Origin: a virus
Direction: 5' to 3' (one strand)
Length of the DNA: 34,723 nucleotides
IMG/VR virus record: IMGVR_UViG_3300048999_000096
Location: 1 to 34,723 of that record
A model generated the notes under the pieces. It did no database searches and was not told the DNA's origin. It saw nothing but the letters and a program-made list of their open reading frames with translations. The position numbers and the translations under genes were made by a program. Below are positions 1 to 34,723 of the stretch, piece after piece. Every line of letters begins with the position of its first letter. Within the stretch, counting starts at the first letter, position 1.

Positions 1-2
1 TG

Positions 3-383
3 CTCGATGACCTGTCCGGCCGGATGCCGCCCATCGAGGCCGCACGGACCGCGATCCGCGCTTACCACAAGCATCGGGCCGACGCGATCGTGGTCGAGGT
101 CAACAACGGTGGCGAGTGGATCACCTCGACTATCCGGCAGATCGACCCCAGCGTGAACGTCCGCACCGTGCACGCCACCCGCGGCAAGCTCACCCGCGCC
201 GAGCCCGTCGCCGCAGTCTTCGAGCAGCATGCCGCCCACGTCGTCGGCAGCCTCCCCGAGTTCGAGGAGCAGTGCGTCACCTGGGTGCCGGGCGACTCCA
301 GCCCCGACCGACTCGACGGCGGCGTATGGGCGTTCACCGATCTCATGCTCGCGTCCGCGGGCAACCTCGCCGCGGTCGCCTAG
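3..383 (+). CDS. terminase large subunit, C-terminal fragment
   Basis: The frame is open at the left edge, so only about the last 126 codons of the gene are present. The fragment looks like the RNase H-fold nuclease end of a phage large terminase, the motor and nuclease that cuts and pumps DNA into the prohead. Visible signs are the ADAIVVEVNNGG block, a conserved acidic and Asn-Gly-Gly stretch, and a late DRLDGGVWAFTDLM stretch typical of the last nuclease motif, where an Asp helps bind metal. The ATPase domain and small subunit lie outside the window. Its stop overlaps the AGGAGG ribosome site of the portal gene eight bases downstream, so the two are one transcript. The family call is from motif recognition. 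Confidence 0.85.
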   Translation, partial: LDDLSGRMPPIEAARTAIRAYHKHRADAIVVEVNNGGEWITSTIRQIDPSVNVRTVHATRGKLTRAEPVAAVFEQHAAHVVGSLPEFEEQCVTWVPGDSSPDRLDGGVWAFTDLMLASAGNLAAVA

Positions 384-391
384 GAGGACGC

Positions 392-2707
392 GTGAGCCAG
401 TACAGGAACAAGGCGTTGCGCCGAGCAGCAGAGACCCGGTCCGCGCTCGGCATCGACAGCCTGCGCGACCGCATGCCCATCACCGTGGCGTCGGTCGGCG
501 GGCAGCAGTCACTGACGATGGCGCTGGACGCCGAGGCCCGCGGCTACGCCCACTCGGCGGTCGCCTACCGGTGCGTGGCCGCGATCGCCGACAACGGCAG
601 CAGCGTGCCCCTCGTCGTGCGCCGGCCGGACGGCGAGGCCATCGAGCCGCACCCGGTCTCACACCTGTTCAACAAGCGGCCCAACCCGCTGATGAGCGCG
701 CGCGTCTTCAAGTCGCTGCTGCTTCAGCAGCTGGAGTTGGCCGGGCAGTCGTTCGTGTGGCTGGACCGTGGCGAGACCGGGCTCGGTGACGTCACGGAGA
801 TGCACCTCGTCTTCGACGGCGTGGACGTCATCGTGGACAAGCCGATCGCTCAGCGGCCCACCACGGCCAACGTGATCGGGTTCATGATCCGCAGGGGGGA
901 CGGCACCCAAGTCCCTGTCCTGCCCGAGGAGATGCTGTGGCTCCGCTACGCGCACCCGTGGGATCCGCTGGGCTGCATTGCCCCGTGGAAGGCCGCGCGG
1001 CACGCCGTCGACATGGACGCCTTCGCCCGCGAGTGGCAGCGCTCGTCGTACGCCAACGGGGGCCGTCCCTCGAACGTCGTCTACCTCGGCGACATGGGCG
1101 AGACCGAGTACAACCAGACCGTCGCGGCGTGGCGCTCCTCGGTGCAGGGCCCGGGTAACGCGGGCAAGTCGCTGTTCGTCCGGTCGCAGCCCGGGTCGGG
1201 CGGAGCGAACGGCGGCAAGGGCATCGCCGTTGAGCGGATGACGTTCACGCCCGAGGAGATGGAGTACCTCGAATCGCGGATGGCGAACGCCTCCGAGGTG
1301 ATGCTCGCGTTCGGGATCCCGCACGACTACCTCAGCGGCGGCACGACGTACGAGAACCGGTCGGCCGCCCGCACCACACTGTGGTCGGACACGCTCACCC
1401 CGAAGCTGGAGACGATCGGCTCGGAGATCGACCTACGTCTCCTGCCGGACGATGCCGAGGAAGCCGAGTTCGACCTGTCCACGGTGGGCGCGCTGCAAGA
1501 GGCGCAGGACTCCGTGGCCAACCGGACCCGGGCCAGCGTCTACTCGGACACGCTGACGATCGACGAGGCCCGCGCCGAGCTCGGCTACGACGAGCTGCCG
1601 GGCGGGATCGGCGCGAACACCCTGACTCCGTACCGGGCGCAGTTCGCCCCGGTGCAGGGCACCCCGGCCGCCGACTCGGCGCGGTCGTGGGACGCCGACT
1701 TCTCGCGGCTGACGCCCGACGTCGGGCCCGTCGTTGAGCGCGCCGTAGAGGCTGCGCTCGCCCGGCTGCTCGGCGCGTCCCCGCCACAGGTCGACGCCCC
1801 GCCGACGCCCCGTCTATCCCGCGCAGACGACGCCCCGTCGTCACCGTCCCTCGCGGACATCAACCAGGCGTACGACGAGTTGGAGCGTGCCGGCCGTCGT
1901 GCCGTGCAGGCACTCGCCCGCGAGCAGGCCGAGCGTGTGCTGAGGGACTTCGACCGGCTGATGAAGAAGCCGGAGCGCTCGGCTGCGTGGCTGACCGAGG
2001 TGCGGACCGAGGCGTGTGCCCTCGCCCGCGAGCAGACGCTGACGCTCGCCGTGCCCAACCCGGAGGAGGTGCCGGCCGCGCGCCTCACCGACATGGAGGT
2101 CGCGTCCGGGCCGGAGGGGTGGGAGGAGCGCATCAAGGTGGGGCAGCTCTTCGACCCGAGGTACTGGCGTCGTCGTACGGGTGAGGCGTTGCGGCCGTTT
2201 GTTGAGCGGGCGTGGAAGCGCGGGGGCGTCTCGATCACCGGATCGTTCGACCTGAACGAGCCGTTCGTATCGGCCGCCCTGGACGATCGGATCGAGGAGT
2301 TGGCCGGGCAGGTGACGGCGACGACCGAGCAGGTGTTGCGGTCGCAGATCCTGGCGCACGGTGTGGCTGAGGGTGAGTCGGTGCCGGAGTTGCGGGCCCG
2401 TATCCAGCGGACGTTCACGAACCTCGGCGACTACCGGGCAACGATGATCGCCCGTACAGAGACCGTGGGCGGCTACTCGCAGGCCTCGTTCCTGGCCGCG
2501 CTGGACGCGGGCGCCACGAAGAAGACGTGGTTGGCCACGGCCGACGCGCGCACCCGCGAGACGCATCGCGAGGAGAACGGACGCTCGGCCGCGATGAACA
2601 AGCGGTTCGTGCTGACTAAGAGCAGGTGGCCCGCTGACGCCACTGCCCCGGCCGCGCAGTCGATCAACTGCCGCTGCGCGCTCACCTTCGAGTTCGAGGA
2701 GAACTGA
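392..2707 (+). CDS. portal protein fused to MuF-like minor head protein
   Basis: This 771-residue protein has two parts. Residues 1 to about 420 look like an HK97-type portal, the dodecameric ring through which DNA enters and leaves the head; the stretch with MLAFGIPHDYLSGG and YENRSAARTTLW is typical. Residues about 480-771 look like a MuF/SPP1 gp7-type minor head protein. They include ARTETVGGYSQASFLAALDAG near residue 687, KKTWLATADARTRETH, and the closing NCRC motif near residue 759. A usual portal is 400-500 residues and MuF is normally separate, so the length fits a fusion. I start at the GTG at 392, eight bases after a strong AGGAGG; an in-frame upstream opening to 116 would lie inside the terminase gene. 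Confidence 0.88.
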   Translation: MSQYRNKALRRAAETRSALGIDSLRDRMPITVASVGGQQSLTMALDAEARGYAHSAVAYRCVAAIADNGSSVPLVVRRPDGEAIEPHPVSHLFNKRPNPLMSARVFKSLLLQQLELAGQSFVWLDRGETGLGDVTEMHLVFDGVDVIVDKPIAQRPTTANVIGFMIRRGDGTQVPVLPEEMLWLRYAHPWDPLGCIAPWKAARHAVDMDAFAREWQRSSYANGGRPSNVVYLGDMGETEYNQTVAAWRSSVQGPGNAGKSLFVRSQPGSGGANGGKGIAVERMTFTPEEMEYLESRMANASEVMLAFGIPHDYLSGGTTYENRSAARTTLWSDTLTPKLETIGSEIDLRLLPDDAEEAEFDLSTVGALQEAQDSVANRTRASVYSDTLTIDEARAELGYDELPGGIGANTLTPYRAQFAPVQGTPAADSARSWDADFSRLTPDVGPVVERAVEAALARLLGASPPQVDAPPTPRLSRADDAPSSPSLADINQAYDELERAGRRAVQALAREQAERVLRDFDRLMKKPERSAAWLTEVRTEACALAREQTLTLAVPNPEEVPAARLTDMEVASGPEGWEERIKVGQLFDPRYWRRRTGEALRPFVERAWKRGGVSITGSFDLNEPFVSAALDDRIEELAGQVTATTEQVLRSQILAHGVAEGESVPELRARIQRTFTNLGDYRATMIARTETVGGYSQASFLAALDAGATKKTWLATADARTRETHREENGRSAAMNKRFVLTKSRWPADATAPAAQSINCRCALTFEFEEN

Positions 2708-2709
2708 TC

Positions 2710-2994
2710 ATGCAGACACCCGCCATCGGCCGCATCGTCCACATCACCATGGACCCGGCAGAGAACAACGGAGCCGACGTCGCCCCGGCCATCATCACGC
2801 GCGTCTGGTCGGACACCTGCGTCAACGTCCGCGTGCTGGCCGACAGCCACGCCACCGACTGGAAGACCTCCGTCACCATCTGGGAGACCCAAGACGCCCT
2901 GAACACCCACTACGACAAGCTCATCAGCGACGGCGTGGTGGCTGAGGGAACCCGTCCGTCCGGCGCCTTCTGGCCGCCGCGAGTGGGGGCCTGA
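2710..2994 (+). CDS. small protein of unknown function, head gene region
   Basis: A 94-residue protein starting two bases after the portal stop. I do not recognise a family. The first half (IGRIVHITMDP, AIITRVWSDTCVNVRVLAD) alternates hydrophobic and polar residues as in small beta barrels, and the rest is amphipathic. There is no signal peptide or membrane segment. Its position between portal and protease, in a tight gene run, suggests a role in or beside head assembly, but nothing in the sequence names one. Confidence 0.75.
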   Translation: MQTPAIGRIVHITMDPAENNGADVAPAIITRVWSDTCVNVRVLADSHATDWKTSVTIWETQDALNTHYDKLISDGVVAEGTRPSGAFWPPRVGA

Positions 2995-2996
2995 CC

Positions 2997-3353
2997 GTGG
3001 CGACGCTGCTGCAAGGCGAGGTCCCGGTGAAGCTCCAGGCCGCCGAGTACCTCCAGTACAGGGGCGCATACCGACCGCCGAACATTCCGTTGCGCGAGGT
3101 GCGCCGGGGTCCGTACGACGGGCATATCGGCGCAGTGCGGCCGGACGCGAACGGCGACTTGCCCAAGACGCTGGCCTTCCCCGCGAGGGACCCGCGCATC
3201 GTCTACGAGTTGGACCGAGTGCACGGCAACACGGCCATCTACCGGTACGCGCCGCGTCTCAGTGCCGCCCACCAGCCGCTCATGGACGCGGTCGCCGAGC
3301 AGTACCGCGAACACGCCGCGCAGCAAGCGGCGAAGAAGGGACAGCCCTCATGA
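2997..3353 (+). CDS. hypothetical protein upstream of the prohead protease
   Basis: A 118-residue protein with a GTG start two bases after the previous stop, overlapping the next gene by four bases (ATGA). It is rich in Arg, Pro and Tyr in the middle (YLQYRGAYRPPN) and ends in an Ala/Gln/Lys-rich helix. No family is recognised. Coding is supported by the tight packing, codon bias and absence of a better frame. It could be a small scaffold or connector-associated protein, but that is only position-based inference. Confidence 0.72.
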   Translation: MATLLQGEVPVKLQAAEYLQYRGAYRPPNIPLREVRRGPYDGHIGAVRPDANGDLPKTLAFPARDPRIVYELDRVHGNTAIYRYAPRLSAAHQPLMDAVAEQYREHAAQQAAKKGQPS

Positions 3354-4009
3354 CCGAGATCGAGTTCCGCGTATTCGAGCAGCATGAGTTCCGTGTCGAC
3401 GAGGGGCAGGACGGGAGCTTCGACGGCGTGGCCTGCCAGTACGGCAAGAAGGACTCGTACGGCACCACGTTCCACCCCGGCGTGTTCAAGAAGGGCATCG
3501 ACAAGGGCAGCTATGCCTACCTGTGGATGCACAGCCCGTACACGCCCATCGGCACGTTCAAGGCCGACGAGCAGGCCAACCTGCTGCACATCGCGGGGGG
3601 TTACGACGACACGGTGGACGGCCGCGACAAGCGGGCTATGGCCCTCAGCGGCAGCGCCCGCGAACTCAGCGTCGGGTTCGTGCGGACCGACCTCCCCCCG
3701 TGGGAGAAGATCGCGCAGATGACCGACGAGGAGCGCGTCGAGCTGATGGAGAACATCCGCAGCGCGCGCCTGATCGAGGTCTCGCAGATCACCGCGCGCA
3801 TGGCGGCCGTCCCCGGCAGCAAGCTGAAGACGGTCCGGTCGGCGCTCGGCGCCCTGTACACGGAGACCGTGGACGAGCCGACCCTCGCCGAGCGGCTGGC
3901 CGACTACGACCGCGAGCACGGCCGGGACTCGGCGGTCGCGCACGACGTTGAGATGCAGCGGCGGGAACGGCGCGCGGCGCTGCTCCGGCTGACCACCACC
4001 AGCGTGTGA
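3350..4009 (+). CDS. HK97-type prohead protease
   Basis: A 219-residue capsid maturation protease of the HK97 (U35/S78-like) family, which trims the capsid delta domain and other prohead proteins during maturation. The N-terminal core has FDGVACQYGKKD and FHPGVFKKG. These are followed by YLWMHSPYTPIG with the expected catalytic His at residue 61, then ARELSVGF with the expected catalytic Ser at 107. The C-terminal 80 residues are charged and helical, as usual in this family. It overlaps the upstream gene by four bases and lies directly before the major capsid gene, the classic order. Its length matches the family. Confidence 0.92.
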   Translation: MTEIEFRVFEQHEFRVDEGQDGSFDGVACQYGKKDSYGTTFHPGVFKKGIDKGSYAYLWMHSPYTPIGTFKADEQANLLHIAGGYDDTVDGRDKRAMALSGSARELSVGFVRTDLPPWEKIAQMTDEERVELMENIRSARLIEVSQITARMAAVPGSKLKTVRSALGALYTETVDEPTLAERLADYDREHGRDSAVAHDVEMQRRERRAALLRLTTTSV

Positions 4010-4010
4010 C

Positions 4011-4044
4011 GGGCGGGGGCCGCCGCGAATTGCAGCCCCCACCC
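4011..4044 (+). promoter_or_regulatory. hairpin between protease and capsid genes
   Basis: GGGCGGGGGC at 4011-4020 can pair with GCCCCCACCC at 4035-4044, ten pairs with one mismatch and a 14-base loop. It begins directly after the protease stop. There is no U-tract, but actinobacterial terminators often lack one. It may be a partial terminator or an RNA end that separates low-level protease from high-level capsid expression. Pairing is seen; function is inferred. Confidence 0.5.
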
Positions 4045-4157
4045 ACACGCACACCCGCAGTCGATCTACCCTCCCCACATCCGGGCGCTCGCACCGGACG
4101 TATAAGCCGCGAGCATGCCGGGCGCGATCCACCGGCCGTGACAGACGGACGCAGACC

Positions 4158-4171
4158 CCCAGACATCTGGG
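4158..4171. promoter_or_regulatory. small dyad in the capsid gene leader
   Basis: CCCAGACATCTGGG is a perfect 6+6 inverted repeat around two central bases, 35 bases upstream of the capsid start. It could be a protein-binding dyad or a local RNA fold. A TATAAG at 4101-4106 further upstream could be a -10 element, but I see no convincing -35. Function unknown. Confidence 0.3.
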
Positions 4172-4206
4172 CGGCTGCGAGCCGTCCACGGACCGAGAGG
4201 ACCCTC

Positions 4207-5499
4207 GTGAGCAACTTCGCGAAGATCCGCCCCATCGGTCGCCGCCGTGACGGCCGACCGATCTACCCCATCAAGGGCGGCGCCCCGACCCTGATCGAGC
4301 AGCGTGACGCGATCATCGCGCAGCTTCAGGACCCCAACTTCGACGGCGACACGGCCGACCTGCTTCAGCGGGCCGACCAGGTGGCCGCGGACATCGACGC
4401 CGCGAACCAGCGGGACGCCCGCCTCCGTGCCCTCCGGGCCGCGCAGCTCCCGGCCGGAGACCCGGCCCCGGACACCCGCGTGCAGCCGGGCATGCAGCCC
4501 GACGCCAACGGCAACGAGCACCCGCTCACGGTCGCCGAGGCGTTCATCCGCAGCGAGGCCCTGACCGCCTTCCGCGCACGCGGCAAGCGCGGTCAGTTTT
4601 CGGTCGACGGCATGGACTTCCGTGCAGCTCCGGCCGGCACGGTCACCACGGGCACGATGCTGCCGCAGAACACTCGGGTGCCGGGGATCATCCCCCAGAA
4701 CCCGGACTTCCCGCTGCTCATCGCAGGCCTGCTCGACAGGCAGACCAGCGACGGGACCACGCTGGAGTACATGCGGGATACGTCGGGCCCGCAGTCGACG
4801 TGGAACGCGGCGGCGGTCGTGGCCGAGGGTGGCGACAAGCCGAAGAGCGGGCCGTTTACGTTCGACCTGATCAGCACGAGCCTGAAGACGGTCGCGCACT
4901 GGGTGCCGATCACCCGTCAGGCCGCCGACGACAACAGCCAGCTCATGGGCTACATCAACGGCAGGCTGACATACGGTCTGGACTTCAAGTTGGACAGGGA
5001 GATCCTGACCGGCAACGGCACCACCCAGATGCAGGGCATCCTCACCACGTCCGGCATCGGCGCCTACCAGCCGCCGTCGGGGAACACCGACTCGAAGCTG
5101 ATCACGATCCGGAAGGCGAAGACGCAGGGCGAACTCGCGCTGTACCCGCCGGACGCGATCGTGCTCAACCCGATCGACTGGCAGGACGTCGAGCTCGACA
5201 CCGACAGCACCGGCCAGTTCCGCGTCATCACCACAGTCACCGACTCCGGTGCCCCGATGCGCATCTGGGGTCTGACCGTCGTCACCTCCGTGGCGATGAC
5301 CGCGGGTACCGCGCTCCTCGGCGGCTACCGCATGGGCGCCACCCTGTGGGAGCGGCAGGGCGTCACGATCCTCATGACCGACAGTCACGCGGATTATTTC
5401 ACCGCGAACACGCTGGTCATCCTCGCCGAGCGGCGCGCGAATGTGGCGGTGCACACGCCCGCAGCGTTCGTCAAGATCACGTTTGCGGCGCTGCCGTAA
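4207..5499 (+). CDS. major capsid protein, HK97 fold
   Basis: A 430-residue major capsid protein. The first about 120 residues are charged and helical (LIEQRDAIIAQLQDP, LLQRADQVAADIDAANQRD) and match the delta/scaffold domain removed by the protease. The mature part has family signatures VAHWVPITRQAADD, LTGNGTTQMQGIL, and the C-terminal YFTANTLVILAERR followed by HTPAAFVKI. The open frame extends back to a GTG at 4006, but those extra residues are Pro/Arg-rich and lack a leader. The GTG at 4207 follows GAGAGGA and gives a normal N-terminus. It follows the protease after about 200 bases of leader. Confidence 0.93.
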   Translation: MSNFAKIRPIGRRRDGRPIYPIKGGAPTLIEQRDAIIAQLQDPNFDGDTADLLQRADQVAADIDAANQRDARLRALRAAQLPAGDPAPDTRVQPGMQPDANGNEHPLTVAEAFIRSEALTAFRARGKRGQFSVDGMDFRAAPAGTVTTGTMLPQNTRVPGIIPQNPDFPLLIAGLLDRQTSDGTTLEYMRDTSGPQSTWNAAAVVAEGGDKPKSGPFTFDLISTSLKTVAHWVPITRQAADDNSQLMGYINGRLTYGLDFKLDREILTGNGTTQMQGILTTSGIGAYQPPSGNTDSKLITIRKAKTQGELALYPPDAIVLNPIDWQDVELDTDSTGQFRVITTVTDSGAPMRIWGLTVVTSVAMTAGTALLGGYRMGATLWERQGVTILMTDSHADYFTANTLVILAERRANVAVHTPAAFVKITFAALP

Positions 5500-5726
5500 T
5501 GGGGGTCGTCAAGCAGGTCACCCTCGCCAAGGGCGGCACCAAGGTGACCAACCAGGAGACCGAGGTTCTCCAGGTCATCGGCACCTCGCTGCCCCTCATG
5601 GACGGCTCGTCGAAGCCCGTCATCAACAACGTCGCCAGCCCGTTCGCCAGCCTCACCGCGGCGGCCGACGCATACAACGCGCTGCTCGCCGCCCTGCGGA
5701 CGCGCGGCGTCATCGGAGGTTCCTGA
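5499..5726 (+). CDS. small protein after the capsid gene
   Basis: A 75-residue protein whose ATG shares one base with the capsid stop. It has a beta-rich start (VKQVTLAKGGTKVTNQETEVLQV) and a C-terminal helix (SLTAAADAYNALLAALRTRG). Short segments like this helix occur at the ends of some phage head-fibre and decoration proteins, so a capsid-surface role is possible. I do not recognise it firmly. Expression is probably coupled to the capsid gene by the start/stop overlap. Confidence 0.7.
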   Translation: MGVVKQVTLAKGGTKVTNQETEVLQVIGTSLPLMDGSSKPVINNVASPFASLTAAADAYNALLAALRTRGVIGGS

Positions 5727-5728
5727 TC

Positions 5729-6019
5729 ATGGCAGCACGTAAGACTGCGGACTCCGCAGACGAGCAGCCCAACGCGGCCGTCGTGTCCACCCGCGAGTAC
5801 GCGGGCGGCACCGGCTGGGACGTCGGGCAGGCCGCACCGGACGACGCCTACCGCGCCCTCGACTCGGCCGGCAGCGGCGAGCAGGTCGGCCCGGTCCTGC
5901 ACGAGCACCCGGGCGGCTTCGCCCGGCAGATCGTCGCCAAGGGCGGGCTCATCACCGAGGGCGTCAAGCGCGAGCTGGAGGCCGGCGACAAGTCGGCGGC
6001 CGAGGGCGAGCAGGGCTGA
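5729..6019 (+). CDS. hypothetical protein, head region
   Basis: A 96-residue hydrophilic protein with a good GGAGG site 11-15 bases before the ATG. The N-terminus is low-complexity (MAARKTADSADEQPNAA) and the middle has a small ordered-looking part (HEHPGGFARQIVAKGGLITE). No family is recognised. Its place between capsid and connector genes, in a continuous late-gene run, suggests a virion or assembly role. Confidence 0.7.
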   Translation: MAARKTADSADEQPNAAVVSTREYAGGTGWDVGQAAPDDAYRALDSAGSGEQVGPVLHEHPGGFARQIVAKGGLITEGVKRELEAGDKSAAEGEQG

Positions 6020-6022
6020 CGC

Positions 6023-6706
6023 ATGGCGTACTGCTCCGAGGTGCAGGCCCGTGACGCGGGAGTGACCGGCACGAGTGCCGAGGTCGCCGCGTGGATCGAG
6101 GCTGCCCGGGAGCGGATCACCGCCTACACGCAGCAGCTCTTTGAACCAACTGACCTGGTGGTGGTGGCGGACGTGGCGCCGGGGGGACTGGTCATCCTCC
6201 CGCGCCGCGTCCGAACTATCACCTCGGTCATGCCTGTTCTGGCCGCTGACGACGGCCCGTCGATCCCGTCGTCTGCGTACCGGGTTACGTCGTCTGACGT
6301 GCTCGGACAGATCGACGCCCTGCATCTGGCGTGGGGTGGCTATGACGACCTCGTGGTGGGGGCCGAGTCCTACGCGGGCGGCTGGCTGGGGCTGTGGGAG
6401 CGGTGGGGTGCCCGGCAGGTGAAGGTGCTCGGCTCGTTCGGGTACGACGCTGCGCCGCTGCTGGTCGGGCAGGGCAACGCGCTGCTCGCTGCGGATATGC
6501 AGGCGAAGGCTCAGCCCTCGGATGCGGACGCGGCTGAGGACTCCTCGCTGAAGGTCGACGACGAGGGCAACAACGTCGCCATCGAGGACACCGACGACGC
6601 GTCGTCGGACGTCGTCAGCCCGGCTGCGTCGACCGGATCGACGCAGGTCGACGCCCTGTTGGCGGGCTATCTGAACCGTGGGCCTTCGCTGATCGGGGGC
6701 ATCTGA
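6023..6706 (+). CDS. head-tail adaptor (gp6/gp15-like connector)
   Basis: A 227-residue protein placed where the first connector ring of HK97- and SPP1-type phages is encoded. The N-terminal half is typical of these adaptors: a short helix pair (VAAWIEAARERITAYTQQLF) and then a beta core with RVRTITSVMPV and the paired WLGLWERW/GARQVKVLGSFGY. The adaptor sits under the portal and closes the DNA-filled head. The C-terminal 70 residues are an acidic Ser/Asp-rich tail (DADAAEDSS, IEDTDDASS) that looks disordered. The call rests on position plus overall pattern. Confidence 0.72.
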   Translation: MAYCSEVQARDAGVTGTSAEVAAWIEAARERITAYTQQLFEPTDLVVVADVAPGGLVILPRRVRTITSVMPVLAADDGPSIPSSAYRVTSSDVLGQIDALHLAWGGYDDLVVGAESYAGGWLGLWERWGARQVKVLGSFGYDAAPLLVGQGNALLAADMQAKAQPSDADAAEDSSLKVDDEGNNVAIEDTDDASSDVVSPAASTGSTQVDALLAGYLNRGPSLIGGI

Positions 6707-7176
6707 TGGTGCGGGTGCGCAGGTCGTTCCGGCCGCAGATGCGGGCGCAGGCGGGGCAGACGATCAACACGCGTGAGTATGAGCGCGGCCTACGTCGCTT
6801 TTTCGGCGGCATGTCGGCCGACGTGGCGCGGGCCGTGGACCGGACGCGGATCGACGTGCAGAACGAGGCGCGCCGCCGGGCCCCGGTCGACACCGGGCGC
6901 CTGCGCTCCTCGATCGTGTCGCGCACGGAGGGCGGCGGCCGGTCGCTCGGCTACGTGGTCGGGTCGAACGTCAACTACGCGGCGGCCGTGGAGTACGGGA
7001 CCGCCCCGCACGTCATCAAGCCGAAGTACAAGCGCGCCCTCTACTGGCCTGGTGCCGCGCATCCGGTGGCGCAGGTCAACCACCCGGGTACGCGGGCGCA
7101 GCCATTCCTGCGTCCGGCGATTGAGCTGACTGAGATCTTCTGGCGGGCGCACGCCTCGCAGATCGGGCGGCGCTGA
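6706..7176 (+). CDS. HK97 gp10-like tail completion protein
   Basis: A 156-residue protein with the recognisable gp10-family core: RAPVDTGRLRSSIVSR, then YVVGSNVNYAAAVEYGTAPH, and a closing HPGTRAQPFLRPAIE. This family acts at the head-tail joint. The start codon shares one base with the previous stop and its own stop shares one base with the next start, so these connector genes are translationally coupled. The N-terminal 20 residues are basic. Confidence 0.88.
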   Translation: MVRVRRSFRPQMRAQAGQTINTREYERGLRRFFGGMSADVARAVDRTRIDVQNEARRRAPVDTGRLRSSIVSRTEGGGRSLGYVVGSNVNYAAAVEYGTAPHVIKPKYKRALYWPGAAHPVAQVNHPGTRAQPFLRPAIELTEIFWRAHASQIGRR

Positions 7177-7625
7177 TGGCCGCGACCACGTCGGGCGCCA
7201 TCAAGGCCCGCCTCGAATCCCTCCAGTTCGGTGTCCCCGTGTTCCGCGACGGACCCCGCGAGGGACAGGCCGAGCCGTACATCGTCGTGCAGGAGGGCAT
7301 GCCCGCCGGCCTCGACACGGGTCAGGGGGATTACGGTGACCCGTCCGCCGACATCAACATCGTCGAGACGATCACCGTCGACCTGGTGCAGCACGCCCGC
7401 ATCAAGACCGGCGCGGCCACCACGAAGAACACCGAGCGGTACGGGCTGGCCGAGGCGATCGCCCACGCCCTGCACGGCTGCACCCTCCCTGCCCACCCGG
7501 CGAAGGTCACGGCCGTACGCGTGCAGGACATCGACCGCATCCCCATCGCGGACAACAAGGTGCGGCACTCCATCACGGTGCAGGTGCACCGCGTGCTGCT
7601 GCGCGAAGAGGTGGTCCCCCAGTGA
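7176..7625 (+). CDS. tail terminator protein (inferred)
   Basis: A 149-residue protein at the position of the tail terminator, which caps the tail tube before head joining. The order of a long helix (TSGAIKARLESLQFG), strands (EPYIVVQEG), a second helix (TERYGLAEAIAHALHG) and final strands (RHSITVQVHRVLLRE) matches the gpU/gp17-type fold. Sequence identity alone would not prove it. It overlaps both neighbours by 1 and 4 bases. Confidence 0.68.
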   Translation: MAATTSGAIKARLESLQFGVPVFRDGPREGQAEPYIVVQEGMPAGLDTGQGDYGDPSADINIVETITVDLVQHARIKTGAATTKNTERYGLAEAIAHALHGCTLPAHPAKVTAVRVQDIDRIPIADNKVRHSITVQVHRVLLREEVVPQ

Positions 7626-7906
7626 AGATCACCCACACTCCGATGCCGCGCGAAGACGCCCTCACCGCGCTCGGCCCCTACTGGCCACCCCGCCCCGGAT
7701 CCACCGTCGCCCACGTCCTCGGGCTAGCAGGCGCCATCCACGGCACCCTCTCCGTCCACGGCGACGACGGACAGCCCGGCACCGCCTGGTTGGTGGTCGA
7801 CGGGCTGATCGTCCCCCAGGACGCCGGACCCCCTCCACAGCTGCCCAACTGCCGCATCGAGACCGTCCCCGAGCCCGCCCCCGCGACACCGCCGCTTACC
7901 CCGTAA
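7622..7906 (+). CDS. hypothetical protein before the major tail gene
   Basis: A 94-residue protein beginning with a GTG that overlaps the previous stop (GTGA). A small globular part (HVLGLAGAIHGTLSVHGDD, AWLVVDGLIVP) is followed by a Pro-rich end (PEPAPATPPLTP). I do not recognise a family. It may be a minor virion or assembly protein. Coding is supported by overlap and codon use. Confidence 0.68.
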   Translation: MKITHTPMPREDALTALGPYWPPRPGSTVAHVLGLAGAIHGTLSVHGDDGQPGTAWLVVDGLIVPQDAGPPPQLPNCRIETVPEPAPATPPLTP

Positions 7907-7942
7907 CCCGGGCCGGACCCCGGCACCAGGAAGGAACACGAG

Positions 7943-8509
7943 ATGCCCATCTCCCGCGTGACGAAGCTGTACTCCGTGGTGGACGCGAAGATCGCGCCGC
8001 TCACCGCCGACCCCGCAGCCGGTAGTCCGACCTACGGCGCGCTCCTCGACGTCCCCGGTATCCAGACGATGGAGATCTCCGGAGACATCGAGACCAAGAC
8101 GCTGCGTGGCGACAACGTCAAGCTCGACAGCAACAGCACGCTGACGAACATCCAGGTCAAGGTGGACCACGCCAAGCTCTCGCTGGACGTCCTCGCTGCG
8201 ATCCTCGGGGGCACGGTCACCGACTCCGGCACCACACCCGCGCAGAAGTCCGTGTGGGACCTGACGAGCCTCTCGGCCACCCTGCCGCCATTCAAGCTGG
8301 AGGGCGTCACCCCTGCGGGCGGCGTGGACGTTGTGGGCGGTGACATGCACTGGACGCTGCACAAGGTGATCCTCACCGCCTTCCCGGACCTCGGGTTCGC
8401 GCAGGAGGACTACCGCATCGTCAGCTTCACGGCCGACGCGTCCCCGTTGATCAGCAACGGCAAGTGGATCTCCGGAACGCTCAACGAGACCGCTGCCGCG
8501 ATCGCCTGA
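7943..8509 (+). CDS. major tail tube protein
   Basis: A 188-residue beta-rich protein preceded by a strong AGGAAGGA site. It fits the major tail subunit that stacks in rings to form the tube. Typical features are the N-terminal strands (VTKLYSVVDAKIAPL), the GIQTMEISGDIETKTLRGDN loop region, and a C-terminal part with WTLHKVILTAFPD and DYRIVSFTADA. The position directly before the frameshifting chaperone and the tape measure is diagnostic. A strong hairpin follows the stop, as expected for a highly expressed structural gene. Confidence 0.87.
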   Translation: MPISRVTKLYSVVDAKIAPLTADPAAGSPTYGALLDVPGIQTMEISGDIETKTLRGDNVKLDSNSTLTNIQVKVDHAKLSLDVLAAILGGTVTDSGTTPAQKSVWDLTSLSATLPPFKLEGVTPAGGVDVVGGDMHWTLHKVILTAFPDLGFAQEDYRIVSFTADASPLISNGKWISGTLNETAAAIA

Positions 8510-8511
8510 CC

Positions 8512-8550
8512 CCGGGCCGGGCGCGTTCTCGCTCAGCGCGCCCGCCCCGG
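8512..8550 (+). terminator. hairpin after the major tail gene
   Basis: 8512-8525 pairs with 8537-8550 over 14 positions with one mismatch, leaving an 11-base loop. It begins three bases after the major tail stop and has no U-tract. It probably acts as a partial terminator that lowers chaperone and tape-measure expression relative to the tail subunit. The pairing is read from the sequence; the effect is inferred. Confidence 0.7.
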
Positions 8551-8601
8551 TCACCTCCCCACCCGCAGGCCGAAACCCGGCACTCACAGAGGGACGCCAC
8601 C

Positions 8602-9114
8602 ATGACCACAGGACTCGACCTCCTCGCCGAGGGCGGCACGATCACGCTCACCGATGGCAGCGAGGTGGGACTGCGCTACAGCTTCCGCGCCCTCGCCCTC
8701 CTCGAAGCGCGTTTCGGCTCGGTCGGCAACGTGCAGAACGCCATCGACTCGACCGGCCAAGGCGCCGCGTTCGGCCCGCTCGCGCAGATGATCGGCGCTG
8801 GCATGGTCGGCCCCGGAGGCTTCGAGCCCCACATTCGTGAGCACGTCGACGCCAAGGGCAACCGCACCGTCTCGGACATCGTGTACCGACGCCGTACGGA
8901 CGGCGCGAACGTCGACGACCTCCTCGACCCCGGCCGCCTCGGCGACTACACCTCAGCGTTCAACGCGGCTCTCTCCCGTGCGCTGGAGTCTCGGGGAAAC
9001 GACGCAGCCCCGGCGGCCGTGGAGACCGTGACCCCGGGGCTTGGCCATGGGCCGAGTACTACTACCTCGCCGTTGGTGCCCTCCACATTCAGCCCGGCGC
9101 CTTCTGGGACATGA
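8602..9114 (+). CDS. tail assembly chaperone, unshifted form (gpG-like)
   Basis: A 170-residue protein that reads through to a TGA at 9112-9114. It opens with DLLAEGGTITLTDGSEVGL and LLEARFGS, like siphovirus tail chaperones that coat the tape measure until the tube polymerises. It lies between the major tail and tape-measure genes, the invariant site for this pair. The final 24 residues after the slippery site (Ser/Thr/Pro-rich) look like filler and are replaced in the frameshifted form. The ATG at 8602 is preceded by GAGGGA. Confidence 0.88.
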   Translation: MTTGLDLLAEGGTITLTDGSEVGLRYSFRALALLEARFGSVGNVQNAIDSTGQGAAFGPLAQMIGAGMVGPGGFEPHIREHVDAKGNRTVSDIVYRRRTDGANVDDLLDPGRLGDYTSAFNAALSRALESRGNDAAPAAVETVTPGLGHGPSTTTSPLVPSTFSPAPSGT

Positions 9115-9227
9115 CACCGGCGCAGCTCCTCACGCTCGCCGATCAGCACCAGGCCGCCCATCAGTCGGGCGGCGACCGATCCCAGCCCACCTCAGGCCCC
9201 GGCCTGATGGAGATGGCCCTCATGTAG
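8602..9227 (+). CDS. tail assembly chaperone, -1 frameshifted form (gpGT-like)
   Basis: A -1 slip at CCCGGGG (9033-9039) moves ribosomes from the 8602 frame into a frame that stays open to a TAG at 9225-9227. The product would be about 208 residues: 146 shared plus 62 new. The new part begins AWPWAEYYYLAVGALHIQPG and continues FWDMTPAQLLTLAD, a typical T-domain. This stretch has no ATG near its start, so it can hardly be made independently. The T-domain is thought to contact the tape measure. The slip site and both frames are seen; efficiency is unknown. Confidence 0.85.
9033..9039 (+). other. -1 ribosomal slippage heptamer CCCGGGG
   Basis: The zero-frame codons ACC-CCG-GGG contain C-CCG-GGG, which fits the X-XXY-YYZ rule for tandem -1 slippage. 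It lies exactly where the conserved T-domain frame takes over. No other heptamer in the overlap fits as well. Downstream GC-rich sequence may help pausing, but I did not identify a clear pseudoknot. Confidence 0.8.
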
Positions 9228-9253
9228 TGGCCCGCCCCGAGGAGGTGTGACCC

Positions 9254-12200
9254 GTGGCTGACAACATCAACCTGCCGAACCTGGTGAGCCACCTCGCGGT
9301 CAACCTCGACGGGGTGTCCGGGGCGATCGCGGACGCCTCCCGGCAGGGCTCATCGATGGGCGCCGCGCTGGGCCGGGGCGTCAACAACGAGTTGGACGCG
9401 CTGCTGCGGAACCTGCCGCAGGTCCACCTCGACGGCGATTCAACGGACCTCGACCGCGACTTGGTCCGTGTCCACCGTCAGTTGTCTGAACTCCAGTCGC
9501 AGCGCATCGGTATCGACATTGCGCTGCCGGACGCGCTCCGGCAGATCCAGACGTTGCAGACGCAGTTGCAGCGGCTCGGTGATGAGCACCCGAACGTCAA
9601 CGTGCAGGCCAGCACGCGGCAGGCGTCACGGCAGCTGGACGAGTTGCTCGCCTCTGCTCGGCGTGTGGATGACACCGACGTCCACGTGAACGTCGACATC
9701 GACGAGGACCGCCCCAACCGATTCCTGGGAATCCTCGGCCGCCTCGGCAGCTCAGGCGCTTCGGCAGGGAAGACGATCGGCCTGAGCTTCGCGAAGGCCT
9801 CGGCCGCGATCGGCACCGCGGTCCCGCTGGTGGCGAACATCGTCGCGACGCTCGCGGACGTGGCGCCGGCGGCCGGGGTCGCAGTCACCGGTCTCATCGG
9901 GGTGCAACTGACCTCGGGCGCCGTGAAGCTGGCCGCGGTCGGCATGGACGACGCGCTGAAGGATGCGCTCGACCCGAGCAAGGCCGACGACTTCGACAAG
10001 GCGCTGGAGAAGCTGGCGCCGAACGCGCGCGCGTTCGCGAAGGAAGTCCACTCGCTCGCCCCGGAGTTGCACGAGGTGCAGCAGACCGTCCAGAACAAGG
10101 CGTTCTCCGGTCTGGACACGGTCCTCGACAAGCTGGCCGCCAAGACGTTGCCGATCCTGCGGCGGGGTCTCGTCGACTCGGCGGGGTCCGTGAACCTGAT
10201 GGCGAAGGGGGTGGGCGGGGCAGCGCTGTCGCTGTCGGAGTCGGGCACGCTCGGCAAGGCGATCGACGGCGCGACGAAGGGCATGCGGAACCTGGTCCGA
10301 GTTCCGGGGCAGGTTGTCACGGCGGTCGGTCAGGTCGGTGCTGCTGCCGCGCCCGCGTTCAACAAGCTGACGACCGGTGCGGCGTCGGTCGCCGACAAAG
10401 TCGCGGACCGGCTGTCGAAGGCGTTCTCGTCGGGCGGCATGGAGAAGGCCATCAACACGGCCGTCGATCTCCTCGGCCGCATCGGCGATGTCGCCGGGAA
10501 CGTGTTCAGCATCGTCGGCTCGATCTTCACGGCGGCGCAGGCGAACGGCGGCGGGTTCATCGGGACCCTCCAGCAGATCACCGGCGCGCTCGCTACGGCG
10601 TTCGCGTCACCAGCTGTGCAGTCCGGGCTGTCGGCCCTGTTCTCCACCATGTCGGTGATCGCGAAGACCGTTGCCCCGCTCCTCGGCCAGGCCCTCGGTG
10701 TCATCGCCCCCGTCCTGACCAAGCTTGGCCCACCGATCCAAACCCTCGTCACCGCGCTGGGCGACGCGCTCTCCCCGATCATCGACGCCCTCGGCCCAGT
10801 CCTCGTCACCGCGGCCGGCGCGGTCGGCACGCTGGTGACTGCTGTCGCTCCGCTGCTGCCCGTGCTCGGTCAGTTGGTTGCGGCGGTACTGCCCGCGCTG
10901 ACTCCGCTGCTGGACGCCTTGAACACGGTGTTCATCGCCCTCGCCCCGGTGGTGACGCAGGTGGGCGGGATCCTCACCAACACCCTCGCGCCGATCCTCG
11001 CCCAACTGCCCGCGATCATCGCCCCGTTGGCGGCCGTGTTCGCGGACAACCTGGTGGTGTGGCTCAGCATCCTCGGCGACCTCCTCGTTCAACTCTCGCC
11101 GTCGTTTACCCAGTTGGGCGTCTCCTTCGCGCAGCTACTGATCGCCGCAACCCCGCTGATCACCGCGCTCGCCACGATCGCCACGGAACTCCTGTCCCAC
11201 CTCGGCCCCGCGATCGCTCCGCTGGTCCAGGGTGCAGCGCAGCTCGCGACGATGCTGACGCGTCTGGTGACCGCGGTCATCACCACCATCGTCATCCCCG
11301 CCTTCCAGACGCTGAGCAAGCTCCTGACGGGCGATGTGTCCGGCGCCTTCAAGTCGGCGCAGAAGCTGTTCAGCAACGTCATCAACGCGACGGTCACCCT
11401 GTTCGTGGCCCTCCCGGGGCGGGTCGTGGCCGCCATCGCTCCGCTGCCCGGCAGGCTTCAGTCAGCTGCCGTTTCGGCGGGCGCGCAGATGGTGTCCGGG
11501 ATCCGCGGCAAGCTCTCGGATGCGGTCAAGCTCCTCTCCGGTCTGCCGGGACGGGCCAAGTCGGCGCTCGGCGGTCTCGGGGGCGCCCTCGTATCGGCCG
11601 GCGCCTCGCTGATCTCCGGGTTCATCTCCGGCATCCAGAGCAAGATCCCATCGGTCAAGTCCGTGCTGAACACGCTCACTGGCAACCTCGCGGACTGGAA
11701 GGGACCGAAGGCGAAGGACGCCAAGATCTTGACGCCCGCCGGGCAACTCCTGATCAAGGGCTTCATCGCCGGTATCGATGGCACGACGGCGCAGCTCAAG
11801 TCCAAGCTGACGTCGATCACCAAGGCCCTGCCGACGAACGTGAAGTCGGGCATCGGCAAGACGCTGGCGAAGGCGACCGCCGAACTCCAGAAGGAAGTCA
11901 CCAAGCGGGACGGCGTCCTCAAGAAGCTGGCGGCCGCGCAGAAGAAGCTCGACGACCTGGTGGCCGCCCGCTCGAAGGCGGCCGGGGACATCACGTCAGG
12001 GATCCTCCAAGAGGCCAACATCACCACCGGGCACTCCGACGTCAACTCGGTCACGTCGATCACGGTGGGGTTGCAGCAGGCGCTGAAGGCCAGCCAGGGC
12101 TTCCAGGCAAATATCGCCAAGCTGAAGAAGGAGGGGCTCCGCTCCGACCTCCTGCAGCAGATCGCGGATGCGGGTGTCGAGGGCGGTTCGGCGACGGCGG

Positions 12201-12730
12201 CGGCGCTGGCGAAGGCGACTCCGGCCGAGCTGAAGAAGATCAACGACCTTCAGTCGCAGCTCGCCAAGTCGGCGACGGCGACGGGCAACACGGTGGGCGA
12301 CGCCCTGTACGGAGCGGGCATCAAGGCGGCTCAGGGGCTTGTGGCCGGGCTGAAGAGCCAGGAAAAGGCCATCGAGGCGATGATGAAGAAGATCGCCGAG
12401 GACATGCTGAAGACAGTCAAAAAAGCCCACAAGACTCACTCGCCGTCGCGTGCCTTCTACGACATCGGTGCGATGGACGGCGAGGGCCTGCGCGGCGGGT
12501 TCCTGTCGATGGCCGCGAAGGTCCGGGACGCCGCCCGCCACGTTGCGGGCGCGGCGCTCGACATCACGGGCAACGCGTTCACCGTGCCGTCCGGGGCACA
12601 GCTCGCCGGGGTGTCCGCTGCCGCTGGCGTGGGCGACCAGAACAACCACTTCCATCTGTACGGCTCCGACGCGTCGCCGGACGGCATCCTGCGGGCGCTG
12701 TCCTGGCAGGGCCTCGTAGGGAGGAAGTGA
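9254..12730 (+). CDS. tape measure protein
   Basis: At 1158 residues this is the longest gene in the window. It follows the chaperone pair and starts with GTG eight bases after GAGGAGGTG. Residues 1-165 are helical and polar. Residues about 170-235 and 470-690 are strongly hydrophobic with repeated Leu-x-Pro-hydrophobic segments (APVLTKLG, SPIIDALGPVL, LTPLLDALN). About 870-915 is a Lys/Glu/Ala coiled coil. The C-terminal THSPSRAFYDIGAMDGEGL is a common tape-measure motif. The protein sets tail length and is ejected with DNA. Using about 0.15 nm per residue, the tail would be near 170 nm. Confidence 0.93.
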   Translation: MADNINLPNLVSHLAVNLDGVSGAIADASRQGSSMGAALGRGVNNELDALLRNLPQVHLDGDSTDLDRDLVRVHRQLSELQSQRIGIDIALPDALRQIQTLQTQLQRLGDEHPNVNVQASTRQASRQLDELLASARRVDDTDVHVNVDIDEDRPNRFLGILGRLGSSGASAGKTIGLSFAKASAAIGTAVPLVANIVATLADVAPAAGVAVTGLIGVQLTSGAVKLAAVGMDDALKDALDPSKADDFDKALEKLAPNARAFAKEVHSLAPELHEVQQTVQNKAFSGLDTVLDKLAAKTLPILRRGLVDSAGSVNLMAKGVGGAALSLSESGTLGKAIDGATKGMRNLVRVPGQVVTAVGQVGAAAAPAFNKLTTGAASVADKVADRLSKAFSSGGMEKAINTAVDLLGRIGDVAGNVFSIVGSIFTAAQANGGGFIGTLQQITGALATAFASPAVQSGLSALFSTMSVIAKTVAPLLGQALGVIAPVLTKLGPPIQTLVTALGDALSPIIDALGPVLVTAAGAVGTLVTAVAPLLPVLGQLVAAVLPALTPLLDALNTVFIALAPVVTQVGGILTNTLAPILAQLPAIIAPLAAVFADNLVVWLSILGDLLVQLSPSFTQLGVSFAQLLIAATPLITALATIATELLSHLGPAIAPLVQGAAQLATMLTRLVTAVITTIVIPAFQTLSKLLTGDVSGAFKSAQKLFSNVINATVTLFVALPGRVVAAIAPLPGRLQSAAVSAGAQMVSGIRGKLSDAVKLLSGLPGRAKSALGGLGGALVSAGASLISGFISGIQSKIPSVKSVLNTLTGNLADWKGPKAKDAKILTPAGQLLIKGFIAGIDGTTAQLKSKLTSITKALPTNVKSGIGKTLAKATAELQKEVTKRDGVLKKLAAAQKKLDDLVAARSKAAGDITSGILQEANITTGHSDVNSVTSITVGLQQALKASQGFQANIAKLKKEGLRSDLLQQIADAGVEGGSATAAALAKATPAELKKINDLQSQLAKSATATGNTVGDALYGAGIKAAQGLVAGLKSQEKAIEAMMKKIAEDMLKTVKKAHKTHSPSRAFYDIGAMDGEGLRGGFLSMAAKVRDAARHVAGAALDITGNAFTVPSGAQLAGVSAAAGVGDQNNHFHLYGSDASPDGILRALSWQGLVGRK

Positions 12731-13578
12731 TGGCGGCATTCGGACAGATCCAGTGGGGGCCCCTGATGTTCGGCCCCGGCACGCAGTACGCGGTGACAAC
12801 GGTCTCGGGGCTCGATGACCTGCCGGACATCCGGACCGAGGACGTCGAACGGCCGGGCCAGCACGGCGACTACACCGGCCCTGACTTCACCGGGGCGCGC
12901 ACCATTCAGCTCGGCCTCGGCCTGCGAGGTGACGACCCCGACGACCTGCGCGCCCTGAGCATCGCCCTGCGGAACGCGACGCAACCGCAAGACCAGCCCG
13001 CACCCCTTCAGTTCCTCGATCAGGGCGTCCTCGTCTACGGCAAGGTCAGGAAGCGGTCGATTCCGTACGACGCCGAATACCTGTGGCGGCTCGGCGACGC
13101 GGCCCTTGAGATCTACTGCGCCGACCCGTACCTGTACGGCCTCGACGAGCAGTCCGCATCGACGACCGCCTACAGCCCGGCGGCCGGCCGCACGTACCCG
13201 CTGACGTTCCCGCGGACGTACGGCAGCGCGGGCACCTCGGGACGGGTGACGGCCGTCAACTCCGGCGCGAGTCCCGCGTTCCCGGTGCTGCGCATCGACG
13301 GTCCCGTGGCGAACCCGGCGATCGAGCAGGTCGGCACCGGCGCCAACCTCACCTTGGACGCCTCGTTGCAGGTGGGCGAGTTCCTGATCATCGATACCCG
13401 CTCGCGGGCGGTGCTCCTCATGGGCACCAGTCCTCGCCGCTCGTGGGTGCGCGGCGGCTCCTCGTGGCCGCTGCTCCAACCGGGCTCCAACGAACTCGCC
13501 TACCGAGGCAGCGCGTTGCCGGGCGCCCCTGGCCAATCGTCTCTGCTCACCGTCACCTGGCGCGACACGAGCCTGTAG
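12730..13578 (+). CDS. distal tail protein (Dit-like)
   Basis: A 282-residue protein directly after the tape measure, with its ATG sharing one base with that stop. This is the place of the distal tail ring protein that joins tube and baseplate. The N-terminal part (IQWGPLMFGPGTQYAV, VERPGQHGDYTGPDFTGARTI) and the middle (LEIYCADPYLYG) match Dit-type proteins, in which a ring-forming domain is followed by a galectin-like domain. No catalytic motif is seen. Confidence 0.78.
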   Translation: MAAFGQIQWGPLMFGPGTQYAVTTVSGLDDLPDIRTEDVERPGQHGDYTGPDFTGARTIQLGLGLRGDDPDDLRALSIALRNATQPQDQPAPLQFLDQGVLVYGKVRKRSIPYDAEYLWRLGDAALEIYCADPYLYGLDEQSASTTAYSPAAGRTYPLTFPRTYGSAGTSGRVTAVNSGASPAFPVLRIDGPVANPAIEQVGTGANLTLDASLQVGEFLIIDTRSRAVLLMGTSPRRSWVRGGSSWPLLQPGSNELAYRGSALPGAPGQSSLLTVTWRDTSL

Positions 13579-13595
13579 AGGAAGGAGATCCACCG

Positions 13596-14690
13596 ATGAC
13601 CGTGATCACTCCCCCCGCGTGGATGCAGGCCGGCAGCTACCCGGCCCGGAACGACCGGCTCGCCCTCACCGGCCTGCTCGGCTACCCGGGGTTCCTGGTC
13701 GACGAGTCCACCCCGATGCGGATCCGGCAGGGGGTGAAGCCGTCGTACACCAACTACCAGCTGAAGGTCCGCGCGGCCGCGACCCCGAACATGACCGTCA
13801 TCGTCAGCGCGGGGTTCGCGTTCATCGACCAGCACGAGACCGGCGGCGCAGGCACCTACATCTGCGCCAACGACGGCGACGTCACCCTGACCGTGCAACC
13901 CGCGGGAGGCGCTGGCCAGTTCCGGCGGGACACCGTGGTCGCCTCGGTCTACGACGCCGAACTGTCCGGGTCCGCCTCGGAGTGGCGACTGGAGATCGTC
14001 CAAGGCCCGTACGCGGCGAGTGCCGGCGCCACGGTGCGGGGCACGCTGCCCGCCAACGCGCAGATCCTCGCGGACATCTCGCTGTCTCCGTCGCAGACGA
14101 GCGTGGCCGCGGGCAACATCGGCGATGTCCGGCAGTACAGCGTGGCTGCGGGCGGTGTGCTGCCCGTGGCGTCGTCGGGTGCTCCGCCTCGGCCGCACCC
14201 GGGGCAGGTGCTGTACTACACCGACACGGACGCGTTCTATGTCGGGCAGCAGGCGGGCACGGTGCGGCAGGTCCGGGAGCAGATCCGGCCGTCGACGTCC
14301 GACCAGGTCGGCATGCCCGCCTCGTTCGGCACCACGGGCGTCTTCGTCGACTTCACCTCCGCGCAGTGGCCTCCGGTCACGGTGACGGTCCCGCCGTCCG
14401 GGTCGGTGAAGGTGACGATCGGCTCGGCGGTCGCGAACACGAATACCACGACGTCGACCGCGTGGGCTGCGTGGCGCGCGTCGGGCGCATCGACGATGGC
14501 CGGTTCGGAGAAGAACGCGGTCACGACGGTCAACGGGCGTACGTACGCGAGCCGTACGTACCAGCTCAACGGGCTGACGCCCGGGGCCGCGCTGACGATC
14601 ACCCCTCAGTGGAACGTCTCCTCGGCGGGCACGGTCGGCACGGTCACCCGCATCTCGGACGGGCAGCTGATTGTCGAGCCGATCGCATGA
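13596..14690 (+). CDS. minor tail or baseplate protein
   Basis: A 364-residue protein with a strong GGAAGGAG site before the ATG. Its early part (QAGSYPARNDRLALTGLLGYPGFL) resembles baseplate or tip proteins of actinophages. The rest is beta-rich with many Thr/Ser/Val repeats, such as the PPVTVTVPPSGSVKVTIGSA region. It lies between the Dit-like and hub genes and overlaps the next gene by four bases. A carbohydrate-contact or structural role is possible; no enzyme motif is visible. Confidence 0.72.
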   Translation: MTVITPPAWMQAGSYPARNDRLALTGLLGYPGFLVDESTPMRIRQGVKPSYTNYQLKVRAAATPNMTVIVSAGFAFIDQHETGGAGTYICANDGDVTLTVQPAGGAGQFRRDTVVASVYDAELSGSASEWRLEIVQGPYAASAGATVRGTLPANAQILADISLSPSQTSVAAGNIGDVRQYSVAAGGVLPVASSGAPPRPHPGQVLYYTDTDAFYVGQQAGTVRQVREQIRPSTSDQVGMPASFGTTGVFVDFTSAQWPPVTVTVPPSGSVKVTIGSAVANTNTTTSTAWAAWRASGASTMAGSEKNAVTTVNGRTYASRTYQLNGLTPGAALTITPQWNVSSAGTVGTVTRISDGQLIVEPIA

Positions 14691-15892
14691 CCGCCGACCT
14701 GATGGCGCTGTCGTCGCTGGTGACCGCACCTTCTCCTCAGCCGCAGCACACGTACACCTATCTGTTCGTCGACCTGCGTACGGACACGCTGCTCGCCGAG
14801 CTGCCGCTCGCGTCGGTCACCTACTCGTTCGAGCTGAACGGGATCGGCAAACTCGGCGGCACGATTCCGTACAACAACGAGACGCTGCCCCTCGACCCGG
14901 AGACCGCGAGCACGCCGGCGCGGACTGCGGTGTACGTGGACCGTGACGGGGTCATCGTGTGGGGCGGCATCATCTGGACGCGGACGGACGCGACCGGCGG
15001 GAAGCAGATCCAGGCCGCCGAGTTCCTCAGCTACTACCAGCACCGCTACGTGAAGAAGACGCTGTCCACGGACACGTCGCTGCTGATCAACCCTGCGTAC
15101 GTGGACGCGGGCGGGCAGCGCCTCTATGCCGACCAACGCTTCGTGGTGTGGTCGCTGTTGCGGTACGCCACCGATCAGCCGGGCGGCAGCCTCGGCCTGG
15201 ACACCAGCGCGCTGGCTGCGGCGGCGGACGGCATCACCCGCGATGTGACGTACTTCGGGTACGAGCGGCCGGAGATCTACAAGTTGATCGCTGATCTCGC
15301 GGCGGCCGACGACGGGTTTGATTTCGCGATCGAGGTCGGGTGGACGCCGATCGCGAACAACAACCCGCCGACCAGGTACCGCCGTGCTCGGTCCTGGTAT
15401 CCGCGCCGTGGCCGTACGGCTGATGACTCCGGGCTGGTGTTCTCGAAGGGCGGCGGCGCGGGGTCGATCCTCTCGTACGACTGGCCGGAGGACGGCACGT
15501 CGATGGTGACGGAGATGTCGGGGCTCGGCGCCGGTACGGGCGAGGCGAAGATCGTGAAGACGGCTGTGGATCAGGACCTGATTGATTCGGGGTGGCCGCT
15601 CCTTGAAGGGGTGGCGTCGTACGACGGCGTCACCGACGAGGACCAGGTGCAGGGTCTGACGAATGCCGACCTCGACGCAGCGAGCGGCTCGCAAGTGCAG
15701 CCCACCTTCGAGGTCAGCGCGGACACCGACCCCGCCTTCGGCAGCTACAGCGTCGGCGACGAGGCCCTGTTCGTCATCGACCCCGAGGCGCAATCCCCGT
15801 CCGGGCGTGAAGGCGTGCTGCGCATCGTGTCCATCGAGAACACATCGGTGAACGGTCCCGAGCGCATCAAGCTGACCTGCGTGGGGGTCTGA
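14687..15892 (+). CDS. tail hub protein (gp37/Tal-like)
   Basis: A 401-residue protein that looks like the siphovirus hub that closes the tail tube. Typical parts are YLFVDLRTDTLLAELPL, SVTYSFELNGIGKLGGTIP, then VYVDRDGVIVWGGIIWTR, and a C-terminal SYSVGDEALFVIDPE before RIVSIENTS. No peptidase or lysozyme extension is seen, so wall degradation at entry, if any, lies elsewhere. It overlaps both neighbours, by 4 bases and 1 base. Confidence 0.8.
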   Translation: MTADLMALSSLVTAPSPQPQHTYTYLFVDLRTDTLLAELPLASVTYSFELNGIGKLGGTIPYNNETLPLDPETASTPARTAVYVDRDGVIVWGGIIWTRTDATGGKQIQAAEFLSYYQHRYVKKTLSTDTSLLINPAYVDAGGQRLYADQRFVVWSLLRYATDQPGGSLGLDTSALAAAADGITRDVTYFGYERPEIYKLIADLAAADDGFDFAIEVGWTPIANNNPPTRYRRARSWYPRRGRTADDSGLVFSKGGGAGSILSYDWPEDGTSMVTEMSGLGAGTGEAKIVKTAVDQDLIDSGWPLLEGVASYDGVTDEDQVQGLTNADLDAASGSQVQPTFEVSADTDPAFGSYSVGDEALFVIDPEAQSPSGREGVLRIVSIENTSVNGPERIKLTCVGV

Positions 15893-16371
15893 TGCCCAAG
15901 GTCATGAAGTCGACGAACTTCCTCCAGCAGCTGGCCGAGGTGAAGGAGCAACTCGCCTCCCTCCAGCGGACGGGCTGGGAGCGCGACGAGCTGCCGTTCT
16001 ACCCCACCTCGCTGCACGGCCTGGTGTACGAGGACGCCACCAGCTTCGTGACCCTGTGGGAGACGATCCTCAGCCCGCGCACGGCCACGCTCTCGCTCGG
16101 CCTGGTGTTCCTCGGTGACGTCGTCTCCTCGACGAACAGCGGCGGCGACTGGCAGGTGCTCCTCGACGCCAACGTCGGCGCCTCCGGCACGGTGCCTGCC
16201 ACGTTCTCCTATGTCCTCCCGGCCCTGTCCCTCGACCTCACCCCGTACCTGGCCAACCCCCAGCTCAAGGTGCAGGTGCAGGTGCGTCGTACTGCGGGCG
16301 CCACGACCGGCGGCAAGTACGGCGGCGGCGGTGCGATCGGCGGCTCACCCCGATACGCCCAACTCCTCTGA
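15892..16371 (+). CDS. minor tail protein, unknown specific role
   Basis: A 159-residue protein starting one base inside the hub stop. The N-terminus is a short coiled coil (FLQQLAEVKEQLASLQRTGWER), followed by a beta-rich domain (TLSLGLVFLGDVVSS, TFSYVLPALSLDLTPYL) and a Gly-rich end (GGKYGGGGAIGGSPR). It belongs to the tail-tip gene run. The Gly-rich end may be flexible or form a polyglycine-type surface. No family is named. Confidence 0.7.
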   Translation: MPKVMKSTNFLQQLAEVKEQLASLQRTGWERDELPFYPTSLHGLVYEDATSFVTLWETILSPRTATLSLGLVFLGDVVSSTNSGGDWQVLLDANVGASGTVPATFSYVLPALSLDLTPYLANPQLKVQVQVRRTAGATTGGKYGGGGAIGGSPRYAQLL

Positions 16372-16384
16372 AAGGAACCACCCC

Positions 16385-17290
16385 ATGGCCACACCCATGA
16401 GCGCCTCCCAGTTCATCGCCGCCCTGCGCGCCGAAGGCGTCACGGTCGTTGAAGTCGGCAACTGGGAGACCCACAACCGCAACAGCAAGGGCGCGTGGGG
16501 ACCAGTGAACGGAGTGGTCATCCACCACACCGTCAGCTCCGGCGTCAGCAACACGGTCGCCCTGTGCAGAGACGGCGACAGCAACCTGCCCGGCCCGCTC
16601 TGTCACGGCGTCATCGACAAGCAGGGCGTCGTCCACCTGGTCGGATACGGCCGCGCCAACCACGCGGGCGGCGGGGACCCGAAGGTGCTGTCGGCGGTGT
16701 CCGCCGAGAGCTACGGGGACCGCCCGCCGGCGCCGCACGAGCACCAGGGCAGCGCGGGCGCGGTCGATGGCAACGTCCACTTCTACGGCTTCGAGTGCAT
16801 CAACCTCGGTGACGGTAAGGACCCGTGGCCTGCCGCGCAGTTGGAGGCGATCGAGCGTGTGTCGGCGGCGATCTGTCGTCACCACGGCTGGGATAAGCGG
16901 TCGATCATCGGGCATCTGGAGTGGTCGGACTGGAAGTCGGACCCGCGCGGTTTCTCCATGGTCGACATGCGGAAGCGGGTCGCTACCAGGCTCGGTCAGG
17001 CAGCGACTCCGACCACCCCGTCGGCTCCGAGCACGCCAACGTACGAGCCGTTCCCGGGCACCTCGCTCTTCAAAGCCGGGAAGAAGTCGCCGATCATCGC
17101 GGCGATGCACAAGCGCCTCGTCGCCGAAGGCTGCAACGCCTACGCGTCCAGCGCCAACTCCAACGTGTGGGGCTCAGGCGACAAGGCCTCCTACGCCAAG
17201 TGGCAGCGGAAGCTCGGCTACACAGGCACGGCCGCCGACGGCATCCCGGGGCCCACCTCCTGGTCCAAGCTCCACGTCCCCAACGTCTGA
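16385..17290 (+). CDS. endolysin: N-acetylmuramoyl-L-alanine amidase
   Basis: A 301-residue lytic enzyme that should cut the amide bond between MurNAc and the peptide stem at the end of infection. Residues about 38-195 form an Amidase_2 domain. Likely zinc ligands are His47 (in GVVIHHTVSS), His177 (in IIGHLEWSDWKSDPRG) and Asp186. A Thr/Pro/Ser linker (residues 207-222) leads to a C-terminal peptidoglycan-binding-like domain (about 224-301; NVWGSGDKASYAKWQRKLGY, DGIPGPTSW). No signal peptide is seen, so export depends on the holin. GAAAGGA precedes the ATG. Confidence 0.93.
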   Translation: MATPMSASQFIAALRAEGVTVVEVGNWETHNRNSKGAWGPVNGVVIHHTVSSGVSNTVALCRDGDSNLPGPLCHGVIDKQGVVHLVGYGRANHAGGGDPKVLSAVSAESYGDRPPAPHEHQGSAGAVDGNVHFYGFECINLGDGKDPWPAAQLEAIERVSAAICRHHGWDKRSIIGHLEWSDWKSDPRGFSMVDMRKRVATRLGQAATPTTPSAPSTPTYEPFPGTSLFKAGKKSPIIAAMHKRLVAEGCNAYASSANSNVWGSGDKASYAKWQRKLGYTGTAADGIPGPTSWSKLHVPNV

Positions 17291-17327
17291 CCCATCCCGC
17301 GTCTGACCTCCCCGAAAGGAATCGACG

Positions 17328-17585
17328 ATGACCCTCTACGACTGGCTCGCCTCCCTCTGGCGCACCCTCGTGCCGTACTTCGTGGGATTCGCCGCAGTGC
17401 AGCTGGCCCGACTCGGCATCACCATGAACGACGCCACGCTGACGGCCGCGCTCACGGCCGGCTTCGGCACCGTCTACTACGCCCTGTTCCGGCTGCTGGA
17501 GCAGAGAGCAGGGAAGGCGTGGGGCTGGTTCCTCGGGCTGGCCCGGCCGCCGCAGTATCCGAAGCAGCCTGCGGGCGGCGTCTGA
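17328..17585 (+). CDS. holin-like two-helix membrane protein
   Basis: An 85-residue protein with two predicted membrane segments, about residues 11-29 and 38-57, and a polar Pro-rich C-terminus. Size, topology and the position just after the endolysin are those of a phage holin, which opens the membrane to let the endolysin out. A GAAAGGA site precedes the ATG. It shares one base with the next gene. The holin assignment is inference from context and topology. Confidence 0.78.
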   Translation: MTLYDWLASLWRTLVPYFVGFAAVQLARLGITMNDATLTAALTAGFGTVYYALFRLLEQRAGKAWGWFLGLARPPQYPKQPAGGV

Positions 17586-18025
17586 TGTGCGCGGCGGTCC
17601 GGCGGCTGCGCCAGCGGTTGGGCCGCCGCGGCATCTTCCTCCTCATCATCGGCACCGGGAAGACGTGCTGGGGAATCTCCTTCCTGGTGGACCCTCCCGA
17701 CGATCACGGGCTTCAACTGCTGACTGACGTCTGCTCGCTGCGCCACTGGGCATGGCTGTGGATCATTGCCGGGCTGGTCACCGGCACCTCCGCTTTCCTG
17801 CGGATCGGCCGCGACCGGTACGGGTTCGTGGCCGCGCTCATTCCCCCCACCGTGTGGGCTGTTGCCTACACCGCCGCCGTCGTGACCGGCACCTACTCTC
17901 GCGGCGCGTACGTTGCCGTCTGGTACCTCACCTCGCACGTCGGGGTCATCCTGTGGGCGGCAACGGTGCCCGAGTATTCGGTCCCCCACCTGCCGAGACC
18001 CGCCCGGAAAGGCAAGGCGGCATGA
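17585..18025 (+). CDS. four-helix membrane protein, possible lysis accessory
   Basis: A 146-residue protein with an Arg-rich N-terminus and four hydrophobic segments at about 17-35, 55-72, 80-101 and 107-128. It sits in the lysis block, overlapping the holin-like gene by one base and the next gene by four. It could be a second holin, an antiholin or a superinfection-exclusion protein. I do not recognise a family. The basic C-terminal tail (PRPARKGKAA) suggests it stays in the cytoplasm. Confidence 0.72.
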   Translation: MCAAVRRLRQRLGRRGIFLLIIGTGKTCWGISFLVDPPDDHGLQLLTDVCSLRHWAWLWIIAGLVTGTSAFLRIGRDRYGFVAALIPPTVWAVAYTAAVVTGTYSRGAYVAVWYLTSHVGVILWAATVPEYSVPHLPRPARKGKAA

Positions 18026-18381
18026 GCCTGTGGGCGGGGATCGTGGCGGCGTTCGGCACGGTCGGCATGGTCGTGGCCGGATTGTTCGCTGCGCGGGCGA
18101 CTACGCGCGCGGCGGCGGCTACGGCCGAGGCGACTCAGGCGGCCGCTCAGGTACAGGCCGCTCCCGCGCTGCGCTCGGCGGATCTGGCCGTGTTGCAGGC
18201 AACCGTGACCCGAGTGGACGAGGAGAACGGGCAGTTGCGTGGGCGCATGTCCCGCTTGGAGTCGATCCTCCGGGCGTTCTCGTGGACGACGGACCGGTGG
18301 GCCGCGCAGATGCACCGGGCCGGGATCGACCCTGATCCGGCGCACCCGTTGGTGGACGAGTACAACCGAACTGGAGTGTGA
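18022..18381 (+). CDS. membrane-anchored coiled-coil protein
   Basis: A 119-residue protein with one N-terminal membrane segment (AGIVAAFGTVGMVVAGLFAA). It is followed by an Ala-rich helix and a coiled coil with leucine spacing (ADLAVLQATVTRVDEENGQL, RMSRLESILRAF). This layout resembles small anchored lysis or spanin-like accessory proteins. Its hosts have no outer membrane, so a true spanin role is unlikely. It overlaps the upstream membrane gene by four bases and precedes the fibre gene. Function unknown. Confidence 0.7.
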   Translation: MSLWAGIVAAFGTVGMVVAGLFAARATTRAAAATAEATQAAAQVQAAPALRSADLAVLQATVTRVDEENGQLRGRMSRLESILRAFSWTTDRWAAQMHRAGIDPDPAHPLVDEYNRTGV

Positions 18382-18387
18382 CCCGCC

Positions 18388-20172
18388 ATGCCGTTCCCTG
18401 ATGGGGTGCAGACCGTCACCCTGACCGGACACCAGACTCTGGCCGATGGCAACGGACGCCCGCTGCCCGTGAAGATCCGGCCCGTGCCTGACCGCGTCGT
18501 CGGTGCGGAGTGGGGCGTCGTCGTCGAGCGTGACCCCGTCGTCGTCCAGCCCGACGCCGCTGGTGAGTGGACTACGGCCCTCGTCGCGACCGATGCCGCA
18601 GGGTTCGACCCGACAGGGTGGACGTACCGCGTTGAGACGGGCGGCGGTGAGGCCCTGTACGTGTCGCTGCCGCACTCCCTCGGCACGGTCGACCTGTCCG
18701 AACTGATCGACGCGGGCTCGGACAACGGCGAGTACGTCCTCGTGCCCGGACCGCCCGGACCCCAGGGACCGGCCGGCCCGAAGGGCGACAAGGGCGACCC
18801 GGGCGACGGCGGCGCAGGGCTGGTCACCTCGGTCAACGGGGAGCAGGGCGTTGTCGTGCTGGACGCGGCCGATGTGGGGGCCGACGCTGCTGGCGCAGCC
18901 ACCGCCGCTCAGTCCGCAGCGATCAGCGCCGCGGCATCGGATGCTACGGCGAAGGTGGCCGCGCATGTCGCTGCCACCGATCCGCACGGCGACCGTGCTG
19001 CCGCAACGTCCGCGCTGTCCGGGCACGTTGCCGCTACGGACCCGCATGGGGATCGCGCCGCCGCATCCACCGCGCTGGCCACGCATGCCGGGCAGACGAC
19101 CACCGTGCACGGCATCGCGGACACGGCCGTGCTTGAGACCGTGACCGGCGCGCAGTCGAAGGCGACCGCCGCGCAGTCCGCTGCAACCACCGCGGCGGCG
19201 GCCGACGCCACGGCGAAGGTCTCGGCGCACACTGCGGCGAGCGACCCACACGGAGACCGCGCCGCAGCCACCACAGCGCTCACCACGCACACGGGCGCCG
19301 CGGACCCACACGGCGACAGGGCCGCCGCAACGGCCGCGCTGACCACCCACACGGGGGCCGCCGATCCACACGGCGACAGGGCGTACGCGGACAGCAGCAA
19401 GCTCGCCAAGGCCTCGAACCTCAGCGACCTACCGAACCCGGGCACTGCGCGTACCAGCCTCGGTCTCGGTGGCGCGGCCACGCTGAGCGTGGGCACGGGG
19501 TCGGGCACGGTGGCCGCGGGCAACGATGGCCGGTTCACGGACGCGAGGACGCCCACCGTGCACGCTTCGAGCCACGCCTCAGGCGGCTCCGATCCGGTCA
19601 CCCCTGCAGCAATCGGCGCCCTCAGCCTCGCCTCGTACGGCAACCAGTGGGTTCCCTCGGACCATGGTCTGACGGCGTGGGCGTTCGACCCGGCAGCGTC
19701 GTCGCCCTCAGGTACGACGCTCAGCACCGGGTTCATCTACCTCGTCGAGCTGGTCCTCAGGCAGGCCGCTTCGATCAGCAAGATTCACGCCGTGCTCGGC
19801 GCGGCAGGGTCGGGACTGACCGCAGCCCAGTGCCTCGCCGGGTACTACGACACCGCGGGCAACCGGGTCGGCATCACCGCGGACCAGTCGACTGTGTGGA
19901 ACAGCGCGGGCTACAAGGCGATGAACCTGCTCGCCTCGTATTCGGCGCCGGCCGGGAAGCTGTACGCGGCGTTCTTGTTCGCGGGGACGACGAGCCCGAC
20001 GTTCGCGTGCGGGTCGACCCTCGGCGCGGCGTTCACCCCGGGCAACGCCAACTTGGCTGCGAGCGGGTACCGGTTCTGCCGGAGCGCGTCGGGGCAGACT
20101 GCGTTGCCCACGTCGATCACCTTGTCCGGGTACACGCCGGACGCGAACAACGTGTGGGCCGCGGCGAGCTGA
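18388..20172 (+). CDS. tail fibre with collagen-like segment and DPHGDR repeats
   Basis: A 594-residue probable receptor-binding fibre. Residues 1-120 are a beta-rich attachment domain. Residues 121-140 are a Gly-x-y collagen-like run (GPPGPQGPAGPKGDKGDPGD). SVNGEQGVVVLDAADVGAD follows, a motif common at fibre joints. Residues about 198-332 are Ala/Thr-rich with five DPHGDRA units. The C-terminal domain (about 421-594) has a conserved-looking globular pattern (DHGLTAWAFDP, CLAGYYDTAGNRVG, CRSASGQTALPTSITLSGYT) and probably contacts the host. It ends the late operon before a strong terminator. Confidence 0.85.
   Translation: MPFPDGVQTVTLTGHQTLADGNGRPLPVKIRPVPDRVVGAEWGVVVERDPVVVQPDAAGEWTTALVATDAAGFDPTGWTYRVETGGGEALYVSLPHSLGTVDLSELIDAGSDNGEYVLVPGPPGPQGPAGPKGDKGDPGDGGAGLVTSVNGEQGVVVLDAADVGADAAGAATAAQSAAISAAASDATAKVAAHVAATDPHGDRAAATSALSGHVAATDPHGDRAAASTALATHAGQTTTVHGIADTAVLETVTGAQSKATAAQSAATTAAAADATAKVSAHTAASDPHGDRAAATTALTTHTGAADPHGDRAAATAALTTHTGAADPHGDRAYADSSKLAKASNLSDLPNPGTARTSLGLGGAATLSVGTGSGTVAAGNDGRFTDARTPTVHASSHASGGSDPVTPAAIGALSLASYGNQWVPSDHGLTAWAFDPAASSPSGTTLSTGFIYLVELVLRQAASISKIHAVLGAAGSGLTAAQCLAGYYDTAGNRVGITADQSTVWNSAGYKAMNLLASYSAPAGKLYAAFLFAGTTSPTFACGSTLGAAFTPGNANLAASGYRFCRSASGQTALPTSITLSGYTPDANNVWAAAS
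19240..19383 (+). repeat. direct repeats encoding DPHGDR units in the fibre
   Basis: Three near-identical units ending in the codons for DPHGDRA occur in this stretch. The CCACACGGCGACAGGG block appears at both 19306-19321 and 19366-19381. Two more diverged units lie upstream at about 18979 and 19039. Such repeats can gain or lose units by recombination and change fibre length. The repeat structure is seen; variation is inferred. Confidence 0.75.
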
Positions 20173-20195
20173 CCTGTCCGCTCCTGGAAACAGGC

Positions 20196-20221
20196 GCGCC
20201 CCCTGCGTGTGCAGGGGGCGC
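20196..20221 (+). terminator. strong terminator after the late operon
   Basis: GCGCCCCCTGC (20196-20206) and GCAGGGGGCGC (20211-20221) form a perfect 11-pair stem with a GTGT loop, 24 bases after the fibre stop. No U-tract follows. It marks the end of the late operon and separates it from the HTH-TPR gene. Confidence 0.85.
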
Positions 20222-20255
20222 AACCAGCAACTCCGCAGCGGGACCGAGGAGTAGC

Positions 20256-20278
20256 GTTCTGAGTGTCGAGGTCAGAAC
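20256..20278. promoter_or_regulatory. operator candidate upstream of the HTH-TPR gene
   Basis: GTTCTGA-N9-TCAGAAC is a perfect 7+7 dyad with half-site centres 16 bases apart, about one and a half helical turns. It ends 13 bases before the ATG, just upstream of the GAGGAG ribosome site. This suits autorepression by the HTH protein it precedes. The binding factor is inferred. Confidence 0.5.
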
Positions 20279-20291
20279 GAGGAGTCCCAGT

Positions 20292-21536
20292 ATGCCCGAG
20301 CGCACCGACACCGCATCACCTCATCCCGGCGACCGGCTGAAAGAGCTTCGTCTCACGAGCGGGCTCACGCAAGAACGCCTCGCCGAACGGGCGGGGCTCA
20401 GCATCGGAGTGATCAAAAAACTTGAAGGTGGGGGCAGCGCCCGGCTCGACACCTACCACGCTCTCGCCCGCGCCCTCGGCGTCCGCACGAGCGCGCTCTT
20501 CGAATCGGGCGGGGCACACGCCTCCACGCGCGGGGACGACGACAACATCGACTTGATGCCGCTCCGGCAGGCCATTGCGCCGGCCGTCACCTACTCCGGG
20601 CGCCTCGCCGACACCGTCGCAGTCGATCCGGACCTGGACCGATTGCGCTCCACTGCTGCCGAGGTCGGCACCGCCTACCACCGCGACCAATACGGCTACG
20701 TCGCCGAGTTCCTCCCCGCCCTCGTCCACGCCGCCCATGCCGCCGTCAGCTACTTCGACAACGGCCCCGAGCACACCGCGGCGGTCCGGATCCGGTCCGA
20801 CGTTCTCCAGATGGCCGGCCGCTACCTGACCCAGGTCCGCGCCTACGACCTCGCGCACACCGCACTGCGGGACGCGATCGGCGACGCGGCACGGGCGGAC
20901 GACATGGGCAGCGTGGCGGCGGCCGTGTACCAGCAGGGCTGGTTGCTGATGCGTCAGGGGCGCCTGGACGAGGCGGAGCAGGTGAGCGTGGCGACGGCGG
21001 ATGCGGTGGAGCCGAGGATCTCCCGGGCGACGAAGCAGACGCTGGGGGCGTGGGGAAAGTTGCTGGTCCATGGGAGCGCGGCGGCGGCACGCAACAACCG
21101 GCCGGCGGAGGCGCGGGAGATTCTCCGCTTGGGCCGGACGGCGGGCGTCGCCCTCGGCAGTGGGCAGGCGGTCGCGGTGTCGAGCTGGGGGCGCTTCGAC
21201 TGGCGCACGGTCGCGTTCCAGGGGATCGAGAACCAACTGGTGGCGGAGAAGCCGGACCGGGTTCTGCGGTTGTCGGAGCGGATGCCGGCCCCCACCGACA
21301 AGAAGGGCCGACTGTTCATGCGCAGGCACCTGCTGGACGTGGCGCAGGCGCACGTGATGATGCGGACCCCGGACGAGGCCACCAACATCCTGTGGTCGCT
21401 GATGGGCGAGACGCCGGAGTGGCTGCGGCACCAGCGGATGGCGGCCGACACGTTCCACGACGCGATGGGGAAGAGCAAGCGGCGGCGGATGACATTGAAG
21501 GAGAGGGAGCTGGCGCAGTTCTTCGGCAGGCGCTGA
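20292..21536 (+). CDS. XRE-family HTH regulator with TPR-like C-terminal domain
   Basis: A 414-residue cytoplasmic regulator. Residues about 12-70 are a clear XRE/Cro helix-turn-helix (RLKELRLTSGLTQERLAERA, LSIGVIKKLEGGG, LARALGVRTSALFE). The rest is helical with TPR-like pairs (AAAVYQQGWLLMRQGRLDEAEQV, ARNNRPAEAREILRLGRTAG). Such proteins are abundant in Streptomyces chromosomes; some TPR-linked XRE regulators in other phyla (RRNPP) sense peptides. It has its own dyad-bearing leader and is isolated by terminators. It could be a lysogenic-conversion gene or a switch regulator. I see no signal-peptide gene beside it. Confidence 0.85.
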   Translation: MPERTDTASPHPGDRLKELRLTSGLTQERLAERAGLSIGVIKKLEGGGSARLDTYHALARALGVRTSALFESGGAHASTRGDDDNIDLMPLRQAIAPAVTYSGRLADTVAVDPDLDRLRSTAAEVGTAYHRDQYGYVAEFLPALVHAAHAAVSYFDNGPEHTAAVRIRSDVLQMAGRYLTQVRAYDLAHTALRDAIGDAARADDMGSVAAAVYQQGWLLMRQGRLDEAEQVSVATADAVEPRISRATKQTLGAWGKLLVHGSAAAARNNRPAEAREILRLGRTAGVALGSGQAVAVSSWGRFDWRTVAFQGIENQLVAEKPDRVLRLSERMPAPTDKKGRLFMRRHLLDVAQAHVMMRTPDEATNILWSLMGETPEWLRHQRMAADTFHDAMGKSKRRRMTLKERELAQFFGRR

Positions 21537-21537
21537 G

Positions 21538-21602
21538 AAGGTCTACGGAACGTGTCTGTTACCGCGCGGTCAGGTTCGCAAGGTCCACGGAACGTGTCTG
21601 TT
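21538..21602. repeat. pair of 23-bp direct repeats, operator candidate
   Basis: Two copies at 21538-21560 and 21580-21602 differ by one base. Both contain ACGGAACGTGTCTGTT. Their starts are 42 bases apart, four helical turns, so a protein would bind both on one face. The first copy starts two bases after the regulator stop, and both lie upstream of the six-cysteine gene. GGAAC resembles a -35 of some ECF sigma promoters, but no firm -10 is seen. Confidence 0.6.
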
Positions 21603-21670
21603 GTGGTCGAGGCGTGACTCCTACGGTCGGGTGTGTGAGACGGATCACCGTGACCGTGGAGGCCTGAGGT

Positions 21671-22000
21671 ATGTCGAGCGAACACGCACTCACCCCGACG
21701 ATCGACGTGCTCGGCTTACTCACGCTCCCAGACGTGGACGACCTTTCGGAGGCACAGCGGCGCGGCGCGGTCTGCGTGTGGGGCGACAGCCCGCTCACCC
21801 CCTTGTCAGCCGTGGACCTCGGCGAGCGGCACGACGACGGTACAAGCTGGTTCCCCCGGGCGTGCCGCCCGTGCGCGGTCGGCCGCGCCATGAACGCGCT
21901 CCAGGACCACTCCGGATCGTGCGAGCAATGCGTCGACGACCACACCCAGTGCCCCACGGGGCTTGGCCTCGTGCGCCTCGTCCGGGAGACCCGGCGATGA
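21671..22000 (+). CDS. small six-cysteine protein, unknown function
   Basis: A 109-residue soluble protein with cysteines at 35, 65, 68, 84, 87 and 94, arranged as C...CxxC...CxxC...C in the second half (CRPCAV, CEQCVDDHTQC). It probably binds zinc or an Fe-S cluster. The sequence RRGAVCVWGDSPLTPLSAVD resembles small hypothetical proteins often coded near XRE-type regulators in Streptomyces; this is recollection, not a search. It has the direct-repeat leader and overlaps the next gene by four bases. Confidence 0.72.
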   Translation: MSSEHALTPTIDVLGLLTLPDVDDLSEAQRRGAVCVWGDSPLTPLSAVDLGERHDDGTSWFPRACRPCAVGRAMNALQDHSGSCEQCVDDHTQCPTGLGLVRLVRETRR

Positions 22001-22158
22001 TCTGTGCGCGCTGCGACAAGCCGATCCTGAAGGGCGAGGCATTCGCGGAGGTCGACAAGTTCTCTCCTTCGGCCGGTGGCGCGGTGCTGCACGTGCACGT
22101 GAAGGAAACGTGCGTGCGCCCGTATTCGCAGACGACGCCCCACTCGATACGTCACTGA
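21997..22158 (+). CDS. 53-residue CxxC protein
   Basis: A tiny protein starting with MICARCDKPILKGEAF, a half zinc-ribbon or LIM-like knuckle, with His36, His38 and Cys43 later in the chain. Its ATG overlaps the previous stop (ATGA), so it is probably co-translated with the six-cysteine protein. Two hairpins follow. Function is unknown. The conserved-looking zinc knuckle and coupling argue that it is a real gene. Confidence 0.62.
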   Translation: MICARCDKPILKGEAFAEVDKFSPSAGGAVLHVHVKETCVRPYSQTTPHSIRH

Positions 22159-22194
22159 GCCCCCGTCCCTGGTACCGGTGGTCGGGCCGGGGGC
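22159..22194 (+). terminator. terminator-like hairpin after the CxxC gene
   Basis: GCCCCCG (22159-22165) and CGGGGGC (22188-22194) pair perfectly around a 22-base loop that itself holds a GGTACC palindrome. It starts one base after the stop codon. The loop is long, so this is weaker than the hairpin that follows at 22238. Confidence 0.5.
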
Positions 22195-22237
22195 GGGATG
22201 CACGCGGCTGCTCCGACGCCCCGTCCGCGCAGCCGCT

Positions 22238-22281
22238 GTGACCCGCCGCAGCGCGTACCCCCGACGCCTGCGGCGGGTCAC
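22238..22281. terminator. bidirectional terminator between convergent genes
   Basis: GTGACCCGCCGCAG (22238-22251) and CTGCGGCGGGTCAC (22268-22281) are a perfect 14-base inverted repeat around a 16-base loop. The right arm includes the stop codon of the leftward HTH gene. The position between converging genes fits termination from both sides. Confidence 0.85.
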
Positions 22282-22514
22282 CTGAAGAACTCCGCGACCG
22301 AGACGCCGATCACTCGCGCCAGCCTGATCAGGGTGTCCGCCGTAGGTGACTGCTGACCGGCCTCGATCCGGACGACGGTCGGGCGATCGGTGCCGGCGTC
22401 GTTCGCGACGGCCTCTTGGGTGAGGCGGGCTCGATGGCGCGCTGCGCGAATGTTCACCCCCATGGCCTGCCGTTCGGCGAGGACCCAGTCAGGTGGGGGC
22501 GAGGCGGAGGGCAC
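22278..22514 (-). CDS. small XRE-family HTH regulator
   Basis: A 78-residue protein, almost only an HTH domain: NIRAARHRARLTQEAVANDA, GTDRPTVVRIEAGQQSP, LIRLARVIGVSVAEFF. It is a typical compact Cro/XRE DNA-binding protein. The GTG at 22514 gives 78 residues. An in-frame ATG at residue 18 (MGVNIRAARH) would still keep the whole domain and cannot be excluded. It runs leftward from the attP region toward the convergent terminator. It could control the integrase region or the neighbouring cassette. Confidence 0.82.
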   Translation of the reverse strand: MPSASPPPDWVLAERQAMGVNIRAARHRARLTQEAVANDAGTDRPTVVRIEAGQQSPTADTLIRLARVIGVSVAEFFR

Positions 22515-22554
22515 CCGCTCACGCTGGCTTGTTCATGATCGAGAGTCTGTAGGG

Positions 22555-22564
22555 GTAGGCCTAC
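22555..22564. promoter_or_regulatory. palindrome upstream of the leftward HTH gene
   Basis: GTAGGCCTAC is a perfect 10-base palindrome 40 bases upstream of the HTH start. The overlapping CTGTAGGG (22547-22554) recurs inverted as CCCTACAG in the hairpin at 22705-22712. The surrounding sequence is AT-richer than most of the window (CATTTATTGACTGATC), as expected of a promoter. Candidate operator only. Confidence 0.4.
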
Positions 22565-22693
22565 ATTTATTGACTGATCTTGCAACTTCGTGGGCAGGTG
22601 CGCAGGACCACCCATGAGGTGCACCGAGCGGGCGTACGGTCGAGCTCCTCGCGCGAGGTACTCATCCGCCCATATGGCGGATCCGTGCGTCCA

Positions 22694-22741
22694 GCCGTCC
22701 CGAGCCCTACAGTGGGGTTCGGGACGGCCCACTTCTGTGGG
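22694..22741. terminator. long hairpin plus small hairpin left of attP
   Basis: 22694-22709 pairs with 22713-22728 through 16 positions, including two G-T wobbles, with a three-base CAG loop. Directly after it CCCAC-TTCT-GTGGG (22728-22741) forms a second small stem. No gene is seen around them. They may block transcription across attP from either side or be the body of a small RNA. The pairing is certain; the role is not. Confidence 0.5.
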
Positions 22742-22773
22742 TCGTCGAGTCCTCGCCAAAGTGGGGCGGGGGA

Positions 22774-22790
22774 TTGGCCAAGCGCCTTGC
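22774..22790 (+). repeat. attP arm repeat, left copy
   Basis: TTGGCCAAGCGCCTTGC is identical to the copy at 22960-22976. The two flank the tRNA-like core. Ten bases of it (GGCCAAGCGC) also occur inverted inside the core at 22860-22869. This layout suits arm-type sites bound by the integrase N-terminal domain. Confidence 0.65.
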
Positions 22791-22852
22791 ATTAAGTAGG
22801 CGAAGCCCCAGCTGGGAAGTCGCTGGTTAGCACAATGCTTACGCCCATACAC

Positions 22853-22896
22853 CTTCTAAGCGCTTGGCCGCAGGTTCGAGTCCTGCCGGGGGCGCA
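22853..22896 (+). other. attP core: 3' half of tRNA-Arg(UCU)
   Basis: From CTTCTAA (anticodon loop, anticodon TCT at 22855-22857) to GCA, the sequence matches the 3' part of a tRNA. It has a T-stem GCAGG/CCTGC around TTCGAGT (870-886), acceptor strand CGGGGGC (887-893), discriminator G, then CA. The 5' half is absent: bases 22848-22852 do not pair with the 3' anticodon stem. Phages that integrate in tRNA genes carry such halves to restore the gene. The probable attB is therefore a host tRNA-Arg(UCU) gene, with crossover near the anticodon loop. Confidence 0.82.
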
Positions 22897-22900
22897 AACA

Positions 22901-22935
22901 CCCTCTGACCTCAGCGTTTAGGCAGAGGGCCTTTT
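22901..22935 (+). terminator. terminator just downstream of the tRNA half
   Basis: CCCTCTG (22901-22907) and CAGAGGG (22923-22929) form a stem, followed by CCTTTTC, one of the few T-runs in the window. It lies five bases after the tRNA 3' end. After integration it would terminate the restored tRNA transcript and shield int. Confidence 0.72.
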
Positions 22936-22959
22936 CATGTCTACCCCGTACAGCGCTAT

Positions 22960-22976
22960 TTGGCCAAGCGCCTTGC
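22960..22976 (+). repeat. attP arm repeat, right copy
   Basis: The second exact copy of TTGGCCAAGCGCCTTGC, in the same orientation as the left copy and 186 bases from it. It lies between the core and int, about 100 bases from the core motif. See the left copy. Confidence 0.65.
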
Positions 22977-23009
22977 CTCCTTCGTGATTCGGCGTAGCGT
23001 CGTACCCAT

Positions 23010-23064
23010 CCCCCGGATACCACCACCACATCCCGGGGGCCAGGACCATTCGCGTACCCGAATG
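23010..23064 (+). promoter_or_regulatory. two hairpins in the int leader
   Basis: CCCCCGG (23010-23016) pairs with CCGGGGG (23033-23039). CATTCG (23047-23052) pairs with CGAATG (23059-23064), ending 13 bases before the int GTG. The second could affect int translation or be a regulator site. Its CCATTCG and GAGGATGG elements recur in the early-gene repeat at 25126 and 25401. Confidence 0.45.
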
Positions 23065-23077
23065 AGGATGGTGAGGC

Positions 23078-24049
23078 GTGACCGCCACCACGACCACTGA
23101 CGACCCCAAGCCGTACGACATCGGCCCCCTCGCCTCCTCGTGGGTGAGATCCCTCCGCGCACGCAACCTGAGCCCGAACACTCAGCGGATCTACCGCCGC
23201 GCCGCTGAGCAGTTCCGGACCTACCTGCTCACCTACGAGCCGTCCGAGCCGGAAGGCCGGGGCGCGCCAACGGCGTTGGACGGCGACACCGGGATTCACC
23301 GCGAGCACGTCGAGGCGTACATCGGGGGCCTGATCCAGACCACCAGCCCCGGGAACGCGCACCAGCACTTCCGCTCACTGAAGACGTTCTTCAACTGGGC
23401 TGTCGACGAGGAGGAGATGGACCGCTCCCCCATGCGGACGATGAAGGCGCCCACGGTCCCCGAGGTCGAGGTGCCGATCATCTCGGACGACGCGCTGAAG
23501 AAGTTGCTCGGCGTGTGCAAGGGGAAGGAGTTCAAAGACCGTCGCGACGCGGCGATCATCATGATGTTCCTCGACACCGGCGCCCGCCTCAGCGAACTAA
23601 CCGTGCGCACGCAGGACAAGCTCGACCTGGACCTGATGGTGCTGCACGTACTGGGGAAGGGTGGCCGTGAACGGCCGGCCCCCTTCGGTCGGGCTACCGC
23701 GCTGGCGATGGACCGGTATCTGCGGTCTGCGGGAAAGTACTTGGGGCGTGCTCTCACGCCGAGCGATCCGCTGTGGGTCAGCTTCAAGCGGCGCGAGGCC
23801 ATGACGATCTGGGGGGTGGGGACGATGATCGAAAACCGGTGCAAAGAGGCGGGCATCGACCATGTCCACCCCCACCAATTCCGGCACACGTTCGCGCACC
23901 TGTGGCAGGTGAACGGGGGCGGAGACGACGCCCTGATGAGGATCATGGGGTGGCGGTCGCGGCAGATGCTGAACCGGTACGGGGCATCTGCGGGGCAGGA
24001 GCGCGCGTTGAAGATCCATAGGGACCTGAGCCCCGGCGACCGGTTGTAG
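23078..24049 (+). CDS. int: tyrosine-type site-specific integrase
   Basis: A 323-residue tyrosine recombinase. Residues about 15-110 are a SAM-like core-binding domain (LASSWVRSLRARNLSPNTQR, FRSLKTFFNWAVDEEEMDRS). The catalytic domain shows Arg170 (TGARLSEL), Lys194 (LGKGGRERP), His266 and Arg269 (HPHQFRHTFAH), Trp292 in the usual second-His position (MGWRSRQM), and nucleophile Tyr301 (LNRYGAS). His-to-Trp at that position is known in active members. The GTG start follows GGTGAGG. attP lies about 180 bases upstream, the usual pairing. Confidence 0.94.
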   Translation: MTATTTTDDPKPYDIGPLASSWVRSLRARNLSPNTQRIYRRAAEQFRTYLLTYEPSEPEGRGAPTALDGDTGIHREHVEAYIGGLIQTTSPGNAHQHFRSLKTFFNWAVDEEEMDRSPMRTMKAPTVPEVEVPIISDDALKKLLGVCKGKEFKDRRDAAIIMMFLDTGARLSELTVRTQDKLDLDLMVLHVLGKGGRERPAPFGRATALAMDRYLRSAGKYLGRALTPSDPLWVSFKRREAMTIWGVGTMIENRCKEAGIDHVHPHQFRHTFAHLWQVNGGGDDALMRIMGWRSRQMLNRYGASAGQERALKIHRDLSPGDRL

Positions 24050-24057
24050 TCGCCGGG
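24032..24057. terminator. hairpin overlapping the int stop, bidirectional
   Basis: CCCGGCGAC (24032-24040) and GTCGCCGGG (24049-24057) form a perfect 9-pair stem with an 8-base loop. GAG and CTC can extend it past a one-base bulge. The int TAG is at the edge of the right arm. It lies between convergent genes, so it probably ends both transcripts. Confidence 0.75.
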
Positions 24058-24065
24058 CTCACGGC

Positions 24066-24326
24066 TCAGTCGAGGTCGCCTTCCGGGTGGGGGGCGGCCT
24101 CGTTCGATTCGGGTGGTGCTTCGGAGTGGTCGCGGCTGTCTGCTCGGGACCATCGGCCGCTGTCTACGCCGTCGCGGAAGACGGATTGCAGGCTGGCCGC
24201 GATCTGCTCGGGTGGCCATGAGAAGTCGATGGCCAGGTCGTACCTGCTAAGGCTGTCTCGTACGGCAACTGGCGTCTCCCCCTTGAGATTGACAGCCTGG
24301 ACGGTAACTTCCGGCGTGTCTGCCAC
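24066..24326 (-). CDS. hypothetical acidic protein, leftward
   Basis: An 86-residue protein if it starts at the GTG at 24326 after GGGGGTCGA. An upstream ATG at 24371 would add a Cys/Arg-rich stretch (MCDCCCLRTRGNGGR) that looks unnatural. The N-terminal half alternates strands and helix (TVQAVNLKGETPVAVRDSLS, PPEQIAASLQSVFRDG) and the C-terminus is acidic and Pro-rich. No HTH is evident and I do not recognise a family. It lies between int and the repressor-like gene, so a regulatory or excision-control role is possible. Confidence 0.55.
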   Translation of the reverse strand: MADTPEVTVQAVNLKGETPVAVRDSLSRYDLAIDFSWPPEQIAASLQSVFRDGVDSGRWSRADSRDHSEAPPESNEAAPHPEGDLD

Positions 24327-24426
24327 TCGACCCCCATTCCCGCGTGTGCGCAGGCAGCAACAATCGCACACACGTTCGGACCGCGCGAGGTTCGATCACT
24401 CTACGCCGAGTGTCGCAATATGGTGG

Positions 24427-24442
24427 TCACCCAATGGGGTGA
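24427..24442 (-). terminator. weak hairpin after the repressor-like gene
   Basis: TCACCC-AATG-GGGTGA is a perfect 6-pair dyad located 38 bases beyond the leftward stop at 24480. It may terminate the repressor transcript or serve as a dyad for the gene at 24326. Short, so low confidence. Confidence 0.35.
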
Positions 24443-24479
24443 ATGTGAAACGTTCCGTGTGTGGGAGAAGCCTGTTCGA

Positions 24480-24896
24480 CTACTCGTCCGCCTCGTCCCG
24501 TTCCTTGCGGAGCATGTCGAAGAACTCCTTCACTGCGGGCATCTGATCAGGCGTGGCACCTGCGGCAACGGCCACCCTGTACACGGCGTCGTCGTCCTCG
24601 CTGCCCGTCTCGAATGGCGGCTGCCCGCTGCTCCACCCTCGGATGAACTGCCTGTGCGCAGCGTCCCCAACCCGGTCGGGGTGCAGGCGCATGCCGGCGG
24701 CGAGGGCGCGAATGAGGGGCGGGTTGATCTTCACGTTCTCGCCTGTGGAGATCTTCCAGACGAGGTTGGCGCTTGGCTTGTAGCCCGTCTCCGGGTCGAC
24801 TGACCGGTTTGCTAGCTCTTCGAAGGTGTCCGGCCTGCCCTTGCCTGCGCGCTCGGCTACGAGCTGCGCCAGCGTCTCGGCGTCCCGAGTCGTCAT
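24480..24896 (-). CDS. repressor-like HTH protein (immunity candidate)
   Basis: A 138-residue protein that reads like an actinophage lysogeny repressor. DTFEELANRSVDPETGYKPS begins an HTH-type region. NLVWKISTGENVKINPPLIR and ALAAGMRLHPDRVGDAAHRQ follow, a pattern seen in XRE-like proteins that close with an Ala-Ala helix. The C-terminal helix (VKEFFDMLRKERDEADE) may dimerise. It is transcribed away from the early genes, with a 269-base divergent region holding palindromes between them, the classic arrangement of an immunity region. The ATG follows GGAGACCTCC. Confidence 0.75.
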   Translation of the reverse strand: MTTRDAETLAQLVAERAGKGRPDTFEELANRSVDPETGYKPSANLVWKISTGENVKINPPLIRALAAGMRLHPDRVGDAAHRQFIRGWSSGQPPFETGSEDDDAVYRVAVAAGATPDQMPAVKEFFDMLRKERDEADE

Positions 24897-24923
24897 GGAG
24901 GTCTCCAGGTCTGCGGGCGGGGG

Positions 24924-24947
24924 GCCTGATGTGTCGGCTCATCAGGC
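24924..24947. promoter_or_regulatory. dyad in the repressor leader
   Basis: GCCTGATG and CATCAGGC form a perfect 8+8 inverted repeat around TGTCGGCT, about 28 bases upstream of the repressor ATG. It is flanked by G-runs on both sides. It could be a leader RNA hairpin that limits repressor translation, or an operator. Confidence 0.45.
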
Positions 24948-24982
24948 GGGGGGTCCCCGCTTTATGGGGTCCATTGTCCACA

Positions 24983-25052
24983 CGCGTATACGCGAATGGG
25001 TACCTGGCCTGCCAAGACAGTCTCAAAAACGTCCCACGTGTGTACGCATACG
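24983..25052. promoter_or_regulatory. paired operator candidates, divergent early region
   Basis: CGCGTATACGCG (24983-24994) is a perfect 12-base palindrome. CGTGTGTACGCATACG (25037-25052) is a related imperfect one with matching outer bases CGT/ACG and the same GTA..TACG steps. They lie about 56 bases apart, between the leftward repressor-like gene and the rightward early genes. They are the best candidates for repressor operators. The motifs are seen; binding is inferred. Confidence 0.5.
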
Positions 25053-25083
25053 GGGCGCAAGGGGCGCACCGGAATCAGCGGAA

Positions 25084-25118
25084 CGCTGTGCTAGACATCC
25101 GCTCAGCGCTGTGCTTAG
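25084..25118 (+). promoter_or_regulatory. early promoter region with repeated CGCTGTGCT
   Basis: CGCTGTGCTAG (25084-25094) and CGCTGTGCTTAG (25107-25118) are direct repeats 23 bases apart. TAGACA at 25092-25097 matches a -35 element at five of six bases; a -10 near TTAGCTAT (25115-25122) is only approximate. The rightward early promoter probably lies here. Confidence 0.4.
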
Positions 25119-25125
25119 CTATCCC

Positions 25126-25150
25126 CATCCCCATTCGAGGATGGGGATGA
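25126..25150 (+). repeat. start-associated 25-bp repeat, copy 1
   Basis: This unit ends 15 bases before a GTG start. Its CATCCCCATTCG half and GGATGGGG half make an inverted repeat; with the preceding bases, ATCCCCATCC (25121-25130) pairs perfectly with GGATGGGGAT (25139-25148). It is repeated at 25401-25425 with one mismatch, again just before a start. Confidence 0.7.
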
Positions 25151-25165
25151 CCGCACGGAGGCAAG

Positions 25166-25561
25166 GTGCCCGACGACAGATATCGGGTGCATGACGGCGC
25201 ACTCATGCAGCGCCTGATGAAGCACCCGCTGGCGGGGGGTCGGGTCCACTCGGTCAGGTCTCTGGCCAGGGCAACAGGCGTCTCGTACAGCAAGATCCAG
25301 AAACTGATCAGCGAGGAACGGCCCACCGTTCCGGAACCGGAAGCCGACGCGATCGCGGCGGAACTCCAGTCCAGACGGCGGGCTCTTTTTTCGCCCGACT
25401 CATCCCCATTCGGGGATGGGGATGAAAGAGAGAGGGAGGGACATGGACCCGCAGGACCGATCGCTTCGGGCCAGCCTCGCCGCACACACCAGTTGGGCGA
25501 ACACGCTCGACCCCACGAGTCGGACGGCGAAGGCGCGAGCCGCGGCGAACGGCCGCTTTGA
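25166..25561 (+). CDS. small HTH protein, first rightward early gene
   Basis: A 131-residue protein with GTG start four bases after GGAGG. Residues about 27-68 look like a helix-turn-helix: HSVRSLARATGVSYSKIQKL followed by ERPTVPEPEADAIAAELQ. The place opposite the repressor-like gene suggests a Cro-like, excisionase or antirepressor role. The C-terminal 50 residues (HGPAGPIASGQPRRTHQLGE and beyond) are low-complexity and overlap the next gene by 119 bases. That tail may be read-through rather than a folded part. Confidence 0.68.
   Translation: MPDDRYRVHDGALMQRLMKHPLAGGRVHSVRSLARATGVSYSKIQKLISEERPTVPEPEADAIAAELQSRRRALFSPDSSPFGDGDEREREGHGPAGPIASGQPRRTHQLGEHARPHESDGEGASRGERPL
25401..25425 (+). 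repeat. start-associated 25-bp repeat, copy 2
   Basis: The same unit as at 25126 with a single A-to-G change, 17 bases before the next ATG. CATCCCC-ATTC-GGGGATG is a perfect 7-pair hairpin with a 4-base loop. It lies inside the coding region of the upstream HTH gene, which supports a role at the DNA or RNA level. Confidence 0.7.
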
Positions 25562-25706
25562 GCAGAAGGCGCGGGAGTTGCACCCGGACGCGACGGACGA
25601 GCAGATCGCCCGTGTGGCCGCGCACCTGAAGTCGGCGCACTTCAAGCGCCTCGCGCTCGCCTCGGCCAAGTCCCGCCGTTCGAAGGCGAAGACGGCCGCC
25701 GCCTGA
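25443..25706 (+). CDS. small basic protein, unknown function
   Basis: An 87-residue protein starting at an ATG after GAGGGAGGGA; an in-frame ATG at 25416 lies inside the repeat and is less likely. It is helical and basic, with FEQKARELHPDATDEQIARV and AHFKRLALASAKSRRSKAK. Similar small proteins occur widely in Streptomyces and its phages as far as I recall, without known function. It could bind nucleic acid, judged by charge alone. It overlaps the upstream gene by 119 bases in another frame. Confidence 0.75.
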   Translation: MDPQDRSLRASLAAHTSWANTLDPTSRTAKARAAANGRFEQKARELHPDATDEQIARVAAHLKSAHFKRLALASAKSRRSKAKTAAA

Positions 25707-25800
25707 CCTACCGCACATGCGCCTGAGGGCCGCTCCGACTTGCCGGCCTGAGCGACCCCCGACCGGCGCCTCTACCAACCACAGAAACGAGAGGTCACCG

Positions 25801-26163
25801 ATGACCATCGAGACTACCGAACCCGCGATCGCCTCGGCCGAGGACGTCCGCCGCAGCAGTTACACGGCCGCGCTGTCCCTCGCCGGACTGATCCTCAGCG
25901 ACTGCACGGGGACTCTGCCGACCAGCTTCGAGGTCACCGTCCACACGTGGGCGCCGACCAAGTCGGAGCTCAGCTTCTACTTCCACCGCGACGTGCCCGG
26001 CATGCGGAAGTTCCGCGACGACCAGATGCTGACCGAGACGATGACCACCCGCGATGACGGCTCGGTGTACTGCGAGGCCGTGCGCGAGGACGACGACGGC
26101 GACGGCGTGCGTGTTGTCGCCTGGGTGCTGATGCCCGCCGAGGCCCCGGCGGTCGCCGCGTGA
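25801..26163 (+). CDS. hypothetical early protein
   Basis: A 120-residue protein with GAGAGG before its ATG. The open frame continues upstream to 25717, but those residues lack a leader. It has a helix (EDVRRSSYTAALSLAGLILS) and beta strands (FEVTVHTWAP, ELSFYFHRDV, VRVVAWVLMP) with an acidic loop. No family is recognised. It begins the long chain of four-base overlapping early genes. Confidence 0.72.
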   Translation: MTIETTEPAIASAEDVRRSSYTAALSLAGLILSDCTGTLPTSFEVTVHTWAPTKSELSFYFHRDVPGMRKFRDDQMLTETMTTRDDGSVYCEAVREDDDGDGVRVVAWVLMPAEAPAVAA

Positions 26164-26465
26164 ACACGAAGCTGATCAACTCGGCGGCGGGCGTGATCAA
26201 CGCGGCGCTGACACAGAACAGGACGGCGGCGGGCATCGCGCTGGCATTGGACTCGGCGGGCATGCTGATGACGCCGGAGACGGCGGCCGAACTGGCTGGC
26301 CTGCGGGCGCGGTTCGCGGTGTCGGACCACTCGGTCGACGAGGACCCGATCGCGTTCGCGCTGACCGACAAGCCGGTCGACGAAGACGACGTGCGTCCGC
26401 AGGTGCGCAGGCTCCGTGCGCTCCTCGCTGGACAGCGCATGCAGTCGGGTGGTGAAGCCCGATGA
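26160..26465 (+). CDS. hypothetical early protein
   Basis: A 101-residue mostly helical protein with a GTG start overlapping the previous stop (GTGA). The first 30 residues (KLINSAAGVINAALTQNRTA) form an amphipathic helix. The middle is acidic (SVDEDPIAFAL, PVDEDDVRP). No motif is recognised. Its place suggests an early regulatory or host-takeover role, without proof. Confidence 0.68.
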   Translation: MNTKLINSAAGVINAALTQNRTAAGIALALDSAGMLMTPETAAELAGLRARFAVSDHSVDEDPIAFALTDKPVDEDDVRPQVRRLRALLAGQRMQSGGEAR

Positions 26466-26776
26466 GCCGCTACCGCGTCACGTTCGAGCGCGTCGGCCGC
26501 CGAGGTGGCCGCGACGGCAGCACGCCCCCCGCCCCTCTGACCACGGCCGCCAGCAGCGGGGAGCACCTCGCCGTGCAGGTGCTCGCCTACACCCGTCCGT
26601 TCCTCGCGTCTCGCGGGGTCGACGTCGTCATCGACCTCGACGAGGGCCGCGGCTTCCTGCTGGCTGGGTTCCACACGGCTGGTGAGTTCACCGTGGAGGA
26701 AGAGCCCGACCGGGTGCAGGTCTTGGACGACGAGGGCCGGTTCCTCGGTCGCCCGGACTCGGGTGGTGCGTCGTGA
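26462..26776 (+). CDS. hypothetical early protein
   Basis: A 104-residue protein with ATGA overlap to the previous gene. A basic Gly/Arg-rich N-terminus (RYRVTFERVGRRGGRDG) is followed by a small alpha/beta part (GVDVVIDLDEGRGFLLAGFH) and an acidic end. I do not recognise the family. It is well packed in the operon, with its stop overlapping the following tiny gene. Confidence 0.68.
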   Translation: MSRYRVTFERVGRRGGRDGSTPPAPLTTAASSGEHLAVQVLAYTRPFLASRGVDVVIDLDEGRGFLLAGFHTAGEFTVEEEPDRVQVLDDEGRFLGRPDSGGAS

Positions 26777-26862
26777 TCGCGCTTCTGGCCGCTACCGCGC
26801 TGTTCGCGGTCGTCTGCATCGGTTGGGCCGTCCTCATCCCGTCCGGGGGTGACAGTCGATGA
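26773..26862 (+). CDS. 29-residue membrane peptide
   Basis: A GTG that overlaps the previous stop opens a 29-codon frame encoding one hydrophobic helix (IALLAATALFAVVCIGWAVL) and a short polar end (IPSGGDSR). Its stop overlaps the start of the next tiny gene. The exact GTGA and ATGA couplings on both sides support a real gene in spite of its size. A single-pass inner-membrane peptide of unknown role. Confidence 0.58.
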   Translation: MIALLAATALFAVVCIGWAVLIPSGGDSR

Positions 26863-26972
26863 GCGCCCTCGCCTGGGTCCTGTGGGTGGCCGCCGTCTGG
26901 TCGGTGGTCTACCTGTTCCTCCTCGTCGACGCGCCCACGCTGATGGGTCGCTGGCTGCGAGGCCACCGATGA
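26859..26972 (+). CDS. 37-residue membrane peptide
   Basis: An ATG overlapping the previous stop encodes a Trp-rich hydrophobic helix (LAWVLWVAAVWSVVYLFLLV) followed by a basic tail (GRWLRGHR), so its C-terminus should face the cytoplasm. It overlaps both neighbours by four bases. Small early membrane peptides in temperate phages sometimes alter host entry or membrane state, but no such function is shown here. Confidence 0.58.
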   Translation: MSALAWVLWVAAVWSVVYLFLLVDAPTLMGRWLRGHR

Positions 26973-27406
26973 GCACCCACGACGAGCAGGCATACGACGG
27001 CGAGTTGGCCATGCTGCGCGGCTTCGTGGACGTGATCCGCGTGGCTGCCGAGCACGGCGACATGTCGCAGGTGCGGCAGCTGATCGTCGAGCACGACATC
27101 GACGCGGCAGAGGCGCTCGCCGAGGCCGAGGGGAAGAGCAGCCGTCCCACGGCCGACGCCACCCCCGACAAGGTCGACCGCTTCGAGGCCCGCCTCGCGC
27201 AGCTTCTCGACACCATCCGCACCCACGGCGGCAAGTGGTCCACCGGCGCCTTGCAGGAACTCCGCCGCAAGCAAGGCGGGACGAAGCAACGCGGCACCGC
27301 CCGGCGGGACTTGGCCGAGCTGTACCGCCGTGGCCACCTGCACCAGCACGGCGGCGGAGACGGCCGCTTCTACACGCTGAAGCGCAGAGGCGGTGACGCC
27401 CGATGA
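26969..27406 (+). CDS. winged-helix-like early protein, copy A
   Basis: A 145-residue protein. Residues 1-60 are helical and acidic (MLRGFVDVIRVAAEHGDMSQ). Residues about 84-145 look like a winged-helix domain: GGKWSTGALQELRRKQGGTK, then ARRDLAELYRRGHLHQHGG, and GRFYTLKR. That part is related to the next gene's product. The in-frame upstream GTG/ATG region is Pro/Arg-rich, so I start at the ATG at 26969, which overlaps the previous stop. Probably DNA-binding. Confidence 0.7.
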   Translation: MSTHDEQAYDGELAMLRGFVDVIRVAAEHGDMSQVRQLIVEHDIDAAEALAEAEGKSSRPTADATPDKVDRFEARLAQLLDTIRTHGGKWSTGALQELRRKQGGTKQRGTARRDLAELYRRGHLHQHGGGDGRFYTLKRRGGDAR

Positions 27407-27693
27407 CGACGACCGCGCAGGCCGGGGCTTCGGCCCAGTCCGCCGGCCCCGCCCCCTCGTGGCCGCCGGACTGGGATCGCGTGCTCGACACGGCGATCCG
27501 CAGGTGGGGCGGCAAGTGGGACACCGCGCGAGTGCAGCAGCTGTACGCCGTCCGCTACGGCCGCCGCCTGTACCGCGAGGACGCCCGCGCCTTCCTCTCG
27601 CGCCGCGCCCACCAGGGCGTGCTGCTCCTGCACAACCAGCCCGACGCCCGCTACTACACGCTCGCCCGCACCACCGGAGGGGACCGCACGTGA
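27403..27693 (+). CDS. winged-helix-like early protein, copy B
   Basis: A 96-residue paralogue of the C-terminal part of the previous protein: GGKWDTARVQQLYAVRYGRR, ARAFLSRRAHQGVLLLHN and ARYYTLARTTGGD line up with copy A. It lacks copy A's N-terminal helical region. Both end just before a stop/start overlap. The pair looks like a local gene duplication. Probable DNA-binding protein of unknown target. Confidence 0.7.
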   Translation: MTTTAQAGASAQSAGPAPSWPPDWDRVLDTAIRRWGGKWDTARVQQLYAVRYGRRLYREDARAFLSRRAHQGVLLLHNQPDARYYTLARTTGGDRT

Positions 27694-28565
27694 CCACCGA
27701 ACTAGCCAGCAGGCTCACTGACCAGCAGCTGAAGGTGCTGTTCTCCGAGCTCCACAAGTCCCGCGTGGGGCAGAACCAGAAGGGCTTCAGCCACGTCCAG
27801 CAGTGGGACGTGCGGCGCTTCCTGATCCGGGTGTTCGGATTCGGCGGCTACGACACCGAGCTGATCTCGATCGACTGCGTCAAGGAAATCGAGATCAAGA
27901 ACGGTGACCGGTCGCGCTGGACGGTCGTGTATCGGGTCCACCAGCGGCTCACCGTCAAGGACGTCACGGGCCGACCGATCGCCACCTTCGACGGCGTGGC
28001 CACGGGCGACGCGCAGAATCAGCCGAGCCTCGGCGACGCCCACGACGGCGCCGTGAAGGAAGCCGACTCGCAGTCGCTGAAGCGCGCGGCCGTGAACCTC
28101 GGCGACGCGTTCGGCCTCAGCCTCTACAACGGCGGTAACACGACCCCGGTCGTTCTCTGGTCGGCCGCGCATCCGCACCTCACCATCAAGGGCCCGGCCG
28201 CTGGGCACGACGAGGCCAAGCCGGAGGACCCGCCCGTCGAAGCGGAGCCGGACACGAAGGCGGACGCCTCCGCGCCGGACCCGACGCCCCCGCCCGCCGC
28301 TGCCGCCCCACCGCAGCAGGCAGCGCCCGGCCCCGCCGCCGTGCCGGACCCGCCGCAGCAGCAACGCCCCGGCACCATGCCGCCCGCCGGAGCCAGCGAG
28401 CGGCAGACCGCCCTCGACGCCATGTGGGCCGCAGCCAAGGCCGCCGACTTCACCGAGGGACTGCCCGCGCAGTTCGCCGGCGCCTTCGGCCACCCGATCG
28501 AGCAGGGCACCGCCGCTGAGTTCCGGCAGGCCCGCGGCCTCATGGTCGGGAGCGTCGCCGCATGA
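27690..28565 (+). CDS. Rad52-type single-strand annealing protein
   Basis: A 291-residue protein. Residues 1-150 resemble the Rad52/22 annealing core: SRVGQNQKGFSHVQQWDVRR, FGFGGYDTELIS, and AVKEADSQSLKRAAVNLGDA followed by FGLSLYNGG, the strongest signature. Residues about 178-235 are a Pro/Ala/Gln-rich linker (DPTPPPAAAAPPQQ). A small C-terminal helical domain follows (LDAMWAAAKAADFTEGLPAQ). Such proteins anneal complementary single strands in phage recombination or replication restart. The GTG start overlaps the previous stop. No partner exonuclease is recognised nearby. Confidence 0.86.
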   Translation: MTTELASRLTDQQLKVLFSELHKSRVGQNQKGFSHVQQWDVRRFLIRVFGFGGYDTELISIDCVKEIEIKNGDRSRWTVVYRVHQRLTVKDVTGRPIATFDGVATGDAQNQPSLGDAHDGAVKEADSQSLKRAAVNLGDAFGLSLYNGGNTTPVVLWSAAHPHLTIKGPAAGHDEAKPEDPPVEAEPDTKADASAPDPTPPPAAAAPPQQAAPGPAAVPDPPQQQRPGTMPPAGASERQTALDAMWAAAKAADFTEGLPAQFAGAFGHPIEQGTAAEFRQARGLMVGSVAA

Positions 28566-29104
28566 GCAACCTCCGTGAACTGGCCCGCGAAGAGGCCACG
28601 TTGAAGGCCCTCGTCGACGTCGTCACCGAACGTTTGAAGGCGGTCCGCGCTGAGACGCAGGCCGCGTTGGACACGGCCGAGCAGGAGACCGGTACCCGGC
28701 AGGTCGCCGCGCAGCTGGAGGACGGTCTGTCCGTCGCGACGATCTCGCTCACCGACCCGAAGCCCGAGGCCAAGGTGATCGACGCCGACGCGTTCCAGGC
28801 GTGGGTGATGGAGTCCTTCCCCGGTGAGATCGAGCGCCGCTTCGTCGCAGAGGTGCGCGGCGCCTTCCTCTCGAAGGTGCTCGACGAGATGACCGCGGCG
28901 GGCGTGGCCCGCATCGTGGACAAGGAGACCGGCGAACTGCACGACGTGCCGGGCGTAGAGGTACGGGCGACGCGCTCGCGCAACCACTCGCTCCGCTTCA
29001 AGCCTGGCGGCCGTGAGGGGATCGCGGCGGCGTGGCAGGCGGGCACGCTCGCACTGCCTGGCGTCACGGGCCCTGCAGCGGTTGAGCCGGGGGCGACCTC
29101 GTGA
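28562..29104 (+). CDS. hypothetical protein next to the annealing gene
   Basis: A 180-residue protein overlapping the annealing gene by four bases. The N-terminal 45 residues are a coiled coil (ELAREEATLKALVDVVTERL). The middle is alpha/beta (DGLSVATISLTDPKPEAKVI, AFLSKVLDEMTAAGV) and the C-terminus is basic (ATRSRNHSLRFKPGGREG). I do not recognise it. Its tight coupling to the Rad52-type gene makes it a candidate recombination partner or nucleic-acid-binding accessory. Confidence 0.7.
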   Translation: MSNLRELAREEATLKALVDVVTERLKAVRAETQAALDTAEQETGTRQVAAQLEDGLSVATISLTDPKPEAKVIDADAFQAWVMESFPGEIERRFVAEVRGAFLSKVLDEMTAAGVARIVDKETGELHDVPGVEVRATRSRNHSLRFKPGGREGIAAAWQAGTLALPGVTGPAAVEPGATS

Positions 29105-29361
29105 GCCCGCTCGCGCGCCTGCGCCGCATCGTGCAGCCCGGCCACGGCCACCGCCGCAAGGGCACCCACACCCCGTGCCCCGACCACACCGTCCCGCTCC
29201 GTGTCCTCATGCGCCCCACCGAGGCCCTCGTCAACGACCTCGCATGGTGCCCCGCTGAGGAGCGGGAGACGCTGCACGCGTTCCTGCGTCTCGGCGGCCG
29301 GCAGTGCTGGACGTGCCGCACGGTGACCCTCGACCCGACGCCGCCGGGCGGTGCCGAGTGA
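29101..29361 (+). CDS. small four-cysteine protein
   Basis: An 86-residue protein with GTG start inside the previous stop. Cys26, Cys50 and the pair Cys69/Cys72 (QCWTCRTV), with several His residues near the N-terminus (GHGHRRKGTHTPCPDH), suggest a zinc site. No family is recognised. Between the recombination genes it might be a nucleic-acid-binding accessory. Confidence 0.65.
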   Translation: MSPLARLRRIVQPGHGHRRKGTHTPCPDHTVPLRVLMRPTEALVNDLAWCPAEERETLHAFLRLGGRQCWTCRTVTLDPTPPGGAE

Positions 29362-29849
29362 GCACGCTGTTCGACCCCGAGGTTCCGGCCGCTACGACGG
29401 CGGCCGGGGCCCGGCGCGCACCGTTCGTCATCACCCTGCCCACCGGCCTCTACCTGCTGAACGCGAATCAGCGACTGCACCACCGCCCGAAAGCCGAGCA
29501 CACGAAGGCGATCCGGGACGCGGCATTCGAGGCCGTGAGCGAGTGCCCGTCCCTCATGGACGCGCTCGCCGCCGCCAAGCCGGGGCCTCTCTTCCAGCGG
29601 GCGCACATCCTCGGCGTCGTGCATCCGAGGTCGCACCGGCGGGCTGACCCCGCCAACCTCTACCCGTCTTTCAAGGCCGCCGTGGACGGCTTGGTCGACG
29701 CGGGCCTGTTCGAGGACGACGACCACACTCGCGTCGTTGGCCCGGACATGCGCCTCGGTCGGGTCGTGAAGGGCGGGCAACTCGTGCTCGTCGTCTCCGG
29801 GTTGGAGCCCGACGAAGACCCGCTCGGCTACGGGGCGGTGACCTCGTGA
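29358..29849 (+). CDS. RusA-like Holliday junction resolvase
   Basis: A 163-residue endonuclease-like protein. The signature is RRADPANLYPSFKAAVDGLV followed by DAGLFEDDDHTRVVGPDMRL, with Asp97, Asn100, Lys106, Asp110 and an acidic run at 120-122. These match the metal-binding and catalytic layout of actinophage RusA-type resolvases. RusA cuts four-way junctions made in recombination or replication. The first Asp pair differs from the classical DxD. The gene lies in the same operon as the Rad52-type protein, which makes functional sense. GTG start with four-base overlap. Confidence 0.85.
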   Translation: MSTLFDPEVPAATTAAGARRAPFVITLPTGLYLLNANQRLHHRPKAEHTKAIRDAAFEAVSECPSLMDALAAAKPGPLFQRAHILGVVHPRSHRRADPANLYPSFKAAVDGLVDAGLFEDDDHTRVVGPDMRLGRVVKGGQLVLVVSGLEPDEDPLGYGAVTS

Positions 29850-30916
29850 TCATCGGAGGATTCGCTGGCCCCGGCGGCTGGGACGTCGCTCTCCGCCGAC
29901 GCCAAGCCCTGCACATCGGGATGGAGTTGGACCCGTGGGCGTGCGCCACCCGCGCCGCCGAAGGCCACATCACCATCCGCTGCGACGTCACCGCCTACCC
30001 GACCGCCCCGTTCCGCGGCCGGATCACCGGCAAAGTCGACAGCCCCGTCTGCACCCCCTACTCGCGAGCAGGCAAGGCCCGCGGCTTGGAGGATCTGCCG
30101 CTCGTCCACCAGGCGGTCGACGACCTCGCGGCAGGACGCGACACCCGGGCCCAACTCCTCACCGCGTGCAAGGACCCGCTGTCCCTGCTGGCGGCCGAGC
30201 CGATGCGCTGGCACGCCGATCTGCGCCCCGAGTGGATCGCCATGGAGCAGGTGCCCGACGTGCTGCCGCTGTGGCAGCAGTACGCCCGCATCCTGCGCGC
30301 CTGGGGGTACAGCGCCTGGACGGGCACCCTCAACACCGCGGACTACGGAGTGCCGCAGACCCGGCGCCGGGCGATCCTGATCGCCTCACGCACCCGGGAG
30401 GTCACGGCCCCGGCCCCGACGCACACCGAGTACTCCGCTGACGCCCTGTTCGGCGGTCGGCTGCTGCCGTGGGTGTCGATGGCGGATGCCCTCGGCTGGC
30501 CGGGCGGCATCGGCATCAACACCCGCGGCGAACGCCGGACGTCCGGCGGCAATAACTTCCCCGCCGACGAGCCGTCCTGGACGCTGACGGAGAAGGCGCG
30601 GTCCTGGTGGGTGCTCCGCCACAGCGCACGATCCAATGCCACGACGCGCCGCCTAGACCAGCCGGCCGCGACGAGCGTCGCGGGGCACGCCCGGCGGGAC
30701 TACCGGTGGGAGACCGTGGGCGAAGGCCCGCAGGAGCGTCGCCCGCTCGCGCTGTCGGAAGCCGCCGTCCTTCAGGGCTTCCGCGCCAACTATCTGTTCC
30801 AGGGCAGTGAGTCGAAGGCGTTCCAACAGATCGCCAACGCGGTACCGCCGCAGCTCGCCGAGGCCGTCCTCAACCAGGCCGCGGGACCGACCGTCGCGTA
30901 CGGAGCTGCCGCGTGA
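29846..30916 (+). CDS. C5-cytosine DNA methyltransferase
   Basis: A 356-residue methyltransferase. Motif I is FAGPGGWD (residues 6-13, SAM binding). Motif IV is SPVCTPYS with the catalytic Cys69, where the usual PPC is PVC. Motif VI is EQV (134-136) and motif VIII is QTRRRAILIA (171-180). The C-terminal motif X region contains FQQIANAVPPQLA. The target-recognition part lies between about 190 and 300. No restriction enzyme is beside it, so it is probably an orphan that protects phage DNA or alters host methylation. GTG start in a four-base overlap. Confidence 0.9.
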   Translation: MIIGGFAGPGGWDVALRRRQALHIGMELDPWACATRAAEGHITIRCDVTAYPTAPFRGRITGKVDSPVCTPYSRAGKARGLEDLPLVHQAVDDLAAGRDTRAQLLTACKDPLSLLAAEPMRWHADLRPEWIAMEQVPDVLPLWQQYARILRAWGYSAWTGTLNTADYGVPQTRRRAILIASRTREVTAPAPTHTEYSADALFGGRLLPWVSMADALGWPGGIGINTRGERRTSGGNNFPADEPSWTLTEKARSWWVLRHSARSNATTRRLDQPAATSVAGHARRDYRWETVGEGPQERRPLALSEAAVLQGFRANYLFQGSESKAFQQIANAVPPQLAEAVLNQAAGPTVAYGAAA

Positions 30917-31161
30917 CGCCCGCTCGGCGCCGTCGCGCCCCGCCGAAGGCCGAGGCGGAGTACGTGCCCGGGACGCTCCTCAACTGGAACGCCTCGACGC
31001 ACTGGGACTACGACGGCCCCCGCCCCTGCCGGTACTGCGACGTCCCCACCCAACTCCGCGACTCCCACGGCAAGCACGCGCACAAGACGTGCGCTGAAGA
31101 AGCCCTCGCTCAGCAGGTTTCTGATGCGGCTGAGGCCTACCACCAGAACGGACCACGATGA
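30913..31161 (+). CDS. small zinc-knuckle protein
   Basis: An 82-residue basic protein. PCRYCDVPTQLRDSHGKHAH and then Cys60 form a CxxC...H...C pattern (Cys39, Cys42, a His in 52-57, Cys60) likely to bind zinc. The N-terminus is Arg/Pro-rich. The GTG start overlaps the methyltransferase stop by four bases. Function unknown; nucleic-acid binding is plausible. Confidence 0.68.
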   Translation: MTPARRRRAPPKAEAEYVPGTLLNWNASTHWDYDGPRPCRYCDVPTQLRDSHGKHAHKTCAEEALAQQVSDAAEAYHQNGPR

Positions 31162-31712
31162 CCGACCGCACCTTCACCCGCGAGCAGCTCGACGCCTGGG
31201 ACCTTCCCGGCGCTTGGGCCGCCAACGCCCCCGAGATCCTGCACCGCGAGCAGGTCGACACCCGCCGCTGGGTGTCCGTGAACGAGCTGATCTTCCGCGC
31301 CCCGGACGACGGCAAGGCGTACCGCGTCTACTACGACCAGGGCCTGACCGAGAACCAGGAAGACACCGACCCCTGGAACGACGACCGCGAGATCAAGGGC
31401 ACTGAGGTCGAGCAGCGCGCCAAGACCACCATGGTCTGGGAGGACACCCGCGCCGAGGCTGCCTCGGCCGAGCAGCCCGCCGCCCCGGAGATCCCCGCAG
31501 AGACCGCCGCGCACGTCCTCTTCCAAGAGCGCCTCGGCGGCTGGCCACCCTCCACCTTCGCCGCCAAGTTGCTGAACCTCTGGACGTCGGCCGACACCGC
31601 GAACGCCGAACACCTCGCCGACGCCTTCCCCGCGTACGCCGCCGCCATCGCCCTCGTGAAGAGCGGCCAGCCCGGCATCACGCAGCTGCGCGCCATCGCT
31701 GGCGACGACTGA
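31158..31712 (+). CDS. hypothetical early protein
   Basis: A 184-residue acidic protein overlapping the previous gene by four bases. It has an alpha/beta N-terminal half (REQLDAWDLPGAWAANAPEI, YRVYYDQGLTENQED), an Ala/Glu-rich linker (RAEAASAEQPAAPEIP) and a helical C-terminus (ERLGGWPPSTFAAKLLNLWT). No family is recognised. It is the last gene before two terminator-like hairpins. Confidence 0.7.
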   Translation: MTDRTFTREQLDAWDLPGAWAANAPEILHREQVDTRRWVSVNELIFRAPDDGKAYRVYYDQGLTENQEDTDPWNDDREIKGTEVEQRAKTTMVWEDTRAEAASAEQPAAPEIPAETAAHVLFQERLGGWPPSTFAAKLLNLWTSADTANAEHLADAFPAYAAAIALVKSGQPGITQLRAIAGDD

Positions 31713-31722
31713 CCACCCTCCC

Positions 31723-31764
31723 GACGGCCGCGCCCCCGGGGCGTCCCCCACGCCCGCGGCCGTC
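31723..31764 (+). terminator. terminator-like hairpin 1
   Basis: GACGGCCGCG (31723-31732) and CGCGGCCGTC (31755-31764) are a perfect 10-base inverted repeat. The loop contains a GCGT/ACGC inner stem. It starts 10 bases after a stop codon. One base separates it from the next hairpin. Confidence 0.7.
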
Positions 31765-31765
31765 A

Positions 31766-31798
31766 CCGGGTCCCGCCGTCCCCCACGGCGGGACCCGG
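31766..31798 (+). terminator. terminator-like hairpin 2
   Basis: CCGGGTCCCGCCGT (31766-31779) and ACGGCGGGACCCGG (31785-31798) pair perfectly over 14 positions with a CCCCC loop, one of the strongest stems in the window. With hairpin 1 it breaks the early operon, so the genes from 31838 may need antitermination or their own promoter. No clear promoter is seen in the 39 bases before the next start. Confidence 0.82.
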
Positions 31799-31837
31799 CC
31801 CCCAACCCCGCACCACCCACACGGAAAGGCACAGCAC

Positions 31838-32275
31838 ATGCCCAAGCTGCCCGCCCACCAGACGCCCGAAGCCAAGCTCGACTCGGCCGCCGGGCACATC
31901 GACGTCGCCCTCACCCGCGACCAGAAGCGCGGCGCCTTCGAGAAGCCCGGCTACGTCATGTACGCCATCGTCGCGCTCACCTCCACCTCGTACACCGGCC
32001 ACGCGGACGGCGAGGACAAGGCCCCGCACGTCAAGTTCCGCATCACCGAGTGCGAGGTGGCCGCCAGCGACGAGGAGGCCGTCACCCTCGCCGACGCGAA
32101 GCGCGCCATGTGGAGGCGCCGCCAGATGGAGGGGACGTTCGACGAGGTTGGCCCCGGTCCGACGAAGCCGGACGACGTCCTCGCGGCCGGGCTCGCCGGG
32201 CACCCCACCGAAGACGAGTACCGCGAGCACCAGCGCGCGAAGGAAGACCGCCGCCGCGGCGAGTACGTGAGGTGA
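31838..32275 (+). CDS. hypothetical early protein
   Basis: A 145-residue protein with GGAAAGG upstream of its ATG. The N-terminal part is beta-rich (GYVMYAIVALTSTSYTGHAD, PHVKFRITECEVAA). The C-terminal part is charged and helical (EHQRAKEDRRRGEYVR). I do not recognise a family. It is the first gene after the double terminator and overlaps or abuts the replication-protein leader. Confidence 0.7.
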   Translation: MPKLPAHQTPEAKLDSAAGHIDVALTRDQKRGAFEKPGYVMYAIVALTSTSYTGHADGEDKAPHVKFRITECEVAASDEEAVTLADAKRAMWRRRQMEGTFDEVGPGPTKPDDVLAAGLAGHPTEDEYREHQRAKEDRRRGEYVR

Positions 32276-32361
32276 CCCGCACCGCCCAGGGCCAGCACGG
32301 CCGGCACCCCGGGCGGATCTTGCCGGAACGATCCCGCACCACACCTGAGAGAGACACCGAG

Positions 32362-33198
32362 TTGAGCATCGACGAGCAGGCCCCCGCCAGCGGGAGCGTC
32401 CCGAACGCCTTCGGGAACGCCCTCGCCTGGAAATGGGTGCCCAGCATGCCGTCCGCGTTGAAGCGCGCGCACGTGCACACGCTGCTCTACGCGCTCCGCT
32501 CGATGGCCAGCGCCTCCGGGGAACTCCGCTTCGCCGACCGCAAGCCGATGACCATCAAGGCCATCTCGCGGGCCGCCGGATGCGACGAGAGGGACGCCCG
32601 TGACCGCCTCGATGCCGCCATCAAGGCGGGGGTCGTCCGGGTCGTCGGGGAGCGCCGACGAGGCCGCTCAGCCCTGTACGTGATCATGCCGACCCCGTTC
32701 CCGGATTGGGCCGCTGCGGTCGCGTATCTGGAGTTCGTGAAGGAGGAGCGGGAGGCGGCTCGGCAGAAGCGGGAGGTCGAGCGGAAGGCCGCTCCGTGGA
32801 CTGAGGAGAACGGGGGGCGGTCCCCCGAACTGGAAGACGGGGAGAACGGGGGACCGCCCCCCGAACTTCCGGGCCCTGAACAGAAGTCAGAACGGGGGAC
32901 CGCCCCCCGAATGAGTTCAGGGGACCGCCCCCTGAACGGTTCAGGGGACCGCCCCCCGTACACCCCAGGGGGTTACCCATGGGGTTCCCATGACGGGGCT
33001 GAGGTCGGTTTCCAACCTCAGGTAGTTGGGGCTTCCGGCCCTCAAGATCATCCCCCCCAGGAAGACACCACCAGCGGCGAACTCGCCCCCGGCTGGATCC
33101 CCTGCGAGCGCTGCCACGACCCGATGCTCCCCCGCTTCGGCCGCCGCACCCACGCCCACTGCCCACCCGTCACCGACCGAGAGAGGCACACCGCATGA
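32362..33198 (+). CDS. putative replication initiator, winged-helix type
   Basis: A 278-residue protein if it starts at TTG 32362 after GAGAGAGA. A GTG at 32272 would give 308 residues and a GTGA overlap, but the extra stretch is Arg-rich with codons unusual here. Residues about 20-115 look like a DNA-binding helical/winged-helix domain (GNALAWKWVPSMPSALKRAH, MTIKAISRAAGCDERDARDR, AGVVRVVGERRRG). Then comes a charged helix and a Pro/Gly-rich region coded by iteron-like repeats. The C-terminus has a zinc-knuckle-like CERCHDPMLPRFGRRTHAHC. Placement and internal repeats resemble phage initiators such as lambda O, by analogy only. Confidence 0.65.
   Translation: MSIDEQAPASGSVPNAFGNALAWKWVPSMPSALKRAHVHTLLYALRSMASASGELRFADRKPMTIKAISRAAGCDERDARDRLDAAIKAGVVRVVGERRRGRSALYVIMPTPFPDWAAAVAYLEFVKEEREAARQKREVERKAAPWTEENGGRSPELEDGENGGPPPELPGPEQKSERGTAPRMSSGDRPLNGSGDRPPYTPGGYPWGSHDGAEVGFQPQVVGASGPQDHPPQEDTTSGELAPGWIPCERCHDPMLPRFGRRTHAHCPPVTDRERHTA
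32811..32958. repeat. iteron-like 17-mers, candidate replication origin
   Basis: Five copies: 32811-32827 (CGGGGGGCGGTCCCCCG), 32847-32863 and 32893-32909 (CGGGGGACCGCCCCCCG, exact reverse complement of the first), 32918-32934 and 32942-32958 (CAGGGG variants). Centres are 36, 46, 25 and 24 bases apart. Each is itself partly palindromic. They are translated in different frames (GGPPPE, RGTAPR, SGDRPL), so the DNA, not the peptide, is conserved. They lie inside the putative initiator gene. Confidence 0.65.
33001..33019. other. hairpin beside the iteron array
   Basis: GAGGTCGG-TTT-CCAACCTC is an 8-pair stem with one mismatch and a TTT loop, about 40 bases after the last 17-mer and inside the same gene. 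It might be part of an origin or simply coding sequence. Confidence 0.35.
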
Positions 33199-33962
33199 CC
33201 GCGCCGTACTACGAAGACGACACCGTGCAGCTGTACCTCGGCGACATGCACGAGATCCTGCCCGAGCTGAACATCACCGCTGACCTGATCGTCGCCGACC
33301 CGCCCTACGGCGAGACGTCCCTCGCGTGGGACCGGTGGCCGAAGGGCTGGCCCGAACTCGCACGCGACGCCGCCAGCTCGATGTGGTGCTTCGGCTCGAT
33401 GCGCATGTTCCTCGACCGCGGGCCGGAGTTCACAGACTGGAAGCTCAGCCAGGACGTTGTATGGCGCAAGAACGCCGGATCGGGCTTCGCCACCGACCGC
33501 TTCAAGCGCATCCACGAACACGCTCTGCACTGGTACCGAGGGAACTGGCGAGACGTCCACCACGACGCTCAGCGCGAGACAGCGCCACCGACCAACTCGG
33601 ATCGTGAGGTCCGGCTCAACTCAACCGTCCGCCAGCACAGGGGTGACCAGTACCACCACGGGGTCATCAAGCCTGGCGCCTGGGTGGACGACGGAACTCG
33701 CCTCGTGCCCAGCGTCATCGACGCGAAGAACATGCGCGGGCGAGCGCTCCATCCGACAGAGAAGTCAATCGGCATCCTCACTCCGCTGATTCGCTACGCC
33801 TGCCCCGAAGGCGGCCTCGTCGTTGACCCATTCGCCGGGTCCGGCAGCACCTTGGACGCCGCCCGCCAGACCGGCCGCCGGGCCATCGGCATCGAAGCCC
33901 GCGAGGACTACTGCGAAGCCGCCGCCCGACGCCTCTCCGCGCTCACCCTGCCCACCGCCTGA
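33195..33962 (+). CDS. N6-adenine or N4-cytosine DNA methyltransferase
   Basis: A 255-residue amino-methyltransferase of the beta-type order: catalytic motif DPPY at residues 35-38 near the N-terminus and the SAM-binding DPFAGSGSTLDAA at 211-223 near the C-terminus. RALHPTEKSIGILTPLIRYA before motif I is typical. DPPY is common in adenine methyltransferases, so N6-A is slightly favoured, but N4-C is not excluded. The middle is the target-recognition region. No cognate restriction enzyme is visible. It overlaps the replication gene by four bases. Confidence 0.9.
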   Translation: MTAPYYEDDTVQLYLGDMHEILPELNITADLIVADPPYGETSLAWDRWPKGWPELARDAASSMWCFGSMRMFLDRGPEFTDWKLSQDVVWRKNAGSGFATDRFKRIHEHALHWYRGNWRDVHHDAQRETAPPTNSDREVRLNSTVRQHRGDQYHHGVIKPGAWVDDGTRLVPSVIDAKNMRGRALHPTEKSIGILTPLIRYACPEGGLVVDPFAGSGSTLDAARQTGRRAIGIEAREDYCEAAARRLSALTLPTA

Positions 33963-34012
33963 CCTGCACCGCCGACCAACCGCCCCACGACCAACCCCCG
34001 GGGAGACACGCC

Positions 34013-34624
34013 ATGACCAGCCTGTTTGACCTCACCGCCACCACACCGAACCTCCCCTGCCGCAGCGTTGACCCCGAGATCTTCTTCAGCAAAAGCAGCA
34101 GCGACAGGGAAGCCGCGAAGGCTCTCTGCCAGGGCTGCCCGATCAAGCAGGCGTGCGCGCAGTACGCCCTCGACCACCGCGACGTGAAGGGCGTGTGGGG
34201 CGGCACCACTGCCGCCGGCCGCCGCCAGTTCTGGACTGGTGAGCCGTCGCGCTTCGACGAGCAGGGGCGGCTGCGGCTGGAGTGCGGGTCGGAGCGGGCG
34301 TACCGGGCGCACTTCTCGTACCGCGAGCAGCCGTGTGACGCCTGCCTGGCTGCGCATCAGGCGCAGATCGAGGGTGAGCGGCGGGCGCGGCTGGCCGAGG
34401 AGCACGCGAAGGGTGGGTCGTCGCGGGGCTATTTCATTCACCGCCGGTTGGGGGAGGTGGCGTGCGGGCTGTGTCGGGCGGGTCAGGGGCGTGAGGCGAA
34501 GGCGCGGCGTGCGCGGGAGCGTGCGGACGCTGAGCGGGCGCGTGCGTCGTGGGGTGACCCGTGGGACCCCAGGACCGCGCTAGCCCCTCAGGCGGGCGTA
34601 CAGAGCCTCGCCATCGCTAGCTGA
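34013..34624 (+). CDS. WhiB-family Fe-S protein with extended Cys-rich C-terminus
   Basis: A 203-residue protein. Residues 1-75 are a WhiB domain: Cys16, Cys39, Cys42 and Cys48 (CQGCPIKQAC) should hold a 4Fe-4S cluster, and GVWGGTT is the conserved turn. WhiB proteins bind the host sigma factor and alter transcription; phage versions can block host genes. Unusual is the extra 125 residues with two similar Cys/His units (CGSERAYRAHFSYREQPCDAC and SRGYFIHRRLGEVACGLC) and a basic helical tail. A GGGGAGA site precedes the ATG. Confidence 0.9.
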   Translation: MTSLFDLTATTPNLPCRSVDPEIFFSKSSSDREAAKALCQGCPIKQACAQYALDHRDVKGVWGGTTAAGRRQFWTGEPSRFDEQGRLRLECGSERAYRAHFSYREQPCDACLAAHQAQIEGERRARLAEEHAKGGSSRGYFIHRRLGEVACGLCRAGQGREAKARRARERADAERARASWGDPWDPRTALAPQAGVQSLAIAS

Positions 34625-34648
34625 CACACCACCACCAAGGAGACATCC

Positions 34649-34723
34649 ATGTCCGAACTGGACAACGCCCGCGCCGGACTTCAGCGCTACGCCCTCATGA
34701 ATGGCCCCGGGTTCATCGAGCGG
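34649..34723 (+). CDS. truncated gene at the right edge
   Basis: An ATG preceded by AAGGAG opens a frame (MSELDNARAGLQRYALMNGP and on) that runs off the window after 25 codons. The start is convincing from the ribosome site and codon use. Too little is present to assign a family. Confidence 0.6.
   Translation, partial: MSELDNARAGLQRYALMNGPGFIER

Follow-up and report, generated by a model that had tools for sequence, protein, structure and literature searches.

A palindromic repeat array inside an initiator-like gene of Streptomyces phages as a putative origin of replication

In bacteriophage lambda, the initiator gene O has the origin of replication at its centre, where several iterons are followed by an AT-rich segment (PMC7466680). 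The pSK41-type Rep proteins of staphylococcal plasmids, which belong to the RepA_N group, likewise have their origin in the central part of rep; their N-terminal winged helix binds semi-palindromic iterons, and the middle of the protein, encoded by the origin itself, is a linker (PMC5703833, PMC7145576). In the Streptomyces theta plasmids pFP11 and pWTY27, Rep binds iterons composed of direct and inverted repeats (PMC3583192), and for the RepA phages of mycobacteria, Miko and Rachaly, the authors suggest that the origin possibly lies within repA (PMC7157519). Here we describe a phage gene with an internal repeat array that, by analogy, may work as these two systems do, although it cannot be shown to belong to the lambda O or the RepA_N family.

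The window (the whole stretch of DNA that was analysed) is a virus record 34,723 bases long, with a GC content of about 70%, and among named phages it is closest to the Streptomyces phage OnionKnight. On its plus strand it carries an initiator-like open reading frame (32362–33198, TTG start, 278 amino acids, protein P0001), the end of which overlaps the ATG of the next gene. The OnionKnight homologue, gp46, shares 76% amino acid identity with P0001 and 82% DNA identity over the gene; among 49 homologues whose start codons were read, 27 begin with TTG and 13 with GTG, and nine are truncated or have a misplaced start.

A sequence-only reading of this DNA had reported five copies of a 17-mer within the gene, and this is borne out: CGGGGGACCGCCCCCCG occurs exactly at 32847 and 32893 on the plus strand and at 32811 on the minus strand, with CAGGGG variants at 32918 (two mismatches) and 32942 (one mismatch). 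Allowing up to three mismatches, the window holds nine matches against 2.25 expected, and none of 100 shuffles reached nine or more. The length of the unit had to be revised, since comparison of homologues shows that what is conserved is a 23-bp hyphenated palindrome with arms of 8 bp and a core of 7 bp (consensus GTTCGGGG-N7-CCCCGAAC; in the window's class GTTCGGGG-GACCGCC-CCCCGAAC). Its five copies, located by repeat matches, span 32808–32961: the first (32808–32830) is inverted on the minus strand, and the others lie on the plus strand at 32844–32866, 32890–32912, 32915–32937 and 32939–32961, the fourth, GTTCAGGG-GACCGCC-CCCTGAAC, having perfect arms. As had been claimed from the sequence, the copies fall in all three codon phases (2, 2, 0, 1, 1) and encode different peptides (ENGGRSPEL, ENGGPPPEL, ERGTAPRMS, SSGDRPLNG and GSGDRPPYT). 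Recoding the gene with synonymous phage codons gave at most four approximate copies and never five in 5000 trials, and shuffling synonymous codons within the gene reached five copies in 1 of 2000, which excludes chance as the source of the five-copy array. Palindromic GC-rich units are found in many genomes, and in DNA as GC-rich as the window one might think of a mobile palindromic unit or of low-complexity sequence arisen by chance; we give this the lowest probability of all explanations considered, a negligible one, as the 23-bp units are confined to the initiator-like gene in both the window and OnionKnight, their geometry is kept in divergent homologues and chance is excluded by the shuffles and recoding. 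A mobile palindromic unit, offered as an alternative in the sequence-only reading and judged here as an element of the REP or MITE type, is contradicted by this confinement to one gene, with no dispersed copies at unrelated sites in the window or OnionKnight.

P0001 is predicted to consist of an N-terminal winged helix-turn-helix (wHTH), a long helix, a disordered linker and a C-terminal domain with a CxxC...C motif. The AlphaFold2 model has helices at residues 65–72, 76–89 and 116–142 (the long helix), disorder at 149–238 and an ordered C-terminus. Within it, the predicted wHTH core comprises residues 65–108 (32554–32685, plus strand), mostly with high pLDDT and with fold matches, and residues 76–89 are the predicted recognition helix. 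The repeats encode residues 149–200, in a stretch with a pLDDT under 50. The zinc-ribbon-like CxxC...C domain at residues 248–278 (33103–33198, plus strand), delimited by alignment and modelled with a pLDDT of about 85, is, by inference, a candidate protein-interaction domain. Searches of Pfam and NCBIfam gave no initiator match for the P0001 family, and a PDB sequence search found no relative; a weak match to the O-like phrog_391 (E 0.0044) was obtained for one of 18 members. The fold matches include TubR and, weakly, a phage O protein and replisome-organiser proteins, but the wHTH fold is common and these matches are therefore not specific.

Compared with lambda O, the locus shares an iteron array inside the coding sequence of the initiator and, as a prediction, host-dependent replication. 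It differs in that P0001 has no significant sequence homology to lambda O, in its five GC-rich 23-bp palindromes (copy 1 being inverted in the window's class), in its CxxC...C C-terminal domain and in having a methyltransferase gene, rather than a P-like gene, next door. The likeness to pSK41 Rep lies in an array that is central in the gene and encodes a predicted disordered linker. The wHTH of P0001 aligns to the folds 4pql, 4pt7 and 5kbj, which we take to be staphylococcal Rep initiator N-domains, with Z of 7.2–8.0, a range level with that of unrelated wHTH folds; a RepA_N Pfam search with 18 members gave no match, and the C-terminal domain of P0001 is unlike the DnaD-like helical domain of pSK41 Rep. 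Whereas pFP11 and pWTY27 have their iterons in adjacent non-coding sequence, those described here are inside the gene. Miko and Rachaly are similar in having an actinophage initiator, but no repeats were identified there and those prophages are extrachromosomal (PMC7157519).

The array is a regular companion of the gene. About 58 non-redundant homologues with arrays, each of four to seven copies, were found in phages and Streptomyces prophages. When 2.9 million viral contigs were scanned blindly at the DNA level with two tandem GGGGACCGCCCC units as the query, seven contigs matched, and six of the seven have a homologue of the initiator-like gene at the array. One match of the first array scan (L006) was rejected as it is not a homologue of the initiator-like gene. 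Protein searches found homologues in viral contigs and in nine Streptomyces genomes of one collection; in a second genome set, two overlapping samples of 393 and 395 genomes included 20 and 14 with a homologue. Every intact homologue compared has the array; set aside from this count were L048, a truncated fragment ending within the array region, L085, a degenerate homologue with an internal stop and without a detectable array, and the distant L086, described below. Plasmid records contained no relative of gene or array, the phage collection held no satellite or other phage carrying the array alone, and we found no description of the array in Streptomyces phages in the open-access literature. 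One Streptomyces genome (L068) has a gene apparently identical to the homologue of phage Chymera, so that a Chymera-like prophage seems to occur there.

Conservation at the array acts on the DNA. In a codon alignment of 38 homologues, with codon identity given the same amino acid compared with expectation, the ratio is 1.9–2.0 over copies 2–5, 1.7 in the spacer after the array and 1.5 at a second palindrome, whereas the wHTH and the region before the linker reach 1.2. The test proposed in the sequence-only reading, whether synonymous sites are more conserved at the repeats than nearby, thus has a positive outcome. Synonymous conservation is raised at the gene start and in part of the C-terminal end too, and the array is thus the broadest but not the sole conserved stretch. 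In the first 12 codons (32362–32397 in the window) synonymous codons are unusually conserved, and these perhaps serve the translation start or a further regulatory site.

The spacing of the copies is conserved too. Measured from start to start, the last three intervals of most genes are 46, 25 and 24 bp; deep branches have 36 bp in place of 46, and the final two intervals of 25 and 24 bp are kept in nearly all homologues. In the window's class, copy 1 is inverted and its interval is 36 bp; elsewhere it is direct, with an interval of 25 bp. The recurring intervals of 24–25, 35–37 and 46 bp differ in steps of about one DNA turn (10–11 bp), although we use this helical phasing as a pattern only, because scored formally over the distinct intervals it is modest (R about 0.59). 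The sequence-only reading had set the GC-rich repeats apart from typical AT-flanked iterons; the repeats are indeed GC-rich, but the 70 bp 3' of the last copy are locally AT-richer, with a mean AT content across 47 homologues of 0.36–0.46 there, 0.20–0.36 within the array and about 0.25 beyond the flank. This flank (32959–33029, plus strand), into which the raised synonymous conservation extends, is a candidate unwinding element. Within it lies the conserved second palindrome, CTGAGGTC-GGTTTCC-AACCTCAG (32999–33021), which begins 60 bp downstream of where the last iteron begins; CTGAGGTC-N7-AACCTCAG keeps an offset of 59–60 bp from the start of the last copy in most homologues, and is intact or partly degraded in most of them and degraded in several.

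The repeats vary between homologues while copies within one gene largely agree, and the changes in the arms are mostly symmetric: GTTCGGGT...ACCCGAAC, GTTCGGGC...GCCCGAAC, GTTGGGGT...ACCCCAAC, GTTCGTGC...GCACGAAC and GAAAGGGG...CCCCTTCC. Such concerted symmetric change would be expected if a factor acting in trans read the half-sites. When the residues not encoded by the repeats are ranked by their association with base 8, residue 75, located where the predicted recognition helix begins, leads by a wide margin. In the window this is Asp75 (codon 32584–32586, plus strand), identified by homologue comparison as co-varying with iteron base pair 8:16. A rule linking the two, derived from the first 38 genes, fits 55 of 56 genes: Asp75 goes with G:C (31 genes) or G:A (two), Arg75 with C:G (11), and Ser or Asn75 with T:A (five) or C:A (six), the sole exception being L069, with Ser and C:G. 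Seventeen further genes, deep-branching or newly fetched, all fit save L069; the bases of these deep and later genes were read by eye. Asp commonly contacts C in protein-DNA complexes, Asn contacts A and Arg contacts G. When column 75 is left out and a tree is made from the rest of the N-terminal domain, residue class and base pair each require ten changes. Independent contrasts, only eight in number for the main association, agree for Asp and G8 in eight of eight cases (p = 0.0078); they agree for Ser/Asn in five of six and for Arg in three of three, the last being too few for significance by itself.

In a DNA-only scan, the Arg-type repeat GTTCGGGCCACNNNGGCCCGAAC was found in four contigs, all with Arg75 homologues, including two new ones (L087 and L088). 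A scan for the T8:A16 palindrome matched homologues with Ser or Asn75, save L098, in which an Asp75 protein accompanies mixed but mostly G8 copies; single T8:A16 copies outside homologues are probably due to chance. The A8:T16 iteron class gave three matches, none of them in homologues. A link between a residue and core base 12 follows a single clade, and we left it out of the evidence. In three related cases (L064, L071 and L079), Gln77 in place of Lys or Arg77 coincides with a change of C18 to A in the right arm (GCAC), and residue 77 with base 18 is a possible second specificity position.

The co-variation argues, indirectly, that the encoded protein reads the repeats, and this bears on two other explanations of the array. 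As RNA, the GC-rich palindromes could form mRNA hairpins for pausing, attenuation or translational control, and their stems are strong, with compensated arms in some copies such as copy 4. Yet the copies change together and with a residue encoded more than 220 bp away, arm mismatches show no clear G:T excess (64 G:T versus 48 A:C), the intervals step by about 10–11 bp, the pattern of sites that share a face of the double helix, and no Rfam model came near its gathering threshold, the only hits being chance microRNA models far below it; we consider an RNA-level element very improbable, and a transcription pause is not needed, being possible as a side effect. Binding alone is no proof of origin function, as an autoregulator would give the same co-variation: the protein, with a wHTH as in many regulators and a gene within an operon, could bind the repeats within its gene as an operator or roadblock and so repress the operon to which it belongs, with replication starting elsewhere. 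The co-variation speaks for binding and not for its purpose. We nevertheless hold autoregulation to be unlikely, though the least so of the rivals, because more than 440 bp separate the start codon from the array downstream of it, a position far from a promoter, because five regularly spaced sites with an AT-richer flank and a second palindrome are origin-like, and because these phages are otherwise without a recognisable initiator, DnaB or polymerase.

The gene neighbourhood includes Rad52-like, RusA-like and methyltransferase genes. The early genes tested against Pfam showed no helicase and no polymerase, and neither DnaB_C nor DNA_pol_A was found in any of 22 array-bearing phage records, several of them perhaps incomplete, with control genomes positive; a Prim-Pol scored above the cut-off in one record. 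Directly downstream of the initiator-like gene lies a methyltransferase and no lambda P-like loader. This slot (33195–33962) is variable, with an N6/N4-type methyltransferase in the window, a methyltransferase of another kind in OnionKnight and yet another gene product in L005, and it is a cargo-like position beside the putative origin. Upstream, in the gap at 32275–32362 of the window, many homologues have an inverted repeat rich in GC, CCGCCCGGGGC...GCCCCGGGCGG, after which comes a conserved stretch, CGGATCTTGCCGGAACGGTTCCGCA; this is possibly a terminator or control element. The switch in GC skew that had been proposed as a sign of the origin was sought in the window and OnionKnight: there is none at the array, cumulative skew merely declining along the early operon, and the origin draws no support from it; we count skew as uninformative, because in such phages it may only follow coding direction. 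That the array is a partition site, a centromere bound by a wHTH adaptor, is also very unlikely: TubR is among the fold matches and centromeres can be iteron arrays, but no ParA or TubZ is annotated in OnionKnight, which, with a tyrosine integrase and an excise gene, is an integrating phage.

The distant initiator-like gene in L086 (1249–2106) matches the family profile only over positions 98–262. It has a different wHTH and a different array, of unrelated CCGGACAGCGTCCATGG units at intervals of 25, 45, 23 and 24, close to those of the family, whereas its 3' part has a similar tail with a CTGAG...CTCAG motif and a CxxC...C end, followed by a gene that by eye reads as WhiB-like. This one case suggests that DNA-binding domain and iterons may be swapped as one module with the geometry kept.

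We conclude that the five 23-bp palindromes are very probably replication-origin iterons, bound by an initiator whose own gene contains them. The proposal that this gene contains its own origin, as lambda O does, is the best-supported reading, given the arrays in intact homologues, the synonymous conservation and the co-variation of wHTH and repeats. Against it stand the weak homology to known initiators, the lack of a skew switch and the lack of a P-like loader. Each palindrome would probably be bound by a dimer of the N-terminal wHTH, and residue 75, where the recognition helix begins, would read base pair 8:16. The repeats would encode a disordered linker, in which any peptide that the DNA sequence imposes can be accepted. 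Several dimers bound at fixed spacing may then assemble into a nucleoprotein complex and open the AT-richer segment next to them at 32959–33029, and the C-terminal domain would bring in host replication proteins, a helicase among them; we infer this recruitment because neither a replicative helicase nor a polymerase is recognisable in the phages.

The locus offers a concrete predicted origin and initiator for temperate Streptomyces phages in which these genes are labelled hypothetical. With initiator and origin in one gene and repeated joint changes of residue and base pair, it is a natural experiment in how replicon specificity evolves without loss of function, testable by a few point mutants, and such compact, self-contained replicons might be possible Streptomyces vectors. 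Tentatively, and somewhat short of an even chance in our estimate, the family may represent unannotated, widespread initiators of Streptomyces phages, whose residue-base code (Asp75 with G:C, Ser or Asn75 with T:A or C:A, Arg75 with C:G) would set origin specificity, so that joint switches of the domain and all iterons of a gene would sort co-infecting phages, prophages and satellites into separate groups of replication compatibility.
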